Shown here piece after piece: positions 1-64,000 of a DNA stretch of 64,000 nt (positions are counted from its first letter, which is position 1; each line of letters opens with the position of its first letter). Both the position numbers and the translations under genes were made by a program. The notes below the pieces were generated by a model. The model was not told the DNA's origin. It saw only the letters and a program-made list of their open reading frames with translations, and searched no databases. The stretch lies in NCBI RefSeq assembly GCF_009363655.1, contig NZ_CP045393.1:3968001-4032000 (forward strand), read 5' to 3'. The DNA comes from Roseovarius sp. THAF27. GTDB taxonomy: Bacteria > Pseudomonadota > Alphaproteobacteria > Rhodobacterales > Rhodobacteraceae.

Positions 1-216
1 GATATGCCGGTCATCCTGCCGAATGCGCGCGTAACAGTGCCTAACGGCCTTGTCGGGCCCTTCCAGCAACTGTAGGTACAGATCCGCCCGACAGATCAAC
101 GCCCCGGTGATCCCGTCCCGTTCATTGCACCGCCGCGCATCCAGCAGGATACCGGCCAGCATCGCATCGTCGTATCCGAAGGGGCGAGAGGCATAGATCA
201 ACTGCGTGAGCGCCAT
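1..216 (-). CDS. BLUF-domain blue-light sensor, partial (3' end outside window)
   Basis: Reading leftwards from the ATG at 216, the first 72 codons match the start of a BLUF domain (flavin-binding blue-light sensor). The LIYAS segment carries the conserved Tyr (residue 8), followed by an AR..N..DGITG block with the conserved Asn and a YLQLLEGP block with the Gln that contacts the flavin ring. The start is supported by a GAAAGGAG Shine-Dalgarno sequence about 6 bases upstream. The gene leaves the window, so it is unknown whether it is a stand-alone BLUF protein or carries an output domain. It lies downstream of the pheS/small-membrane-protein pair on the same strand, after a 55-bp gap. Family assignment is from conserved blocks seen directly; photochemistry is inferred. 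Confidence 0.85.
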   Translation of the reverse strand, partial: MALTQLIYASRPFGYDDAMLAGILLDARRCNERDGITGALICRADLYLQLLEGPDKAVRHCYARIRQDDRHI

Positions 217-271
217 GACAGGGCTCCTTTCGCGCTCAGCCTAGGCCACGAACGCTGCGCTGTCTACGCGA

Positions 272-721
272 TCACGATCCGCGCTGGGCGCGAAACAGCT
301 CTGCATTCGGAATCTGGCCCGCGCCACGGTTCAGCTTCAGATCGTCGCGCATCCGCGCATTCAGCTCGACCAGCTTTGCCTCCAGCGCCTGCTTCGCGGC
401 CTCGATCCGCGCCGCACCCTGCCGCTCACTCCGGGCATGGTGATACGCCAGCACCGCCTCGTAGGCCTCAGTGCTGGCCCGCATCACCGCGACCGACGCG
501 ATCACGTCGATCGCCCGGTCCGCCCCCGGCGCACGCTTAGGCAGATCCTGCCCGTGGTTCAGCGCATGCGCCATCCCGTGCAAGTGGGTCAAATGCTCGG
601 TATAGAGCCTGATCCGCGCCTCGGTCAGCCGCCGAAACGCCCGCGCAACCTTGATTGCGATATAGGTAAGCAGAGTGGCAATCACGCACAAAAGCGCCAG
701 AATGCCCTGCCCGACGGTCAC
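272..721 (-). CDS. Small single-pass membrane protein, function unknown
   Basis: This 149-residue protein has one N-terminal membrane segment (about residues 4-22, [20 protein letters not shown]) followed by a charged, mostly helical cytoplasmic part rich in Arg, Glu and Ala. I do not recognise a named family. The start chosen is the GTG at 721, whose last two bases overlap the pheS stop (GTGA arrangement), implying translational coupling. An in-frame ATG at 784 would add 21 residues buried inside pheS and is less likely. Location downstream of pheS says little about function, because pheT is not adjacent here. Confidence 0.6.
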
Positions 722-1788
722 CGGCTCAAGCCGCCATGCAGCGTCGGCACATCCAGCGCCGCGAAGCCGTAGTGCCGCAGCCACCGCAGGTCCGAATCAA
801 AGAAAGCCCGCAGGTCCGGGATGCCGTATTTCAGCATCGCGATCCGGTCGATCCCCATGCCGAAGGCAAAGCCCTGCCATTCATCCGGGTCGATCCCGCC
901 CGAGCGCAGCACATGCGGATGCACCATGCCCGACCCCAGCACTTCCAGCCAGTCGTCGCCCTCGCCCACCTTGACCGTGCCGCCTTCAAAGGCGCACTGG
1001 ATGTCCACCTCCGCCGACGGTTCGGTGAAGGGAAAGTGCGAGGCCCGGAAACGGGTCTTCACCGAGGTGCCGAAATAGGCGGTGAAGAACTCCTCCAGTA
1101 CCCATTTCAGGTTCGCCATCGAGATATCCTTGTCGATGGCCAGCCCTTCGACCTGGTGGAACATCGGCGTGTGGGTCTGGTCGTAATCGGCGCGATAGAC
1201 GCGGCCCGGCGCGATGATCCGGCAAGGCGCGCCGTGTTTTTCCAGGTGCCGGATCTGCACCGGCGAGGTGTGCGTGCGCAGCACGTCGGGCGCGCGGTCG
1301 TCCCCTTCGGCCCGATGCATATAGAACGTGTCCATCTCGGCCCGCGCCGGGTGGTGGCTGGGGATGTTCAGCGCGTCGAAATTGTACCAGTCGGTGTCGA
1401 TCTGCGGCCCCTCGGCCACGGCGAACCCCATGTCGGCGAAGATCGCCGTGACTTCCTCGGTCACCTGGCTGATCGGGTGGATCGTGCCTTGCCGCCGCGG
1501 CCGTCCCGGCAGGGTCACGTCCAGCCATTCCTCGCGCAGCCGTTCGTCCAGCGCGGCATCCGCCAGCGCCACCTTCTTGGCCGCCAGCGCAGAGTTGATC
1601 TCGTCCTTCAGCGCGTTCAGCTTCGGCCCCATCTCCTGCCGCTCTTCGGGCGTCATCTTGCCCAGCTCGCGCATCTTCAGCGCGACTTCGCCCTTCTTGC
1701 CCACGGCCTGCACGCGCAGATCCTCCAGCGCGGCCTCGTCACCGGCCTCGGCAATGGCACTCAGGTACTTGTCTCTCAGGTCATCCAT
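718..1788 (-). CDS. pheS: Phenylalanine--tRNA ligase alpha subunit
   Basis: Catalytic alpha subunit of the (alpha-beta)2 phenylalanyl-tRNA synthetase, which charges tRNA-Phe in the cytoplasm. The 356 residues are normal length. The N-terminal ~90 residues form the charged coiled-coil that binds tRNA. The class II core follows, with motif 2 ([20 protein letters not shown], roughly residues 195-215) and motif 3 near the C terminus ([18 protein letters not shown]). HTSPVQIR and the [10 protein letters not shown] stretch are typical of PheS. The beta-subunit gene pheT is not next to it in this window; the downstream gene is a small membrane protein with a GTGA overlap. Confidence 0.98.
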
Positions 1789-1837
1789 GGCGTTTCACTC
1801 AATCCCGGTTTGAACGCCGGTTACCCCGACTGGCCCA

Positions 1838-2725
1838 TCAGCGCAAGGTCGCGGCATACTCTCGGGTGAATTCCACGTACCCGTCCGAGACGACACCGTG
1901 ATGCCCCTGCATCATGCCATGCAGCTCCGGCAGGCGGTGGAACGGCACCTGCGGCAGGGCGTGATGCTCGGTGTGATAGGGCATGTTCCACGCCAGGAAC
2001 CGCACGATCCGGTTGGTATGGGTGGTGCGCGTGTTCCGGAACATATCCGCCACGAAGGCACAGCGCCCGTGTTCCGCCAGCAGGTACAGCCGCAGAAACG
2101 GCTGCCCCAGAAGCGCCGGGAGGATCCAGGCCCAGAACAGCAAGGGCGTCACCACGAGGCTCGCCAGCGCCACGGCGTAGAGCGCCAGCATCGCCCGCGC
2201 CTCCCTCACCAAGCGCGGCCGCGCGCGCTCGGGCACGTAATCGCCCGGGTCGACCCCCGCCGCATTCCGCAGGGTCCGGGTCAGCATGGCCGCCCAGAAC
2301 GGCAGGCCGGTCACATGCCAAAGATAGGCGCGCCAGCCTTCGGGTTTGGCCCCGGCCAGCAGTTCGGGGTCCTCGCCGGGGATGTTGGTGTGCCGGTGAT
2401 GCGCAAGGTGAAAATACCGGAACCACTCGAACGGCTGCACGATCAGCAGGCCACACACCCGCCCCACCGCTTCATTCAGCCAGGGCGACCGGAACGGCGT
2501 CTTGTGCGTCGCCTCGTGCTCCAGCGTGAACAGGAAACAGATGGCGATGCCCTGCGGAATCAGCAGCGCCCCCCACAAAGGCCAGCCCAGCCCGATCCAG
2601 ACACCGAAAAGCCCGATCAGCCCGAAATGCACCGCCAGCCGGAATACGCCGGGCGCATTCTCGGCCTCGGTCAGCCCGGCCAATACGTCCCGAGGCAAGG
2701 TGGCGATGAACTCCCGGTGATCCAT
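1838..2725 (-). CDS. Fatty acid desaturase family protein
   Basis: Integral membrane di-iron desaturase of 295 residues. All three histidine boxes are visible: EHEATHKT (about residue 69), HLAHHRHTN (about 107) and NMPYHTEHHA (about 249). They are separated by hydrophobic segments that span the membrane. Such enzymes introduce double bonds or hydroxyls into acyl chains or terpenoid/carotenoid lipids using oxygen and an electron donor; the actual substrate cannot be read from the sequence. It is transcribed toward pheS with a 49-bp gap, so the two may share a transcript, though nothing links them functionally. Confidence 0.9.
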   Translation of the reverse strand: MDHREFIATLPRDVLAGLTEAENAPGVFRLAVHFGLIGLFGVWIGLGWPLWGALLIPQGIAICFLFTLEHEATHKTPFRSPWLNEAVGRVCGLLIVQPFEWFRYFHLAHHRHTNIPGEDPELLAGAKPEGWRAYLWHVTGLPFWAAMLTRTLRNAAGVDPGDYVPERARPRLVREARAMLALYAVALASLVVTPLLFWAWILPALLGQPFLRLYLLAEHGRCAFVADMFRNTRTTHTNRIVRFLAWNMPYHTEHHALPQVPFHRLPELHGMMQGHHGVVSDGYVEFTREYAATLR

Positions 2726-2910
2726 GCGGAAAGCCTATAGCGTTTCGCGAAAAACCTGAATCACGGATTTTCAAGAAATGCAGTGCTCCGCACAATCGTT
2801 GGACGCGTTCCGCCTTTTGCTGAGGCCTCAGGTCAAAGGCGGAACGCTTCAGGCAGCCCCTCGCGCTCCGGCAAGGGGAGATCGCCGGCCCCCGCTCACG
2901 CACGGGTTAC

Positions 2911-2940
2911 TTGACACCCCCAACGACGGACCATAGCGCA
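2911..2940 (+). promoter_or_regulatory. Possible sigma-70 promoter for the membrane protein gene at 2978
   Basis: A perfect TTGACA (2911-2916) lies 61 bases before the start codon. The matching -10 is weak (TAGCGC at 17-bp spacing, or CATAGC at 15), so this is only a candidate. Confidence 0.3.
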
Positions 2941-2977
2941 GCCGGGCAGGCTTTTTAATCAACAATAGCAGGTCCCT

Positions 2978-3658
2978 ATGCGCAACCTTTCCCCCGTGGA
3001 CCAGTTCCTCTTCGGGCTGATGAACGCCAGTCTCCTCTTCACCTTGGTCTACTGGATCCTGGGCTTCGACACTCAGTTCGCCACCGGCTTCGCCATCGAG
3101 GACGGCCCCGTCGAGTACGGCACCGCCGTCATGCTGTTCGTGTCGGCGCTGGTGCTGGCATGGCACTCCGCGCGCCAGTGCCGCAAAGGCCAGGCGCTGG
3201 CCGGGCTCTGCCTGTCGATCTACGCCCTGATCTTCGTTTTCGGCACGGGCGAAGAGATTTCCTGGGGGCAGCGCATCCTGGGGCTGGAGACGCCCGCCTC
3301 GCTCCGGGAGGTCAACTTCCAGGAGGAAATCACGCTGCACAACATCGTCGTGGGCGGCAAGCAGCTGACCAAGACGGTGTTCGGCAGCGGGCTAACTGTC
3401 GCGATCCTGCTCTACCTGCTGGCGTTGCCGGCGCTTTACGGCAGATCCCGCCTTGTCACGCGCATCGCGGACCGCCTGGCTTGGCCGGTGCCGTCATGGC
3501 GTCACGGAATCATGGGCATTGTCGCCAGCGTGGTGATGCTGGTGGTCGAGATCCCCCGGCAGTGGGAGGTTTACGAATTCGTCTTCAGCCTGCTGACCAC
3601 GTCGATCTTTCTTGCGCCGGCCAACACCGCGACGTTCGGACGGCCAGACGCGGCCTGA
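2978..3658 (+). CDS. Multi-pass membrane protein with GEEISWGQR motif, function unknown
   Basis: A 226-residue membrane protein with about six hydrophobic segments. The central stretch GTGEEISWGQRILGLETP followed by NFQEEITLHN is a signature I recognise from uncharacterised membrane proteins of several phyla; it places acidic and polar residues inside or next to the membrane. No catalytic role is established. The start codon follows an AGCAGG-like site. Neighbours (a desaturase on the opposite strand and a small ORF) give no clear context. Confidence 0.7.
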   Translation: MRNLSPVDQFLFGLMNASLLFTLVYWILGFDTQFATGFAIEDGPVEYGTAVMLFVSALVLAWHSARQCRKGQALAGLCLSIYALIFVFGTGEEISWGQRILGLETPASLREVNFQEEITLHNIVVGGKQLTKTVFGSGLTVAILLYLLALPALYGRSRLVTRIADRLAWPVPSWRHGIMGIVASVVMLVVEIPRQWEVYEFVFSLLTTSIFLAPANTATFGRPDAA

Positions 3659-3698
3659 GCCGCATCCACACGCCCGCCCCGGACCGGGCCAATGGAAC

Positions 3699-3818
3699 TC
3701 AGGCCGCTGACGTGCTGCGCATTTCGCGCACTTCGCGGTCATGCGCCGCCAGCAGCCGCTTGGCCTTTTCACTCAGTTCGGATTGCCCGTCGCGGGTCTG
3801 CACGATCACGCGTACCAT
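3699..3818 (-). CDS. 39-residue small ORF with strong ribosome-binding site
   Basis: Too short for routine gene callers, this ORF starts at the ATG at 3818, six bases after a perfect AGGAGG. It encodes a charged, hydrophilic peptide beginning MVRVIVQTRDGQSELSEK and ending TSAA, with a short beta-like start followed by an amphipathic helix rich in Lys, Arg and Glu. No membrane segment or signal peptide is visible. It sits between the membrane protein gene (convergent, 40 bp away) and the rplT terminator. I do not recognise it; the ribosome-binding site and the codon choice make it a plausible real gene. Confidence 0.5.
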   Translation of the reverse strand: MVRVIVQTRDGQSELSEKAKRLLAAHDREVREMRSTSAA

Positions 3819-3931
3819 GTCTCTGCCTCCTGGGTTGCCGCCCTTTCCGGGCCGTTGTGTCAAAAGGCATCGCACAACTTTGCGGAGAAAGTATGTCTGA
3901 TTTTAGAAAATTGTTAACGATCCCGGCACAA

Positions 3932-3964
3932 AGAAAAACGCCGCCGGGGTGACCCGACGGCGCT
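3932..3964 (-). terminator. Rho-independent terminator of rpmI-rplT
   Basis: On the minus strand a GC-rich hairpin (CGCCGTCGGG / CCCCGGCGGCG, 3-4 base loop) is followed directly by TTTTTCTTT. It lies 27 bases after the rplT stop codon. Confidence 0.85.
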
Positions 3965-3990
3965 CGTTTCTTGTCCCTCGAACGGCAGGC

Positions 3991-4356
3991 TTACGCGGTC
4001 AGCGCGCCTTTTGCCTGTTCCACGATGGCGCCGAATGCGGCGGGTTCGTGCACGGCCAGATCGGCCAGGACCTTGCGGTCCACTTCGACACCGGCCAGCG
4101 ACAGGCCGTTGATGAACCGCGAATAGGTCAGCGATTCGTCATGGGCGCGCACGGCGGCGTTGATCCGCTGGATCCACAGCGCGCGGAAGTTCCGCTTGCG
4201 GTTCTTGCGGTCGCGCGTGGCGTACTGGTTGGCCTTGTCCACGGCCTGTGCCGCCACCTTGAAGGTGTTCTTGCGACGGCCGTAATAGCCTTTTGCGGCG
4301 TTGGTGATTTTCTTGTGACGGGCGTGGGTAACGGTCCCACCTTTGACTCTCGACAT
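3991..4356 (-). CDS. rplT: 50S ribosomal protein L20
   Basis: Large-subunit assembly protein that binds 23S rRNA early. The 121-residue, strongly basic sequence starts [35 protein letters not shown] and contains the [19 protein letters not shown] block, all diagnostic of L20. It follows rpmI with a 13-bp gap in the usual rpmI-rplT order. infC, often upstream in other bacteria, is not next to it. Confidence 0.99.
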
Positions 4357-4369
4357 GTCTCGAACCTCC

Positions 4370-4570
4370 TCAGCGTGCGTAAGGCATCATCGGCTTGATG
4401 ATCTGCTCATCAGCCTTGCTCAGCGTCGTGGTGCCACGCGCGTTGCGGATGAATTTGTTGGTGCGTTTGATCATGCCGTGGCGCTTGCCGGCCTGGCCAG
4501 CCACCACGCGGCCCTTGGCCGTCACCTTGAACCGCTTCTTGCAGCTCGATTTCGTCTTCATCTTGGGCAT
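4370..4570 (-). CDS. rpmI: 50S ribosomal protein L35
   Basis: A 66-residue basic ribosomal protein of the large subunit starting [16 protein letters not shown] and ending in the L35-type KPMMPYAR tail. The ATG at 4570 is preceded by an AGAGGAG ribosome-binding site; a longer open frame upstream has no such support. It is co-transcribed with rplT. Confidence 0.98.
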
Positions 4571-4645
4571 TTCCGGCTCCTCTTGATGGTCGGTCTTATG
4601 CGCGACTCGGCATGCCACTTCGGCCGGCCGCGCGAATGAGAGCGC

Positions 4646-4674
4646 CGTATAGGACGACAGCGTGCGTAAAGCAA
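4646..4674 (-). promoter_or_regulatory. Putative promoter of rpmI-rplT
   Basis: On the minus strand TTGCTT (4674-4669) and TATACG (4651-4646) are separated by exactly 17 bases. Transcription would start about 70 bases before the rpmI ATG, leaving a short leader. The pattern is visible in the sequence; its activity is inferred. Confidence 0.5.
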
Positions 4675-4784
4675 GGGGGTTTGCCCCGGTTTGCGGCCGT
4701 CCTGGAAAGGGGGCGTGCCCCGGGCGCTTGCCAACACGCACCCGCAGGGCTAGACCGAATTTTCCCAACCCACGGGAGGCGCCA

Positions 4785-5675
4785 GTGTCCACCACCCTCC
4801 GGCTCGCCATGGCAAGCATCTTCGTCGGTGCGATCGTGCTCGCGATCAAAAGCCTGGCGTGGTGGCTGACAGGCTCGGTGGCCCTTCTGTCGGATGCCCT
4901 GGAAAGCACCGTCAACGTGGCCACGGCCATCGCGGCGCTCATCGCGATCCGCATCGCCGCCATACCGGCGGATTCCTCGCACCCCTACGGCCACCACAAG
5001 GCCGAGTTCTTCAGCGCCGTGCTCGAAGGCGTGATGATCATCATCGCCGCACTCGTCATCCTGCGCGAGGCCTATCGCGGCTTTCTCGATCCCGCAGCAC
5101 TCGACATGCCGGTCGAGGGGCTTCTGATCAACGGCGCCGCCACGGTCTTCAACGCGCTCTGGGCCTGGGTCCTGGTCACCCGCGGCCGAGCCAATTCGTC
5201 GCCCGCGCTCGTCGCCGACGGACGCCACCTGTGGACCGATGTCGTCACCTCGGCGGGCGTCGCGCTTGGCGTCCTTCTGGCGATGATCACCGGCTGGTGG
5301 ATGCTCGACCCGATCATGGCCGCCATCGTCGCGGTCAACATCCTCTGGTCCGGCTCGCGCGTCGTGCGCGAATCGCTCAGCGGCCTGATGGACGAGGCCG
5401 TATCCGACGAAACGCTCGACACCGTGCGCGAGATCATCGCGACCGAGGCCGGCGGCGCGGTCGAGGCGCACGACCTGCGCACCCGCCATGCCGGGCCGGC
5501 GATCTTCATCGACTTTCACCTCGTCGTGCCCGGCGACACCACGGTCTTCGACGCGCACGAGATCTGCGACCGGGTCGAAGCCGCCCTGAAACAGGCGGTC
5601 GAGGGCGCACGGATCACCATCCACGTGGAGCCCGAGCACAAGCAGAAGCATTCCGGTATCGTCGTGCTGGACTGA
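4785..5675 (+). CDS. Cation diffusion facilitator (CDF) family metal transporter
   Basis: A divalent metal/proton antiporter (Zn, Fe, Mn or similar) of the inner membrane. The 296 residues have about six membrane segments. CDF landmarks are present: a first acidic metal site in [11 protein letters not shown] (helix 2), the loop [11 protein letters not shown], and the helix-5 motif [12 protein letters not shown] with its His and Asp ligands. The C-terminal ~90 residues form the ferredoxin-like cytoplasmic dimer domain with HDLRTRHAG and [10 protein letters not shown]. The GTG at 4785 is chosen because a GGGAGG site precedes it; the longer frame upstream is rich in Arg and Pro and not membrane-like. 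Metal specificity is not readable. Confidence 0.93.
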
Positions 5676-5758
5676 CCCCCGACCCCGCCTCGCGTCAAAG
5701 CGCCATTTGCGCGGAAATCCGATTGCCGGTAACATCCGGCCCAGGGAGGATCGGCAGG

Positions 5759-6715
5759 CTGGACAGGAAGCGCCATATCGACAAGGTCGTGAACGCGGTG
5801 AACTCGCCCAGCGCCGCCGCGCGCTCGGCACTGGCCGCGTCCTGGCACCGCTCGATGGAACGGCACGGGCTCGATCCCGCCGCCCCGGCACAGGGCCAGC
5901 GCGTCGATCACAGCGTGGCCGACGAAAGCCGCGCCCGCCTCGACCGCTTCATGACCATCGCCGCCCCCAAGCTTGACCAGCTTTTCGGTCTCGTGGGCCT
6001 CTCGGGCTGCGGCGTCCTCTTGACCGACGAAAGCGGCGTCATCCTCGACCAGCGCTGTTCCGACGGGGACCGCACCACGTTCGAGGACTGGGGCCTCGCC
6101 GTCGGCGCCGACTGGTCCGAGGCCGCGGAGGGCACCAATGGCATCGGCACCTGCCTGACCGAGAAACGCCGTATCACCATTCACCGCGACGACCACTTCC
6201 TCGCCCGCAACATCGGCATGAGCTGCATGGACGCGCCCATTTTCGGCCCCGATGGCGGGCTTCTGGCCGCGCTCGACGTCTCCTCGGCCCGTGTCGACCA
6301 GACCGAGGCCTATAACCGCCTCATCGCCGCGATGGTCGATCAGACCGCCCACGCGATCGAGGCAGATTTCTTTCGCGCCTCCTATCCGAAGGCCCGCATC
6401 GTGGTGGCCGATTCTGCCGAAGGCAGCGCGGCGACGCTCTTGGCCGTGGATGGCGACGACATCGTGGTGGGCGCCACCCGCGAGGCCCGCAAGGCGCTCG
6501 GCCTGTCGCCCAGCGGCGTCTTCACGCCCCGCCCCGCCTCGGACATCTTCGGGCGCGAGGACGGCCCCCGCGGCTTCGAGAAGGCCGAGCGCGCCGCCGT
6601 CGTGCGCGCCCTCACCCGCGCTGGCGGCAACGTGTCCGAGGCCGCCCGCGCGCTGGGAATCGGCCGCGCCACGCTCTATCGGCGCATGAAACGGCTGGGT
6701 CTGGACGACACCTGA
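5759..6715 (+). CDS. AcoR-like transcriptional regulator without AAA+ domain (GAF + Fis-type HTH)
   Basis: The protein has an N-terminal segment with SWHRSMERHGLDP, typical of AcoR regulators, then a GAF-type sensor (about residues 60-200, with EGTNGIGTCL and RNIGMSCMDAPIF), a linker, and a C-terminal Fis-type helix-turn-helix (VRALTRAGGNVSEAARALGI). The sigma-54-contacting AAA+ domain (GAFTGA loop, Walker motifs) is absent, so it cannot act as a sigma-54 enhancer-binding protein. The start is uncertain. The reading frame aligned with the family begins at a CTG (5759) 10 bases after GGGAGG; GTG at 5789 and TTG at 5723 are alternatives. It probably controls the aldehyde dehydrogenase downstream. 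Confidence 0.8.
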   Translation: MDRKRHIDKVVNAVNSPSAAARSALAASWHRSMERHGLDPAAPAQGQRVDHSVADESRARLDRFMTIAAPKLDQLFGLVGLSGCGVLLTDESGVILDQRCSDGDRTTFEDWGLAVGADWSEAAEGTNGIGTCLTEKRRITIHRDDHFLARNIGMSCMDAPIFGPDGGLLAALDVSSARVDQTEAYNRLIAAMVDQTAHAIEADFFRASYPKARIVVADSAEGSAATLLAVDGDDIVVGATREARKALGLSPSGVFTPRPASDIFGREDGPRGFEKAERAAVVRALTRAGGNVSEAARALGIGRATLYRRMKRLGLDDT

Positions 6716-6722
6716 CCCGACC

Positions 6723-6740
6723 TGTCTCAGTTCTGAGACA
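6723..6740. promoter_or_regulatory. Perfect palindrome, likely operator of the AcoR-like regulator
   Basis: TGTCTCAG, two bases, then CTGAGACA form a perfect 8-2-8 inverted repeat. It lies 8 bases after the regulator stop codon and 108 bases before the aldehyde dehydrogenase start. Its placement suggests it is the binding site for the Fis-type helix-turn-helix; this is inference. Confidence 0.6.
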
Positions 6741-6848
6741 CCCCCGCGCCACCACCGCTTGCCCCCCTCCTGACGAATCGCTCTTCGCACGTCACCCCTG
6801 TCGTCACGACTTCGGGCGGAGGACCCGAGGCGACCAGGAGGAACCAAC

Positions 6849-8369
6849 ATGAACGAACAGACGCAACTCTCGGCGGAATTCCAATCGCCGTTCAAGACCC
6901 GTTACGACAACTTCATCGGCGGCAAATTCACCCCGCCCGTGAACGGCAAGTATTTCGACAACGTGACCCCGATCACCGGCCAGCCGGTCTGCGAAATCGC
7001 CCGCTCGGATGCCGCCGACGTGGAGCTGGCGCTCGACGCCGCCCACGCCGCCAAAGACGCGTGGGGCCGCACCTCGGCCACCGAACGCGCCAACATCCTG
7101 CTCAAACTCGCCGACCGGATCGAGGAAAACCTCGACCTGATCGCCGTGGCCGAGACATGGGACAACGGCAAGCCGATCCGCGAGACCGTCAATGCCGACA
7201 TCCCGCTCGCCGTCGACCATTTCCGGTACTTCGCCAGCGTCCTGCGCGGCCAGGAAGGCGCGATGTCCGAAATCGACGCCGACACCGTCGCCTATCACTA
7301 CCACGAGCCGCTTGGTGTCGTGGGCCAGATCATCCCGTGGAACTTCTCGGTGCTGATGGCCGCGTGGAAGCTCGCCCCGGCGCTGGCCGCCGGCAACTGC
7401 ATCGTCCTGAAACCGGCGGAACAGACCCCCGCCGCGATCATGGTGCTGATGGAGGTCATCGCCGACCTGCTGCCCGACGGCGTGCTGAACATCGTCAACG
7501 GCTACGGCGCCGAGGTCGGCGCGGCGCTGGCGAAATCCAACCGCATCGCCAAGATCGCCTTCACCGGCTCCACCCAGACCGGCCGCACGATCATGCAATA
7601 CGCGACCGAGAACCTGATCCCCGTCACGCTGGAACTGGGCGGCAAGTCCCCCAACATCTTCTTCTCCGACGTGATGGCCAAGGACGACGCCTTTCTCGAC
7701 AAGGCGATCGAGGGTTTCGTGCTCTTCGCCTTCAACCAGGGCGAAGTCTGCACCTGCCCCAGCCGCGCGCTGATCCAGGAAGACATCTATGAAGAGTTCA
7801 TCGCCCGCGCCATCGAACGCGTGAAGGCCATCAAGCAGGGCGACCCCCGCCTGATGGACACGATGGTGGGCGCACAGGCCAGCCGCGCACAGCAGGACAA
7901 GATCCTCAGCTACCTGCAGATCGGTGTCGAGGAAGGCGCCGAGGTGCTGGCCGGCGGTGCGGCGGCCCAGATGGAGGGCGAGCTCTCCGAGGGCTACTAC
8001 ATCCAGCCCACCATCCTGAAAGGCCACAACAAGATGCGCGTCTTCCAGGAGGAAATCTTCGGCCCCGTCGTCTCGGTCACCACCTTCAAGGACGAGGCCG
8101 AGGCGCTGGAGCTCGCCAACGACACGATCTACGGCCTTGGCGCCGGGGTCTGGTCGCGCGACGCCAACACCTGCTACCGCTTCGGGCGCGGCATCCAGGC
8201 CGGGCGCGTCTGGGTCAACAACTACCACGCCTACCCGGCGCACGCGGCCTTTGGCGGCTACAAGCAGTCCGGCATCGGGCGCGAGAACCACAAGATGATG
8301 CTGGACCACTACCAGCAGACCAAGAACATGCTGGTCAGCTACAACCCCAACAAGCTGGGTTTCTTCTAG
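6849..8369 (+). CDS. NAD-dependent aldehyde dehydrogenase (AcoD/ExaC type)
   Basis: Oxidises an aldehyde, probably acetaldehyde or another alcohol-derived aldehyde, to the acid with NAD+. The 506-residue ALDH has the NAD-binding stretch [17 protein letters not shown], the FTGSTQTGR glycine motif, the general-base glutamate in LELGGKSPN, and the catalytic cysteine in [12 protein letters not shown] (about residue 300). The [11 protein letters not shown] form is typical of the AcoD/ExaC/AldB subgroup. The start follows an AGGAGGAACCAAC ribosome-binding region. Its pairing with an AcoR-like regulator matches the arrangement seen for acetoin and ethanol catabolism genes; the true substrate is not known. 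Confidence 0.95.
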
Positions 8370-8379
8370 GATCGGATCG

Positions 8380-8407
8380 GGGCGGCACGATGTGTCGCCC
8401 CTTTTTC
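8380..8407 (+). terminator. Rho-independent terminator of the aldehyde dehydrogenase
   Basis: A 10-bp stem (GGGGCGGCAC / GTGTCGCCCC, one G-T pair) with a GAT loop is followed by TTTTT, 10 bases after the stop codon. Confidence 0.9.
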
Positions 8408-8430
8408 ACGCCAGGGCCGTCCAAGCGGCC

Positions 8431-8655
8431 TCAGGTCAGGTACCTTGCCACCACCTGGACAAAGACGTCGGGTATCTCGCTGAAATCATACCCGCCCGGC
8501 TTGTTCTGCACTGCCCAAAAGATCATCACAGCGGATGCGATTATCGTCAGCGCCGCAACCCGCGGCGCATGCCCGTCCGACAGCGCCGACAGGATCGACG
8601 GGATAGAGAAGACACCCAGCACCAGACCAATGACGAAAAGAAGATCGGGATCCAT
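8431..8655 (-). CDS. Small two-helix membrane protein, function unknown
   Basis: A 74-residue protein with two hydrophobic segments (FVIGLVLGVFSIPSIL and VAALTIIASAVMIFWAV) joined by a polar loop, and a polar tail containing PGGYDFSEIPDVFVQVV. I recognise this layout from short uncharacterised proteins near pyk in related bacteria, but no function is known. It starts 46 bp after pyk on the same strand, consistent with co-transcription. An AGGATCTTTTGA sequence lies just before the ATG. Confidence 0.65.
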   Translation of the reverse strand: MDPDLLFVIGLVLGVFSIPSILSALSDGHAPRVAALTIIASAVMIFWAVQNKPGGYDFSEIPDVFVQVVARYLT

Positions 8656-8701
8656 TCAAAAGATCCTCCGTTAACTGCTCTGCGGAATAGTATAGCGCAG
8701 T

Positions 8702-10147
8702 TCAGTCTTGGTCAGTCGAAGAAAGTTCCTTTTGATTACAGGGCGCTACTCGCAGGATATTGGTCGTACCCGGCACGTTGAACGGCACGCCCGCGGTGAC
8801 GATCACCAGGTCGTCCTCGGTGGCGTATCCCTGCTTCAGCGCGGCGCGCGTGGCGTTCTGCACCGCCATCTTGAACCGCGACAGTTCCGGCGTCATGACG
8901 CAGTCGGTGCCCCAGTTCAGCGACAGCCGCCGCGCCGTGTCGCGCACGTTCGTCATGGCGATGATCGGCACGCGCGGCCGCTCGCGCGCGGTCAGCAGCG
9001 CGGTCGTGCCGCTTTGCGTAAAGCAACAGATCGCCGCCACATCGGTGGTTTCCGCGATTTCCCGCGCCGCGGCGACGATCCCGTCGGCCACCGTGGTGCG
9101 GTCGGCCTTGCGCGAGGCTTCGATGATCTCGGTATAGGTCGGATCCTCCTCGACCTCGCGGGCCACGTTGTCCATCGTCTGCACCGCCTCGATCGGGTAC
9201 TCGCCAGCCGCCGATTCCGCCGACAGCATGATCGCGTCCGCGCCTTCGTAAATCGCCGTGGCCACGTCACTGACCTCGGCGCGGGTGGGCATCGGGCTGG
9301 AAATCATCGATTCCAGCATCTGCGTGGCGATGATCACCGGCTTGGCCGCCGCGCGGCACTTGCGCACCATCCGCTTTTGCAACGGCGGCACGTTCTGCAC
9401 CGGCAGTTCCACGCCCAGGTCGCCGCGGGCCACCATGATCCCGTCGACCTCTTTCAGGATGGCATCGAAATCCGTCACCGCCGACGGTTTTTCCACCTTC
9501 ACCATGATCGCCGCGCGCCCGCGCACCAGCGCGCTTGCCTCGATCACGTCCCGCGCCCGCTGCACGAAGCTCAGCGCCAGCCAATCCACGCCAAGCTCGC
9601 AGGCGAACTCCAGGTCGGCGCGGTCCTTATCGGTCAGCGCTGCCAGCGGCAGCACGACGTCAGGCACGTTCACGCCCTTGCGATCCGAAATCGTGCCGCC
9701 GGTGACAACCTCGGTTTCGGCATAGTCATTGCCGCATTTGGTGACCTTCAGGCGGATCTTGCCGTCATTGACCAACAATCGCGCGCCGGGTTTCAGCGCC
9801 TGGAAAATCTCGGGATGCGGCAGGTTCACACGGTCGATCGTGCCTTCGGCGTCATCCAGGTCCAGCCGGAACGACGCGCCCTCTTCCAGCTCTTCCGACC
9901 CGTTCTTGAATGGCCCGACCCGCAGCTTCGGCCCCTGCAGGTCCGCCAGGATGGCGATCGGACTGTCCAGGTCCTGCTCGACCTTTCGAATGATCTCGTG
10001 CTTGGCGCGGATATCGTCCTGCGTGCCGTGGCTCATGTTCAGCCTGAACACATCCGCCCCCGCCTCATGCAGAGCCCGGATCGTCTCATAGGTGTCCGAT
10101 GCCGGGCCCAGCGTGGCCACGATCTTCACATTGCGATAGCGTCTCAT
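8702..10147 (-). CDS. pyk: Pyruvate kinase
   Basis: Converts phosphoenolpyruvate and ADP to pyruvate and ATP. The 481 residues begin with the typical RNVKIVATLGPAS and contain VFRLNMSHG, the active-site signature IMVKVEKPSAV, VARGDLGVELP and ATQMLESMISSPMPTRAEVSD. The C-terminal domain (PIIAMTNVRDTARRL) is complete. The start is supported by AAGGTAAGGA upstream. A LacI-type palindrome lies 30 bases before the start codon, suggesting control by a carbon-metabolism regulator. Confidence 0.98.
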   Translation of the reverse strand: MRRYRNVKIVATLGPASDTYETIRALHEAGADVFRLNMSHGTQDDIRAKHEIIRKVEQDLDSPIAILADLQGPKLRVGPFKNGSEELEEGASFRLDLDDAEGTIDRVNLPHPEIFQALKPGARLLVNDGKIRLKVTKCGNDYAETEVVTGGTISDRKGVNVPDVVLPLAALTDKDRADLEFACELGVDWLALSFVQRARDVIEASALVRGRAAIMVKVEKPSAVTDFDAILKEVDGIMVARGDLGVELPVQNVPPLQKRMVRKCRAAAKPVIIATQMLESMISSPMPTRAEVSDVATAIYEGADAIMLSAESAAGEYPIEAVQTMDNVAREVEEDPTYTEIIEASRKADRTTVADGIVAAAREIAETTDVAAICCFTQSGTTALLTARERPRVPIIAMTNVRDTARRLSLNWGTDCVMTPELSRFKMAVQNATRAALKQGYATEDDLVIVTAGVPFNVPGTTNILRVAPCNQKELSSTDQD

Positions 10148-10177
10148 GTCTGTCCTTACCTTATTGTCCAGCCGGCG

Positions 10178-10187
10178 TTAGCGCTAA
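10178..10187. promoter_or_regulatory. TTAGCGCTAA palindrome upstream of pyk (LacI-family operator candidate)
   Basis: A perfect 10-bp palindrome, GTTAGCGCTAAA in context, sits in the 116-bp gap between pyk and the divergent amidohydrolase. From memory, the Rhodobacter sphaeroides LacI-family regulator CceR recognises sites of this form near central carbon genes; I could not verify this here. Confidence 0.55.
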
Positions 10188-10263
10188 ACTTACGCAGGGT
10201 TATTACTTAATTCCCATTCCCTGACAACTGACATAAAAGTGGCGGGCAAGAGATGACATCACC

Positions 10264-11034
10264 ATGACATATCGACCGTTTTTCACCGAAGGGGCAGATC
10301 GCCCCACCCGATGGCTCGTCACCTGCGACCACGCCGCCAACACCGTGCCGCCCTTCGTGAACGGCGGCTCGCTCGGGCTCGACCCGGCGGACATGGCCCG
10401 CCACATCGCCTACGATCCCGGCGCCGCCGGGGTGGCGCGGGCGCTGGCCCGTGCGCTGGACGCGCCCTGCATCATGACCAACTTTTCCCGCCTGGTGATC
10501 GACCCCAACCGAGGCGAGGATGATCCGACCCTGGTGATGAAGCTCTATGACGGCACCATCATTCCCGCCAACCGCCATGTCGGCCCAGCCGATATCGAAC
10601 AGCGCCTGAACGCGCTCTACAGACCCTATCACAGCGAATTGGCTCGATTGGCCGCGCGGCAGGACGACACAATCATCGTCTCGATCCACTCCTTCACGCG
10701 CCAACTCCGGAACCGCCCGCCCCGGCCCTGGCACATCGGCGTGCTCTATGCGACCGACGAACGCCTGACCCGCCCGCTGATCAACCGCATGGCGCAGGAA
10801 CCCGACATCTGCGTCGGCGAGAACGAACCCTATGGCGGCCATCTGCCCGGCGACGCCATCGCGCGCCACGGCATCGCCTACCAGCGCCTGAATGCCCTGA
10901 TCGAACTGCGCAACGACCTCATCGTCACCGAAGACCAGCAAACGGCCTGGGCCCAGCGCCTCGCCCCCATGCTGGTCGAGGCGGCGGGTCATGCCGGAGT
11001 CGATTCAGAGACTGTTTCACTGCAATCCGGGTGA
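10264..11034 (+). CDS. N-formylglutamate amidohydrolase family protein
   Basis: Zinc-dependent hydrolase family that cleaves N-formylglutamate to formate and glutamate. Visible family blocks in the 256 residues are WLVTCDHAANTVP near the N terminus, the HIAYDPGAAGVA segment, NFSRLVIDPNR, and VSIHSFTR and GVLYATDER further on. The metal-binding His/Asp residues are likely among CDHA, DPGA and SIHS. No hut genes are adjacent, so a role in histidine breakdown is not supported by context; the same domain also occurs in deformylases of other pathways. It heads a tight plus-strand group of four genes. Confidence 0.88.
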   Translation: MTYRPFFTEGADRPTRWLVTCDHAANTVPPFVNGGSLGLDPADMARHIAYDPGAAGVARALARALDAPCIMTNFSRLVIDPNRGEDDPTLVMKLYDGTIIPANRHVGPADIEQRLNALYRPYHSELARLAARQDDTIIVSIHSFTRQLRNRPPRPWHIGVLYATDERLTRPLINRMAQEPDICVGENEPYGGHLPGDAIARHGIAYQRLNALIELRNDLIVTEDQQTAWAQRLAPMLVEAAGHAGVDSETVSLQSG

Positions 11035-11079
11035 TTTCATCAAAAGACCGCCACATTCACCGACCAAGAGGAGGCGCGC

Positions 11080-11421
11080 GTGCCGCACATCGTCATCGAA
11101 CATTCCAGCGGCCTGGAAGACAGCCACGACCTTCAGGCTCTCTGCGACGCGTTGTGGCAGAAATTTGCGGATCACCACAGCGTCACCAGCCCCGACACTG
11201 TGCGCACCCGCACTCTCGCCGCCACCGCCTCGCGCATCGGCGTCGAGCCGCAAAGCTTCGCCCACGCCACCCTCCTTCTCCTGCCCGGCCGCAGTGACGA
11301 GGTCCGCACGGAACTCGCCCAACTGGTGCTGGACACGCTTCAGGCGCACCTGCCGGACGTCGGCAGCCTGACCGTCCGCTTGGATGATATCCAACAGCCC
11401 TATATGAAACGTATGCTCTGA
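11080..11421 (+). CDS. 5-carboxymethyl-2-hydroxymuconate isomerase family protein
   Basis: A 113-residue protein of the tautomerase superfamily. It starts MPHIVIEHSSGL, so removal of Met exposes the catalytic N-terminal proline expected for the CHMI family. In 4-hydroxyphenylacetate degradation CHMI isomerises 5-carboxymethyl-2-hydroxymuconate. No other hpa genes are nearby, so the substrate here may differ. GTG start at 11080, preceded by AAGAGGAGG (8-base region 11067-11075). It lies 45 bp after the amidohydrolase. Confidence 0.8.
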   Translation: MPHIVIEHSSGLEDSHDLQALCDALWQKFADHHSVTSPDTVRTRTLAATASRIGVEPQSFAHATLLLLPGRSDEVRTELAQLVLDTLQAHLPDVGSLTVRLDDIQQPYMKRML

Positions 11422-11442
11422 CCGAATAAGGGAGACCCGAAG

Positions 11443-11757
11443 ATGGACGACCAGACCCGCATCGAACTCGAGGCCGCCGCGTTCCGCACCCTGCGCGAGC
11501 ACCTGATGGAAAAGCGCACCGACGTGCAGAACATCGACATGATGAACCTCGCCGGCTTCTGCCGCAACTGCCTCAGCCGCTGGTACCAGGAAGCCGCCAA
11601 CGAACGCGGCATCGACATGACCAAGGACGAGGCGCGCGAAATCTTCTATGGCATGACGATGGACGAGTGGAAGGCGAACTACCAGACCGACGCATCGGAC
11701 GACAAGAAAGCGGCCTTCGACAAGTCCTTCGCCGAAAACGTGGGCCCCAAGACCTGA
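11443..11757 (+). CDS. DUF1244 domain-containing protein
   Basis: A 104-residue protein matching the DUF1244 family, common in alphaproteobacteria. Characteristic blocks are [35 protein letters not shown] and the C-terminal [16 protein letters not shown]. Two closely spaced cysteines (FCRNCL) might bind metal. Function is not established. A GGGAGACCCGAAG ribosome-binding sequence precedes the ATG. It sits 21 bp after the CHMI gene and 4 bp before the aminotransferase. Confidence 0.9.
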
Positions 11758-11761
11758 ACTC

Positions 11762-12934
11762 ATGACACTCGACATCGCCCGCCTGCGCGCCGACACCCCC
11801 GCCTGCGAAACGCTCCTGCACTTCAACAACGCGGGGGCGGGCCTGATGCCCTTGCCGGTGCAACAGGCCCTGTCGGATCACCTCGCGCTCGAGGCGCGCA
11901 TCGGCGGGTACGAGGCGCACGCCGAAGCCAAGGCACAGGCCGACGCCTTCTACACCGAGATGGCGGCGCTGCTGAACGCCAAGCCATCCGAAATCGCCTA
12001 TATCGAGAACGCCACCCGTGCCTGGGACATGGCCTTCTTCAGCCTGCCCTTGCAACCCGGCGACCGCATCCTGACCCATGCCTCGGAATACGTGTCGAAC
12101 TATCTCGGCCTGCTGCTTCAGGCCCAGCGCCGCGGGCTGAAGATTGACCTTATCCCGTCGGATGACAACGGGCAGGTCGATGTCGACGCGATTCAGTCTC
12201 TGATGCAGCCCAAAACGCGTCTCATTGCCCTCACCCACGTCCCCACCCAAGGCGGTCTCGTGAACCCGGCGGAAGAGGTCGGGCGCATCGCCCGCGAGCA
12301 TGGCCTGACCTACCTGCTGGATGCCTGCCAGTCGGCGGGCCAGATCGACCTCGACGTCGAAAAGCTCGGCTGCGACATGCTCTCTGGCACCGGCCGCAAG
12401 TACCTGCGCGGCCCGCGCGGCACCGGGTTTCTCTACGTACGCGACGGTCTGGTCGAGGATCTCGATCCGCCCTTCATCGACCTGCTCTCAGCCACCTGGA
12501 CCGGCCCTGACAGCTTTGAACTCGCCCCCGATGCCAAGCGCTTCGAAAACTGGGAGCGCTATGTGGCCGGCCAGATCGGCCTCGGCACCGCCGCCCGTTA
12601 TGCCCGGGAGATCGGGCTGCCCGCCATCGAGGCCCGCGTCGCCGATCTGGGCGAGGCCCTGCGCAGCGCGCTTCGCGATATCCCCGGCGTGACGGTCCAC
12701 GATCTGGGCCAGCGCAGATGCGGCATCGTGACCTTCACCCATGACGCCCGGACGCCGCGCGAGGTGACCGGCGCCTTGCGGGCACGGAATATCAACATCT
12801 CCGTTTCCAACCGCACCAGCGCCCAGCTCGATCTCGGCGCCCGCGGTCTCGACCATCTCGCCCGCGCCTCGGTTCACGCCTACAACACCGAGGACGAGAT
12901 CACGCGCTTCGCAGCCGCCGTCGCCGCGCTCTGA
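11762..12934 (+). CDS. Class V aminotransferase (PLP-dependent)
   Basis: A 390-residue fold-type I PLP enzyme of the NifS/isopenicillin epimerase kind. The PLP lysine is in [20 protein letters not shown] (about residue 215), the PLP aspartate in [13 protein letters not shown], and the phosphate-binding region in [12 protein letters not shown]. The C-terminal domain is complete. It could act as a transaminase, lyase or epimerase on a small amino compound. It is not a cysteine desulfurase of the IscS type, because the usual catalytic-cysteine loop is not seen. Last gene of the plus-strand group starting at 10264. Confidence 0.88.
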
Positions 12935-12980
12935 CCCCGAAGCACCGGACGGCCGGTCAACGAACGCGATTTGCGGATGG

Positions 12981-13024
12981 TACCGACGCGATACCACTCG
13001 AATACCGACGCAATACTGACGTGC
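12981..13024. repeat. Four-unit 11-bp-period intergenic element, copy 1
   Basis: Four consecutive 11-mers: TACCGACGCGA, TACCACTCGAA, TACCGACGCAA, TACTGACGTGC. A TTAACC follows at 13035-13040. The element lies in the gap between two convergent genes (ends at 12934 and 13051). A second copy in the opposite orientation is at 56194-56237. Confidence 0.85.
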
Positions 13025-13050
13025 GATTCCAGCGTTAACCCGCGATTCGC

Positions 13051-13914
13051 TCAGACAGCGACCTTCCGGCTTTCCTCGATGTAGATTTCGCGCAACCGCG
13101 TCGCCACCGCTCCCGGCGTCCCTTCCCCCAGGCTGGCCCCGTCGATCTCGACCACCGGCATCACGAAAGCACTGGCCGAGGTGACGAACGCCTCGTCGGC
13201 GTCCTTGGCTTCCTCGACGCTGAAATTCCGTTCCTCCACCTGCATTTGCGCCTCTTCGGCAAAGCGCAGCACGGCGGCGCGGGTGATTCCGTGCAGGATG
13301 TCGTTCGACAGCGCCCGGGTGATGATCTTGCCGTCCTTGACGATATAGGCGTTGTTCGACGTGCCTTCGGTCACACACCCGTCCTGCACCATCCAGGCAT
13401 CGTCGCACCCCGCCTTCTTGGCCATCATCTTGCCCATCGACGGATACAGAAGCTGCGTCGTCTTGATGTCCCGACGGCCCCAGCGCAGATCTTCCAAGGT
13501 GATGATCTTGATGCCTTTTTTCGCCACCGGATTGTCGGCCAGCCCGGGCTTCGACTGGGTGAACAGAACCACGGTCGGCGGCGTGTCGGGGTCCGGGTAG
13601 GCAAAGTCCCGGTCGCCCGGCGCGCCCCGCGTGATCTGAAGGTAAACCAGCCCGTCCTCGATCTCGTTCACCCGCACCAGCTCGCGGTGGATCTCCAGCA
13701 GATCGCCCATCACCGCCGGGTGCGGCATGTCCAGCTCGTCCAGCGACCGTTGCAGCCGGCGATTGTGCCCCTCGAAATCGATCAGCTTTCCGTCCAGCAC
13801 GCTGGTCACCTCGTAGACCCCGTCGCCCATCAGGAACGCCCGGTCGAAAATCGAGATTTTGGCTTCGTTCTCAGGCAGGTAATCGCCGTTCACATACACG
13901 GTTCGCATCGTCAT
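13051..13914 (-). CDS. D-amino-acid transaminase (class IV aminotransferase)
   Basis: PLP enzyme moving amino groups between D-amino acids and 2-oxo acids. Class IV features: YVNGDYLPENEAKISIFDRAFLMGDGVYEV near the N terminus, the PLP lysine in DIKTTQLLYPSMGKMMAKKAG (about residue 145), and GCVTEGTSNNAYIVKDGKIITRALSNDILHGITR. The sequence resembles D-alanine aminotransferases rather than IlvE (a separate ilvE is at 46866). The start at 13914 forms an ATGA overlap with the dgcA stop; ATGs at 13920 and 13908 are alternatives. The overlap ties it to D-amino-acid metabolism. Confidence 0.88.
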   Translation of the reverse strand: MTMRTVYVNGDYLPENEAKISIFDRAFLMGDGVYEVTSVLDGKLIDFEGHNRRLQRSLDELDMPHPAVMGDLLEIHRELVRVNEIEDGLVYLQITRGAPGDRDFAYPDPDTPPTVVLFTQSKPGLADNPVAKKGIKIITLEDLRWGRRDIKTTQLLYPSMGKMMAKKAGCDDAWMVQDGCVTEGTSNNAYIVKDGKIITRALSNDILHGITRAAVLRFAEEAQMQVEERNFSVEEAKDADEAFVTSASAFVMPVVEIDGASLGEGTPGAVATRLREIYIEESRKVAV

Positions 13915-14876
13915 CCCCATAGCTTGGCCGAGGGCGGATGCACCCCGGCCGCGTCGAAAATCAAAGGTTCGTCCCGGTCTTCGGCCAACAGCAGCGGCCC
14001 GTCAAGGTCGGTCACCGTCGCACCCTGCGCCACCAGCACCGCGGGCGCCATCGCAAGGCTCGATCCGATCATGCAGCCCACCATCACGTCGTACCCTTCG
14101 GCCAGCGCCGCCGCGCGCAGCGCCAGCGCCTCGGTCAGCCCGCCGGTCTTGTCCAGCTTGATGTTCACCATGTCGTACTTGCCCTTCAACCCTGGCAGGC
14201 TGGCGCGGTCGTGACAGCTCTCGTCGGCGCAAACCGGCACGGGCCGCTCCACCCCCAGGAGCGCGTCATCCTCCGCCGCCGGCAAGGGCTGTTCCACCAG
14301 CGCTACGCCCAGGCGTTGAAGGTGCGGCGCAAGGTCGGCATAGACCTCGGCGCTCCAACCCTCGTTGGCATCAACTATGATCTTGGCCTCGGGCGCGCCC
14401 GCGCGCACGGCCTCCAGCCGCGGCATGTCATCGGGCGTGCCCAGCTTGATCTTCAGCAAGGGCCGATGGGCATTCTTCGCTGCCTGCTCCCGCATCTTCT
14501 CGGGGTCGTCCAGCGACAGCGTATAGGCCGTGATCTCGGGCCCCGGCGCGTGCAATCCGGCCAGGTCCCAGACCCGCTTTCCGGCCTGTTTCGCCTGCAG
14601 ATCCCACAGCGCGCAATCCACCGCGTTCCGTGCCGCGCCCGCCGGTAACAAATCGTAAAGCTTTTCGCGGGAAACTTCCTCGGGCAGGCTCTCGATCTGC
14701 GCCGTCACGCTGTCCAATGTCTCGTCATACCGCGCATAGGGCACGCATTCGCCCCACCCGGTGACGCCGCCTTCGGTCACGCACACGGTCAGAACCTTCG
14801 CCTCGGTGCGCGAGCCCCGGCTGATGGTGAACACCTGCGCCAGCTTGAACACATCGCGCGTCACGGAAATCTGCAT
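13911..14876 (-). CDS. dgcA: N-acetyl-D-glutamate racemase DgcA (enolase-superfamily dipeptide-epimerase fold)
   Basis: Member of the enolase superfamily, L-Ala-D/L-Glu epimerase branch, 321 residues. Catalytic lysine is in LLKIKLG, metal ligands in IIVDANEGW, VEQPLP and CADESCHD, and the second catalytic lysine in VNIKLDKTGG. Next to dgcN it matches the DgcN-DgcA pair described for D-glutamate use in marine proteobacteria, where DgcA racemises N-acetyl-D-glutamate. ATG at 14876 is chosen (AGAGGG upstream); a longer frame to 14933 lacks family similarity. Dipeptide epimerase activity remains possible. Confidence 0.85.
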   Translation of the reverse strand: MQISVTRDVFKLAQVFTISRGSRTEAKVLTVCVTEGGVTGWGECVPYARYDETLDSVTAQIESLPEEVSREKLYDLLPAGAARNAVDCALWDLQAKQAGKRVWDLAGLHAPGPEITAYTLSLDDPEKMREQAAKNAHRPLLKIKLGTPDDMPRLEAVRAGAPEAKIIVDANEGWSAEVYADLAPHLQRLGVALVEQPLPAAEDDALLGVERPVPVCADESCHDRASLPGLKGKYDMVNIKLDKTGGLTEALALRAAALAEGYDVMVGCMIGSSLAMAPAVLVAQGATVTDLDGPLLLAEDRDEPLIFDAAGVHPPSAKLWG

Positions 14877-14888
14877 GAAGGATCGCCC

Positions 14889-14930
14889 TCTCTTCTTCTG
14901 GCCATAAATATCCCCGCCGGAGGCATCCGT
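14889..14930 (-). repeat. Short intergenic motif shared with 45401-45430, copy 1
   Basis: On the minus strand the gap between dgcN and dgcA contains GGCGGGGATATTTATGGCC followed by AGAAGAAGAG. A related sequence, CCCCGGGATATTGACGGCC plus AGAGGAAGAAG, occurs between petR and leuC. I recall near-identical sequences as common in Rhodobacterales intergenic regions (memory, unverified). Confidence 0.55.
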
Positions 14931-14957
14931 CACTCGCCACCGGCCCTCGCAGTTGGA

Positions 14958-15959
14958 TCAGAGCGCTTCCAGCGCGTCCACCAGCTTGGCCGAGCCAAAG
15001 CGATACGGGTCCGTCGCGGGCAGCCCCATCTCGTCCTCGACCCTGGCGAGATACGCCTTGGCGTCGTCCTCGCTCATATGCTGGGTGTTGACCGAAACGC
15101 CGACAACGCGGCACGCCGGGTTCGCGATCTGCGCCAGCGGCAGCGCGGTGTCCCGCAGGGTCTGCAGGCTGGGCAAGCTGTAATCCGGCAGGCCCCGCAT
15201 ATGCGTGCGTGTCGGCTCGTGGCACAGGATCAGCGCGTCGGGCTGGCCACCATGGATCAGCGCCAGGGTCACGCCGGAATAGGACACGTGAAACAGGCTG
15301 CCCTGCCCCTCGATCAGGTCCCAGTGATCCTCGTCGTTGTCCGGCGTCAGGTATTCAATCGACCCGGCCATGAAATCGGCAATCACCGCGTCCAGCGGCA
15401 CGCCGTCGCCCGTAATCAGGATGCCGGTCTGCCCGGTGGCGCGGAACGAGGCCTTCATGCCGCGCTCGTGCATGTCGCGCTCCATCGCCATCGCCGTGTA
15501 CATCTTGCCGACCGAGCAATCGGTGCCCACCGCGAGGCAGCGCTTGCCGCTGCGCTTCTTGCCATCCGCGATCGGATAGCGGACCGACGGCACCCGCACG
15601 TCGTGCAGCGTGCGGCCATGCGCTTCGGCCTTTGCCACGAGGTCTTCCTCGTGTTTCAGCAGGTTATGCAGGCCAGACGCGATGTCATAGCCCATCGCCA
15701 GCGCCTCCAGCAGCACAGCCTTCCATTTGTCTGAGATCACGCCACCGCGGTTCGCCACCCCGATCACCAGCGTCTTGGCGCCAGCGTCCCTCGCCTCGGC
15801 CAGGGTCATGTCCGTCAGGCCCAGGTCGGCGCCGCACCCCGGCAGCCGGATCTGCCCCACCGCGTATTCCGGTCGCCAGTCCCTTATGCCGATAGCCACT
15901 TTCGCGGCCAGCATGTCGGGGGCATCGCCCAGAAACAACAGGTACGGGGTCTCGATCAT
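14958..15959 (-). CDS. dgcN: D-glutamate N-acetyltransferase DgcN (DUF1611 family)
   Basis: A 333-residue DUF1611-type protein. The N-terminal half has PYLLFLGDAPDMLAAKVAIGI and a Rossmann-like region. The C-terminal half has a P-loop-like segment (LAVGTDCSVGKMYTAMAMERDM) plus FRATGQTGILITGDGVPLDAV and LCHEPTR. In the DgcN-DgcA pathway it acetylates D-glutamate to N-acetyl-D-glutamate, which DgcA then converts to the L form. A GGAAAGG site precedes the ATG. It lies between a transporter gene and dgcA on the same strand, so the four genes probably form one D-amino-acid unit. Confidence 0.85.
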   Translation of the reverse strand: MIETPYLLFLGDAPDMLAAKVAIGIRDWRPEYAVGQIRLPGCGADLGLTDMTLAEARDAGAKTLVIGVANRGGVISDKWKAVLLEALAMGYDIASGLHNLLKHEEDLVAKAEAHGRTLHDVRVPSVRYPIADGKKRSGKRCLAVGTDCSVGKMYTAMAMERDMHERGMKASFRATGQTGILITGDGVPLDAVIADFMAGSIEYLTPDNDEDHWDLIEGQGSLFHVSYSGVTLALIHGGQPDALILCHEPTRTHMRGLPDYSLPSLQTLRDTALPLAQIANPACRVVGVSVNTQHMSEDDAKAYLARVEDEMGLPATDPYRFGSAKLVDALEAL

Positions 15960-16063
15960 ATTTTGGTCCTTTCCAGAATCGGTTCTGCGGAATGGTGCAC
16001 CGAGTTCCCCGAAAATTCATACCGAATTGACGAGCCTCCAGGGAAGAGCGGCAAGATTCCCTG

Positions 16064-17350
16064 TCATCTTGCGAATTTTTCAGCAGATTCTTGCGCCGGA
16101 GGGTCGGGCGCCTCCGCCCTCTCTTCCATTTCCTCCGACACGGCCTCGGCCTGCAACAGGCCCGGTTGCGGCACCCCGAGCACGCCCATCGCCTGCACCG
16201 ACCCGGTTTCTTCCGGCGGCTCGGACGAAACCCTGCGGACAACCGCGATTGCGGCGACCACAAGGCTTGTCGCCAGGATGAACAGTTGCAGTCCCCGCCC
16301 GTCGATCATCGAAATCAGGTTCGGACCCACCAACATGCCGCCGAACTGTCCCAGTTGCAGCAGAAACGCCATCGTTCCGCTTGCGGCCACGATCTGCCCG
16401 GGGCTCAGGTGGTCATTGGCGTGCGCCGCCAGCACGGAATACACCGGCAAGGACACCGCCGCGATCACCGAAAAGCCCAGCACGATCCGCGAGGGCGCCG
16501 TATCCACCGCCATCCAGAGCGCCGCCGCCGCGGTGACCAAGGCCAACCCCATGACCACGAAGCGCCGGTCCACGTGGTCCGCAATCCAGCCGACCGGATA
16601 TTGCACGAACGCCGCCACGATCATCGCGACAACGAGCGCCCCCGACGCTTGCGCGTCGGAAAACCCGCTGCGCAAGGCATAGAGCGGCAGAGCGATGAAC
16701 CACGAAACCACGCCCGCACCCATGATCACGGTTCCCAGCACCGCCATCGGCGACACGCGGTAGAGTCGGGCCACCGGCATCCGCTCGGGCGCGGTGTAAT
16801 CCGGGGCGCGATTGTTGGAAAGAAGCAGCGGTACGAACCCCACAGACAGCAGGATCGAGGCCAACCCGAAAAGCATGTTTCCCGTCGGGTCCGGCAAGGC
16901 CACCATGGCTGTGCCCAGCGCCGGACCGGCCGTCTGGATGATGAAATAGACCGACAGTATCTGCGCCCTTAGGCGGTTTTCGGCCTTGGCGTTCAGCCAG
17001 CTTTCGGTGATCACGTAGAGGCCCGGAAAACAGAACCCCGCCAACAGGCGCATGACACTCCAGCTGACCGGATCACTGGTCAGAAGATGTGCAATCGCGG
17101 CCACGGACACCATCGAGGCCAGCGCCGAAAACACGCGGATATGGCCCACCTTCTCGATCAGTCGCGGCGTGATGATCGTCCCGGCCAGCGCCCCCAAGGG
17201 ATAGCAGGCCTGCATCATCGCGATGGAAAAATCCGAGAACCCGATTCCCGCCCCGCGAATGGTCAGCAACGTCACCAGCAGCCCGTTCGCCACCATCAGC
17301 ATCGTCATGCCCATGAACAGGGCCCGGTTTTCCACCAACGCGCGTCTCAT
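16064..17350 (-). CDS. MFS transporter (YcaD/UMF2-like)
   Basis: A 428-residue major facilitator with about 12 membrane segments. It starts MRRALVENRALFMGMTMLMVANGLLVTLL, and the loop between helices 2 and 3 has TPRLIEKVGHIRVF. YVITESWLNAKAENRLRAQILSVYFIIQ is typical of the YcaD-like group. The last ~50 residues are an acidic, proline-containing cytoplasmic tail. It lies 104 bp upstream of dgcN on the same strand, so uptake or export of D-glutamate, or a related compound, is a reasonable guess. The substrate is not readable from the sequence. Confidence 0.88.
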   Translation of the reverse strand: MRRALVENRALFMGMTMLMVANGLLVTLLTIRGAGIGFSDFSIAMMQACYPLGALAGTIITPRLIEKVGHIRVFSALASMVSVAAIAHLLTSDPVSWSVMRLLAGFCFPGLYVITESWLNAKAENRLRAQILSVYFIIQTAGPALGTAMVALPDPTGNMLFGLASILLSVGFVPLLLSNNRAPDYTAPERMPVARLYRVSPMAVLGTVIMGAGVVSWFIALPLYALRSGFSDAQASGALVVAMIVAAFVQYPVGWIADHVDRRFVVMGLALVTAAAALWMAVDTAPSRIVLGFSVIAAVSLPVYSVLAAHANDHLSPGQIVAASGTMAFLLQLGQFGGMLVGPNLISMIDGRGLQLFILATSLVVAAIAVVRRVSSEPPEETGSVQAMGVLGVPQPGLLQAEAVSEEMEERAEAPDPPAQESAEKFAR

Positions 17351-17493
17351 GCGGCCATGCTAATCGGTGGGCGATGCCGTGACCGCGCGTTTGCGACGCA
17401 TGCAGGTCGTTGTCATCTGCTTGCCATTGTCCGCGCAATTTTATAGCTGGTCTGCGACGTGGTTTCGCAACAATCTGACCAAAGGATCACAAT

Positions 17494-18450
17494 ATGAGTT
17501 TCCGCCCGCAACCTCCGGCGCCCGCGCGTCCCAACCGTTGCCAACTCTTCGGACCGGCCTCGAACACCAGCCTGTTCGAGAAGATGGCCAAGTCCAAGGC
17601 CGACGTCGTCAACCTCGACCTCGAAGATGCCGTCGCGCCGTCGGACAAGGACCAGGCCCGCAAGAACGCGATCGAGGCGATCAACGACATCGACTGGGGC
17701 AAGAAGACCCTCAGCGTGCGCATCAACGGCCTCGACACCCAGTACTGGTACAAGGATGTGGTCGACCTGCTGGAACAGACCAACGGTCGTCTCGACATGA
17801 TCATGATCCCAAAGGCCGGTTCGGGCGATGATATCTACGCCGTCGACGCGCTGGTCAGCTCGATCGAGATGGCCATGGGCCACAAGAAGCGCATCGCGTT
17901 CGAATGCATCATCGAAACCGCGATGGGCATCTGCCACGTCGAGGATATCGCGCAAGGCAGCCCCCGGATGGAGGCGATGAGCCTCGGCGCCGCCGACTTC
18001 GCCGCCTACATGGGTATGCAGACCACAGGCATCGGCGGCACGCAGGAAAACTACTACATGCACCGCAAGGGCGAGAATTACTGGGTCGATCCGTGGCACT
18101 GGGCCACCGCCAAGATCGTCGCCTGCTGCCGCACCCACGGCCTGTTGCCCGTCGACGGCCCGTTCGGCGATTTTTCCGACCCCGAAGGCTTCCGCGCGCA
18201 GGCGCTGCGCGTGCTGACGCAGGGCATGGTCGGTAAATGGGCGATCCACCCCAGCCAGGTCGAGGCGTGCAACGAGATCTTCACCCCGACCGAGGAAGCC
18301 GTCACCGAGGCGCGCGAGATCCTCGAAGCGATGGAAGAGGCCAAGAAAAAGGGCCTGGGCGCCACCACCTACAAGGGCCGCCTGATCGACATCGCCTCGA
18401 TCAAGCAGGCCGAGGTTATCGTCAAATCGGCGGAAATGATCGAAGACTGA
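17494..18450 (+). CDS. mcl1: L-malyl-CoA/beta-methylmalyl-CoA lyase
   Basis: Reversibly cleaves malyl-CoA to acetyl-CoA and glyoxylate, and beta-methylmalyl-CoA to propionyl-CoA and glyoxylate, in the ethylmalonyl-CoA pathway for acetate assimilation. At 318 residues it has the length of Rhodobacter Mcl1. HpcH/HpaI-family marks: SNTSLFEKMAKSKADVVNLDLEDAVAP near the N terminus, the metal-binding glutamate and aspartate in FECIIETAMG and LGAADFAAYMG, and the C-terminal GKWAIHPSQVEACNEIFTP. Transcribed alone, with its own promoter region (143 bp, shared with the divergent MFS gene) and terminator. Confidence 0.96.
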   Translation: MSFRPQPPAPARPNRCQLFGPASNTSLFEKMAKSKADVVNLDLEDAVAPSDKDQARKNAIEAINDIDWGKKTLSVRINGLDTQYWYKDVVDLLEQTNGRLDMIMIPKAGSGDDIYAVDALVSSIEMAMGHKKRIAFECIIETAMGICHVEDIAQGSPRMEAMSLGAADFAAYMGMQTTGIGGTQENYYMHRKGENYWVDPWHWATAKIVACCRTHGLLPVDGPFGDFSDPEGFRAQALRVLTQGMVGKWAIHPSQVEACNEIFTPTEEAVTEAREILEAMEEAKKKGLGATTYKGRLIDIASIKQAEVIVKSAEMIED

Positions 18451-18470
18451 CATCTCTTGATGCTCTCAAG

Positions 18471-18505
18471 AACGGCCTCCGACATCGCGGGGGCCGTTTT
18501 CTTTT
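18471..18505 (+). terminator. Rho-independent terminator of mcl1
   Basis: An interrupted GC-rich stem built on AACGGCC and GGCCGTT is followed by TTTTCTTTT, 20 bases after the mcl1 stop. Confidence 0.85.
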
Positions 18506-18619
18506 GCAAACGGGAAAGACTGACGCAGCTGTGATGCAACTTGCGCAAAAGCAGCGGGACACGGCGTTGCGAATGTGGCTAGGGTCCGTGTCAACGACGA
18601 CAGACCTCGGGGACAGACC

Positions 18620-20242
18620 ATGACCAACTCACCGCTACGCGCCGCCGACGTCCTGGCCCAGCGCCTGTATCAGGCCGGGTGCCGCCATGCGTTCGGTATG
18701 CCCGGGGGCGAAGTGCTGACGCTCGTCGACGCGCTGGAAAAGGCCGGTATTCGTTTCACCCTGGTCAAGCACGAGAATGCCGGTGGGTTCATTGCCGAAG
18801 CCGTGCATCACCGCGACGGCGCACCCGCAATCCTGGTGGCCACCGTCGGGCCCGGCGCGATGAACGGGGTCAACGTGGTCGCCAACGCAGAGCAGGATCG
18901 CGTGCCGATGATCGTGCTTTCCGGCTGTGTCGATGCCGACGAGGCACTGACCTATACCCACCAGATCCTCGATCATCGCGCGGTCTTCCGGCCCATCACA
19001 AAGGCCACGTTCGAGCTGACCGCCGCAGGCGCCGGTATCATCGCCGACAAGGCCGTCGCCCTCGCGACCGAGCCGCGCTGCGGCCCGGTGCATATCGACG
19101 TCCCGATCAGCGTGGCGGACACCCAGGTACCCGCCGACGCGCCGCGTCCGGTGCGTGTGCCAGCGTCGCCGACCGCGCCCTCCGGCGCCGACGCGGCCCG
19201 TGCCCGCGAGGCGCTTGCCACGGCATCCCGCCCTATCGCCGTGGTCGGTCTCGATGTCCTGCAAGACGCGTCGCACACCGTCCTGCGCGCGTTTCTGGAA
19301 CAGTTCGGCATACCTTTCGTCACGACCTACAAGGCAAAGGGCGTGCTGCCCGAGGACCACCCGCTTTGCCTTGGCGGTGCGGGCCTGTCGCCGCTTGCGG
19401 ACACGCACCTGCTGCCGTTGATCGCAAAGGCCGACCTTGTGCTCTGTATCGGGTACGACCCGATCGAGATGCGCACGGGCTGGCGCAACGCCTTTGATCC
19501 CGCCCGCCAGACGGTGATCGACATCGCCGCCGTGCCGAACACGCATTACATGCACCAGGCCTCGTTGAACTTCGTCGGGCATACCGGCGAGACGCTGGAG
19601 ATGCTGGCCCAGGGCACGCCCGTCGGCACGACCTGGCCCGACGACGAACCCGCGGCTGCGCGAAAGGCCCTGGCGAGCGCCTTCCCCGATACCGACAAAT
19701 GGGGGCCTGCCGGTGTCATCGCCGAAACCCGCGCGGTGATGCCCGACGACACGCTGGCCACCGCCGATAGCGGCGCGCATCGCATCCTTCTCAGCCAGAT
19801 GTGGCGCTGCACAGAGCCGCGCGGACTGATCCAGTCCTCGGCGCTTTGCACCATGGGGTGCGCCGTTCCGATGGCGATGGGCCTGAAGATTGCCGAGCCC
19901 GACAGACCTGTCGTCAGCTTTTCCGGCGATGCCGGATTTCTTATGGTGGCCGGGGAACTGGCAACCGCCGCCGAACTGCGACTGACGCCCATCTTTCTTG
20001 TTTTCGTGGATGCAAGCCTGGCGCTGATCGAGCTGAAGCAGCGCCAGCGGCAGTTGGCCAACAAGGGTGTCGACTTCGCACGACACGATTTCGCGGCGAT
20101 GGGGCGCGCGTTTGGCGGGGCGGGCCATACGGTGCGCACACGAGCCGAATTGCGCACGGCTCTTCAAGCGGCGCTGCACTGCGATACGTTCAGCGTGATC
20201 GCTGCCGAGATCGAGCCGGGGGGCTATGACGGCCGAATCTAG
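18620..20242 (+). CDS. Thiamine-pyrophosphate-binding protein, acetolactate-synthase-like
   Basis: A 540-residue ThDP enzyme with the three domains of the acetolactate synthase/pyruvate decarboxylase family. The N-terminal PYR domain has GMPGGEVLTLVDAL and the cofactor-activating glutamate in VKHENAGGF. The C-terminal PP domain has GDAGFLMVAGELATAAELRL followed by FVDASLALIELKQRQ. The usual GDG...NN ThDP motif appears as GDA...VDAS. It is not the branched-chain acetolactate synthase, since no ilvH is next to it. Substrate unknown. ATG at 18620 is preceded by GGGGAC; transcription is probably independent of mcl1, which has a terminator. Confidence 0.85.
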   Translation: MTNSPLRAADVLAQRLYQAGCRHAFGMPGGEVLTLVDALEKAGIRFTLVKHENAGGFIAEAVHHRDGAPAILVATVGPGAMNGVNVVANAEQDRVPMIVLSGCVDADEALTYTHQILDHRAVFRPITKATFELTAAGAGIIADKAVALATEPRCGPVHIDVPISVADTQVPADAPRPVRVPASPTAPSGADAARAREALATASRPIAVVGLDVLQDASHTVLRAFLEQFGIPFVTTYKAKGVLPEDHPLCLGGAGLSPLADTHLLPLIAKADLVLCIGYDPIEMRTGWRNAFDPARQTVIDIAAVPNTHYMHQASLNFVGHTGETLEMLAQGTPVGTTWPDDEPAAARKALASAFPDTDKWGPAGVIAETRAVMPDDTLATADSGAHRILLSQMWRCTEPRGLIQSSALCTMGCAVPMAMGLKIAEPDRPVVSFSGDAGFLMVAGELATAAELRLTPIFLVFVDASLALIELKQRQRQLANKGVDFARHDFAAMGRAFGGAGHTVRTRAELRTALQAALHCDTFSVIAAEIEPGGYDGRI

Positions 20243-20478
20243 GCGCTGCGGCACCTTTGCCGTGTAACATTTGCTGAAGAATCCGGCGCCAAGACCCACC
20301 TTTCGGGGTAAATCCGCCGAATGGTTCGTTTTTTAGGCGAAATTCCGCATGGGCCCATCAGACACTCTACACGAAGCTTCACCAATACGTTAGCGCAACC
20401 GATACCGTTATGTGACTGACTTACCTTTTTGTTAAGCAAGTGCAGCGGGTTGGACTCGCGGCAACAACGGAAGTGGCA

Positions 20479-21846
20479 ATGAAATTCGATATCTTCGGAA
20501 CTCCGACCAGCCTGAGTAACGAAAAGGCGTTGCTCGCGTGGAACGACACGATGCTGGGCTTCCTCGCCCATGCCGCCGTGACGCCCGAACACCTTGGGAA
20601 GGTTCTGGAGGTCGAGCCAGGCTTTGCGCACGCCCACGCGCTGAAAGGTCTGTTCTACGTTCTGTTGGGCCGGCGGGAATTGCTTGAAACCGCGACGGAC
20701 AGCTACGTGACCGCACGGGGCGAGCTTGCCCAGAACGACGCCACCGCCCGGGAGCGCAAGTATGTCGATGCGCTGGGCGCCTGGCTGGACGGCAGCCCCA
20801 GTGGCGCTGTGGCACTTTTCGAAGATATCCTGCAGACCCATCCCCAAGACGCCTTGGCGATGAAACTCAGCCACGCGGTGCGCTTCGTACTTGGCGACGC
20901 CGCCGGGATGCGGCGCTCGATCGAGCGGGTCTTGCCTGCCTACGGCACCGACCATGCCGCCCGCGGTTACCTGCTGGGCTGTCATGCCTTCGCGCTTGAG
21001 GAAACCGGCGACTACGAAAAGGCCGAGATCGCGGGACGACAGGCGCTCTGGATGGCGCCCGACGACGCCTGGGGCCTGCACGCGGTGGCCCATGTTCACG
21101 ATATGACTGCGAATTCCCGAAAAGGGCTCGACTGGTTGACGGGGCGCGAGGCTGCCTGGTCGCACTGCAACAATTTTCGGTACCATGTGTGGTGGCACAA
21201 GGCCTTGATGCATCTCGACCTCGGGCAGCTGGATACGGTGCTCGATCTCTATGACACCCAGGTACGCAACGATCAGACGGACGATTACCGCGACATCTCG
21301 AATGCGACGTCTCTGTTGATGCGGTTGGAACTGGAAGGCGTGAATGTCGGCGACAGGTGGGAAGAGCTGTCCGATATCTGCGAGACCCGGACAGAGGATG
21401 GCTGCCTGATTTTCGCCGATCTGCATTACCTGATGGCCCTGACCGGCGACAGGAAACCCGACGCAACCGCACGCCTGGTGCAACGTATCGCGAAGGACGC
21501 CAAGTCGAATTGCGAGATGGGCAGCCGCATGAGCGACCCGGGCATGGCCGCGGCACAGGGGCTTGAGGCTTTCGGCGAGGCGCGGTTCGACGAGGCGTTT
21601 GCCAATCTCGCCCAGGCCCGCGACGGGATGCACCGCGCCGGAGGCAGCCATGCCCAGCGCGACGTGTTCGAACGCATGACAATAGATGCCGGAATCCGCG
21701 CCGGGTACTTGGATCAGGCCGAAGCAATCCTAGATGATCGTCAATCCAAGCGCGCGGGGCGCGAAGACGGATACGCCGCCAACCGTCGCGCGCTTATCGC
21801 GTCAGGCCGAACTGCGTATGACTCAACCTCCGTACCGGCCGAATAG
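20479..21846 (+). CDS. Tetratricopeptide-repeat protein (TTC38-like)
   Basis: A 455-residue, all-helical protein of TPR-type repeats, resembling the TTC38 family. Blocks include KVLEVEPGFAHAHALKGLF, GYLLGCHAFALEETGDYEKAE, the conserved AVAHVHDMT and FRYHVWWHKALMHLDLG. No signal peptide or membrane segment is seen, so it is likely cytoplasmic. The start at 20479 has a GGAAGTGG site; a longer frame begins at 20440. It lies 41 bp upstream of opgC on the same strand and could be part of the glucan operon, but no TTC38 function is known. Confidence 0.82.
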   Translation: MKFDIFGTPTSLSNEKALLAWNDTMLGFLAHAAVTPEHLGKVLEVEPGFAHAHALKGLFYVLLGRRELLETATDSYVTARGELAQNDATARERKYVDALGAWLDGSPSGAVALFEDILQTHPQDALAMKLSHAVRFVLGDAAGMRRSIERVLPAYGTDHAARGYLLGCHAFALEETGDYEKAEIAGRQALWMAPDDAWGLHAVAHVHDMTANSRKGLDWLTGREAAWSHCNNFRYHVWWHKALMHLDLGQLDTVLDLYDTQVRNDQTDDYRDISNATSLLMRLELEGVNVGDRWEELSDICETRTEDGCLIFADLHYLMALTGDRKPDATARLVQRIAKDAKSNCEMGSRMSDPGMAAAQGLEAFGEARFDEAFANLAQARDGMHRAGGSHAQRDVFERMTIDAGIRAGYLDQAEAILDDRQSKRAGREDGYAANRRALIASGRTAYDSTSVPAE

Positions 21847-21887
21847 ACCAAAATCGATTCCCGGATCAGAACAGAAAGACCAAAGCC

Positions 21888-23201
21888 ATGGCGGCAATTT
21901 CGCCATCATCCGATTATCAAGAAACTGTCGAGGCCCCAGCTGTCAGTGCGACACCTGCGGCCACGGTGCGTGACCCGCGGCTGGACTTCTTCCGCGGCAT
22001 TGCGATGTTCATCATCCTTCTGGCGCACACCCCTGGCAACCTTTGGACAAAGTGGATCCCGGCACGCTGGGGGTTTTCCGACGCGACCGAGATGTTCGTG
22101 TTCTGCTCTGGCATGGCGTCGGCCATCGCCTTCGGCAAATTGTTCCAGACCAAGGGGCTGGCGCTGGGAAGCGCCCGGATCGCCTTTCGCGTCTGGCAGG
22201 TCTACTGGGCCCACATAGGTCTTTTCTTCGTCGTCCTGACCTGCATGTTGGCGCTGCCGTATCTGGGCTTTACCCTGCGCGACTACGTAAGTCAGCTGAA
22301 CCTGCCGCCGTTCCTGGACAACATCGAAGGCAACATGATCGGCCTCATGACGCTGACCTATGTGCCCAACTACTTCGACATCCTGCCGATGTACCTGGCA
22401 ATCCTTGCGATGATCCCGTTCATGATGGCCCTGTCGCGCCTGCACCCGATGGCAGTTCTGGGCGCAAGCGTCCTGATCTGGTGCACCGCGAATGTCGAGA
22501 TGCTCGAGCTTTTCAGCGACACGGATGTCACGCCGCTGCAACTTCCCGCACAGCTCTGGTTTCCGGAGGGCCAGGATGAACGCCCGTGGTTCTTCAACCC
22601 GTTCGGCTGGCAGCTTTGTTTCTTCACCGGGTTTGCCTTGATGATCGGCTGGTTGCCGCGCCCGCCGGTCAACATGACCCTGATCGGCATCGCGCTTGCG
22701 TATGTGCTTTTTTCCTTTGTCTTTTCATCCGTCGGGATGCGCGCCTACGACTGGCAGCCGGCCTGGTGGGCGGATACGATCCGCAGTTGGCAATGGGATA
22801 CTTACCGCGACTTCGGCGTCCTGCGCAGCAAGACGGAGTTCGGCTTGTTTCGCTATCTGCACATGCTTGCGCTTGGCTATCTGGGATGGGTCGCCGTCGG
22901 CGAAGGCGGCAAGTACCTGCGGGTCGGTCAGGTTTGGTCCTGGGTGGTCAACAACATCATCATGAAGGTCGGCCAGCAATCGCTTGCCGTGTTCGTGTTC
23001 TCGATGCTGCTCGCCCGGTTCCTGGGGGTGTGGCTCGACGAGACGTCGACGCTGGACGGAGATGATCTTGTCCGCAACCCCTGGACCAATGCGTTCATCA
23101 ATCTGGTTGGTTTCGGCTTGCTCGTTGCCTGCGCCTACACGGCGGCGTGGTTCAAGTCGACGCCGTGGAAACCCCGCAAACCCACAAGGTCGCCGATATG
23201 A
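21888..23201 (+). CDS. opgC: OpgC-family membrane acyltransferase (periplasmic glucan modification)
   Basis: A 437-residue inner-membrane protein with about ten membrane segments, of the OpgC/MdoC family that transfers succinyl or other acyl groups to osmoregulated periplasmic glucans. Diagnostic stretch: DPRLDFFRGIAMFIILLAHTP with the conserved Asp-Phe-Arg-Gly and His, then WGFSDATEMFVFCSGMASA. The C-terminal half has GQQSLAVFVFSM. Its stop overlaps the next gene by four bases (ATGA). Assignment rests on family blocks plus the opgG-opgH neighbours. Confidence 0.93.
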   Translation: MAAISPSSDYQETVEAPAVSATPAATVRDPRLDFFRGIAMFIILLAHTPGNLWTKWIPARWGFSDATEMFVFCSGMASAIAFGKLFQTKGLALGSARIAFRVWQVYWAHIGLFFVVLTCMLALPYLGFTLRDYVSQLNLPPFLDNIEGNMIGLMTLTYVPNYFDILPMYLAILAMIPFMMALSRLHPMAVLGASVLIWCTANVEMLELFSDTDVTPLQLPAQLWFPEGQDERPWFFNPFGWQLCFFTGFALMIGWLPRPPVNMTLIGIALAYVLFSFVFSSVGMRAYDWQPAWWADTIRSWQWDTYRDFGVLRSKTEFGLFRYLHMLALGYLGWVAVGEGGKYLRVGQVWSWVVNNIIMKVGQQSLAVFVFSMLLARFLGVWLDETSTLDGDDLVRNPWTNAFINLVGFGLLVACAYTAAWFKSTPWKPRKPTRSPI

Positions 23202-24730
23202 ACCGACTTCTCTCGCTTTCGCGTCGCCAGCTTCTGGGCGGAGTTGCGGCGTCGGCCCTGTGGCCCGTCGCGGCACGTCAAGCTGTCGCCACCGACGAAC
23301 CCGTGCCATTCAGCCGCGAGATGGTGATCGAGCTGGCGCGCCAGAGGTCGCAGCAGGATTACACACCGCGTGAAACGGTGCCCGAGGATTGGCGCGCCCT
23401 GACCTATGATCAGTATCGCGACATCCGCTTTCCCCGCGACCATGCGCTCTGGGCGGACACGGGTCGGTCCTACAACATAGATTTCTTCGCGCCGGGCCTT
23501 TATTTCCCGCGCGCCGTCAAGGTCTTCACGGTCGAAGACGGTATGGCGCACCCGGTGCCGTTCGACCTTGCGATGTTCGACAAGGGCGACCTGGTGCCGG
23601 ACCTGACCAAGACCGGCGAAAGCCTGGGGTTTTCCGGCATCCGCCTGCGCACCGACTTGGGGCACCCCGAGTACAAGACCGAGTTCTGCGTCTTTCAGGG
23701 CGCCAGCTACTTCCGAGCCATCGGCATCGGGCAGACCTACGGATTGTCCGGTCGTGGCCTGGCGGTGAACACGGCCGACCCCGAAGGCGAGGAATTCCCC
23801 GAGTTCATCCAGTTCTGGCTGGAAGCGCCCGGACCGGACCAGGCAAACATGGTCGTACATGCGCTGATGGACAGCCCCAGCGTGTCGGGCGCCTATCGTT
23901 TCGATATCACGCCCGGACCGGCCAGCGTGATCGAAGTCGAGGCCACGCTTTTTCCGCGTGTCGAATTGAACAATGTCGGCGTTGGGCCGTTGACGTCCAT
24001 GTTCCTCTACGACCAGACCAACCGCAGCCGCTTTGACGATTTCCGCCCCGCCGTGCACGACACCGACGGGCTGCTGATGCTGAACGGCAATGGAGAGATG
24101 ATCTGGCGGCCCCTCGCCAACCCTTTGCAGCTTCAGGTGTCCAGCTTCGGCGACACGAACCCGCGCGGTTTCGGGCTGATGCAGAGGGCGCGCAAGCTGT
24201 CCGATTTCGCGGACCTCGAAGCGCTTTACCACAACAGGCCCGGTCTTTGGGTCGAACCGAAGGGCGACTGGGGGCCCGGTGCCGTCACCCTGGTAGAGAT
24301 CCCGACCGAAGAAGAGATCTACGACAATATCGTGGCCTATTGGCGGCCTGCAAATCCGATGACGGCAGGGTCGCAGGTTGACCTGGCCTATCGATTGACC
24401 TGGAGCGCCGACGCCCCGGTGCATCGCGATCTTCCAAGGGTTCTGAATACCGCGATGGGTAAGCGGGCCTTCGCCGAAGGCCGCGTCGTCGTCATTGATT
24501 TCGAGGACAGCCCCCTATTTGACGAAGGACCGGATGCGATCGACGTTCATACGTCTTCACCGCATGTCGAGGTCAGTGAGGGCGTTCTGCAACGCAACCC
24601 GTCGACAGGCGGGCTTCGCCTCGCGTTCAACTTCGAACCGGGCGAACGGCGGCACGTCGAGTTGCGCGCTCAATTGCGCAAGGACGGGCAAAACGCCTCC
24701 GAAGTGTGGCTTTACAGGTGGACTGCATAA
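23198..24730 (+). CDS. opgG: Periplasmic glucan biosynthesis protein, MdoG/OpgD family
   Basis: A 510-residue periplasmic protein needed to build the branched beta-glucan backbone. It starts with a twin-arginine-like signal (SRRQLLGGVAASALWPVAA, about residues 7-25), which is the export route of OpgD rather than classical OpgG. The mature part has the family blocks DYTPRETVPEDWRALTYDQYRDIRF, FFAPGLYFPR and LTSMFLYDQTNRSRFDDFRPAVHDTDGL. The ATG at 23198 overlaps the opgC stop by four bases; an in-frame GTG or ATG further upstream would lie inside opgC. Followed by opgH with a one-base overlap. Confidence 0.94.
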   Translation: MNRLLSLSRRQLLGGVAASALWPVAARQAVATDEPVPFSREMVIELARQRSQQDYTPRETVPEDWRALTYDQYRDIRFPRDHALWADTGRSYNIDFFAPGLYFPRAVKVFTVEDGMAHPVPFDLAMFDKGDLVPDLTKTGESLGFSGIRLRTDLGHPEYKTEFCVFQGASYFRAIGIGQTYGLSGRGLAVNTADPEGEEFPEFIQFWLEAPGPDQANMVVHALMDSPSVSGAYRFDITPGPASVIEVEATLFPRVELNNVGVGPLTSMFLYDQTNRSRFDDFRPAVHDTDGLLMLNGNGEMIWRPLANPLQLQVSSFGDTNPRGFGLMQRARKLSDFADLEALYHNRPGLWVEPKGDWGPGAVTLVEIPTEEEIYDNIVAYWRPANPMTAGSQVDLAYRLTWSADAPVHRDLPRVLNTAMGKRAFAEGRVVVIDFEDSPLFDEGPDAIDVHTSSPHVEVSEGVLQRNPSTGGLRLAFNFEPGERRHVELRAQLRKDGQNASEVWLYRWTA

Positions 24731-26598
24731 TGAACGATCTTCGGATAATGCCGCCGCGTGCGCCCCTGGAGATGCCTGAACAGGACCTTGACGCGATCTA
24801 TGCCGACCCCAAGGCGCCCCCCGCCCAGCCCGGGGAAAACGTTACGCTGTGGCGCTGCGTCGTCTTCATACCCGCGATTTTCGCGACAATCGGATTTATC
24901 TGGATCATGTGGGACTGGCTCGGAGATGCCGGTCTGACGCTGATCGAAGCGACGCTTCTGGGCCTCATGTCGTTCAATGTCTTCTGGCTTTGCCTGACGG
25001 TGACGACCGTGACGCTGGGCCTGGGGTCCCTGACCCAGGCGCTGAAGCGTCCGGGCCATCCCCGGCCGCTCAAGGTTGCGCTGTTGATGCCGATCTACAA
25101 CGAGGTGCCGTGGTACGTTCTGGGCAACGCGCGGTCCATGCTTGAAGAGTTGCGCGCGCGCGGCGGCCCGCACGACTTTGCCATGTTCATCCTCAGCGAC
25201 ACGCGCGACGACGCGATTGCCAAGGCGGAACAGGACAGTATCCGCGCGTTGCAGGCCACGCTGTCGCCGGGGCTGAAGATTTACTACCGGCGCAGGGCTG
25301 AAAACACTGATCGTAAGGTCGGCAACATCACGGACTGGGTGCAGAACTGGGGCGCGGACTGGCCCGCGATGCTGGTTCTCGACGCGGACAGCCTGATGTC
25401 CGGTCGCGCCATCGGTCGGCTGACCGACGCGTTGGCGCAAGATCCCGGCGCAGGATTGATCCAAAGCTGTCCGCAGCTTATCGGCGCCAACACCGTGTTT
25501 TCCCGGATGCAGCAATTCGCCAATGGCGTGTACGGAACCGCCCTCGCCGAAGGCCTGGCGCGCTGGACCGGGCAGGAAGGCAACTATTGGGGCCATAACG
25601 CGATCATTCGAACCGAGGCCTTTGCGGCCAGCGCGGGCCTGCCGCATCTGCGGTCCTTCACCGGGCGCGATCAACTGATCATGAGCCATGATTTCGTCGA
25701 GGCGGGCCTGTTGCGCCGCGCCGGCTGGGGCGTGCGGGTGCTGCCGCGCATCCGTGGTTCGTACGAGGAAACTCCTCCGACGCTGATCGACCATATCCAG
25801 CGCGACCGCCGCTGGTGCCAGGGCAACCTGCAACACTTGCGCCTCTTGTCCACGCGCGGGCTGCGCACCGCCTCGCGCTTTCACATGTTCCATGGCGCGA
25901 TGAGCTATCTCGCCTCGCCGATCTGGTTCGCTCTGTTGGTCATGTGGGCTTTGATGGGGCACGGCGGCGACAAGTCCGTGCTGACCTATTTCCGCCCCGA
26001 CAACCCGCTGATGCCGACCTGGCCCGAGATGACCGAGGCGCGGCACGTGCTGATCATCGCGCTGATGTACTCACTCCTGCTGGCGCCCAAGCTTTTGGGG
26101 ATTCTCGTGGTACCTTTGACCCGCTCGCGCTTCGCCGAGTATGGCGGCACCTGGCGCTTCGCCCTGTCGTTCCTCTCGGAACTGGCGCTTTCGGTGGCCT
26201 ATGCCCCGATCCTTATGGTGCAGCAGATGATCGCCGTGTTCCGTACCGTCTTCGGCCTGCAAAGCGGGTGGAGCCCACAGCAACGCGAAGGCGGTCGCTA
26301 TGGTCTTGGTACTCTGGTGATCTGCCATGCCCTGGAAACGGTCAGCGGTGTACTTCTGGTGGCGGGCATGGCGGCCGGTGTGGTGTCGCTCTGGCTGCTT
26401 CCGATCGCCGTCAGCCTCTTGCTTGCAGTGCCGCTTTCGGCGCTGAGTGGCGTGTCGCTGAAAGGTCTAGTGTCCAAGTGGATGGGCACAAAGGAACTGT
26501 GGCGCGAACCGCCGATCACGCAGGCAGCGCGGCACTACCGCGCGGAACTGAAACTGGCGCTGGAGGGCAAGGCATCGAGCCAACAGGCCGCGGAATAG
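24730..26598 (+). CDS. opgH: Glucans biosynthesis glucosyltransferase MdoH/OpgH
   Basis: Inner-membrane GT2 glucosyltransferase that makes the beta-1,2-linked backbone of periplasmic glucans from UDP-glucose. The 622 residues have N-terminal membrane helices and then the GT2 domain: LMPIYNEVPWYVLGNARSM, the DxD in MLVLDADSLMSG, and the acceptor/QxxRW motif in QRDRRWCQGNL. C-terminal helices follow. Compared with E. coli OpgH (about 850 residues) it has a shorter N-terminal cytoplasmic part. ATG overlaps the opgG TAA by one base (TAATG). Confidence 0.95.
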   Translation: MNDLRIMPPRAPLEMPEQDLDAIYADPKAPPAQPGENVTLWRCVVFIPAIFATIGFIWIMWDWLGDAGLTLIEATLLGLMSFNVFWLCLTVTTVTLGLGSLTQALKRPGHPRPLKVALLMPIYNEVPWYVLGNARSMLEELRARGGPHDFAMFILSDTRDDAIAKAEQDSIRALQATLSPGLKIYYRRRAENTDRKVGNITDWVQNWGADWPAMLVLDADSLMSGRAIGRLTDALAQDPGAGLIQSCPQLIGANTVFSRMQQFANGVYGTALAEGLARWTGQEGNYWGHNAIIRTEAFAASAGLPHLRSFTGRDQLIMSHDFVEAGLLRRAGWGVRVLPRIRGSYEETPPTLIDHIQRDRRWCQGNLQHLRLLSTRGLRTASRFHMFHGAMSYLASPIWFALLVMWALMGHGGDKSVLTYFRPDNPLMPTWPEMTEARHVLIIALMYSLLLAPKLLGILVVPLTRSRFAEYGGTWRFALSFLSELALSVAYAPILMVQQMIAVFRTVFGLQSGWSPQQREGGRYGLGTLVICHALETVSGVLLVAGMAAGVVSLWLLPIAVSLLLAVPLSALSGVSLKGLVSKWMGTKELWREPPITQAARHYRAELKLALEGKASSQQAAE

Positions 26599-26604
26599 CG
26601 CGGC

Positions 26605-27126
26605 TTACCCGTCGTAGCTCGTGACCGGAAGTCCGCTGGCAATCCAACCGGGCCCGGCGCGGGAGCCGAGCATACCTTCCGGCACGTTCACGATATTCGT
26701 GTAACCTGCATTCACCAGGGCGCGTGCCAACCTGGCGGACCGCACACCGCGTGCACAGATCAAGGCGATCGGCGCGTGTTTCCGCGCGCCCGTCAAACAG
26801 TCGAGAGCTGCAATAAAATCGCTGCGGCGCATGTCAATCGGGTGCGCGCCCTGCCCGACGCCGGTCTGACGCCATTCCTCGGGCGTGCGGATATCGACCA
26901 GAACGACATCTCCAACCTGCGCCGCTTCGAAGGCGTCTCGTACGAAAAGCTCCGACCCGTCGAAGCGCTGATGTGACGCAACGCGGTATCCCGCGCCGAC
27001 AGCGGCCGCCGTAATCAGGCCCGCGCCAATGACGGTCCGTCGCGACATGGTCCGCTTGGGCGTTCCGGGCATCATTTCATCCTCACTGATTGCATCCATA
27101 ATACGCCGCGTTCTGTCACCTGTCAT
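26605..27126 (-). CDS. Tat-exported rhodanese-like domain protein
   Basis: A rhodanese (sulfurtransferase-fold) protein of up to 173 residues. A twin-arginine motif (SRRTVIGAGLITAAAVGAGY) indicates export or membrane anchoring. The domain has VLVDIRTPEEWRQTGV and the active-site loop ICARGVRSARLARAL with its cysteine. The upstream portion before SRRTV is short and hydrophilic, and the true start may be any of the in-frame ATGs (27126, 27099, 27048). Convergent with opgH, only 6 bp apart. Role in periplasmic sulfur transfer is inferred from the fold. Confidence 0.82.
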   Translation of the reverse strand: MTGDRTRRIMDAISEDEMMPGTPKRTMSRRTVIGAGLITAAAVGAGYRVASHQRFDGSELFVRDAFEAAQVGDVVLVDIRTPEEWRQTGVGQGAHPIDMRRSDFIAALDCLTGARKHAPIALICARGVRSARLARALVNAGYTNIVNVPEGMLGSRAGPGWIASGLPVTSYDG

Positions 27127-27153
27127 GGGCGAGCCGGCTGGCGTGATGAGATG

Positions 27154-27918
27154 TTACAGCGCCTTGGTGCGTGCCAGCCAGCCAAGGGTCGCTTCCGTAT
27201 CACCCTCTGGCTTGTATTCCACGCCAAGCGGACGCTGCCAGCCCAGCGCATCTATCTCACGGAACAGCGCCGCGTAGTCGAGCGTGCCTTGGTCAGGCGG
27301 GCCGCGGTCGGGCACCGCCGCCACTTGGATGTGTCCGACATGCTCGAGCACGTCGTTCAACTGCATCAGAACATCCTGTCCGAGCCTGCCCACGTGGTAG
27401 CAATCGAACATCATCCGGAGGTTCGGCGCGTGCACATCCGCAATCACACGCCGCGCGTGGTCCGGCGATTGAAGAAAATAGCCCGGGGCGTCGAACGGGT
27501 TGATCGGCTCGATCAGGATCATTCGGTCGCGTGCCCGATCACATGCATATTCCAGGTTGTCACGAAACGTCTTTTCCGCCGCCCGACCCTCTGCTGTGCC
27601 CGCCATGACATGAACGGACTCGGCGCCTGCGATCTCGGCGTAGTCCAGGGCCGCGTCGATCGCGTCGCGCGCCTCGGCCTCGCGGCCGGGAATGGCGGTT
27701 AGACCGAAATCGCCCTTCTCGTGGTCGCCGCGCGTTGTATTCAGCCCCAGGAGCGGCAACCCAGTGGCATCCAGCGCAGCACGCAGGCTCTTGGGCGGCG
27801 TCTCATGGGGCCAATGGCACTCGACCGCGTCGAACCCGGCCTTCGCCGCGGCATGAACCGCTCGCGGCAGGTCCAGACCCGTCCACAGGAACCCCAGGTT
27901 GGCGGAAAAACGTGGCAT
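27154..27918 (-). CDS. hyi: Hydroxypyruvate isomerase family protein
   Basis: TIM-barrel isomerase that interconverts hydroxypyruvate and tartronate semialdehyde; a related OtnI acts on 2-oxo-tetronate. The 254 residues begin [37 protein letters not shown]. The catalytic glutamates are probably in ILIEPINP and in GVEYKPEG near the C terminus, with FDCYHVGR between. ATG at 27918 is chosen because the family starts there; a longer frame to 27981 lies in the divergent promoter region. No glyoxylate carboligase is adjacent. Confidence 0.88.
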
Positions 27919-28004
27919 CGAAGATGTCTCTATCGGCTGTTGCAGTCGAATGCGACCTGCTAGACCGCCAGTATAGATCACTCCTGCGCAGAAGGGAAAA
28001 CAGC

Positions 28005-29045
28005 ATGAAAGCCGTGATGTTCGAGGTCTTCGGGGCGCGACCGGAAATCGTCACGGTTTCGGACCCGGAACCCGACGCGAAAGGCGTGGTGATCGAGGTC
28101 GGCGCAACCGGCGTCTGCCGCAGCGATTGGCACGGCTGGATGGGCCATGATCCCGATATCGTCCTGCCGCATGTGCCCGGCCATGAACTTGCAGGGCGCG
28201 TCGCCGCCACCGGGCCTGACGTCACCCGCTGGAAGGTAGGAGACCGGGTGACTGTTCCCTTCGTCGGCGGTTGCGGCGCTTGCCCCGAATGCCATGCGGG
28301 CCACCAGCAGGTCTGCCACCAACAGTTCCAGCCGGGGTTCACCCATTGGGGCTCGTTCGCTCAGTACGTTGCCATTGCCCAGGCCGATCTGAACCTCGTC
28401 GCCCTGCCCGATACCCTGTCCTTCGAGACCGCGGCGAGCCTGGGATGCCGTTTCGCGACAGCCTTTCGCGCGGTCGTCGACCAAGGACGCACGCGTGCGG
28501 GCGAATGGGTTGCGGTGCATGGATGCGGCGGCGTCGGGCTGTCCGCATTGATGATCGCGCGCGCGATCGGCGCGCAAACCGTTGCCATCGACATTTCGGA
28601 CGAGAAACTGTCGCAGGCCAAGGCTTGCGGCGCGACCCACACCGTCAATGCCACCAAGGTTCAGGATGTGGTGAGCGCCGTCCGCGACATCAGCGGCGGC
28701 GGCGCGCATGTTTCGCTCGACGCGCTCGGCCATCCCACGACCTTCTTCAACTCCGTCATGAACCTGAGGAAGCGCGGACGGCACGTGCAGGTCGGGTTGC
28801 TTCTGGCGGATCAGGCCACGCCCGCCGCCCCCATGGCCCGGGTCATCGGCGACGAGCTGGAAATCCTGGGCAGTCACGGCATGCAGGCACACCGCTATGA
28901 CGCGATGCTGGCAATGATCCAATCGGGCGTCTTGAACCCTGAAAAACTGATCGGCGATCTCATCACGCTCGAAGCCTCCATCGATGCCCTCACGGAAATG
29001 GACAGCTTTGCCGGCGTCGGCGCCACGGTGATCACTGAATTCTGA
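28005..29045 (+). CDS. Zinc-dependent alcohol dehydrogenase family protein
   Basis: A 346-residue medium-chain dehydrogenase. The catalytic-zinc ligands are in [15 protein letters not shown] and VPGHELAG. The structural zinc loop has [17 protein letters not shown]. The NAD(P)-binding Rossmann segment is [26 protein letters not shown], whose final acidic residue favours NAD. The AAGGG ribosome-binding site lies before the ATG. It is divergent from the hyi gene with an 86-bp gap and lies upstream of the TRAP genes. The substrate is unknown. Confidence 0.93.
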
Positions 29046-29178
29046 TCTCTGCCCGCCGCGGCCGGCGCTCCCCGACAGGCGCGACTCCCCAGGTGACAAC
29101 CTGTGCGCCTTGCTGGCCAAAGCCATTGCGGCGCAAGGCCAATAAGATTTTTGAAGTGAAAACATGATCTTATATAAC

Positions 29179-29206
29179 TTGACGCGATTGCTTGCACTTC
29201 TATGTG
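29179..29206 (+). promoter_or_regulatory. Putative promoter of the TRAP transporter operon
   Basis: TTGACG (29179-29184), a 16-bp spacer and TATGTG (29201-29206) lie about 85 bases before the dctQ start, in a locally AT-rich stretch. A small inverted repeat (CAGGT gaca ACCTG, 29090-29103) lies further upstream and could be an operator. Confidence 0.45.
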
Positions 29207-29291
29207 GTTTATCCGATGGTCTGACCCGACACGGGGATCATGGTTTCCAGGCACCATGACATTCGCGGATCACTCGGGAGGAGGCAATTCT

Positions 29292-29789
29292 GTGTTCTTG
29301 GTGCGTGCCATTGATAGCTTGAATGAAATCGTCGGGAGGATCGTTTCGGTTCTGGCCATCGTCTTCGCCGCAATCATCATCTACGACGTGGTTTTGCGCT
29401 ACGTGTTCAGCGAACCGACCCGCTGGGCCTTCGATGTCTCGAAACAGTTGTTCGGCTTCTACTTCGTTCTGCTTGGGGGCTACGCCTTGCGGCACAACGC
29501 GCATGTCCGGGTCGATATCCTGACGGAACGGTTTGGCCACGGTGCGCAACGCATCATCAGCCTTGTGGGCTACGTTGTCTTTTTCTTCCCGTTCGCCTGG
29601 GTCTTTCTGACCCGCTCGTGGGAGTTTGCGATGCGCTCTTTCGCGCAGGGCGAAGTTACATATGGCGCCATCCAGATGCCGGTTTATCCGCTGAAGCTGG
29701 CGATGTGCGCAGCGGCAGGCCTCTTGTTGCTGCAGGGCATCTCAGAAGTCCTCAAGATCACGTTCGACCGGCAGGAGGGCAATCAATGA
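29292..29789 (+). CDS. dctQ: TRAP transporter small permease (DctQ-like)
   Basis: Small membrane subunit of a tripartite ATP-independent periplasmic transporter; 165 residues, four membrane segments. FSEPTRWAFDVSKQLFGFYFVLLGGYALRHNAHVRVDIL is the DctQ signature region. The GTG at 29292 is chosen because GGGAGGAGG lies seven bases before it. Longer upstream frames (from 29202) are not membrane-like. The stop overlaps the dctM start (ATGA). Confidence 0.9.
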   Translation: MFLVRAIDSLNEIVGRIVSVLAIVFAAIIIYDVVLRYVFSEPTRWAFDVSKQLFGFYFVLLGGYALRHNAHVRVDILTERFGHGAQRIISLVGYVVFFFPFAWVFLTRSWEFAMRSFAQGEVTYGAIQMPVYPLKLAMCAAAGLLLLQGISEVLKITFDRQEGNQ

Positions 29790-31111
29790 ATCCCGAGTAC
29801 ATCGCGGTATTGATGTTCGGCCTCCTGCTGGCGGGCCTGTTCCTTGGTCATCCTCTGGCTTTCGTACTGGGCGGGACGGCCGTGCTGACTGCGATCATAG
29901 CCGGCAAGCCCATGGTTCTGGGCATCGTCATCAACCGCATTTTCGGTGATGTCCTGGACAACTACACGCTTATCGCCATTCCGCTGTTCGTCCTGATGGC
30001 TCGGTTTCTTTCGGATTCCGGCGTGACGGACCGAATGTTCGAAACCCTGCGCCTGCTGCTCAGCCAGGTCCGGGGCGGGCTTGCCTTGGCGGTCGTTTTC
30101 ATCTCGATTCTTCTGGCCGCCACGACGGGCATCATCGGGGCCTCGATCACGGTGATGGGCGTCATGGCCCTGCGTCCGATGCTTCAATACGGCTATGCGC
30201 CTTCGCTGACAGCCGGGGTTATTGCCGCCTCGGGCTGTCTCGGCATCCTCATTCCGCCGTCTATCATGCTCATCCTCATGGCCAGCTATTCGCCCCTTTC
30301 CGTTGGCGAGCTGTTCGCAGGCTCCATGGTTCCCGGGGTCCTTCTCGGGCTGAGCTATGCGGTCTACGTCTATATCATTTCCGTCCTACGACCGGATCTC
30401 GCCCCGGCGGTAGAGCCCGACGAGAAGGTCGAGCGCTCGACCCTTCTGCGGATGCTGCTGGTCGAGGCGCTGCCGCCTCTGGTCCTGATCTTCGGCATCC
30501 TCGGCTCGCTTCTGGCGGGGATCGCCACGGCGACCGAGGCGTCGGCAATCGGTGCCGCCCTGGCCCTTCTCATCGTGATCGCGCGGGGCCGGTTCCAGCT
30601 TGGCAGCTTCTACGGCGCGATGCTTGAAACCGGGCGTACCTCTGCAATGATCCTGTTCATCGTGGTCGGGGCGACGGCGTTCACCGGCGTCTTCAACATC
30701 ACCGGCGGCTTGCGCGCGACGCAGGAGATCATTCGCACCCTCGACATGGAACCCTGGATGCTGATCACCATGATGATGGTGATCGTGTTCATCCTTGGCG
30801 CATTCCTCGACTGGACCGGGATCGTGCTTCTGTCCTTTCCGATCTTTCTGCCGATCATCCAGGAAATGCCCGATGTGAACCTGCTTTGGTTCGTCGTCCT
30901 GATGGCGGTCGTTCTGCAGACCTCGTTCCTGACCCCGCCATTCGGATATGCGCTGTTCTACCTCAGGGCCATTGCGCCACCGGAGCTTCGCACCGGCTCG
31001 ATCATCAGCGGCGTCTTGCCGTTCATCGCCCTGATCGTCGTGATGTGCTTGCTGGTGGCCGTGTTCCCGGCACTGGTCACGTGGCTGCCCGACGTCATTT
31101 ACACTCAGTAA
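29786..31111 (+). CDS. dctM: TRAP transporter large permease (DctM-like)
   Basis: The 441-residue, 11-12-helix permease that carries substrate with sodium. Typical DctM features are LFLGHPLAFVLGG, TLIAIPLFVLMARFL, TTGIIGASITVMGVMALRPML, ASGCLGILIPPSIMLI and QTSFLTPPFGYALFYLR. The ATG at 29786 overlaps the dctQ stop by four bases. Followed at 27 bp by the binding-protein gene, so the operon order is Q-M-P rather than the common P-Q-M. Confidence 0.95.
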   Translation: MNPEYIAVLMFGLLLAGLFLGHPLAFVLGGTAVLTAIIAGKPMVLGIVINRIFGDVLDNYTLIAIPLFVLMARFLSDSGVTDRMFETLRLLLSQVRGGLALAVVFISILLAATTGIIGASITVMGVMALRPMLQYGYAPSLTAGVIAASGCLGILIPPSIMLILMASYSPLSVGELFAGSMVPGVLLGLSYAVYVYIISVLRPDLAPAVEPDEKVERSTLLRMLLVEALPPLVLIFGILGSLLAGIATATEASAIGAALALLIVIARGRFQLGSFYGAMLETGRTSAMILFIVVGATAFTGVFNITGGLRATQEIIRTLDMEPWMLITMMMVIVFILGAFLDWTGIVLLSFPIFLPIIQEMPDVNLLWFVVLMAVVLQTSFLTPPFGYALFYLRAIAPPELRTGSIISGVLPFIALIVVMCLLVAVFPALVTWLPDVIYTQ

Positions 31112-31137
31112 ACCAAACCATGGAAAAGGGAGATACC

Positions 31138-32223
31138 ATGACTACCAAGGCATTCGCACTTGCGGCCGCAGTCGCGACGGCGCTGGCCGGACAGGCCACG
31201 GCGCAGGAAAACTGGACGATGACCACCACCTGGCCGTCCTCCCTGGAACTGATAGAGACCGACAAGCATTTTGTCGATCTCGCCAACAAGCTGACCCAAG
31301 GGGAACTGACGATCGAGTTCTTCGACGGCGGCGCGCTTGTGCCGTCGGGCGAGGTGTTCGGCGCGGTGGAATCGGGAACGATTCAGGCCGGCGCCGACTG
31401 GCCGGGCTACTGGGCGGGCCGCGATGCGGCATTCTCTCCGCTGGCCACCACGCCCAGCCTGTTCAACGCGGTGGACTACGTGAACTGGATCCAGCAATGG
31501 GGTGGCGCCGAGCTCTATAACGAGATCTACGGCCAGTTTAACATGGTCTACCTGCCCTACGGCGTGACCAACAACGAATCCGGCTTCCGTACCAACGAGC
31601 CGATCGTCACGCTGGAAGACCTGCAAGGCAAGCGTCTGCGGCTTTCCGGCCTCGAGCAGGGCAAACTGCTGGAGCGTCTGGGCGGCAACCAGGTTTCGAT
31701 GGCCGGTGGCGAAATCTACCAGTCGCTCGAGCGCGGCGTGATCGACGGTGCTGAATTCTCGACACCCAACGTCGATTGGTCCGGCGGCTTTCAACAGGTG
31801 ACCCAGTACTGGGCGACGCCCGGTTGGCACCAGTCTGCCTCGGTCTTCGGCGTGATGATCAACAAGTCGGCCTGGGACGCGCTTAGCCCCGAGACCCAGG
31901 AGAAACTGCAGATCGCGGCGGACGCCACCCTGCTGTGGTCGCTGGCCTTCACCGAAAAGCGCGCAACCGAAGCCTATGCCAAATTCGACGACGCGGTTGA
32001 GATCAACCGCTACGACGACGCGACCCTGGAGAAAGTCCAGGAGATGGCCAACGAGGTCATCGTCGAAACCGCGTGCGAGAACCCGAACTCGGCCAAGGTC
32101 TATCTCAGCATGGTCCAGTACCTGGAGGACTACGCCCAGTGGCGCGATGCCTCCGCGCCGTTCAACCTCGGGCGCACACCCAACGGTCCGGACGTGGCTG
32201 CACTGCAAGACTGCGCAGGCTGA
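31138..32223 (+). CDS. dctP: TRAP transporter substrate-binding protein (DctP-like)
   Basis: A 361-residue periplasmic binding protein with a Sec signal peptide (KAFALAAAVATALAGQATA, cleaved after ATA|QENW). The mature part has the TRAP-binding-protein blocks TTTWPSSLELIETDKHFVDLANKLTQGELTIEFFDGGALVPSGEVFGAVESG, and GLEQGKLLERLGGNQVSMAGGEIYQSLERGVIDGAEF with the substrate-carboxylate arginine region upstream. The AAGGGAG site decides the ATG at 31138 over an in-frame ATG at 31120. Substrate unknown; the neighbouring dehydrogenase and isomerase suggest an oxidised small acid. Confidence 0.93.
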   Translation: MTTKAFALAAAVATALAGQATAQENWTMTTTWPSSLELIETDKHFVDLANKLTQGELTIEFFDGGALVPSGEVFGAVESGTIQAGADWPGYWAGRDAAFSPLATTPSLFNAVDYVNWIQQWGGAELYNEIYGQFNMVYLPYGVTNNESGFRTNEPIVTLEDLQGKRLRLSGLEQGKLLERLGGNQVSMAGGEIYQSLERGVIDGAEFSTPNVDWSGGFQQVTQYWATPGWHQSASVFGVMINKSAWDALSPETQEKLQIAADATLLWSLAFTEKRATEAYAKFDDAVEINRYDDATLEKVQEMANEVIVETACENPNSAKVYLSMVQYLEDYAQWRDASAPFNLGRTPNGPDVAALQDCAG

Positions 32224-32243
32224 CCGCCTGAACCAGACTGAAC

Positions 32244-32271
32244 GGAATGCCCGCTGCCCGGCGGGCATTCC
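32244..32271 (+). terminator. Perfect 11-bp hairpin after dctP
   Basis: GGAATGCCCGC and GCGGGCATTCC pair perfectly around a 6-base loop, 20 bases after the dctP stop. There is no T-run, so it may protect the mRNA 3' end or act with Rho. Confidence 0.6.
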
Positions 32272-32390
32272 CAGCGCTGCGAAGCGAGAGGTCGCGCCCG
32301 GCCTGGGTCACTGGTCGCACAAAGGCCTCAACACCGTGCCGAAATCAGCCATCTGTCTAACGTCAGCCCCCACCGGACAGATTTAGGGGT

Positions 32391-32615
32391 TTGAGCAACG
32401 GAGGATTTCTGGTTAATCGAAGCCATTATGGCGCGAAGAGGAACAGGAAATCCGGAACATCGAAAGACGCCGCTGACAGGCTGGTCAGGGGCATCAAACG
32501 AAAGACCCGCAAGCAGTACTCGGCCGACGAGAAGATCAGGATCGTCTTGGCCGGTCTTCGGGGCGAAGATAGCATCGCCGTGCTTTGCCGCCGTGAGGGC
32601 ATTGCCGAGAGTGTC
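32391..32615 (+). pseudogene. Truncated IS3-type transposase OrfA fragment
   Basis: The frame reads KRKTRKQYSADEKIRIVLAGLRGEDSIAVLCRREGIAES, the helix-turn-helix N-terminal part of an IS3-family OrfA, and then breaks off at 32615. The next bases (TGTCCGTCGTCAG) look like the end of another element inserted here. The start is not certain; the recognisable part begins near 32496. Non-functional. Confidence 0.65.
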
Positions 32616-32687
32616 CGTCGTCAGGCTTTTTCGGGCTTCGCGGGCCGTTTTTTAACGGAGGCTCTGGTTCGGTTGCTGTTTGAGTTT

Positions 32688-33545
32688 ATGCAGCTGCGGC
32701 TTGGTGCTACAACCGTCGTTGTCGGATTGTCTGCTTCTTGATCTCCTCTCTCATCTTCAGGATCTTCGCGCCGCGACTGTGGTAGACGTCGGCTGGGGTC
32801 AGGTTTGCCAGGCTCTCATGATAGCGGAGGTTGTTGTCGTGGTCGACGAAGGCGCCAATCTGGCGTTCCAGGTCGCCGGGTAGGACGTAGTTTTCCAGCA
32901 GAACCCGGTTCTTCATGGTCTGGTGCCAGCGCTTGATCTTGCCCTGCGTTTGGGGATGTTACGGGGCACCACGGACGTGATCCATGCCTTTCCCGTCGAG
33001 GTACTCTGCCAGCTCGGCCGCTACACAGGATGCGCCGTTATCGCTGAGCAGCCTCGGCTTGTACATCACGATCGCGTGGCTGCAACCCGAAGCGTCCAGC
33101 GCCAGTTACAGCGTGTCGGTCACGTCACCGGCCTTCATCGTCTTGCAGAGCTTCCAGGCGATGATGTAGCGGCTGTAGTCGTCGAGGATCGTACTGAGGT
33201 AAAACTAGCCCCAGCCGATCACCTTAAGATAGGTGAAGTCGGTCTGCCACATCTCGTTCGACCGGCTGGTCTTGTCGCGGAACTCATCCATTGCCCGGCA
33301 GGCAATTGCAAAGCAATCTGCCGAGAGGGGGCAGCCCGGATCACCACGTGAGCCGGGGCGGTGATCAGTTCCTCGGGGCCGAGGATGCGGTACACGGAAG
33401 ATTCCGAGATGAAGCAGCGCTTCTCATCGGTGTATTTGACCGCCAGTTTCCAGGGCGTCAGGTCTTCGTACTCCAGCGCAAAACCGACGACATCCTCGCG
33501 CACCTTGTCCGGGATGCGGTTCCAGACCGACCGCGCTGCGTGAGT
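32688..33545 (-). pseudogene. Broken IS3-type transposase with stops and a 41-bp insertion
   Basis: Reading leftwards, translated pieces include VWNRIPDKVREDVVGFALEYEDL, SSVYRILGPEELITAPAHVVIRAA, then (after a frameshift) DEFRDKTSRSNEMWQTDFTYL, YLSTILDDYSRYIIAWKLCKTM, KPRLLSDNGASC, HPQTQGKIKRWHQTMKNRVLLENYVLPGDLERQI and RYHESLANLTPADVYHSRGA. At least four in-frame stops interrupt it (TAG in place of a Trp codon, TAA where Glu is expected, TAA before HPQTQG, TAG near the C terminus). The frame is also shifted by a 41-bp insertion at 33289-33329. The N terminus is missing. Clearly non-functional. Confidence 0.8.
33289..33329. repeat. 41-bp palindromic insertion inside the IS transposase remnant
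   Basis: The transposase frame is uninterrupted if these 41 bases are removed. The insert contains nested inverted repeats: CGGCAG (33296-33301) with CTGCCG (33318-33323), and inside them ATTGC with GCAAT around AAA. It has the size and shape of a tiny transposable or REP-like element. The pre-insertion sequence is inferred from the family consensus. Confidence 0.45.
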
Positions 33546-33715
33546 CAACAAACACCCTTGCTGACCGAATATTTTCCGAGTAAAACAGTCAGAAATTCAT
33601 GGTGCGCTATGACCTTAGCATTCAGCATCCCAAAAGATAATTGGCGTTTCACTAACGACTTCTCTTACAATCCTTGTAGGGAAATTTTCTTTGGTGGATA
33701 CGATATAGTTTACAC
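33546..33715. other. AT-rich stretch between two IS remnants, no recognisable gene
   Basis: About 170 bases, clearly richer in A and T than the surroundings. An open frame from 33611 (MTLAFSIPKDNWRF...) runs into the next IS end and may be the start of an interrupted foreign gene. I do not recognise it. Confidence 0.3.
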
Positions 33716-33780
33716 TGACCTGCTCCCCTGAAATGTCCTCGATTTAAGGTTAGCCTGTTTTCCAACGAAGGAGACAGATG

Positions 33781-34047
33781 ATGAAGAGAAGCCGTTTCAG
33801 CGAAGAGCAGATCATAGGCATCCTGAAGGAGCACCAGGCTGGTTTCGGTGCGAAGGAGCTGTGTCGCAAGCACGGGATCAGCGACGCCACGTTCTACAAG
33901 TGGCGGTCGAGGTATGGCGGCATGGAGGTGTCTGACGCCCGGCGTCTGAAGGCATTGGAGGCTGAGAACGCGAAGCTGAAGAAGATGCTGGCGGAGCAGA
34001 TGCTCGACGTTGCCACCCTGAAAGAGATGCTCGGAAAAAACTTCTGA
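33781..34047 (+). CDS. IS3-family transposase OrfA
   Basis: An 88-89-residue protein with the IS3 OrfA helix-turn-helix (RFSEEQIIGILKEHQAGFGAKELCRKHGISDATFYKWRSRYGG) followed by a leucine-zipper-like segment (RRLKALEAENAKLKKMLAEQMLDVATLKEML). GAAGGAGACAG precedes the ATGs at 33781/33784. Intact in itself, but its partner OrfB is truncated, so transposition is unlikely. Confidence 0.9.
   Translation: MKRSRFSEEQIIGILKEHQAGFGAKELCRKHGISDATFYKWRSRYGGMEVSDARRLKALEAENAKLKKMLAEQMLDVATLKEMLGKNF
34035..34041 (+). other. AAAAAAC slippery site for -1 frameshifting into orfB
   Basis: Six A then C, 6-12 bases before the orfA stop. A -1 shift here leads in frame into orfB (LLKPGSRRNAVGWAMKTKG...), as in other IS3 elements. 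Confidence 0.65.
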
Positions 34048-34619
34048 AGCCCGGTTCGAGGAGGAATGCCGTGGGCTGGGCTATGAAGACCAAGGGCTAC
34101 AATCAGCGACGCGCCTGTGCGCTGGCCGGGATCGAACCGCGTGTGTATCGGCGCAAGACGAAGCGACCGGAGGACACAGAGCTGCGCGCTCGGATGAAGG
34201 AACTGGCTTCTGAACGGCGGCGGTTCGGGTATCGTCGGCTGCATATTCTGCTAAGGCGCGAAGGCTGGGAGCTCAATTGGAAGAAGCTCTATCGTGTCTA
34301 CCGCGAAGAAGGGTTAACCGTTCGTAAACGGGGCGGTCGCAAGCGTGCGGTGGGCACCAGAACGCCGATGGCGATACCGCAGGGACCGAACCAGCGGTGG
34401 TCACTCGACTTCATGTCCGACGCGCTTGAGGACGGTCGCAGGTTCCGGGTGCTGAACGTCATTGACGACTTCACCCGGGAATGCCTGGCAGCTGTCGTCG
34501 ACACATCAATCGGCGGTGCACGTGTCGCCCGCGAGCTGGACCGTATCGCAGAACTGCGCGGCTACCCTTGCATGGTGGTCAGCGACAACGGCACCGAGCT
34601 GACCTCGAATGCGATGCTG
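34042..34619 (+). pseudogene. IS3-family transposase OrfB, truncated
   Basis: The integrase core is recognisable: RRFGYRRLHILLRREGWELNWKKLYRVYREEGL, then WSLDFMSDAL with the first catalytic aspartate, VLNVIDDFTRECLA, and VVSDNGTELTSNAML with the second aspartate. The expected continuation carrying the catalytic glutamate is replaced at about 34620 by unrelated sequence, which stays open until 34769. Non-functional. Confidence 0.85.
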
Positions 34620-34620
34620 A

Positions 34621-34764
34621 CCCGGATACCGGAATCGGCTTTGGCTACGTCTGCAATCACCTCTTTCAGCCTGATTCAAAAACACGTTCCATCATCGGGG
34701 AACGAGCCGCCCATCTCGCCAAGATTCTTTACGATTGCCTACCGTAACCTCAGGGAGTTCATTC
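34621..34764. other. Unassigned sequence between IS3 break and IS6-like remnant
   Basis: About 144 bases. In one plus frame it reads FGYVCNHLFQPDSKTRSIIGERAAHLAKILYDCLP before a stop, which looks like the C-terminal end of some protein I do not recognise, possibly another transposase. Confidence 0.25.
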
Positions 34765-34968
34765 AATGACCGAGGGGGCTGTTGCGCTAGTAGTTCCAGG
34801 GTGCATCTGTCCCTTCGCATCAATGGCGCGCCACAGAAACCGCCACTTGCCACCGACGCGAATGTAGGTCTCATCTGCATGCCTATCGACGCTCGCACGG
34901 CGCTGGTGCTTCTCCGACAGAAACCTGTCGCGCGCAGTTGATCAATGCAACAGTCCCGTTCGGTCATT
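34765..34968 (-). mobile_element. Miniature IS6-like remnant with terminal inverted repeats
   Basis: About 204 bases bounded by imperfect inverted repeats: AATGACCGA..GGG.CTGTTGC at the left (34765-34785) and its complement at the right (34948-34968), the right strand reading AATGACCGAACGGGACTGTTGC. Inside, the minus strand encodes an IS6-type transposase fragment (RFLSEKHQRRASVDRHADETYIRV, GGKWRFLWRAIDAKGQM). Most of the transposase is deleted, leaving a MITE-like derivative. Confidence 0.6.
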
Positions 34969-35031
34969 TGCTCTGTTGAACCTTTCGCCAAGCGGTGAAA
35001 GTTTGTGCGCAACTTGCCGGGAGGCGTGTCG

Positions 35032-36183
35032 TTGCACATTCTGAAATCACTTGGACCTGCGGTTGCGCATGTTTCCGGCATCGAGGCCTTTCGGGCAGGG
35101 CTTGGTGCCCTGATCGGGCTCGGGCTGACCGGACTGTTCGTGCTGTCGCCGACTGTCGACCTGGAACTGGGGCTGTACCTTGTCGCACCCTTCGGCGCCA
35201 CATCCGTTCTGTTGTTCGCGGTCCCGAACAGCCCGCTCGCGCAACCCTGGTCCGCGATTGTCGGCAATACGATAGCCGCACTGGTCGGAGTCGCCGTTTG
35301 CCTATGGGTCGACGATCCCGCCTTGAGAGTCGGCCTTGCCGTGGGGTTGGCCGTAACCGCGACGATGCTGTGTCGCGCGGTCCATCCGCCGGCGGGTGCA
35401 GTGGCCATGACGGCGGCCCTGTCGCCCGATGCCACCGCGCATCTGGGGTTCTGGTTCGCGATTGCACCGATTGGCGTGGGTACCGTCGCGCTTGTGGTTC
35501 TTGCGACGGTCTATGCGCGTTTGACGGGGCGGCACTACCCCTTTCGTCAGTTCGATGATCCAAGCAGACACGGGACTGGCGACCGAAATCCGACCGAACG
35601 GCTGGGGCTGTCCGAGGAACAGCTGACAGAGATCCTGGAACGCTACAGCCAGTCTTTCAACCTTGGCGTCGAGGACCTGGCGCGCCTGATCGGGGCAGCG
35701 GAGATGCAGGCCGCGGCACATCACTCCGTTCCGGTGACGGCGCAGGACATCATGTCCCGGGACCTTGCCACGATCCGCCCCGAAACGTCCCTGAGCGAAG
35801 TCGCAGACATTTTCCGGAGGCATCGATTCACTTCCCTTCCCGTCGTCGAACGGGATGCAAAGTTCCTGGGGGTCATTTTCCAGATCCATCTGATCCGCCA
35901 GGCAAGAGAGGATGCCTTGCGTTTTGACCGCGGATACGCTGCCGCCTTGCGGCGACTGCTGGACCGAAACCGCGAAAACCCGACAAGGGCCGGGGACATC
36001 ATGAGTGTCGCCGGTCCCCGTGCGATGGCCGATACGCCAATCGGGGCGTTGCTGCCGATGATGGCCGATGGGGATACGGATGCCGTTCCGGTTCTGGAAA
36101 AAGACAAGATCATTGGCATCGTGACACGAACAGACCTTGTCGCGGCACTGGCTAGAAACGTGGCGCGAACAAACCCGAATTAG
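35032..36183 (+). CDS. HPP-family membrane protein with C-terminal CBS pair
   Basis: The N-terminal half (about residues 1-165) has four to five membrane helices and the HPP signature MLCRAVHPPAGAVAMTAAL. The C-terminal half has two CBS domains (VTAQDIMSRDLATIRPETSLSEVADIFRRHRFTSLPVV and RAGDIMSVAGPRAMADTPIGALLPMMADGDTDAVPVL), which usually bind adenine nucleotides. HPP proteins have been linked to nitrite transport in some organisms, but this is not established here. The TTG at 35032 has the best ribosome-binding site (GGGAGG, 8-base spacing); GTG at 35026 and 35005 are alternatives. It begins about 60 bp after an IS6-like remnant. Confidence 0.87.
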   Translation: MHILKSLGPAVAHVSGIEAFRAGLGALIGLGLTGLFVLSPTVDLELGLYLVAPFGATSVLLFAVPNSPLAQPWSAIVGNTIAALVGVAVCLWVDDPALRVGLAVGLAVTATMLCRAVHPPAGAVAMTAALSPDATAHLGFWFAIAPIGVGTVALVVLATVYARLTGRHYPFRQFDDPSRHGTGDRNPTERLGLSEEQLTEILERYSQSFNLGVEDLARLIGAAEMQAAAHHSVPVTAQDIMSRDLATIRPETSLSEVADIFRRHRFTSLPVVERDAKFLGVIFQIHLIRQAREDALRFDRGYAAALRRLLDRNRENPTRAGDIMSVAGPRAMADTPIGALLPMMADGDTDAVPVLEKDKIIGIVTRTDLVAALARNVARTNPN

Positions 36184-36483
36184 GTAGACGCGCGGCTGCC
36201 CAATTCGGTTGCGGCAAAAATACTTGCTCTACTCAATGTTCATGGTGGCTCAAAGCTGGCTGAACGCCGCGAGCGATCCGATGCGCATGTCGGCGGGCTC
36301 ATCTCATGTAGCGTCGTTTGCTCGTGCGCATGTTACAAATGTCATTGATGTAACCCTTCGCGCGCCGACGAGACAGGTCGTCGGTTTCGGATTCAATGGC
36401 CCTAATTCACTGGCGAGTCCAAGTTTCTGGAGAGATCTCTATTAGGTAACTGGTCCTTGCCGCTCCATCCTTGCTACACTGGA
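36184..36483. other. 300-bp gap, no convincing gene
   Basis: A 78-codon open frame (36209-36445, plus) has no ribosome-binding site and no family similarity that I can see. The pair ATGTTACA and GATGTAAC near 36330-36355 could be a degenerate operator. Base composition is lower in GC than the surroundings, in keeping with the mobile region. Confidence 0.3.
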
Positions 36484-36950
36484 TCAGGCCTCCCAGTAAT
36501 ACGCGCAATATCCCTTGTCCGCATCAAGCCCGAGCGTGTGTCGAAACCTTGCTTTCGCATCTCGGACAAGGGCTTTTTCGGCGGCAACCCAGACGTAACG
36601 GTAGGGTTCCGGGGGCAAGGGCGCTTGCGACAGATGATCCCACAGCCTCTCCTGCCGCTGTCGCACGCACCAGGTCAGGGCGATCCCGTCGGGACGCGGC
36701 AGGTCGCAGATGTCGGCGTCCGTGCCCACCTCGAGAATGGCGTGACCTCGCCGGTCGGGTTCTGAGGTCTCAAGGATACGTCGGATCGCCGGAAGGGCCG
36801 TCTCGTCTCCGGCGATCAGAAGATATCGCGCGCGCGGAAATCCACCGCTGCCGGGGCCGCTGATGCCGACGATATCGCCGGGACGCGCCGTCCGGGCCCA
36901 GTGTGTCGCACGCCCGCCCTCATGTTCGAACACGTCGAAGGTGACAGGCA
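36484..36950 (-). pseudogene. Siderophore-interacting protein, 5'-truncated
   Basis: The C-terminal part of an FAD/NAD(P)H-dependent siderophore-interacting (ViuB/YqjH-like) ferric reductase: FDVFEHEGGRATHWARTARPGDIVGISGPGSGG, YLLIAGDETALPAIRRILE, ILEVGTDADI, LTWCVRQRQERLWDHL, and the end RYVWVAAEKALVRDAKARFRHTLGLDADKGYCAYYWEA. The N-terminal FAD-binding half is missing. Upstream of FLPVTFDVF there is a stop, and at 36950-36956 the sequence turns into an integrase gene on the other strand. An ATG at 36933 could start a 149-residue fragment but not an active enzyme. Confidence 0.8.
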
Positions 36951-36955
36951 GGAAT

Positions 36956-37601
36956 CAAGGATGGCACGATCTGGACTCAGCTCGGCAAGCTGCGGACCTG
37001 TCTGAACTGGGCGGTTAAAACCGGGCTGATCGATAGGGCGCCCTACATCGAACGTCCCAGCAAGCCTGCCCCGAAGGAGAGGTATCTGACGCGCCGATAG
37101 ACAGGCCATTTACTATCGGTTGATTGTGCACCGCATACCAAGCTCGCTATACGGCTGGTGTTGTCGACGGCGGCAAGGGTGACGGCAGTTCTGGAGCTCA
37201 CGTGGGATCGGGTCGACTTCGAGCGCGGTCAGATTAACCTTCGCACCGGCGAAGGTCAGCGGAAAGGTAGAGCTATCGTGCCGATGACTGAGAGCTTACG
37301 TGTGGCGCTCTTGGAAGCGCGTAATGCCGCGTTGTCGGACTACGTTGTGGAATGGGCAGGTGGCCCCGTGAAGTCCATCAAGAAGAGCTTCAAAGTAGCT
37401 GCAGGTGATGCTGGACTGTCCGAAGTATCGCCACACGTGCTGCGCCACACGGCAGCAGTCCATATGGCAGAAGCAGGCATCCCAATGGACGAGATCGCTC
37501 AGTATCTGGGTCATTCGGACTCGCGGATCACGGCTTCTACCTACGCACGCTACAGCCCAGAGCACCTTCGCAAGGCCGCCAGTGCGTTAGAGTTCGGGTA
37601 G
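36956..37601 (+). pseudogene. Tyrosine-type integrase, N-terminally truncated and frameshifted
   Basis: The first piece (36956-37098) reads KDGTIWTQLGKLRTCLNWAVKTGLIDRAPYIERPSKPAPKERYLTRR then a stop. The catalytic part follows in another frame (from 37158): STAARVTAVLELTWDRVDF with the first Arg, RKGRAIVPMTESLR, SPHVLRHTAAVHMAEAG with His-x-x-Arg, YLGHSDSRIT, and the nucleophile Tyr in STYARYSPEHLRKA. All catalytic residues of the C-terminal half remain, but the N terminus is missing and the frame is broken near 37098. It ends 72 bp before tRNA-Pro, the usual position for an element integrated in a tRNA gene. Confidence 0.85.
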
Positions 37602-37644
37602 ATATCAGGTTCAGTGAACCGAGGATCACTGTCTTTAAAACAAC

Positions 37645-37666
37645 AAAGGCGCCCACGGGCGCCTTT
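37645..37666. terminator. Bidirectional terminator between integrase and tRNA-Pro
   Basis: AAAGGCGCCC and GGGCGCCTTT form a perfect hairpin. On the plus strand it is followed by ATTC, on the minus strand (tRNA side) by TTTGTTGTTTT-like sequence. Confidence 0.8.
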
Positions 37667-37672
37667 ATTCAC

Positions 37673-37749
37673 TGGTCGGAGTGAGAGGATTCGAACCTCC
37701 GGCCCCTGCCTCCCGAAGACAGTGCTCTACCAGGCTGAGCTACACTCCG
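37673..37749 (-). tRNA. tRNA-Pro (anticodon CGG)
   Basis: A complete cloverleaf of 77 bases with encoded CCA. Acceptor CGGAGTG/CACTCCG, D arm GCTC/GAGC, anticodon arm CTGTC-TTCGGGA-GGCAG giving anticodon CGG, and T arm GGAGG-TTCGAAT-CCTCT. The 3' end points toward the broken integrase gene, as expected for an integration site in the tRNA 3' end. Confidence 0.97.
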
Positions 37750-37873
37750 TCCGTGAGACAGCCGATTACATAAGCGCCCTTTCATTTGCAAGGACGGAAT
37801 CACCCTACGGAGAAAAGTCGCGCCAGCCAGAGCGTCGCTTCAGCCTGGCTTTGCGCGAACCACACCCGACCGC

Positions 37874-38980
37874 CTAGAGACTATCGGACAGTGCCGAGAC
37901 GATCGCGTCGCCCATTTCGCTGGTGGTGACGGGTTGAACCCCCTCTTCGCCCAGCAGGTCCGCCGTGCGCAGGCCGTCGGCCAGCACCTTCTCGACCGCC
38001 GTTTCAAGGCGCTTGGCCTCGTCCCCCTGGTCGAAGCTGTAGCGCAGCGCCATGGCGAAGCTGAGGATACACGCGATCGGATTGGCCTTGCCCTGCCCCG
38101 CGATATCCGGTGCCGAGCCGTGCACGGGCTCGTACAGCGCCTTGGGCCGTCCGTTGGCCATCGGCGCACCCAGGCTGGCTGAGGGCAACATGCCAAGGCT
38201 ACCGGTCAGCATCGCGGCGGCATCCGACAGCATGTCGCCAAACAGGTTGTCGGTGACGATCACGTCGAATTGCTTGGGCCAGCGGCAGAGCTGCATCGCG
38301 CCGGCATCGGCGTACATGTGGGTCAGCTCGACATCGGGGTAATCCTCGTCATGCACCTTCTGAACCACTTCGCGCCACAGGATGCCCGATTCCATCACGT
38401 TGGCCTTTTCCATCGAGCAGACCTTGTTAGAGCGCCGCCGCGCCAGTTCAAAGGCCGAGCGTGCAACCCGGTCGATCTCGGACTCGGTGTAGCGCTGCGT
38501 ATTGATGCCGACCCGCTCGTTGCCTTCCTGGATGATCCCCCGCGGCTCGCCGAAATAGATGCCGCTGGTCAGTTCGCGCACGATGACGATGTCGAGGCCC
38601 GCGACCACGTCGCGCTTGAGGCTCGAGAAATCCGCCAGCGCGTCGAAGCACTGCGCCGGGCGCAGGTTCGAGTACAGGTCCATCTCCTTGCGCAGACGCA
38701 GAAGGCCACGCTCCGGCTTGACCGAGAAATCGAGGTTGTCGTATTTCGGCCCGCCCACGGCGCCCAGCAGAACGGCGTCCACCTCCTGCGCCTTGGCCAT
38801 CGTGTCGTCATGCAAAGGGCTGCCATGCTTGTCATAGGCCGCGCCGCCGACCAGATCCTCGCTCACGTCAAAGGCCATCCCGCGGTTGGACCCGAACCAG
38901 TCAATGACCTTGCGCACTTCGGTCATGACCTCGGGGCCAATCCCGTCGCCGGGCAGAATGAGAAGCGAGGGAGTGCTCAT
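37874..38980 (-). CDS. leuB: 3-isopropylmalate dehydrogenase
   Basis: NAD-dependent oxidative decarboxylation of 3-isopropylmalate in leucine synthesis. The 368 residues begin [19 protein letters not shown] and include [21 protein letters not shown], the substrate-binding [27 protein letters not shown], the Mg-binding [13 protein letters not shown] and [14 protein letters not shown], and [18 protein letters not shown]. The ATG at 38980 fits the family start; a longer frame to 39013 does not. leuC and leuD lie about 5 kb upstream on the same strand. Confidence 0.98.
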
Positions 38981-39038
38981 GCGGAATCCTTTCCAAATCC
39001 TGACTGTTGCCACCGCGTAGCCTGACGCGCGGGAAGGG

Positions 39039-39923
39039 TCAAGAAAGGTGGGGCTTCAATCCCTTGGCCAGCGCCTCCCAGACCACGGCGATACGGGGCG
39101 TGTGCCGAAGCGCCTGGTGGGTGGCGAGCCAGACCGGGAGGCTTGGCAGGTCGATGTCGAAATCCAGGTCCTCTACATCGTCGTGCAATGCGCCCAGCGC
39201 CTTCATCCCAAACCCGACGCCACATCCGGCGCGCACCATTTCCCAGCCGACCGTGTGGCTGTCGCAGCGAAAGGCGAACATATCGCGCGAGGCCGGCATG
39301 TTGCGCTCCTGCATGCCACGAATGATCTCCTCGTTCCGGTCGTACCCGATGACCGGGTGATCGAAGACGTCCGCGATCGTGCGCGGGCGCCCGGCCTTTC
39401 GCAGGTAGCTGCGCGAGGCGAAAAGACCGAGCGGGAAGTCCCCCAGATGCCGGGCAACAAGTTCGAGTTGCTCGGGCCGATACATCCGCACCGCGATATC
39501 GGCCTCGCGGAAAAGCAGGTTCTCGCTGCTGTCAGACGGCACGACGTCGATGCGGATTCCGGGATGATCTGCATGAAGCGCGGCAAGGATCGGCGGCAGA
39601 ATGTAGACCGAAACCGTATCGCTCGCCGTAATCCGTACGGTCCCGGTTGCCTCGGTCTGCTGGCCGGCAGCGGTCAATTCGATCTCGATCATGGCGCGAT
39701 GCATGTTCCGTGCGGGCTCCAGCAGGGATTGCCCGTTTGCCGTCAATTCCAGCCCTTTGGGTTTTCGATGAAACAGGACCTGGCCCAGCAGGTCTTCCAA
39801 TTGACGGACCTGGCGGCCCAGGGTGGGCTGGCTCGTCCCCAAAAGGCGACCGGCCGCCGAAAGCGACCCCTTTTCCGCCACCGCAAGAAAGGCCCGGACA
39901 AGGGACCAGTCAATATCTGACAT
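39039..39923 (-). CDS. LysR-family transcriptional regulator
   Basis: A 294-residue LysR regulator. The N-terminal winged helix-turn-helix is clear ([48 protein letters not shown]), followed by the effector-binding domain with [32 protein letters not shown]. The start at 39923 ([12 protein letters not shown]) fits the family. It faces away from the epimerase gene at 40032, which it probably regulates; an inverted repeat lies between them. Confidence 0.93.
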
Positions 39924-39933
39924 GCGACTTACC

Positions 39934-39947
39934 ATTCACGAATGAAT
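39934..39947. promoter_or_regulatory. Inverted repeat, candidate LysR-binding site
   Basis: ATTCA-CGAA-TGAAT lies 11 bases before the LysR start, in the 108-bp divergent region. A second, imperfect repeat (CCTAGGT ... ACCTTAGG, 39979-40002) lies nearer the epimerase gene. Either could be the regulator's site. Confidence 0.5.
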
Positions 39948-40031
39948 AGCGAATGCGCAAATTTTGGCAATTCCTATTCCTAGGTATTTATCTAACCTTA
40001 GGTCGATCCAAGCAGCACGAGGTGCGATCTG

Positions 40032-40961
40032 ATGCAGAAGACCGTTCTTGTTCTCGGCGCCACCGGACGGTTCGGGCGTCACGCGGCCGAAGCGTTCTGG
40101 AACGCGGGCTGGACCGTGCGGCTGTTTGATCGCGCCCATGACGACCTGATGACGCAGGCGCAGGGCACCGATATCATCGTCGCCGCCTGGAACCCGCCCT
40201 ATCATCTCTGGGAGCAGGAGCTTCCAAGTCTTCACGCGAGGATCCAGGCCGCCGCCCGTTCCAGCGGGGCTGCCGTGCTTCTTCCCGGGAACGTGTATAT
40301 CTACGGGCGCGACACCGCAAAACCATGGTCCGAAACGACGCGTCAGGCGCCTCCTACAGCGCTGGGGCGTATTCGCAAACAGGTCGAGCAAAGCTACCGC
40401 GACAGCGGCGTACAGACGATTCTTCTGCGTTCCGGGGATTTCCTCGACATCGAGCGTGACGGCGGATGGCTCGACAAGGTCTTGATGTCACGCACAAGCC
40501 GGGGTCAGCTGCTTTATCCGGGTGACGCGGACGCCTTGCACGCATGGGCCTTCCTGCCCGATCTGGCCCGCGCCGCGGAACAACTTGCCCGTCGCAAGAC
40601 CAGTCTCGGCCAGTTCGAGGAGGTCGTATTCCCCGGCTACGCGATAACCGGCCATCAGTTCGCGCAGCACATATCGCAGGCTCTCCACTACGATATCAAG
40701 GTACACCGGATGAGCTGGCTTCCCCTGCGGTTGGCTGCGCCGTTCTGGCCGCTGGCGCGCGGGTTGCTCGAGATGCGATATCTCTGGGACCTGCCGCACA
40801 GCCTGCAATCCGAACGCCTCGCCGAACTATGTCCGGACTATCGGGATACACCCTTGGACGAGGCGCTGACCCAGGTCGTCGCGCCTTGGCGCAGAACAGC
40901 CCGAGCGACACGATGCCGCTCGTGTCACTTCAGCAAGAGATCGACCCAGACAAGTCCGTGA
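40032..40961 (+). CDS. NAD(P)-dependent epimerase/NmrA-like protein
   Basis: A 309-residue protein of the extended short-chain dehydrogenase type. It starts with a Rossmann motif (TVLVLGATGRFGRHAAEAFWNAGWTVRLFDR) and continues with LLPGNVYIYG, where a Tyr may serve as the catalytic residue, and a substrate domain. The reaction is unknown. Its end overlaps the convergent EEP-family gene by 37 bases, so the last ~12 residues (a basic, Cys- and Ser-rich tail) may be read-through sequence rather than fold. Confidence 0.82.
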   Translation: MQKTVLVLGATGRFGRHAAEAFWNAGWTVRLFDRAHDDLMTQAQGTDIIVAAWNPPYHLWEQELPSLHARIQAAARSSGAAVLLPGNVYIYGRDTAKPWSETTRQAPPTALGRIRKQVEQSYRDSGVQTILLRSGDFLDIERDGGWLDKVLMSRTSRGQLLYPGDADALHAWAFLPDLARAAEQLARRKTSLGQFEEVVFPGYAITGHQFAQHISQALHYDIKVHRMSWLPLRLAAPFWPLARGLLEMRYLWDLPHSLQSERLAELCPDYRDTPLDEALTQVVAPWRRTARATRCRSCHFSKRSTQTSP

Positions 40962-41989
40962 CGACTGGCGTCCTCCACGGACCTATTCGTAGCGTCAGTG
41001 ACGATCCCCGCCTTCAGGACCTCCAGATCCGCCGAAGGCAAAACATAGCTGACCCTCAAAGACCCCGGATCGGGACCTGGCCAGTCCACCGTATCAAGTC
41101 GTGGGTCGCCGTCATGTCCGTTGCCCTGCGCCACACCGGCCGGTCGCATCGGCTTGGGGTCGACCATCCGATCGTCTGCAAGTAACCGCCGGATCGCTGC
41201 TTTGCGTCCCGCCCCATCGATCGGGTCGAGATTGGCATCCCCCGCCAGCACGAAGGGCGGCTGGGGCCGGGCACCGAAAGCGCCATCGAGATATTTCAGC
41301 CAAAAGACGATTTCGTCATGATTGCGCCGCCCGTTGCGATCTTCCGGCCCGTCGAACACCGGCGGGCTGGCATGAAAGGTCAAGAGACGCAGCGTTTGGT
41401 CCTCGATCCGAACCGGCACGACCCAGTGTCCCACGGTCGAGAGGTGCTGAACCTTCTTTACACGATCCGGCAAGAGTGTCGTACCGTCCTCAAGTCGCAA
41501 AAGCGCTTCCGGCATGTCGCGCCACAGGATGTCACTGAAGTCGCGCACATCCTCGGTGACGACGGGAAACCGTGACAGAACCGCCATCCCGCCCTGCCCT
41601 GCGAATGTGCCGTAACCCTGCGCATCCTTGGGCCGGCCCTTTCGTCCATCCCCATCGAGATCCAGTCCGGTGGTCATGCCCGTATTGGGCCGCAGCGCAA
41701 AGACATGCGGCAAATCGTGCCCGTGCGCCGAGATCCGCCGCACTAGGGCGCGTGCTGAGATCAGATCGTGGTCGTAGTCGATACCTTGCAACGCGATGAC
41801 GTCCGGCGTTGCCCGTGCAATCAGCCGGGCCACGCTCTCGACCTGCGGGTCGTCTTCGGACAGGATATCGCGCAAAAGCAATCCCGGGCCCTCGCGGGCG
41901 AGTTCGGTGTTGAACGTCGCGATACGAACGGTGGTTTCGGCCGCCGCGGGTGAGATCGCCGCAATCAGGGCCAGAAGCCCCGCGCTCAG
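40925..41989 (-). CDS. Endonuclease/exonuclease/phosphatase-family protein, exported
   Basis: A secreted or periplasmic EEP-superfamily hydrolase of about 354 residues. A hydrophobic segment (LSAGLLALIAAISPAAA|ETT) looks like a signal peptide. The catalytic blocks follow: VRIATFNTEL, PDVIALQGIDYDHD, LTFHASPP, the GDANLDP motif, and the C-terminal SRHGLVWVDL with the catalytic His. No ATG, GTG or TTG lies between the upstream gene's end and the signal peptide. The CTG at 41989 overlaps the upstream stop (CTGA) and is the best start; ATG at 42106 would add 39 residues inside the upstream gene. Substrate (phosphodiester or lipid) unknown. Confidence 0.8.
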   Translation of the reverse strand: MSAGLLALIAAISPAAAETTVRIATFNTELAREGPGLLLRDILSEDDPQVESVARLIARATPDVIALQGIDYDHDLISARALVRRISAHGHDLPHVFALRPNTGMTTGLDLDGDGRKGRPKDAQGYGTFAGQGGMAVLSRFPVVTEDVRDFSDILWRDMPEALLRLEDGTTLLPDRVKKVQHLSTVGHWVVPVRIEDQTLRLLTFHASPPVFDGPEDRNGRRNHDEIVFWLKYLDGAFGARPQPPFVLAGDANLDPIDGAGRKAAIRRLLADDRMVDPKPMRPAGVAQGNGHDGDPRLDTVDWPGPDPGSLRVSYVLPSADLEVLKAGIVTDATNRSVEDASRHGLVWVDLLLK

Positions 41990-42819
41990 GCGTTCTGCAA
42001 CCCTTCCGCCTTTGCATAGACCCGGCGGCGCTTTTCCTCGATCAGCTCGGCCACGCGCATCAATGCGATACCACGCATGAGAATGCTTGCGGGAAGAAGA
42101 GCCCATACGGTCATCATCCAGATCAATGTTTGTTCGCTCTGAAACGACACCGGCTCGATCACCAGGGACGCCGCCTTCACGATTGCCGGAATCAAGAATG
42201 GCAGCAAAGCTCCTAACACAATGTTAAGACCCGAGTCGCGTCGCAGCCTGTCAACGATGTCGCCGCCGCGCGTCGGATCGAACAAGGGCAGGTTGACCCA
42301 CACATTGAACGCGCCGTTGCGCATGGGCCATCCAAGAAGCCGCACCAAGATAACGAAGACCAGCACCATGACCAGTGACACGCTATAGGCCACGGCAGCC
42401 GCGATCCGCACGGAATTGGCAAGGTCCAGGCTGGCATCCGGCGGCAGCATCAGCACGACCAATCGCACCGGCGAGAACGGGAAATCCATCGCATTGCCGA
42501 GGGTCTGCGCGAAGTAGGTGAGGATCAGGGTGATCGGGCTGGGCTCGATCTTGCCGCGCGCGATCAACGAAAGCACCACCACGACAAGCGCCAGTGCGAG
42601 GAACTTCAAACGATTGAAGGGTGGAGCGAACCGGAATTCGACAATGCTCGGATAGCGGCCGAAATACTCGATGAAGGTGAGCAACGAGAACAGCAGCGCG
42701 ATCACCACGACAATCTGTGCGGTGTCCGTCGCGACCGACGGCAGCACAAGCGCCGGTGTTGCCACCAGCAATGCCACGAGTATTGCACGCGTCAGCGCGC
42801 TGATGATCTGCGAAACCAC
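41986..42819 (-). CDS. Multi-pass membrane protein, function unknown
   Basis: A 277-residue protein with about seven hydrophobic segments. The middle has MDFPFSPVRLVVLMLPPDASLDLANSVRIAAAVAYSVSLVMVLVFVILVRLLGW, and the loop NLPLFDPTRGGDIVDRLRRD is polar. The C terminus is a charged cytoplasmic tail (VAELIEEKRRRVYAKAEG). I do not recognise a named family. It overlaps the EEP-family gene by four bases, so the two are co-translated and may work together at the envelope. Confidence 0.72.
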   Translation of the reverse strand: MVSQIISALTRAILVALLVATPALVLPSVATDTAQIVVVIALLFSLLTFIEYFGRYPSIVEFRFAPPFNRLKFLALALVVVVLSLIARGKIEPSPITLILTYFAQTLGNAMDFPFSPVRLVVLMLPPDASLDLANSVRIAAAVAYSVSLVMVLVFVILVRLLGWPMRNGAFNVWVNLPLFDPTRGGDIVDRLRRDSGLNIVLGALLPFLIPAIVKAASLVIEPVSFQSEQTLIWMMTVWALLPASILMRGIALMRVAELIEEKRRRVYAKAEGLQNA

Positions 42820-43181
42820 TGCCCGGTTCCCTTACAACTGGCCTGCCACGGTTCGATGCCGCGACATTGTTCCAATTCGGGTCCGTCGATTATGACGGCT
42901 TGCCTCATTCTTGCCCAATTTCTGCCTTCTTTCACCATCCGGCTCAAGACACCAGTTCGTTAGACTTAGAATTTTCGGCGATTTGATGGTGAGGGTGGTG
43001 CCGGTTTGCATCAATAAGCTGACGGATTTGAGGCGCCGTTGTGTTCACACGCAAGATGTGGGGGGTTCAAGCTAAGCCCCCACAATAATTCATTAATATT
43101 AGATGTGCTTTTGATTAACCTCTTAATCTCAAGATTGCACCGGCCGCGCATGGCAGCCGGTACATCGCTTTCCTTGCGGGG
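42820..43181. other. 362-bp intergenic region between leuD and the membrane protein gene
   Basis: No ORF with a ribosome-binding site is seen. The stretch 43084-43130 is AT-rich. The hairpin at 43058-43083 is listed separately. The remainder probably holds the promoter of the membrane protein/EEP pair. Confidence 0.4.
43058..43083 (-). terminator. Hairpin after leuD, probable terminator
   Basis: GTGGGGG and CCCCCAC pair around a 12-base loop, about 100 bases after the leuD stop. On the minus strand only a weak T-rich tail follows. Confidence 0.45.
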
Positions 43182-43787
43182 TCAAACCCAGGGGCGTTGC
43201 GTCGCGGCCTTGGCCTCGAACGCGTCGATCGACGCGGCTTTTTCCATCGTCAGTCCGATATCGTCGAGCCCGTTCAGCAGGCAGTGCTTGCGCCAGGGGT
43301 CGACGTCGAAGCCGATTGTGCCGCCATCCGGGCCGGTGATTTCCTGGCGCTCCAGGTCCACGGTCAGCACCGCGTTCGATCCGCGCTCCGCATCGTCCAT
43401 CAGCTTGTCGACCTCTTCCTGCGGAAGAACGATGGGCAGAATGCCGTTCTTGAAGCAGTTGTTGTAGAAGATGTCGGCGAAGCTGGTGGAGATCACGCAG
43501 CGGATGCCGAAATCCAGCAGCGCCCAGGGCGCATGCTCGCGGCTCGACCCGCAGCCGAAATTGTCCCCGGCCACGATGATCTTGGCCTCGCGATAGGCCG
43601 GTTGGTTCAGCACGAATTCCGGAATCTCGTTTCCATCGTCGTCGTACCGCATCTCGTCAAACAGGTTCACGCCCAGGCCCGACCGCTTGATCGTCTTCAG
43701 GAACTGCTTGGGAATGATCATGTCGGTGTCGATATTGACCAGCGGCATCGGCGCCGCGACGCCGGTCAGTTTCACGAATTTTTCCAT
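43182..43787 (-). CDS. leuD: 3-isopropylmalate dehydratase small subunit
   Basis: Swivelling-domain partner of LeuC; together they isomerise 2- to 3-isopropylmalate in leucine synthesis. The 201 residues begin [32 protein letters not shown] and include the active-site loop [17 protein letters not shown] and [18 protein letters not shown]. The ATG at 43787 overlaps the leuC TGA by one base (TGATG); the longer open frame upstream is inside leuC. Confidence 0.98.
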
Positions 43788-45190
43788 CACACGATCTCCC
43801 GGATGTCGGTCAGTTTGCCGGTCACCGCCGCCGCCGCGGCCATCGCCGGGCTCATCAGGTGGGTGCGCCCGCCACGGCCTTGCCGGCCCTCGAAATTGCG
43901 GTTCGACGTGGCCGCGCACCGTTCACCCGGCTGCAACTGGTCGGGGTTCATCGCCAGGCACATCGAACAGCCTGCAAGCCGCCACTCGAAACCGGCCTCG
44001 GTAAAGATCTCGGCCAGCCCTTCTTCCTCGGCCTGGGCGCGCACAAGCCCCGATCCGGGCACGACCATTGCCCGCTTCACCTTGATCTTCTTGCCTTTCA
44101 GGATCTCGGCTGCCGCACGCAGATCCTCGATCCGACCATTGGTGCAGGACCCGATAAAGACCGTGTCGATCTCGATATCCTTCAGCTTTTGACCGGGCGT
44201 AAGGCCCATGTATTCCAGCGCACGCCGGGCCGCGTCGGTCTTGCCGCCGGTAAAGCTTTCGGGGGCAGGCACCTCTCCGTCGATCGGCAGCACGTCCTCG
44301 GGGCTGGTGCCCCAGGTGACCACCGGCGCGATATCCTCGCCCTTGATCGTGATCACCTTGTCCCAATGCGCATCGTCTTCGGAATAGAGCGTCTTCCACC
44401 AGTCCATGGCGGCTTCCCACTGTGCGCCCTTCGGCGCATGGGGCCGGCCCTTGATGTACTCGAAGGTCTTTTCATCGGGCGCGATCAGGCCTGCGCGTGC
44501 GCCGCCTTCGATCGCCATGTTGCAGACGGTCATCCGCCCTTCCATCGAAAGGTCGCGAATGGCCTCGCCGCAATACTCGATGACATAACCCGTACCGCCC
44601 GCGGTGCCGGTGCGGCCAATGACCGACAGGGTGATGTCCTTGGCGGTCACTCCGGGGCGCAGCTTGCCGGTGATCTCGACCTTCATGTTCTTTGACTTGG
44701 TCTGGATCAGCGTCTGGGTGGCCAGCACATGCTCCACCTCGGACGTCCCGATGCCGTGAGCCAGCGCACCGAAAGCACCATGTGTGGCCGTATGGCTGTC
44801 GCCGCAGACCACGGTCATGCCCGGCAGTGTCCAGCCCTGCTCGGGGCCGACGATGTGGACGATGCCCTGCCGCACGTCGCTGACCGGGTAATAATGGATG
44901 CCGAAATCCTTGGCGTTCTTGTCCAACGCGGCCACCTGGGTGCGGCTGTCCTCGGGCATCGCCTCGGGATTCTCGCGCCCCTCGGTGGTCGGCACGTTGT
45001 GGTCCGGCACGGCAATGGTCTTGTCCGGCGCGCGCACCTTGCGGTTCGCCATGCGCAGCCCTTCAAAGGCCTGCGGGCTCGTCACCTCGTGCACGAGATG
45101 CCGGTCGATATAAAGCAGGCAGGTGCCATCCTCGGCCTCGTGCGCAAGGTGGGCATCCCATATCTTGTCATAAAGTGTCTTGGGGGACAT
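43787..45190 (-). CDS. leuC: 3-isopropylmalate dehydratase large subunit
   Basis: The [4Fe-4S]-containing aconitase-fold subunit, 467 residues. It starts [18 protein letters not shown], followed by [22 protein letters not shown] and [32 protein letters not shown]. Cluster cysteines are in [16 protein letters not shown] and [14 protein letters not shown]. The normal length and all motifs indicate a working enzyme. The 323-bp upstream gap separates it from petR on the same strand. Confidence 0.98.
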
Positions 45191-45400
45191 CGGTCCTCTC
45201 CCGTCGTGTCAGTGGAAATTCATAACAATTCGTCGAAGGGCACCGCCCTATAGACGCGCCAGAACCGTGCGTGCCGCGCCAAAAAACCGCCATGGCAGGC
45301 GCGCACGATCGTCCATGTCGAAAACCCGTATCATGAGTGTCAGATACAACCCCGCCCCGAGTCTATCAAGAGCACAACGGGCCCGCGGACCGAACCGCTT

Positions 45401-45430
45401 CTTCCTCTGGCCGTCAATATCCCGGGGGTT
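45401..45430 (-). repeat. Short intergenic motif shared with 14889-14930, copy 2
   Basis: On the minus strand CCCCGGGATATTGACGGCC is followed by AGAGGAAGAAG. It corresponds to GGCGGGGATATTTATGGCC plus AGAAGAAGAG in the dgcN-dgcA gap. Confidence 0.55.
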
Positions 45431-45431
45431 C

Positions 45432-45469
45432 GGTTGAAGCTGCGCTTCAACCCTGGGGGCTGGCCCCCA
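45432..45469 (-). terminator. Two tandem hairpins downstream of the response-regulator gene
   Basis: GGTTGAAGC-tgc-GCTTCAACC (45432-45452) and TGGGGGC-tg-GCCCCCA (45454-45469) are both perfect. They lie 45-80 bases after the stop of the response regulator and could terminate its transcript, though no T-run follows. Confidence 0.45.
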
Positions 45470-45513
45470 ATTCATCAAACCTGCGCGGCGCAGCCGCACG
45501 ACCAGATCACGTC

Positions 45514-46215
45514 TCAGTCCGGCGCCAGCATATAGCCTTCGCCACGCACGGTTTGCAGGTATCGCGGCTGTTTCGGATCGGACTCGATCTTGCGCCGCAG
45601 GCGCGTGATCTGGACGTCCACGGCCCGCTCCTGCGCCTGGCCCCTGTCGCGGCCCAGGTCTTCGACCAGCTTGGTGCGGCTCACCGGCTCGCGCAGGTTC
45701 TCTGCAAAGATCCGCATCAGCTGGACCTCCGTCGCCGTCAGCCGGATCATGTCCTCGCCGCGCATCAGCTCGGACCGCTCTATGTCGAACCGCACAGGCC
45801 CCATGCTCAGAACCTTGGGGGCTGCATGTTCGGGCTCGGCCTCCGGCATCCGGCGCAGGATCGCGTTGATCCGCAGCAGTAGTTCCTTCGGCTCGAAGGG
45901 CTTGGGCAGATAGTCGTCCGCACCGGCCTCCAGTCCGGCGATGCGCTCCTCCGTCTCTCCCTTTGCAGTCAGCAGAAGGATCGGCGTGTCGATCGTTTCG
46001 CGCAACGATCGCGTCAGGGAAACGCCGTCCTCGCCCGGCATCATCACGTCCATCACGATCAGGTCGAACTCCAGCCCCGACAGCACGCGGCGCGCATGAT
46101 CCGCATCACGCGCCACGGACACCAGGAACCCGTTTCGCGCAAGAAACTTGCGCAACAGGTCGCGAATGCGCTCGTCGTCGTCGACGATCAGAAGGTGCGG
46201 CGCCGGATCGTTCAT
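45514..46215 (-). CDS. petR: OmpR-family response regulator, PetR-like
   Basis: A 233-residue two-component response regulator. The receiver domain has the acidic pair in LLIVDDDERIRDLL, the phospho-acceptor Asp in FDLIVMDVMMPGEDG, the switch Thr/Lys in LLLTAKGE and DYLPKPFEPKELLLRI. The winged-helix effector domain has LTATEVQLMRIFAENLREPVSRTKL and RAVDVQITRLRRKIESDPKQPRYLQTVRGEGYML. It overlaps the MarR gene by four bases (ATGA). This MarR plus OmpR pair corresponds to petP-petR of Rhodobacter. No histidine kinase is adjacent, and the bc1 genes are not in the window. Confidence 0.88.
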   Translation of the reverse strand: MNDPAPHLLIVDDDERIRDLLRKFLARNGFLVSVARDADHARRVLSGLEFDLIVMDVMMPGEDGVSLTRSLRETIDTPILLLTAKGETEERIAGLEAGADDYLPKPFEPKELLLRINAILRRMPEAEPEHAAPKVLSMGPVRFDIERSELMRGEDMIRLTATEVQLMRIFAENLREPVSRTKLVEDLGRDRGQAQERAVDVQITRLRRKIESDPKQPRYLQTVRGEGYMLAPD

Positions 46216-46709
46216 GAGTCAGCCTCCCGGATCGCATGATACTTCCGCCGCATATCCGGGTCCATCATCGCTTCGAGCACCTGCCGGAAACCCGCCACGG
46301 CCTCCGGTCCCGCCTTGCGATAGGCCGCCCGCATCCGGGCTCTTTGTGCATCGGACAGCGTCTGTTCCAGTCCGCGCCCCTTGTCCGTCAGCGTCAGATG
46401 ACGCTCACGCCTGTCCGTCTTGCCCTGCTGGCTTTCGACCAGTCCATCCTCGATCAGTGTACGCAAGACCCGATTCAGAGACTGTTTCGTGACCCCCAGA
46501 ATACCCAGAAGATTGTTCACCGTCGTGCCGGGACGGCGCGCGATGAAGTGAAGCGCGCGGTGATGCGCGCGGCCATACGCCATCGTGGCCAGGATACGGT
46601 CGGGATCGGCGGTGAAACCGCGATAGGCAAAGAACATCGCCTCGATGCCCTGTCGCAACTGTTCGTCGGTCAGGAACAACAGATTTTCGCCGCCATGCGC
46701 TTCGGCCAT
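46212..46709 (-). CDS. petP: MarR-family regulator, PetP-like
   Basis: A 165-residue winged-helix protein of the MarR type: MAYGRAHHRALHFIARRPGTTVNNLLGILGVTKQSLNRVLRTLIEDGLVESQQGKTDRRERHLTLTDKGR covers the DNA-binding region and wing. The ATG at 46709 has a strong GGGAGGG site, deciding it over 46760. It is translationally coupled to the response regulator downstream. A 6-11-6 inverted repeat lies upstream, between it and ilvE. Confidence 0.85.
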   Translation of the reverse strand: MAEAHGGENLLFLTDEQLRQGIEAMFFAYRGFTADPDRILATMAYGRAHHRALHFIARRPGTTVNNLLGILGVTKQSLNRVLRTLIEDGLVESQQGKTDRRERHLTLTDKGRGLEQTLSDAQRARMRAAYRKAGPEAVAGFRQVLEAMMDPDMRRKYHAIREADS

Positions 46710-46769
46710 CTTCGCCCTCCCGTCACGTACGACGCCAAGATAAGTCAGCCTTGTTGACATTCCAAGATC

Positions 46770-46792
46770 AAACTGGTAGCGAATCGCAGTTT
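46770..46792. promoter_or_regulatory. Inverted repeat between petP and ilvE, candidate operator
   Basis: AAACTG and CAGTTT are separated by 11 bases, in the 156-bp divergent region. It could bind the MarR-type protein encoded alongside. The 12-mer GCGCAATTTTAT follows at 46795-46806 and also occurs upstream of mcl1. Confidence 0.4.
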
Positions 46793-46865
46793 ATGCGCAA
46801 TTTTATGTCCACTTCGGACGTTTCCAGCGCAACAAATGGAAAGAGGCCAGGCTGAGGAGGCGGAA

Positions 46866-47732
46866 ATGGCAGCGTATGATGATCGCGACGGCAAGATCTG
46901 GATGGACGGCAAACTGGTCGAATGGCGGGACGCGAACGTGCACATCCTGACCCACGGCCTGCACTACGCCAGTTCCGTCTTCGAAGGCGAGCGGTGCTAC
47001 AACGGCAAGATCTTCGAGAGCCGCAAGCACTCGGAACGCCTGCACTATTCCGCCGGCCAGCTTGATTTCGAGATCCCCTACACCGTCGACGAGATCGAGG
47101 CTGCCAAGATGGAGGTCCTTCAGGCCAACGGCTTCGACAACGCCTATGTGCGCGCGGTCGCGTGGCGCGGTGCCGGCGAGGACATGGGCGTCGCATCGGC
47201 CCGCAACCCCGTGCGCCTGGCCATTGCCGCCTGGGAATGGGGCGCATATTACGGCGACGCCAAGATGAAGGGCGCCAAGCTCGACATCTCCAAGTGGAAA
47301 CGTCCCAGCCCCGAAACCATCCCCAGCCATGCCAAGGCCGCCGGTCTTTACATGATCTGCACCCTTTCCAAGCACGCCGCCGAGGCGAAAGGCTGTTCCG
47401 ACGCGATGATGTTCGACTATCGCGGCTACGTGGCCGAGGCGACCGGCGCCAACATCTTCTTCGTCAAGGACGGCGAGGTGCATACGCCCGACCCCGACTG
47501 TTTCCTCAACGGCATCACCCGGCAGACCGTCATCGGCATGTTGAAGGACCGTCAGGTCAAGGTGCACGAACGTCATATCATGCCCGAGGAGCTGGAAGGC
47601 TTCGAGCAGTGCTGGCTGACCGGAACCGCCGCCGAGGTGACGCCCGTTGGCCAGATCGGCGACTACAATTTCGAGGTCGGCGCGCTGACCCGCGACATCG
47701 CGGAGAGCTACGAGAAACTGGTGCGCGCGTAG
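46866..47732 (+). CDS. ilvE: Branched-chain amino acid aminotransferase
   Basis: Class IV PLP transaminase for leucine, isoleucine and valine. The 288 residues include IWMDGKLVEWRDANVHILTHGLHYASSVFEGERCYNGKIFESRKHSERLHYSA, the PLP-lysine region around PSHAKAAGLYMICTLSKHAAEAKGCSDAMMFDYRGYVAEATGANIFFV, and FLNGITRQTVIGML. The GAGGAGGCGGAA site fixes the ATG at 46866. It is near the leucine genes but on the opposite strand. Confidence 0.96.
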   Translation: MAAYDDRDGKIWMDGKLVEWRDANVHILTHGLHYASSVFEGERCYNGKIFESRKHSERLHYSAGQLDFEIPYTVDEIEAAKMEVLQANGFDNAYVRAVAWRGAGEDMGVASARNPVRLAIAAWEWGAYYGDAKMKGAKLDISKWKRPSPETIPSHAKAAGLYMICTLSKHAAEAKGCSDAMMFDYRGYVAEATGANIFFVKDGEVHTPDPDCFLNGITRQTVIGMLKDRQVKVHERHIMPEELEGFEQCWLTGTAAEVTPVGQIGDYNFEVGALTRDIAESYEKLVRA

Positions 47733-47761
47733 GTCTTGGCCTTCGCGTGGCATGACGGAGC

Positions 47762-49150
47762 GTGAGCGTGCGTACCGCAATCGGGGCCGCTGGCCTGCGG
47801 GACGGTGCGACGCTGTCGTTTCACCATCACCTGCGGAACGGCGACGACGTGATGCGCGAGGTCTTGCAGACCTGCACCGAAGAGGGCCTGCGCGACCTGC
47901 ACATCGCGCCATCCTCGCTCTTTCCCTGCCATGCGGCCCTGATCCCGTTCCTTGAAGACGGGATCGTCACGCGGATCACCACGTCCTACATCAACGGGCC
48001 CCTCGCCGAGGCGGTGCAGCGCGGTCTTCTGCCTCATCCAGTCCGCCTGCAAACCCATGGTGGCAGAGCCGAGGCCATTGCCTCAGGCCGACTGAAAATC
48101 GACGCGGCCTTCATCGCCACACCGGCGGTGGACACCGAACGCAACCTCGGCGGCGCTGCGGGCCCGAACGCCTGCGGGCCGTTGGGGTATGCCATGGTCG
48201 ATGCCGCCCACGCCCGCTTCGTCACCGCGGTCACCGATCACGCCGTGGACGACCTACCACGTGTCTGCATCCCAGCCGAGCAGGTCGATCTCGTGGTCAC
48301 CGTCGACAGCATCGGTGACGCGCAGCAGGTAGCCTCTGGTACGACCGCCCGGGCGCCGTCGGCCAAGGGGCAGGCCATCGCCGACCTGACCGCCCGCCTC
48401 ATTGCCTGCAGCGGCCTTCTGCGGGACGGTTTCAGTTTCCAGACCGGGGCCGGCGCGACATCTCTTGCCGTCGCCCGCAGCCTGGCGCCGGTCATAGCCG
48501 AACGCGGCGTGGTTGGCGATTTCGCGGCGGGCGGCATCACCGGGCCACTGGTGCAGATGCTGCATTCCGGTCTCTTCCGACACCTGCTCGACGTTCAGGC
48601 TTTCGACGGAGCCGCCGTGACCTCGTATGCCAATGACACCGCGCATCGCGCGATGTCCGCGTGGGATTACGCGAGCCCTGCCAATCCGGACAGCGCCGCG
48701 TCGCGCCTCGACGTGATGATCCTCGGCGCGGCAGAGGTCGACATGGATTTCAACGTCAACGTCACCTGTGCCAGCGACGGGCGTATCATCGGTGGCTCTG
48801 GCGGCCATGCCGACACCGCGGCGGGCGCGAAACTGGCCATCGTGACGACCCCGCTGTGCGCCGGCGGATTTCCCAAGCTGATCGAACGGCTGACCTGTCT
48901 CACCACGCCGGGCGACACGGTCGGCGCCGTGGTCACGGAAGAGGGGATCGCCATTTCCTCCGCTGCCCCAGAGCTGGCCCGGGCCGCGAAGAACGCCGGG
49001 TTGCCGCTTTCATCGCTCGACGATCTGCGCCGTAAGGCCGAAGCGCAGGCGACGCAACGTGCAACGCCGAGATTCGCTGAACGCGTTATTGCCGAATGCG
49101 AAGCGCCAGACGGCACGGTAATCGATCACGTGCGCGCTCTTGTACCTTGA
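47762..49150 (+). CDS. citF: Citrate lyase alpha subunit homologue (CitF), orphan
   Basis: A 462-residue protein of the citrate lyase alpha chain, which transfers CoA- or ACP-bound acetyl groups to citrate. Family blocks: LRDGATLSFHHHLRNGDDVMREVLQ, HIAPSSLFPCHAALIPFLEDGIVTRI, LQTHGGRAEAIASGRL, GPNACGPLGYAM and SFQTGAGATSLAVARSL. It is shorter at the N terminus than typical CitF (about 500 residues), lacking the first ~45. No citD, citE, citC or citX is adjacent. GTG at 47762 or 47768 are alternative starts. Lies 29 bp after ilvE. Confidence 0.85.
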   Translation: MSVRTAIGAAGLRDGATLSFHHHLRNGDDVMREVLQTCTEEGLRDLHIAPSSLFPCHAALIPFLEDGIVTRITTSYINGPLAEAVQRGLLPHPVRLQTHGGRAEAIASGRLKIDAAFIATPAVDTERNLGGAAGPNACGPLGYAMVDAAHARFVTAVTDHAVDDLPRVCIPAEQVDLVVTVDSIGDAQQVASGTTARAPSAKGQAIADLTARLIACSGLLRDGFSFQTGAGATSLAVARSLAPVIAERGVVGDFAAGGITGPLVQMLHSGLFRHLLDVQAFDGAAVTSYANDTAHRAMSAWDYASPANPDSAASRLDVMILGAAEVDMDFNVNVTCASDGRIIGGSGGHADTAAGAKLAIVTTPLCAGGFPKLIERLTCLTTPGDTVGAVVTEEGIAISSAAPELARAAKNAGLPLSSLDDLRRKAEAQATQRATPRFAERVIAECEAPDGTVIDHVRALVP

Positions 49151-49158
49151 GCAAAAGA

Positions 49159-49184
49159 AAAGCCGGGCAGGCAGGCCCGGCTTT
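49159..49184. terminator. Bidirectional terminator between citF and the ABC permease
   Basis: AAAGCCGGGC and GCCCGGCTTT form a perfect 10-bp stem with a 6-base loop, 9 bases after the citF stop and 21 before the convergent permease stop. On the minus strand TTTTCTTTTGC follows. Confidence 0.85.
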
Positions 49185-49204
49185 CCGTAAAGCTATCGTC
49201 AGGT

Positions 49205-50434
49205 TCAGCCCGGACTCAGCCCGCGCAGGCGCTCCGACCGGCGGCGCAACAGCTCTACCGTCGTCAACAACAGGATCGAGATCGTCACGAGAATCGTGGC
49301 CGCCGCAAGGATCGTCGGCGAGATCTGCTCGCGCAGGCCTGTGAACATCTGCCACGGCAGGGTCTGTTGCTGCGCCGAACCGACGAACAACACCACCACC
49401 ACCTCGTCAAACGATGTGATGAAGGCAAAGAGCCCGCCCGAGATCACCCCCGGCAGGATCAGCGGCATCTGAACCCGGAAGAAGGTCGTGACCGGGTTCG
49501 CCCCCATGTTGGCCGACGCCCGCGTCAACGAGCGGTCGAAGCCGACCAGCGTGGCCGTCACCGTGATGATCACGAACGGCACGCCCAGCGCCGCGTGTGC
49601 CAGGATCACCTTCACATACCCGACAAAAGCCTGGTCCAGCCCCAGGTTCGCTTCCAGCCAGTTGCCCAGAGGTGCATAGAAAAAGAACATCCCGGTGGCC
49701 GAAATGATCAACGGAACGATCATCGGCGAGATCAGGATTGCCATGATCGCCTGCCGCCCGGGCACATGGCTTTGCGACAGGCCGATGGCCGCCAGCGTGC
49801 CGAGGCTGACCGAGATGAACGTCGCGAAGGGCGCGATGATCAGCGAGTTCTTCAGCGGCGTCATCCACTCGTCGGTGCCCAGGAAGTCGCGGTAGTGCTT
49901 CAGCGAATAGCCCTCGGCCTGGAAGTTCAGCATTTCAGGCGTGAAGGTAAAGAAGTTCTCGGCGTTGAAGCTCAGCCACATCACCGGAATGAGCGGAGCG
50001 ATCAGGAAGAAGAACACGAATCCGCAGATGAAGAGGAACGTGTTGTGCCACAACACCTGGCCCGGCGTGTAATAGATGGGCACGTTCTTGCGGTAATCGC
50101 CGGTGTCGAGCCAATACGCGAACCAGCTGAGCACGGCTCCGATGATGACACCGGATATCGCCGCACCCAGACCGCCTGCAAAAAAGCCCGCAATGGCGAA
50201 GGCGGCGATGATACCCCACCGGGTCTGCGTGCGCTGGCCCGACATCTGGTGCGCCAGTGCCGCAATGCCGGCGCCGATGACCGCGCCGACAAGCGCGCCA
50301 AGCCAGGGCTGGCCATAGACGTTGCCCGCGACAAAGCCGAACATGGCGCCCAGAACCGCCGTCAGCGGCAAGGTGAACCCGGTCAGCGGCGGGCGCGGAA
50401 TGGTGACTGTGTAGCCATCGTCTTGATCGGTCAT
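49205..50434 (-). CDS. Spermidine/putrescine-type ABC permease (PotC-like) with N-terminal extension
   Basis: A 409-residue permease. The C-terminal ~270 residues are a normal PotC-type domain, with the ATPase-contact EAA loop in SLTRASANMGANPVTTFFRVQMPLILPGVISGG. The N-terminal ~140 residues are unusual: a glycine- and alanine-rich set of about four short membrane segments (LPLTAVLGAMFGFVAGN, WLGALVGAVIGAGIAALAH, GIIAAFAIAGFFAGGLGAAISGVIIGAVLSW) not found in E. coli PotC. Lies 3 bp after the PotB-like gene. The transported compound is unknown. Confidence 0.88.
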   Translation of the reverse strand: MTDQDDGYTVTIPRPPLTGFTLPLTAVLGAMFGFVAGNVYGQPWLGALVGAVIGAGIAALAHQMSGQRTQTRWGIIAAFAIAGFFAGGLGAAISGVIIGAVLSWFAYWLDTGDYRKNVPIYYTPGQVLWHNTFLFICGFVFFFLIAPLIPVMWLSFNAENFFTFTPEMLNFQAEGYSLKHYRDFLGTDEWMTPLKNSLIIAPFATFISVSLGTLAAIGLSQSHVPGRQAIMAILISPMIVPLIISATGMFFFYAPLGNWLEANLGLDQAFVGYVKVILAHAALGVPFVIITVTATLVGFDRSLTRASANMGANPVTTFFRVQMPLILPGVISGGLFAFITSFDEVVVVLFVGSAQQQTLPWQMFTGLREQISPTILAAATILVTISILLLTTVELLRRRSERLRGLSPG

Positions 50435-50437
50435 GAC

Positions 50438-52177
50438 CTAGCCCCCCAACTTGACGTTATCGATGCCCACGATCCTGTCGTAGCACCAGTAAAGCACCAG
50501 AACGACGACCAGCAGGATGGTGCCCAGAGCAGCCGCCAGACCCCAGTTCAGCGAGCTGGAGATATGATAGGCGATCCGGTTCGAGATGAAGACACCGTCG
50601 GTGCCGCCCACGATCTCTGGCGTGATGTAGTACCCGATCGACAGGATGAACACGAGGATCGACCCCGCCCCGATACCCGGCACCGATTGCGGAAAATAGA
50701 CCCGCCGGAAGGCCGTGACGTTCGTCGCGCCCAGCGACTTCGCCGCGCGCAGGTAGGACGGCGGGATCGTCTTCATCACCGAATAGAGCGGCAGGATCAT
50801 GAACGGCAGCAGGATATGCGTCATGGCGATGATCGTGCCGGTTGCGTTGTTCATCAATATCAATCGGTTCGCGTCATGGACGAAGCCCAGCCACACGAGG
50901 ATCTCGTTGATCACCCCCTGCTGCTGCAACAGTACCTTCCAGGCCGAAGTCCGCACCAGAAGCGAGGTCCAGAACGGCAGCAGCACGAGGATCATCAGCA
51001 CGTTCGCCGTGCGCAGCGGCAGGTTGGCCAGGATCCACGCCACCGGATAGCCCAAGAGGATGCAGCTGCCGGTGATGATCAGCGACATGTAGAGCGTGCG
51101 CATGAACAGCTTGATGTAGATCTGCTGGTTCGCGGGCCGCGCCTCGACACCGTCAAAGCCCAGCTGGTAATCCGCCGCATTCAGGAAATACCCCGGCGTG
51201 TAGGACGCCTTGTAAACGCTCAGCGTCTTCCAGGTGAGCGGGTTGCCCCAACCCTTGTCGATCTCCAGAAACGCGTCCTTGAAATTCGGCTGCGGCTGTT
51301 CCGCCAGCATCTCCTGCGCCGCAACAAGCTGCTCTGCTCCGAAGCCGCTGTAGGAGGCCACATCGGCACCGGCCTGCAACTCTTGAATCAGAGCGATCTT
51401 GACCGCTTCCCAGGGTTCTTCCTCGGCGACGACATCCTCTTCCGCGATGGCGGTATAGACGGCAAAACTGGCGTATTCATAGGCGGTGCGCGGCAGAAGC
51501 GCGGAAATCTCCGCCCCCGGCAGGAAGCCGGTTCCGCCAGAATAGCTGTCGCCTGTCAGGACCTGAAGCCGCTTCCGGGCGTCATCCAGAACGGACTGGT
51601 CGCTCTCCTCGGCGTTCTCTCCGCCCCGCATCAGGTCGAACCAGAACGTCTCGTTGTCCCAGGTGTCCTCGGCCAGGTCTTCCAGCGCGTCGATCTGGTC
51701 TTCGCCGATCTCGTCAAGGTCGCGTCCGACAGACCGGAACTGCGAGGACAGGCCCGTTAGTTCGTAGTTCAGGCGCGTGCCCAGCTTGGTGTGCTCCTTG
51801 GCCTCGGAGGCCAGGAACAGGTCGTAGTAAAGCGCCTCGTAGACAGGCTCGTCCGGCAGGTCGCTTGCGGTCGGGTCCCACTCTGCAATCGCGCTGACCG
51901 TCTGCGGCAGGGTATCGGGCACGATCGTGTTGTCGACCGACCGCAGCAGCATCGAGACAATGGGAACGATAAAGGTTACGAGGACGAAGATCAGCAGCGG
52001 AGCGATCAGCAGCAACGCCCGCATCTTCTGGCGGCGCAAGGTCCGCGAAAGGCTTTTCTTCAGCGGCGTACCGTCGGCAGCCAGAACAGGCCCGCCCTCG
52101 TTGCTGTCCGCAATGCGCAGCCCGTCATCGGGCGTGGGCGCCGCCTTGCCGGTCGTGGCGTCAGTCACATCGCTCAT
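50438..52177 (-). CDS. Spermidine/putrescine-type ABC permease (PotB-like) with large acidic insertion
   Basis: A 579-residue permease, twice the usual length. After a cytoplasmic N terminus and the first membrane helix (ALLLIAPLLIFVLVTFIVPIVSMLL, about residue 55-80), about 280 acidic, largely helical residues intervene (DEIGEDQIDALEDLAEDTWDNE and similar). The remaining membrane helices follow from about residue 360. By topology the insertion should be periplasmic. The EAA loop is SYLRAAKSLGATNVTAFRRVYFPQSVPG. The insertion may interact with the binding protein or an unusual ligand. Confidence 0.88.
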   Translation of the reverse strand: MSDVTDATTGKAAPTPDDGLRIADSNEGGPVLAADGTPLKKSLSRTLRRQKMRALLLIAPLLIFVLVTFIVPIVSMLLRSVDNTIVPDTLPQTVSAIAEWDPTASDLPDEPVYEALYYDLFLASEAKEHTKLGTRLNYELTGLSSQFRSVGRDLDEIGEDQIDALEDLAEDTWDNETFWFDLMRGGENAEESDQSVLDDARKRLQVLTGDSYSGGTGFLPGAEISALLPRTAYEYASFAVYTAIAEEDVVAEEEPWEAVKIALIQELQAGADVASYSGFGAEQLVAAQEMLAEQPQPNFKDAFLEIDKGWGNPLTWKTLSVYKASYTPGYFLNAADYQLGFDGVEARPANQQIYIKLFMRTLYMSLIITGSCILLGYPVAWILANLPLRTANVLMILVLLPFWTSLLVRTSAWKVLLQQQGVINEILVWLGFVHDANRLILMNNATGTIIAMTHILLPFMILPLYSVMKTIPPSYLRAAKSLGATNVTAFRRVYFPQSVPGIGAGSILVFILSIGYYITPEIVGGTDGVFISNRIAYHISSSLNWGLAAALGTILLVVVLVLYWCYDRIVGIDNVKLGG

Positions 52178-52220
52178 AAAGTCCCCGTCGGCAGTTTGTT
52201 GTTTTGTTTATTGTCCGTGT

Positions 52221-52244
52221 GGAAGGGCCGCGGACGGCCCTTCC
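52221..52244 (-). terminator. Intercistronic hairpin after the binding-protein gene
   Basis: GGAAGGGCC and GGCCCTTCC form a perfect 9-bp stem with a 6-base loop, between the binding protein and the permease genes. No T-run. Such hairpins often protect the abundant binding-protein mRNA while limiting read-through. Confidence 0.6.
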
Positions 52245-52265
52245 AGGTATCTCTAAGCGAACCGC

Positions 52266-53378
52266 TTATTGCGCCAGCCACGCCTGGAATTTGGCGTCGA
52301 TGTCGTCGCGGTAGTCAGCCCAGAACTCGTAGTTGTAGAGGAACGTGTTCTGCGCGTTCTCCGGGTCGGTCGGCATGTGCGGCGCCATGTCGATGCCCAG
52401 TTCCGCGTGCTGACCCACCAGCGGTGCCGAGGAGGCACGGGCCGGACCGTACGAGATGTACTTGGCCTGGTCCGCCAGACGCTGCGTGTCGGTCGCGAAC
52501 ATGATGAAGTCCTTGGCGCGTGCCAGGCGATCTTCGGGCAGGCCCTCGGGGATGATCCAGCCGTCCAGGTCGAACACCTGCGCGTCCCACATCATGCCGA
52601 TCGGCTGATCCTGCTCTTCGATGGCGGCAAACAGACGACCGTTGTAGGTCGAGCCCATGAACACTTCGCCATCGGCCAGAAGCTGCGGCGTGTCGGCACC
52701 GGCGGACCACCAGATCACCTCGTCCTTGATGGTTGCCAGCTTGTCCAGTGCCTGTTGCTGGCCTTCGGCGGTCGCCAGGACGTCATAGACTTCTTCCTTG
52801 GCGACGCCGTCACACAGCAGCGCCCATTCGACGTTGTTGATCGGGCGCTTTTCCAGCGCACGCTTGCCCGGATAGGTTTCCAGGTCGAACACGTCGCAGA
52901 TGTCGTTGGGCGCTTCCACGCCTTCCGGCACCATGTCGGTGCGATAGCCGAAGGTGGTCGAATATACGATCTGCGGGATGAAGCAGTCACCCACCAGCAG
53001 CTCGCCGAAATCTTCCTCGGCCGAGGTGCCATCGGGCGCGGCGGCCAGGTCTTCCTCGGGGTCGATTTCCATGGCCAGGCCTTCGTCGCACAGGCGCAGC
53101 GCGTCAGCGGCCACGACGTCGACCACATCCCAGGTGATGTTGCCGGCCTCGTCCATGGCGCGCAGCTTGGCCACGGCCTCGTTCGAGCTTTCGTCCCAGA
53201 TCACTTCCAGGCCTTCGTTCATTTCCTTGTACGGCTCGGCATACGCTTTCTGCTGGCTCGCCTGGTAGGCGCCGCCCCAGGATACGATGGTCATCGAATC
53301 CGTCATTTCCTGTGCGTGAGCCGACGCAGCAGCAACCGTCAGTGCGGTCGTCGCCATAAGTGTTTTCGTCAGTTTCAT
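52266..53378 (-). CDS. Spermidine/putrescine-type ABC substrate-binding protein
   Basis: A 370-residue periplasmic protein with a Sec signal (MKLTKTLMATTALTVAAASAHA|QEMT). The mature part starts SMTIVSWGGAYQASQQKAYAEPYKEM, typical of PotD-family proteins. Acidic residues are frequent. Two cysteine pairs may form disulfides (LRLCDEG...VGDCF; DICDVF...ALLCDGV). The ATG at 53378 follows a GGGAGTATG site; a longer frame begins at 53426. The ligand is unknown: polyamine-family proteins also bind compounds such as betaines or amino acids. Confidence 0.92.
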   Translation of the reverse strand: MKLTKTLMATTALTVAAASAHAQEMTDSMTIVSWGGAYQASQQKAYAEPYKEMNEGLEVIWDESSNEAVAKLRAMDEAGNITWDVVDVVAADALRLCDEGLAMEIDPEEDLAAAPDGTSAEEDFGELLVGDCFIPQIVYSTTFGYRTDMVPEGVEAPNDICDVFDLETYPGKRALEKRPINNVEWALLCDGVAKEEVYDVLATAEGQQQALDKLATIKDEVIWWSAGADTPQLLADGEVFMGSTYNGRLFAAIEEQDQPIGMMWDAQVFDLDGWIIPEGLPEDRLARAKDFIMFATDTQRLADQAKYISYGPARASSAPLVGQHAELGIDMAPHMPTDPENAQNTFLYNYEFWADYRDDIDAKFQAWLAQ

Positions 53379-53493
53379 GTCATACTCCCAAAAGTACTCC
53401 CGTTTACCTTTCGGGCCCCATGTCACGGGAACAACATGCGGACCTCGTTCTATCCGGGCCGGCGCACTGGCCCGCCCGAATCCCTAAAAACTC

Positions 53494-54597
53494 CTAGTTC
53501 GCATCCAGTGCGCGGCAATCCTCGGGCAGCCAGCCGATCTCGATGGTCTCGCCCGGTGTCAGCCGCGTCTGGTCCGGCGCGTTCCGCGACTTGATCACGA
53601 AATTGTCGTTGCCCGCCACGCTCAGACGGGTGCGGAAAATGTCACCCATGTAGATGAATTCCAGCACCTCGGCCTTGATCGTGTGGGTGCCTTCCTTGAG
53701 ACGTTTCTTGTCGAATTCCACGCGTTCCGGCCGGATCGAGACGCGGGTACGCTCGCCCACTTCGCTGACGTTGACCGGCTTGCAATCGATGATTCCGCCA
53801 TCGTCCAGTTGCACCTGCGCGAGACCGCCCTGGATCTGCTTTACGGTGCCCTCCAGCGTGTTGTTCTCGCCGATGAACTGCGCGACAAAGCTGTTTTGCG
53901 GGCTCTCGTACAGCTCGTCCGGCGGCGCCAGCTGCTGGATACGGCCATCGTCGAACACCGCGACGCGGTCCGACATGGTCAGCGCCTCCGTCTGGTCGTG
54001 CGTCACGTAAACCGTGGTGATGCCCAGATCATGCGCCAGTTTGGTGATCTCGAACTGCATGTGCTCGCGCAACTGCTTGTCGAGGGCACCAAGGGGCTCG
54101 TCCATCAGGACCAGCTCCGGCTCGAACACCAGCGCGCGGGCCAGTGCGATCCGCTGTTGCTGACCACCCGAAAGCTGTGCCGGGCGGCGGCCACCAAAGG
54201 CACCCATCTGCACCATGTCGAGCGCGCGCTTTACCTTGGCTTCACGATCGGACTTGCCGATCTTGCGAACCTCCAGCGGAAAGCTGAGGTTCTCGGCCAC
54301 GGTCATGTGCGGGAAAAGGGCGTAGTTCTGGAACACCATGCCGATGCCGCGCTTGTGCGGCGGGATATCGTTGATCGACACCCCGTCGAGCAGGATGCGG
54401 CCATGCGTTGCGGTTTCGAATCCCGCCAGCATCATCAGACAGGTGGTCTTGCCGGACCCCGACGGCCCCAGCATCGTCAGGAATTCGCCCTTGGGCATGG
54501 AAAGGTTCAGGTCCTTCACGACCAGCGTTTCGCCGTCGTAGCTTTTCTGAACACGATCAAATGCGACGAACGCATCGCTCGCTTGCGATTCGGTCAA
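53494..54597 (-). CDS. Spermidine/putrescine-type ABC ATP-binding protein
   Basis: A 367-residue ATPase. Walker A is GPSGSGKTTCLMML, signature LSGGQQQRIALARAL, Walker B VLMDEPLGALD and H-loop VYVTHDQTEAL. The C-terminal TOBE-type domain (GERTRVSIRPERVEFDKKRL) is present. First gene of the minus-strand transporter operon, with 115 bp before the binding-protein gene. Confidence 0.94.
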   Translation of the reverse strand: MTESQASDAFVAFDRVQKSYDGETLVVKDLNLSMPKGEFLTMLGPSGSGKTTCLMMLAGFETATHGRILLDGVSINDIPPHKRGIGMVFQNYALFPHMTVAENLSFPLEVRKIGKSDREAKVKRALDMVQMGAFGGRRPAQLSGGQQQRIALARALVFEPELVLMDEPLGALDKQLREHMQFEITKLAHDLGITTVYVTHDQTEALTMSDRVAVFDDGRIQQLAPPDELYESPQNSFVAQFIGENNTLEGTVKQIQGGLAQVQLDDGGIIDCKPVNVSEVGERTRVSIRPERVEFDKKRLKEGTHTIKAEVLEFIYMGDIFRTRLSVAGNDNFVIKSRNAPDQTRLTPGETIEIGWLPEDCRALDAN

Positions 54598-54961
54598 GAG
54601 TGTCTCCCCATATGTTTTTTCGTCGCGGTTGTTCCGCGTTTAGCTGGAAATAAAGCCAGTTTCCGCCGGCGATGCAAGCAAACTCATTGAGTTTTTCCAC
54701 AGCAGGCATCTCCGAAGGAAAATTAACCAAGGTCGCCCGGATTTAAGTCAGATTTCCTGCCTGATGACGCATCGCTGGCCTGTTGGTCCCCTGTTCACAG
54801 TGCTTGCATCGGGCAAGGGCGCCCGCAAGCGTTCATTCCGGGACCCCACCAAGGTTCTGTCTATCAAGTTTTTTTTCGTGCATTCCTGTCGTCCAGCAGG
54901 CACCTTCGGGGCATCCCGGCACGTGCTGTCCGGCCCGACCAAGACGAGGAGCGATCAGACC
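54598..54961. other. 364-bp divergent intergenic region
   Basis: Separates the transporter operon (minus) from the M24-family gene (plus). It contains AT-rich parts near 54600-54760 and a run of eight T at 54869-54876. The open frame from 54764 lacks similarity to the M24 family until 54962. Probably holds both promoters; no clear operator seen. Confidence 0.4.
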
Positions 54962-56143
54962 ATGAAAGACCTGCCCTTCACCCCCGTAGAGTACGACCGC
55001 CGCCTCAAGCGGGCACGGGCCGCGATGGAAGAACGCGGGCTTGATGCGGTCTTTATCACGGACCCGTCCAACCAGAACTGGCTGACCGGCTATGACGGCT
55101 GGTCCTTCTACGTGCACCAAGGCGCGATCCTGACGATGGACGGCCCGCCCCTGTGGTGGGGCCGACACATGGACATGCTGGGGGGTCGCAGGACCTGCTG
55201 GATGGAGAATGATTTCATCCTCGGATATGGTGACCATTTCGTGCAGTCGACCGAGCGGCATCCGATGCAGGACCTGGCAGAAGTGCTCAAGCGGTACGGG
55301 CTGGAGACGGCGACGATCGGGGTGGAGATGGAGAACTACTACTACTCCGCCAAGGCCCATGCCGTGCTTTGCGCCGAGATGCCGAATGCCAAGATCGTCG
55401 ACGCTACAACGCTGGTGAACTGGCAGCGGATCGTGAAGTCCGAGGAAGAACTGGTGCTGATCCGCAAGGCGGCGCGCATCTCGGAAAAGGTCATGCGCAC
55501 CGCCATCGACATGGCCGAGCCGGGACTGCGCAAGAACGACCTTGTGGCCAGCATTCTGAAGGCCGGGATCGAGGGCGTGGACGACGACTGGGGCGACTAT
55601 CCGGCGATCATGCCGCTGACGCCCTCGGGCCTTGACGCCACCGCGGCGCACCTGACCTGGAACGGCAACCCGATGCAGCCGGGCGAGGCGACTTTCTTTG
55701 AGCTTTCAGGGTGTTACCGCCGCTATCACGCGCCTCTGTGCCGCACCGTGTTCCTTGGCGGCGAGCCGCCGCAGGACATTCGCGACGCCGAAAAGGCGCA
55801 GCTGGAAGGCATCGAGGCGGGGCTGGACGCGGCGCGGCCCGGCAACCGCACCTGCGACATCGCGCAGGCCCTGCTGGACGTGCTGGCCAAGTACGAGATC
55901 AAGCGGGAAGGGCGCATGGGCTACCCCGTCGGCGTCAGCTATCCGCCGGACTGGGGCGAGCGGACGGCGTCGATCCGGCTGGAGGACGAGACGGTGCTGG
56001 AACCCGGCATGGTGTTCCACTTCATGCCTGCGCTGTGGATGGACACCTGGGGTCTGGAGACGACCGAGACGATCCTGATCAACGAGGACGGCCCGGCGGA
56101 ATGCCTGTGCAACATGCCCCGGCAGATGTTCGTCAAGGACTGA
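54962..56143 (+). CDS. doeA: M24-family peptidase-fold protein, ectoine hydrolase (DoeA/EutD)-like
   Basis: A 393-residue protein with a creatinase N-terminal domain and an M24 'pita-bread' domain. It carries the segments typical of ectoine hydrolase: FITDPSNQNWLTGYDGWSFYVHQGA, WWGRHMDMLGGRRTCWM, FVQSTERHPMQDL and IGVEMENYYYSAKAH. The metal ligands of true M24 peptidases appear replaced: FFELSGCYRRYHAPLCRT in place of two aspartate sites, YPVGVSYPPDW in place of the histidine, VFHFMPALW in place of the glutamate. This suggests a metal-independent, creatinase-like enzyme. ATG at 54962, GAGGAG upstream. Other M24 amide hydrolases cannot be excluded. Confidence 0.8.
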   Translation: MKDLPFTPVEYDRRLKRARAAMEERGLDAVFITDPSNQNWLTGYDGWSFYVHQGAILTMDGPPLWWGRHMDMLGGRRTCWMENDFILGYGDHFVQSTERHPMQDLAEVLKRYGLETATIGVEMENYYYSAKAHAVLCAEMPNAKIVDATTLVNWQRIVKSEEELVLIRKAARISEKVMRTAIDMAEPGLRKNDLVASILKAGIEGVDDDWGDYPAIMPLTPSGLDATAAHLTWNGNPMQPGEATFFELSGCYRRYHAPLCRTVFLGGEPPQDIRDAEKAQLEGIEAGLDAARPGNRTCDIAQALLDVLAKYEIKREGRMGYPVGVSYPPDWGERTASIRLEDETVLEPGMVFHFMPALWMDTWGLETTETILINEDGPAECLCNMPRQMFVKD

Positions 56144-56193
56144 CGCGAATCGGCCGGCGGAAACCCTGGTTAATGCCGGCGGGGTGCCGAAAA

Positions 56194-56237
56194 CCACGTC
56201 GGTATCGCGTCGGTATTTGCGTGGTATGCCGTCGGTG
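56194..56237. repeat. Four-unit 11-bp-period intergenic element, copy 2 (inverted)
   Basis: On the minus strand: CACCGACGGCA, TACCACGCAAA, TACCGACGCGA, TACCGACGTGG. TTAACC follows at 56173-56168. As in copy 1 (12981-13024), it sits between two convergent genes. Confidence 0.85.
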
Positions 56238-56305
56238 GACCGCTTGGCGACCCGATCGTTACCGTGGCGCGCGGTGCTTCGGCGCGCCACGGCATGTCAC
56301 ACGGC

Positions 56306-57703
56306 TCAGCTCGCCGCCTTCATCAGACCTTCATCTTTCAGTTGCTTGTGCGCGAGGTCGAGCGCGAGGTTCGCGCGTTCGACCAGGGTGTCGATCTCGG
56401 ACTTGGAGATGACCAGCGGCGGCGAGATGACCATGCGGTCGCCCACGTGGCGCATGATCAGGCCGTTCGAGAAACAATGCTCGCGGCAGATAAGACCGGC
56501 GGTGCCGGCCTCGGCGGCGAACCTGGCGCGGCTGGCCTTGTCGGGGCTGAGCGCGATGGAGCCCATCATGCCGCAGATTGCCGCCTCACCCACCAGCGGG
56601 TGGTCGGCCAGGGTTTCCCATTTTTCCTTCAGGTAGGGCGCGGTTTCCGCGCCGACGCGGGTGACGATGCCTTCCTCGTCGAGGATGCGCAGGTTTTCCA
56701 GCGCAACGGCACAGGTCACCGGGTGGCCCGAATAGGTGTAGCCATGGGCGAATTCGCAACTGTTCAGCACCTCGGCCACCTCGTCGCTGACCAGCGAGCC
56801 GCCGATGGGCGCGTAGCCCGAGCTGACGCCCTTGGCGATGGTCATGACGTCGGGCTTGATGTCGAAGGTTTCCGAGCCGAACCACTTGCCGGTGCGCCCG
56901 AAGCCGCAGATCACCTCGTCGGCGATCAGAAGGATGTTGTACTTGCGGCAGATGCGCTGGATTTCCGGCCAGTAGGTTTCGGGCGGAACGATCACGCCAC
57001 CGGCGCCCTGCACCGGCTCGCCGATGAAGGCGGCGACCTTGTCTTCGCCCAGTTCGAGGATCTTCTGCTCGAGTTGGCGGGCGCGTTCCAGGCCGAATTC
57101 GACTGGATCAGTGTCTTTTCCCTCGCCGTACCAATAGGGCTGGTCGATATGGTGGATGTCCGGGATCGGCATACCGCCCTGCGCGTGCATCGCGGACATG
57201 CCCCCCAGCGAGGCGCTGCCCATGGACGAGCCGTGATAGGCGTTCTTGCGGCTGATGATTGCCTTTTTCTCGGGGTGGCCCTTTTGTTCCCAATAGGTGC
57301 GCACGAGCCGGATATTGGTGTCGTTCGCCTCGGACCCGGAAGAAGCAAAGAACACGTGGTTGAGGTCATGCGGCGTCAGTTGCGCCAGACGGTCGGCCAG
57401 CGCGATGGCGGGCACATGGGTCGTCTGGAAGAACGTGTTGTAGTAGGGCAGTTCCTTCATCTGGCGGGCAGCGGCGTCGGCCAGTTCCTCGCGGCCATAG
57501 CCGATGTTGACACACCACAGCCCCGCCATGGCGTCGAGATAGTCATGCCCCTCGCTGTCGGTCAGGGTCACGCCCTTGGCGCGGGTGATGACGCGCGCGC
57601 CCTTCTTGTTGAGCGCGTGGCCGTGGGTGAAGGGGTGCAGGTGATGCGCGGCATCCAGCGCCTGAAGCTCGGCAGTGGGCATGTGATTGGTGATGGCGGT
57701 CAT
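56306..57703 (-). CDS. spuC: Class III aminotransferase, putrescine--pyruvate transaminase (SpuC)-like
   Basis: A 465-residue PLP enzyme of the omega-amino group. PLP sites: FFASSGSEANDTNIRLVRTYW, the aspartate in LLIADEVICGFGRTGKWFG and the lysine in MTIAKGVSSGYAPIGG. Sequence and setting (next to polyamine transport genes and a PuuB-like oxidase) fit putrescine or related diamine transamination to 4-aminobutanal. The ATG at 57703 is preceded by GAAAGG; 57718 is an alternative. The GntR gene lies directly upstream on the same strand. Confidence 0.85.
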   Translation of the reverse strand: MTAITNHMPTAELQALDAAHHLHPFTHGHALNKKGARVITRAKGVTLTDSEGHDYLDAMAGLWCVNIGYGREELADAAARQMKELPYYNTFFQTTHVPAIALADRLAQLTPHDLNHVFFASSGSEANDTNIRLVRTYWEQKGHPEKKAIISRKNAYHGSSMGSASLGGMSAMHAQGGMPIPDIHHIDQPYWYGEGKDTDPVEFGLERARQLEQKILELGEDKVAAFIGEPVQGAGGVIVPPETYWPEIQRICRKYNILLIADEVICGFGRTGKWFGSETFDIKPDVMTIAKGVSSGYAPIGGSLVSDEVAEVLNSCEFAHGYTYSGHPVTCAVALENLRILDEEGIVTRVGAETAPYLKEKWETLADHPLVGEAAICGMMGSIALSPDKASRARFAAEAGTAGLICREHCFSNGLIMRHVGDRMVISPPLVISKSEIDTLVERANLALDLAHKQLKDEGLMKAAS

Positions 57704-57760
57704 GGCGAAACCTTTCATGATCGGAGGGTCGGACGGGGCGCACCGGTCCGTTTGTCCCAG

Positions 57761-57776
57761 AATATGATCAAATTAT
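57761..57776. promoter_or_regulatory. TGATCA-centred palindrome before the spuC-like gene
   Basis: AATaTGATCAaATT lies between the GntR stop and the transaminase start. A related site (TTTGATCAAA) precedes potF. Probably the operator of the GntR regulator encoded between them. Confidence 0.5.
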
Positions 57777-57791
57777 TCAGAGTCAATCGAA

Positions 57792-58487
57792 TCAGGCCGG
57801 ACGCGCGTTCTGTTCCAGGGAAACGCGGACCTGCTCCATTCCCTGGATCACGTCCTCGCGGATGGCGCGGGCCGCGCCTTCGGCATCGCGGGCGTGCATG
57901 GCGTCCAGCATGTCCTTGTGCTTGTCCGGCAGGTTCTGGGTGCCCATCCGCCCGCAGACCACCCGAAGGGACGGGCCGAACCGCAGCCACAGCCCCTCGG
58001 CCAGGTCGGCCAGGATGGGGGCATCCGCGATGGTGTAGATATGCGCGTGGAAGGCATAGTTGAGTTCCAGATATGCGCGCAGGTCGCCGCCGTCGATGGC
58101 GGCATCCAGATCACGGTCGAGCGTGGTCAGGTGGTCAAGGTCTTCGAGGGTGGCACGCTCGGTCGCCCGCAGGGTAAGATGCGGGTCAAGCCATTGGCGG
58201 GCAAGGATAAGTTCTGAGATGTTGTCCGCGGTAAGGATGGGCACCACGACGCGGCGGTTGCCGCGGAATTCCAGCGCGCCCTCGGCGGTCATGCGGCGGA
58301 TCGCCTCGCGCACCGGGGTCATGCCCGCGCCCAGACGTTCGGTCAGGCCCTGGATCGTCACCGCCTGCCCCGGCGCAAGGTCGCCGAAGAGCACAAGCGC
58401 CCGCAGCTCGCGATAGATCAGTTCGTGCGCCGGGACGCGTGCCGTTTGAGCGTCGTCTGTGCCGAATTTCTGGGCGTGTCTGCTCAT
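57792..58487 (-). CDS. GntR-family regulator (FCD/FadR type)
   Basis: A 231-residue regulator. The N-terminal winged helix-turn-helix is IYRELRALVLFGDLAPGQAVTIQGLTERLGAGMTPVREAIRRMTAEGALEF. The C-terminal all-helical FCD ligand domain has LELNYAFHAHIYTIADAP, whose Asp/His residues usually bind a metal that contacts a carboxylate ligand. It lies between the transaminase and the pot genes, and palindromes flank both sides. Likely senses a putrescine-related metabolite. ATG at 58487. Confidence 0.92.
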   Translation of the reverse strand: MSRHAQKFGTDDAQTARVPAHELIYRELRALVLFGDLAPGQAVTIQGLTERLGAGMTPVREAIRRMTAEGALEFRGNRRVVVPILTADNISELILARQWLDPHLTLRATERATLEDLDHLTTLDRDLDAAIDGGDLRAYLELNYAFHAHIYTIADAPILADLAEGLWLRFGPSLRVVCGRMGTQNLPDKHKDMLDAMHARDAEGAARAIREDVIQGMEQVRVSLEQNARPA

Positions 58488-58579
58488 TCGATGTGCTTTC
58501 TGTCGCGGCGACCCTCGCAATCGCCTTGCGAGTTTAGCGACTGCGTGAAAGCATTACCATATTGTCATGCCCGGTTTTG

Positions 58580-58589
58580 TTTGATCAAA
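58580..58589. promoter_or_regulatory. TTTGATCAAA palindrome before potF
   Basis: A perfect 10-bp palindrome 46 bases before the potF start, in the 148-bp divergent region. It shares TGATCAAAT with the site at 57765-57773. Confidence 0.55.
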
Positions 58590-58635
58590 TCCCGGGTCAA
58601 GGCGTGACAAGCGCCGAACCAAGGGGAGATATCGA

Positions 58636-59721
58636 ATGACACAGAAGTTTCTGACCATGACCGCCGTTCTGGCGCTGGGCGCGACAAGTGCCATGGCGCA
58701 GGAAGTACGCGTCTACAACTGGTCCGACTATATCGACGAAGACCTGCTGACCAAGTTCGAGGAAGAGACCGGACTGGAGCTGGTCTATGACGTGTTCGAC
58801 AGCAACGAAGTGCTGGAGACCAAGATGCTGGCCGGCGGCTCGGGCTATGACGTGGTGGTGCCGTCTGGCACCTTCCTGCAACGCCAGATCGCGGCGGGCG
58901 CATTCCAGAAGCTGGACAAGTCGCAGCTGCCGAACCTGGACAACATGTGGGACGTGATCGAAGAGCGGACGGCGAAATACGACCCCGGCAACGAATATGC
59001 CATCAACTACATGTGGGGCACCACCGGCATCGGCGTGAACACCGCGAAGGTGGCCGAGGTGCTGGGCGAGGATGCGCCCGTGGACTCGCTGTCGCTGATC
59101 TTCGACCCGGCGAACATGGAAAAGCTGCAAAGCTGCGGCGTGCATTTCCTGGACGCGCCGGTCGAGCTGATCCCCGCCGCGCTGCAATATATCGGCGAGG
59201 ACCCCGACAGCCACGATCCCGACGTGATCGCCAAGACCGAAGAGGTGCTGATGGGCGTGCGGCCCTACGTGCAGAAGTTCCACAGTTCGGAATACATCAA
59301 CGCGCTGGCCAATGGCGACATCTGCGTGGCCTTCGGCTGGTCGGGGGACATCCTGCAGGCGCGCGACCGTGCGGCGGAGGCCGACAACGGTGTCGAGATC
59401 GCCTATAACGCGCCCAGCGAGGGCGCGCTGATGTGGTTCGACATGATGGCGATTCCGGCCGATGCGCCGAACCCCGAGGGGGCGCACACGTTCCTGAACT
59501 TCATCATGGATGCCGAGAACATCGCGGCGGCCTCGAACTATGTCTACTATGCCAACGGCAACAAGGCCTCGCAGGAATTCCTGGTCGAGGACGTGATCGA
59601 CGATCCGGCGGTCTATCCGAACGAGGAGACGCTCGAGAACCTCTACACCACCACGCCCTATCCGGCGAAGGTGCAGCGGGTCGTGACCCGGATGTGGACC
59701 AAGATCAAGTCCGGCACCTGA
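58636..59721 (+). CDS. potF: Putrescine-type ABC substrate-binding protein (PotF-like)
   Basis: A 361-residue periplasmic binding protein with a Sec signal (MTQKFLTMTAVLALGATSAMA|QEV). Mature start EVRVYNWSDYIDEDLLTKFEEETGLELVYDVFDSNEVLETKMLAGGSGYDVVVPSG is characteristic of PotF/SpuD proteins, with VYNWSDY and the acidic ligand pocket. AAGGGGAG precedes the ATG. First gene of the potF-G-H-I operon. Confidence 0.95.
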   Translation: MTQKFLTMTAVLALGATSAMAQEVRVYNWSDYIDEDLLTKFEEETGLELVYDVFDSNEVLETKMLAGGSGYDVVVPSGTFLQRQIAAGAFQKLDKSQLPNLDNMWDVIEERTAKYDPGNEYAINYMWGTTGIGVNTAKVAEVLGEDAPVDSLSLIFDPANMEKLQSCGVHFLDAPVELIPAALQYIGEDPDSHDPDVIAKTEEVLMGVRPYVQKFHSSEYINALANGDICVAFGWSGDILQARDRAAEADNGVEIAYNAPSEGALMWFDMMAIPADAPNPEGAHTFLNFIMDAENIAAASNYVYYANGNKASQEFLVEDVIDDPAVYPNEETLENLYTTTPYPAKVQRVVTRMWTKIKSGT

Positions 59722-59784
59722 CGCAGGACATGACAGGACCCGCGCGGCGCACCCGCGCGGGTTCATTCCTTCAAGGGGACAGCA

Positions 59785-61371
59785 ATGCCGGAATGCAAGT
59801 TCGCGCCGTGGGACGATCCGAATGAAAAACCGCTCATCCAGTTCAGGAATGTGACCAAGCGGTTCGGGACGTTCACCGCCATCGACAACCAGTCGTTCGA
59901 TATCTACGCAAAGGAGTTCTTTGCGCTGCTGGGCCCGTCAGGCTGTGGCAAGACGACGATGATGCGGATGCTGGCGGGGTTCGAGGCGCCGACCGAGGGC
60001 ACGATCCTGCTGGGCGGGCGCGATATCGCGCCGATCCCGCCGAACAAGCGCGAGGTGAACATGATGTTCCAGTCCTACGCGCTGTTTCCGCACCTGTCGG
60101 TCTGGGAAAACATCGCCTTCGGCCTGAAGCGCGACAAGCTGCCCGCCGACAAGATCGCGGCGCGGGTGGACGAAATGCTGAAGCTGACGCGGCTGGAGCG
60201 GTTCGCAAGCCGCAAGCCGCACCAGATTTCCGGCGGCCAGAGACAGCGCGTGGCGCTGGCGCGCAGCCTGGCCAAGGGGCCGAAGCTGCTGCTGCTGGAC
60301 GAGCCGCTGGGGGCGCTGGATGCCAAGCTGCGGCAGGACACGCAGTTCGAGCTGATGGATATCCAGGAAAAGACCGGCACGACCTTCGTCATCGTCACCC
60401 ACGACCAGGAAGAGGCGATGACCGTGGCCAGCCGCGTGGCGGTGATGGATGACGGGCGGATCGTGCAGATCGCCACGCCCGACGAGATTTACGAGGCGCC
60501 CAACACGGCCTACGTGGCGGATTTCATCGGCGACGTGACGCTGTTTTCCGGCACGGCGATGAACCGCGCGCCCGACGCCGGGCCGGACGCCAGTCCGGTG
60601 GCTGCCGAGACGCCGGAGGGCACGGCCGAGACGCCGGAGGGCACGGCCGAGGCGGCGCCGCAAGAGGCGGAAACGCCTGAAACAGAGACTGTCGAGACAC
60701 CCGAGGCGGTTGCCGAAATCGGGGTTCCGGCTGAGCCCGAGGCGCCGGTCGCGGATGAGCCCGCGCCGGAACCCGAAAGCGCAAAGCCCGCCAACCCCGC
60801 GCCGGAACCTGCGGAGGACAGCGCAAAGCCCGCCACACAGGCGCCGCAGGGACCGCAACCCAACCGGATGGGCCTGTGGCTGCATGACAAGGTCTGGGCC
60901 AGGGTGTTCGGCCCGCGCACCGACATCGTGCGGCAATTGCCGCCCCCGAGCCCCGCCGCCGCGACGGTGCCAAAGACAGAGGCAAGGGCGGCGCACCCAG
61001 AGACTGTTCCAGCGGAAACCACCGAAATTCCCGACGGTGGCATTACCATCGACTGGGCCGAGGGTCAGCCGCCGCTGATCGCGCTCGACGGGCCGAGGGT
61101 GGAGGACGGCCAGCACGTTCAACTGGCCCTGCGCCCCGAGAAGATCGGGATTTCCAAGACCAAACCCGATGCGGTCAACGCGCTGAAAGGCAAGGTGATC
61201 GACATCGCCTACCTGGGCAATCTATCGACCTATCACGTCGAGCTGGAAAACGGCACGATGATCAAGGCGCAGCTGGCGAACACGCGGCGCATCTCGCGCC
61301 GGGATATCACCTGGGAAGACGAAGTCTGGGTCAGCTGGACCGGCACGGCGGGCGTGGTGCTGACGTCATGA
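59785..61371 (+). CDS. potG: Putrescine-type ABC ATP-binding protein (PotG-like) with long acidic/proline-rich linker
   Basis: A 528-residue ATPase. The nucleotide-binding domain (residues 1-250) is normal: Walker A GPSGCGKTTMMRML, signature ISGGQRQRVALARSL, Walker B LLLLDEPLGALD and VTHDQEEAMTVA. Then about 150 residues rich in Pro, Ala and Glu, including a 21-bp tandem repeat (ETPEGTA twice), separate it from the TOBE-type domain (VQLALRPEKIGISKTKP) at the C terminus. E. coli PotG is about 377 residues, so the linker is extra. Stop overlaps potH by four bases (ATGA). Confidence 0.93.
   Translation: MPECKFAPWDDPNEKPLIQFRNVTKRFGTFTAIDNQSFDIYAKEFFALLGPSGCGKTTMMRMLAGFEAPTEGTILLGGRDIAPIPPNKREVNMMFQSYALFPHLSVWENIAFGLKRDKLPADKIAARVDEMLKLTRLERFASRKPHQISGGQRQRVALARSLAKGPKLLLLDEPLGALDAKLRQDTQFELMDIQEKTGTTFVIVTHDQEEAMTVASRVAVMDDGRIVQIATPDEIYEAPNTAYVADFIGDVTLFSGTAMNRAPDAGPDASPVAAETPEGTAETPEGTAEAAPQEAETPETETVETPEAVAEIGVPAEPEAPVADEPAPEPESAKPANPAPEPAEDSAKPATQAPQGPQPNRMGLWLHDKVWARVFGPRTDIVRQLPPPSPAAATVPKTEARAAHPETVPAETTEIPDGGITIDWAEGQPPLIALDGPRVEDGQHVQLALRPEKIGISKTKPDAVNALKGKVIDIAYLGNLSTYHVELENGTMIKAQLANTRRISRRDITWEDEVWVSWTGTAGVVLTS
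60604..60645 (+). repeat. 21-bp perfect tandem repeat in potG linker
   Basis: Two identical copies of a 21-bp unit encode two ETPEGTA repeats within the low-complexity linker. Confidence 0.9.
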
Positions 61372-62261
61372 CCCGGCGTCTGATCCTCGTTCTCGTGCCC
61401 TACCTGTGGCTGCTGGCGCTGTTCCTGGTGCCCTTCGCCATCGTGCTGAAGATCAGCCTGTCGGACATCGAGCTGTCGATCCCGCCCTATACGCCGCAGC
61501 TGGACCTTTCCGAAGGGTGGGAGGGGATCAAGGGGTTCTTCGCCGCGCTCGACTTCGAGAATTTCGTGTTCCTGGCCGAGGATGACCTGTACTGGAAATC
61601 CTATCTTTCCTCGCTTCAGATCGCCTTTTTCTCGACCATCCTGACGCTTCTGGTGGGCTATCCCATCGCCTATGCCATGGCCCGCGCGCCGAACCACTGG
61701 CGGCCGACGCTGTTGATGCTGGTGATCCTGCCGTTCTGGACCAGCTTCCTGATCCGGGTCTATTCGTGGATGGGCATCCTGTCGACCGAAGGCTACCTGA
61801 ACCAGCTTCTGCTGGGTCTGGGTCTGATTTCCGAACCGCTGCTGATCCTCAATACCAATGTCGCCGTCTATATCGGGATCATCTACACCTACCTGCCGTT
61901 CATGATCCTGCCGGTCTATTCGGCGCTGGAGCGGATGGATGACAGCCTGCTGGAAGCGGCCGAGGATCTGGGCTGTTCGCGGCTGACGGCCTTCTGGCTG
62001 GTGACGTTTCCGTTGTCGAAGAACGGCATCATCGCGGGCTGTTTCCTGGTGTTCATCCCGGTGGTGGGCGAGTTCGTGATTCCGTCGCTGCTGGGCGGAT
62101 CGCGGACGCTGATGATCGGCAAGGTGCTGTTCGAGGAGTTCTTCAACAACCGCGACTGGCCGGTGGCGAGCGCGGTGGCGGTGATCCTGCTCTTGATCCT
62201 GATCATCCCGATCGTGCTGTTCCAGCGCAACGAGCAGAAACAGCGGGAGGCGGAAGGATGA
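61368..62261 (+). CDS. potH: Putrescine-type ABC permease (PotH-like)
   Basis: A 297-residue inner-membrane permease with six or seven helices. EAA loop: LEAAEDLGCSRLTAFWLVTFPLSKNG. IILPFWTSFLIRVYSW and YTYLPFMILPVYSALERMDDS are typical of PotH/PotB. Start codon overlaps the potG stop. Followed by a 79-bp gap with two perfect hairpins. Confidence 0.95.
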   Translation: MTRRLILVLVPYLWLLALFLVPFAIVLKISLSDIELSIPPYTPQLDLSEGWEGIKGFFAALDFENFVFLAEDDLYWKSYLSSLQIAFFSTILTLLVGYPIAYAMARAPNHWRPTLLMLVILPFWTSFLIRVYSWMGILSTEGYLNQLLLGLGLISEPLLILNTNVAVYIGIIYTYLPFMILPVYSALERMDDSLLEAAEDLGCSRLTAFWLVTFPLSKNGIIAGCFLVFIPVVGEFVIPSLLGGSRTLMIGKVLFEEFFNNRDWPVASAVAVILLLILIIPIVLFQRNEQKQREAEG

Positions 62262-62268
62262 GCGCGCG

Positions 62269-62317
62269 CAAAACTCTTCGGAAGAGTTTTGCCAAAAGCT
62301 TGGAGAAAGCTTTTGGC
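62269..62317 (+). repeat. Two tandem perfect hairpins between potH and potI
   Basis: First stem CAAAACTCTT/AAGAGTTTTG (62269-62291, 3-base loop); second stem GCCAAAAGCTT/AAGCTTTTGGC (62291-62317, 5-base loop). They share one base and lie inside the operon with no T-run afterwards. Confidence 0.85.
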
Positions 62318-62340
62318 GACCGGGCACGGAAGGGGGCGCG

Positions 62341-63162
62341 ATGAGACGGTTGACCTGGTTCAACGCCACCTCCCTGACGCTGGGCTTCGCGTTCCTGTAC
62401 CTGCCGATGATCATCCTCGTGATCTACAGCTTCAACGCGTCGAAACTCGTCACCGTCTGGGCCGGGTTCTCGACCCGGTGGTATGGCGAGCTGTTGCGGA
62501 ACGAAGCGTTTCTCGATGCCGCCTGGGTGACGTTGCAGGTCGCCGTGGTCAGCTCGACCATCGCGACGGTTCTGGGCACGATGGCGGCCTATGTGCTGGT
62601 ACGCGCGGGGCGGTTCTGGGGACGGACGCTGTTTTCGGGCATGATCTATGCGCCGCTGGTGATGCCCGAGGTGATCACCGGTCTGTCGCTGCTGCTGTTG
62701 TTCATCGGAATTGGGCTGGACCGGGGGGTGCTGACGATCATCCTGGCGCACACGACCTTTTCGATGTGCTTCGTGTCGGTCGTGGTGTCCTCGAGGCTGG
62801 TCAGCTTCGACAAGTCGCTGGAAGAGGCCGCGCTGGACCTGGGCTGTTCCGCGTTCTCGGCGTTTCGGCTGGTGACCCTGCCGATCATCGCGCCGGCTGT
62901 GATATCCGGGTGGCTGCTGGCCTTTACCCTGTCGCTGGATGACCTGGTGATCGCCAGCTTCACCGCGGGTCCGTCGGCCACGACCCTGCCGATCAAGATC
63001 TGGTCGTCGATCCGGCTGGGGGTCAGCCCCGAGATCAACGCCCTGTCGACGATCCTGATCGCGATTGTCGCGGTCGGCGTGATTTCCGCCTCGCTGATCT
63101 CCAAGCGCCAGTTGCTGCGGCAGGAGGCCGACGAGAAGGCCGCGGTCAGGGCCGAAGCATGA
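62341..63162 (+). CDS. potI: Putrescine-type ABC permease (PotI-like)
   Basis: A 273-residue permease with six helices. EAA loop: LEEAALDLGCSAFSAFRLVTLPIIAPAVISGW. FLYLPMIILVIYSFNASKLVTVWAGFSTRWY is typical of PotI/PotC. GGAAGGGGGCGCG precedes the ATG. Stop overlaps the next gene (ATGA). Confidence 0.95.
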   Translation: MRRLTWFNATSLTLGFAFLYLPMIILVIYSFNASKLVTVWAGFSTRWYGELLRNEAFLDAAWVTLQVAVVSSTIATVLGTMAAYVLVRAGRFWGRTLFSGMIYAPLVMPEVITGLSLLLLFIGIGLDRGVLTIILAHTTFSMCFVSVVVSSRLVSFDKSLEEAALDLGCSAFSAFRLVTLPIIAPAVISGWLLAFTLSLDDLVIASFTAGPSATTLPIKIWSSIRLGVSPEINALSTILIAIVAVGVISASLISKRQLLRQEADEKAAVRAEA

Positions 63163-64000
63163 CCATGCTCAAGCGGATCTGGGAAGAGGGCGCGTATGGC
63201 GCCGCGCCGGTGGCCGATTGCTGGTGGGCGGATACCGTGCCGCCGGGCGACTGGCCCGCGCTGGAGGGGGACACGACCAACGATGTCGCCATCATCGGCG
63301 CGGGGTTTACCGGGCTGAACGCCGCGCTGGGCCTAGCCGAGGCGGGCGTCGACGTCACCGTGCTGGAGGCGCAGCACCCGTTCTGGGGCGCGTCGGGGCG
63401 CAATGGCGGGTTCTGTTGCCTGGGCGGGGCCAAGGCCAGCCATGCCGAGATAAAGGCGAAGTTCGGCGAGACCGAGGCGCGCGGCTTTGCCCGGGCCGAG
63501 ATGGCGGCGGTGGATCACGTGGGCGGGTTGATCGAGAGGCTGGGGCTGGACGTGGACCGCCATTCGGAGGGCGAGACGCAGCTGGCGCATCGCCCCAGGG
63601 ATTTCGAGGCGATGCGCGCCGAAGTCGGCGCGACGCAGGATCTCTATGGCGTGACACCCACCCTGACCCCGCGCGAGGAGCTGGTGCAGGCGGGGTTCAA
63701 GGGGCCGTTTCATGGCGCTTCGACCATACCGATCGGCTTTGCCCTGAACCCGCGGAAATATGCGCTTGGCCTGTGCCAGGCGGCCGAGGCAGCGGGGGCC
63801 GTGGTGCACGGGCAAAGCACGGTCACGCGGATCGAGAGCCTGGCCGACGGGCGCTATCGGCTGCACACGGAAACAGGCTCTGTTACGGCCGAAAAGTTCA
63901 TTATCGCGACGAACGGCTACAGTGCGGACAACCTGCCGGACTGGATGGGCGCGCGCTATCTGCCGACGCAATCGAGCGTGATCGTCACCCGCCCGATGAG
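63159..64000 (+). CDS. FAD-dependent oxidoreductase, gamma-glutamylputrescine oxidase (PuuB)-like, partial
   Basis: The reading frame from the ATG at 63159 stays open to the window end (280 codons). The DAO-type FAD-binding motif is VAIIGAGFTGLNAALGLAEAG (about residue 43-63), followed by VTVLEAQHPFWGASGRNGGFCCLGG, characteristic of the PuuB/OrdL group. Further blocks are NPRKYALGLCQAAEAAGA and IIATNGYSADNLP. Four-base overlap with potI. In this locus it probably oxidises putrescine or a gamma-glutamyl derivative; the C-terminal part is outside the window. Confidence 0.88.
   Translation, partial: MTMLKRIWEEGAYGAAPVADCWWADTVPPGDWPALEGDTTNDVAIIGAGFTGLNAALGLAEAGVDVTVLEAQHPFWGASGRNGGFCCLGGAKASHAEIKAKFGETEARGFARAEMAAVDHVGGLIERLGLDVDRHSEGETQLAHRPRDFEAMRAEVGATQDLYGVTPTLTPREELVQAGFKGPFHGASTIPIGFALNPRKYALGLCQAAEAAGAVVHGQSTVTRIESLADGRYRLHTETGSVTAEKFIIATNGYSADNLPDWMGARYLPTQSSVIVTRPM

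Follow-up and report, generated by a model that had tools for sequence, protein, structure and literature searches.

Replication-oriented arrays of four 11-bp units on a Roseovarius chromosome: candidate docking sites for a tandem-binding protein

What is a 44-bp intergenic element of four 11-bp units, and why does it occur twice, in inverted orientation, within one short stretch of a Roseovarius chromosome? The window, i.e., the whole stretch of 64,000 nucleotides that was analysed, corresponds to C1:3968001-4032000 of the 4.46-Mb genome of Roseovarius sp. THAF27 (G000 in the following). An initial annotation, made from these letters alone, had considered a chromosome-organisation site, a transcription barrier or a small mobile repeat. 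We scanned G000 genome-wide with R1, a sequence model built on 30 copies of the element. The two window copies and their surroundings are:

12981..13024 (+), copy 1, four 11-bp units (12981-12991, 12992-13002, 13003-13013 and 13014-13024, all +); R1 match G000:C1:3980977-3981032 (+)
13035..13040 (+), TTAACC 3' of copy 1, short-spacing form, 13 by the convention used across copies
13044..13049 (+), GATTCG of copy 1, 9 bases past the TTAACC start; adjoins the stop codon of the 13051-13920 gene
13051..13920 (-), class IV aminotransferase gene; its 3' end abuts copy 1
54764..56143 (+), M24/creatinase-type peptidase gene, domains matched in 54962-56140; its 3' end abuts copy 2
56146..56151 (-), GATTCG further 3' of copy 2; adjoins the stop codon of the 54764-56143 gene
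56168..56173 (-), TTAACC 3' of copy 2, 23 by the convention used across copies
56194..56237 (-), copy 2, four 11-bp units; R1 match G000:C1:4024186-4024238 (-)

Both copies were confirmed letter for letter (12981-13024 on the plus, 56237-56194 on the minus strand), and so was the TTAACC after each, at a gap of 10 bases in copy 1 and 20 bases in copy 2. In copy 2, GATTCG begins 22 bases past the TTAACC start, versus the usual 9-10. The called genes likewise bear out the convergent ends described around both copies: 11762-12934 (+) faces 13051-13920 (-) at copy 1, and 54764-56143 (+) faces 56306-57718 (-) at copy 2. With the window taken alone, the excess of arrays above chance is modest. TACCGACG was observed four times versus 1.12 expected, with 3 of 100 shuffles as high, and the two-unit pattern with up to three mismatches twice versus 0.61 expected, with 13 of 100 shuffles as high.

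The initial annotation had called for a search of the whole genome, and had regarded a dedicated function as unlikely should only these two copies, or copies within genes, be found. Neither was the case: R1 returned 50 clear copies in G000, scoring 71 to 30 bits, the next best match having 15.5 bits. According to a codon-usage gene caller trained on G000 sequence, which was applied to the other genomes too, 48 of them are free of called genes; of the other two, one reaches 2 bases into a called gene and one about 20 bases into the end of a gene. All 50 are located on the 4.195-Mb chromosome contig, and none was found on the five other contigs (about 266 kb), where about three would be expected by length. 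Exact TACCGACG-N3-TACCGACG two-unit sites were listed 27 times in G000; with three mismatches allowed, this pattern has 118 sites versus 66 for a reversed control.

The array, 41-44 bp long and present in 50 copies in 4.2 Mb, has the core CACCGtCGCgA-TACCACCCGGA-TACCGACGCGA-TACCGACGtG between A- and T-tracts. Across the 50 copies the layout is a GAAAA-like tract, units at 0/11/22/33, a TTT-like tract and then TTAACC. Of the 50 copies, 32 have an exact TTAACC no more than 45 bases to the 3' side of the array and 12 one no more than 80 bases to its 5' side; the 3' spacing falls into two classes, 23-27 or 12-15, about one helical turn apart. GA(T/G)TC follows 9-10 bases past the TTAACC start in 13 of the 50 copies, a TTAACC with one mismatch being counted here. 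GTTAACC is rare elsewhere: 502 kb contain 14 intergenic occurrences, of which two are at elements, and 4 genic ones. Some copies also show TTAA about 27 bases ahead of the array. CtrA, a further comparison for the TTAACC flanks, has TTAA-N7-TTAA as its full site. Arrays of two further genomes, G016 and G007, follow the same plan with differing unit details: TTAACC is present in 11 of 30 loci viewed in G016, 10 of them with a spacing of 25-26, and in 15 of 30 loci viewed in G007, 13 of them with a spacing of 13-14. The G007 elements (L164-L193) carry an extra conserved upstream block close to ACGTACGTTTCGTACG plus CACCGCGCGCCCTGTTAA (23 copies), with which the element is, by estimate, about 180 bp long.

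The array acts as DNA, not as RNA. It has no conserved RNA fold, the consensus fold consisting of 4 weak pairs, and no inverted repeat spanning the array or terminal inverted repeats were found, which agrees with the earlier remark that it is not a simple hairpin. Ten single folds gave a z of -2.6 for one copy 2 strand, about -1.2 for two others and values near 0 for the rest. An Rfam search with copy 1 and five other copies yielded no credible match to the array. Neither an intrinsic terminator (a GC stem-loop followed by a T run) nor a sigma-70-like promoter is present at either window copy. At another element (78189), a TPP riboswitch (RF00059, 57.7 bits; L001:1629-1717) was recognised nearby, upstream of a phosphomethylpyrimidine kinase gene.

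How are the copies arranged on the chromosome? GC skew puts the terminus of G000 near 2.2 Mb and its origin near C1:0. Close to this inferred origin, at 2.7-6.3 kb, are gyrB and a recF-like SMC_N/AAA gene, with an array between them. Read in the frame of the array, the local skew of the flanking 1.4 kb per side is negative for 48 of 50 copies in G000, 30 of 30 in G016, 37 of 39 in G012, 25 of 30 in G007 and 9 of 11 in G208. Here the G016 and G007 sets are the best-scoring 30 of 101 and of 65 matches, respectively, and one of 40 G012 loci had been removed by a length or score filter. This sums to 149 of 160 copies in five genomes, which are not independent as G012 and G000 share sites. Among convergent copies only, the agreement is 24/25 in G000, 18/18 in G012, 6/6 in G016 and 6/8 in G007. 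Since orientation tracks the local GC skew, it tracks the direction of replication. The global replichore is matched by 39 of 50 copies in G000 (p 9e-5), 68 of 92 in G016 (p 5e-6) and 13 of 17 in G094 (p 0.05), with the origin set at the contig start and the terminus near half the contig (2.22, 2.75 and 2.1 Mb); sampled skew fits these replichores in G000 and in G016, where one sample at 1.2 Mb is contrary, and G094 shows weak skew. Among control junctions that lack an array, 73-80% agree with the replichore. On the main contig of G208, which belongs to another genus and lay outside model building, 9 of 9 arrays are on the minus strand before and 4 of 4 on the plus strand after the skew switch.

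Eleven of the 50 G000 copies oppose the global replichore. Nine of them match their own local skew, as if the surrounding segments had been inverted along with their arrays; the remaining two are 877345 and, next to the inferred origin, 3780. An example is seen in the window itself. Here the skew around copy 1 is negative (-0.12 to -0.13), and that around copy 2 and beyond it is positive (+0.04 to +0.06); as it changes sign between the two, the copies are inverted because the surrounding DNA flipped. The inverted orientation that had drawn attention to this locus is thus real and accounted for. Between the copies, window positions 18000-54000 show weak or mixed skew and include an rve/HTH_21 (IS3-like) transposase (34071-34769); both are consistent with an inserted or rearranged segment.

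In G000, 35 of 41 copies with TTAACC agree with the replichore versus 4 of 9 without it (Fisher p 0.017, for a post hoc split). The bare arrays of G016 are oriented too, as its 30 of 30 loci in agreement with local skew, from mixed gene contexts, include only 11 with an exact TTAACC. The G000 copies are also evenly spaced, with a mean distance of 84 kb and a CV of 0.65 versus about 0.98 for random placement (p 0.0005), and with 2 gaps below 20 kb versus 10.6 expected. Even spacing is absent in G016 (CV 0.94; 32% of simulations as low).

With regard to genes, 24 of the 49 G000 copies with both neighbours called lie in convergent, 19 in co-directional and 6 in divergent junctions, while 424 background junctions comprise 80, 265 and 79, respectively. 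Convergent junctions are therefore enriched (24/49 vs 80/424, Fisher p 1e-5), and the convergent placement noted for both window copies holds genome-wide for 24 of 49 only. In 33 of the 49 the downstream gene reads toward the array, and in 29 of these 6-62 bases separate its stop from the end of the R1 match. These figures would suit a protein-dependent terminator or polar transcription roadblock that prevents read-through where genes end and is directed against the leading-strand gene. It would also suit the comparison with G012 described below, where 8 of the 9 sites with a lone shared neighbour share the downstream gene. The 3' side of the array faces a gene start in 16 of the 49 copies, though, neither window copy has an intrinsic terminator, and a barrier to transcription leaves both the even spacing and the orientation by replication unexplained. 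We consider this reading, the second of the three original suggestions, very improbable.

The proteins encoded next to the G000 arrays (70 of 99 scanned) are functionally mixed, and none of those scanned stands out as a candidate for a protein that reads the array. Neighbours that occur once include a Crp-type regulator (beside 3636701), a GntR/FCD regulator (beside 1216943), an HU-like protein (beside 285989) and a BrnA antitoxin (beside 3116493).

Are the copies maintained? G012, Roseovarius sp. MMSF_3350, has 50-51 copies, of which 40 were fetched in score order. Thirty-nine of these are located at G000 sites, 30 sharing both flanking genes and 9 only one (the downstream gene in 8, the upstream gene in 1), and one is unmatched. 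Over the 39 pairs, substitutions per column amount to about 1.1 in units 3-4, 3.9 in units 1-2 and 13.3 in the spacers. Unit counts refer to contact columns, the classes were picked after the data had been seen, and the four commonest substitution types per column were counted; two mis-anchored pairs (2761318/L319 and 2856464/L333, with an indel or weak array) were kept and inflate the counts. Unit bases are kept while spacers drift, which we read as the footprint of a sequence-specific protein. Judged by this contrast of slow units and fast spacers, the units are under selection, and the copies are not neutral relics, decaying or homogenised by conversion.

Some arrays lie in front of genes. 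For lpd we compared the best locus of 30 genomes of the genus (37 matched of 39 searched; the G000 locus is outside this set), calling genomes with 0-9 arrays array-poor. An array scoring 28-32 of 32 stands 58-60 bases ahead of the lpd start codon in G014, G016, G008, G196, G197, G007 and G194, all of them array-rich. A degraded version (25-27), 49-75 bases before the start codon, was found in G019, G188, G200, G004, G011, G017 and G022, all of them array-poor. The other 16 of the 30 have no trace of it (18-21); these are 14 array-poor genomes and the array-rich G021 and G006. The lpd array is thus eroded where the system is missing and kept where it is present, as if a trans-acting reader had been lost. 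By eye, lpd spacers with and without the array differ by about 48 bp. The same place before lpd is occupied in two other genera, by G139 and G208 (in the latter the gene was judged by its N-terminus). Further bare arrays in operon spacers of other genera were seen in G094, between serC and serA and before hisF, and, in one genome each, before trpC (G118), leuD (G111) and trpA (G164). G000 itself carries one some 0.7 kb downstream of lpd (G000:C1:3842869-3844254 / 3844988-3845041) and G012 one about 1 kb from it; G006, of the same clade as G000 and G012, has none before lpd.

These arrays suggest another explanation, namely operators of a regulon controlled by an OmpR/PhoB-type or other tandem-binding regulator, the convergent copies serving as decoys or in antisense control. 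Direct repeats with an 11-bp period are typical of OmpR-family sites, and for CenR of Rhodobacter PMC9275681 gives the site as a TGA-N8-TGA direct repeat. The lpd arrays of seven genomes and those before serA, hisF, trpC, trpA and leuD are placed as operators might be. Against this stand the 24 of 49 G000 copies between convergent gene ends, an orientation that tracks local GC skew and not the gene, the mixed contexts in G016, the lack of a sigma-70-like promoter at either window copy, and the functional mixture of the neighbouring proteins scanned. On balance a regulon of this kind seems unlikely to us. CenR was also considered as the reader itself and rejected: its period fits, and by eye the half-site of the array is CGA-N8-CGA versus TGA-N8-TGA in PMC9275681.

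The distribution of the array bears on its origin. In a census of 39 genomes of the genus with R2, a generic four-unit model, 13 have 25-92 arrays, 11 have 1-9 and 15 have none, where none means none by R2, as a diverged motif would escape it. With strict filters, and the own genome included in both, a family-wide sample gave 11 of 149 genomes at E 0.001, and a class-wide sample 3 of 289 at 1e-5, all in the same family. Among the genomes searched, the array is restricted to one family. Presence and absence can lie close together: in a single-gene tree (an aminotransferase, 29 genomes), G014 (78 arrays) is sister to G191 (0 arrays) with support 99/97, and one 12-kb region of the two is 72-88% identical over four aligned pieces. 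At one G014 site compared, G191 is without the array and its left flank has diverged, so that either gain or loss would fit.

Copy 1 can be followed in the same way. An array at the 3' end of the aminotransferase gene is also present in G006, G012 and G021 and in none of 25 other genus genomes examined; its TTAACC spacing is short in G000 and G006 and long in G012 and G021. The locus is empty in the array-rich G008, G016, G007 and G014, and array sites therefore turn over.

Several isolated occurrences were recorded as well. Contig JAAAPI010000392.1 (L069), filed under the Verrucomicrobia MAG GSL.Bin9, was retrieved by an exact match and carries the array; a gene on it shows 96% amino-acid identity to a G000 neighbour protein, and the contig is probably mis-binned Roseovarius DNA. 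An IMG/VR contig (L096) has an array scoring 32/32 and may be host DNA; its flanking gene end resembles, by eye, the array neighbour of Shimia sp. SK013 (L081). A blastn search of plasmid and phage collections with one 131-base query, of low sensitivity for a short and variable element, gave no match. In G021 (L194/L218) an ABC-F gene is bracketed by two inverted arrays at a distance of about 1.9 kb, in G007 (L165/L186) likewise by shared flanks, and in G208 (L414) an array lies beside the same kind of gene; the best model for these partial proteins is Uup, below the model cut-off. Finally, a full four-unit array is located inside the transketolase coding sequence of G016 (L154, about 1510-1550, minus strand); this transketolase is 97% identical to a Roseovarius indicus protein, which also has the array, and G016 is by this identity R. 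indicus or a close relative. The linker that holds the array equals in length its counterpart in the closest homologue without an array, which rules out a simple insertion there.

Could the arrays descend from a small mobile repeat that was inserted with a replication-strand bias, as single-strand-targeting elements are, and was later kept or left to decay? Near-identical bare arrays in unrelated contexts of G016, one of them within the transketolase gene, the difference of about 48 bp between lpd spacers and the patchy presence in the genus and at the copy 1 locus would all be in agreement with such a history. However, inverted terminal repeats, a hairpin and a conserved RNA fold are all missing from the array, 39 of 40 fetched sites are common to two species, the units change far more slowly than the spacers, the transketolase loop is as long as in the closest array-free homologue, and arrays are met again at lpd and uup in other genera. 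We regard this origin as quite unlikely. As far as a mobile repeat active between near relatives was suggested, the shared sites and the missing hairpin and terminal repeats speak against it; as array sites come and go over larger distances, a mobile origin long ago may still be conceived.

Our preferred reading, to which we give an even chance, is that the array is a docking site for a putative head-to-tail DNA-binding protein in replication-oriented chromosome organisation. Chromosome organisation is a better fit than gene control for the polarity, the shared positions, the spacing in G000 and a presence that is all or none; the bare arrays before start codons fit an operator role too. The existence of this reader is what we infer from the footprint. 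A dedicated sequence-specific protein, probably a dimer of dimers, would bind four half-sites arranged head to tail at a distance of one helical turn, of which two are strongly conserved and the other two less so. Their inequality and head-to-tail order, at a period of 11 bp, suggest winged-helix binding of the OmpR/PhoB type. About 50 such sites with A/T-tracts, often with TTAACC/GANTC, would mark the chromosome every 84 kb or so on average, the TACCGACG strand mostly reading 5'-3' toward the origin. Their role might then be that of an oriented roadblock or a loading or handover point for a translocating machine, candidates being the fork, an SMC-type or FtsK-type motor, or RNA polymerase.

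The early proposals of four proteins on one face of the DNA, as a prediction of binding, and of a chromosome-organisation role fit the footprint, the replication polarity and, in G000, the even spacing; the initial annotation is thereby supported in part, its active mobile-repeat suggestion not. A more specific version, possible yet clearly tentative, is that the roughly 50 evenly spaced, replication-oriented four-subunit arrays are a bacterial analogue, at the scale of a genus, of oriented boundary sites and show a translocating machine (an SMC-like loop extruder, the replisome or an FtsK-like motor) the direction of the chromosome, in a system gained and lost whole with one putative reader. 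The genus pairs genomes with dozens of arrays and genomes with none, e.g., G014 and G191, and so provides a natural experiment. The presence and absence pattern is a route to the reader protein and to what oriented sites do for a chromosome.

How does the array relate to known systems? Searches of the open PMC literature, in which papers other than the two on CenR (PMC9275681, PMC9561847) were judged from listings and abstract openings, gave no paper on this element. With OmpR/PhoB-family operators the array shares head-to-tail half-sites at an 11-bp period; it differs in its half-site, in having four units, in lying mostly off promoters, with 24 of 49 copies convergent and the bare lpd arrays as the exception, and in being oriented by replication. 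Like the Architecture IMparting Sequences (AIMS, PMC5993296), sequences thought to impose chromosome architecture, it may shape the chromosome; AIMS are 8-mers, without an 11-bp tandem array.

REP/BIME, ERIC and BOX repeats are, like the array, intergenic, modular and present in tens of copies, but the array has no palindrome and its units are under selection. Its positions are stable between the near relatives G000 and G012 (39 of 40 fetched sites); the copy 1 site is empty in four other array-rich genomes. The sites of Noc (NBS), SlmA (SBS) and MatP (matS) also occur in tens of dispersed copies, each read by one protein for chromosome organisation. They are palindromic and unoriented, whereas the array consists of direct repeats, forms no palindrome and is strongly oriented. 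Ter sites, bound by Tus, resemble it in being non-palindromic and protein-sized; their prevailing orientation per arm has a parallel in the array as a strong bias with exceptions (39/50, 68/92 and 13/17, and 13/13 on the G208 main contig). They are single sites centred on the terminus half, while the array is tandem and extends over both arms of the whole chromosome, including the copy between the recF-like gene and gyrB near the inferred origin. KOPS and SRS, the orienting sequences of FtsK and SpoIIIE, have in common with the array the orientation by replication on both arms. They are 8-mers in hundreds of copies, and FtsK is, to our knowledge, universal. The array, in contrast, is not a short and very frequent 8-mer, but a 44-bp four-unit element with spaced flanks, in about 50 copies and patchy within one family. 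Bacterial site families that combine an orientation by replication with a size suited to a dedicated multi-subunit complex are, as far as we know, few, and the array would be a candidate for this small group.
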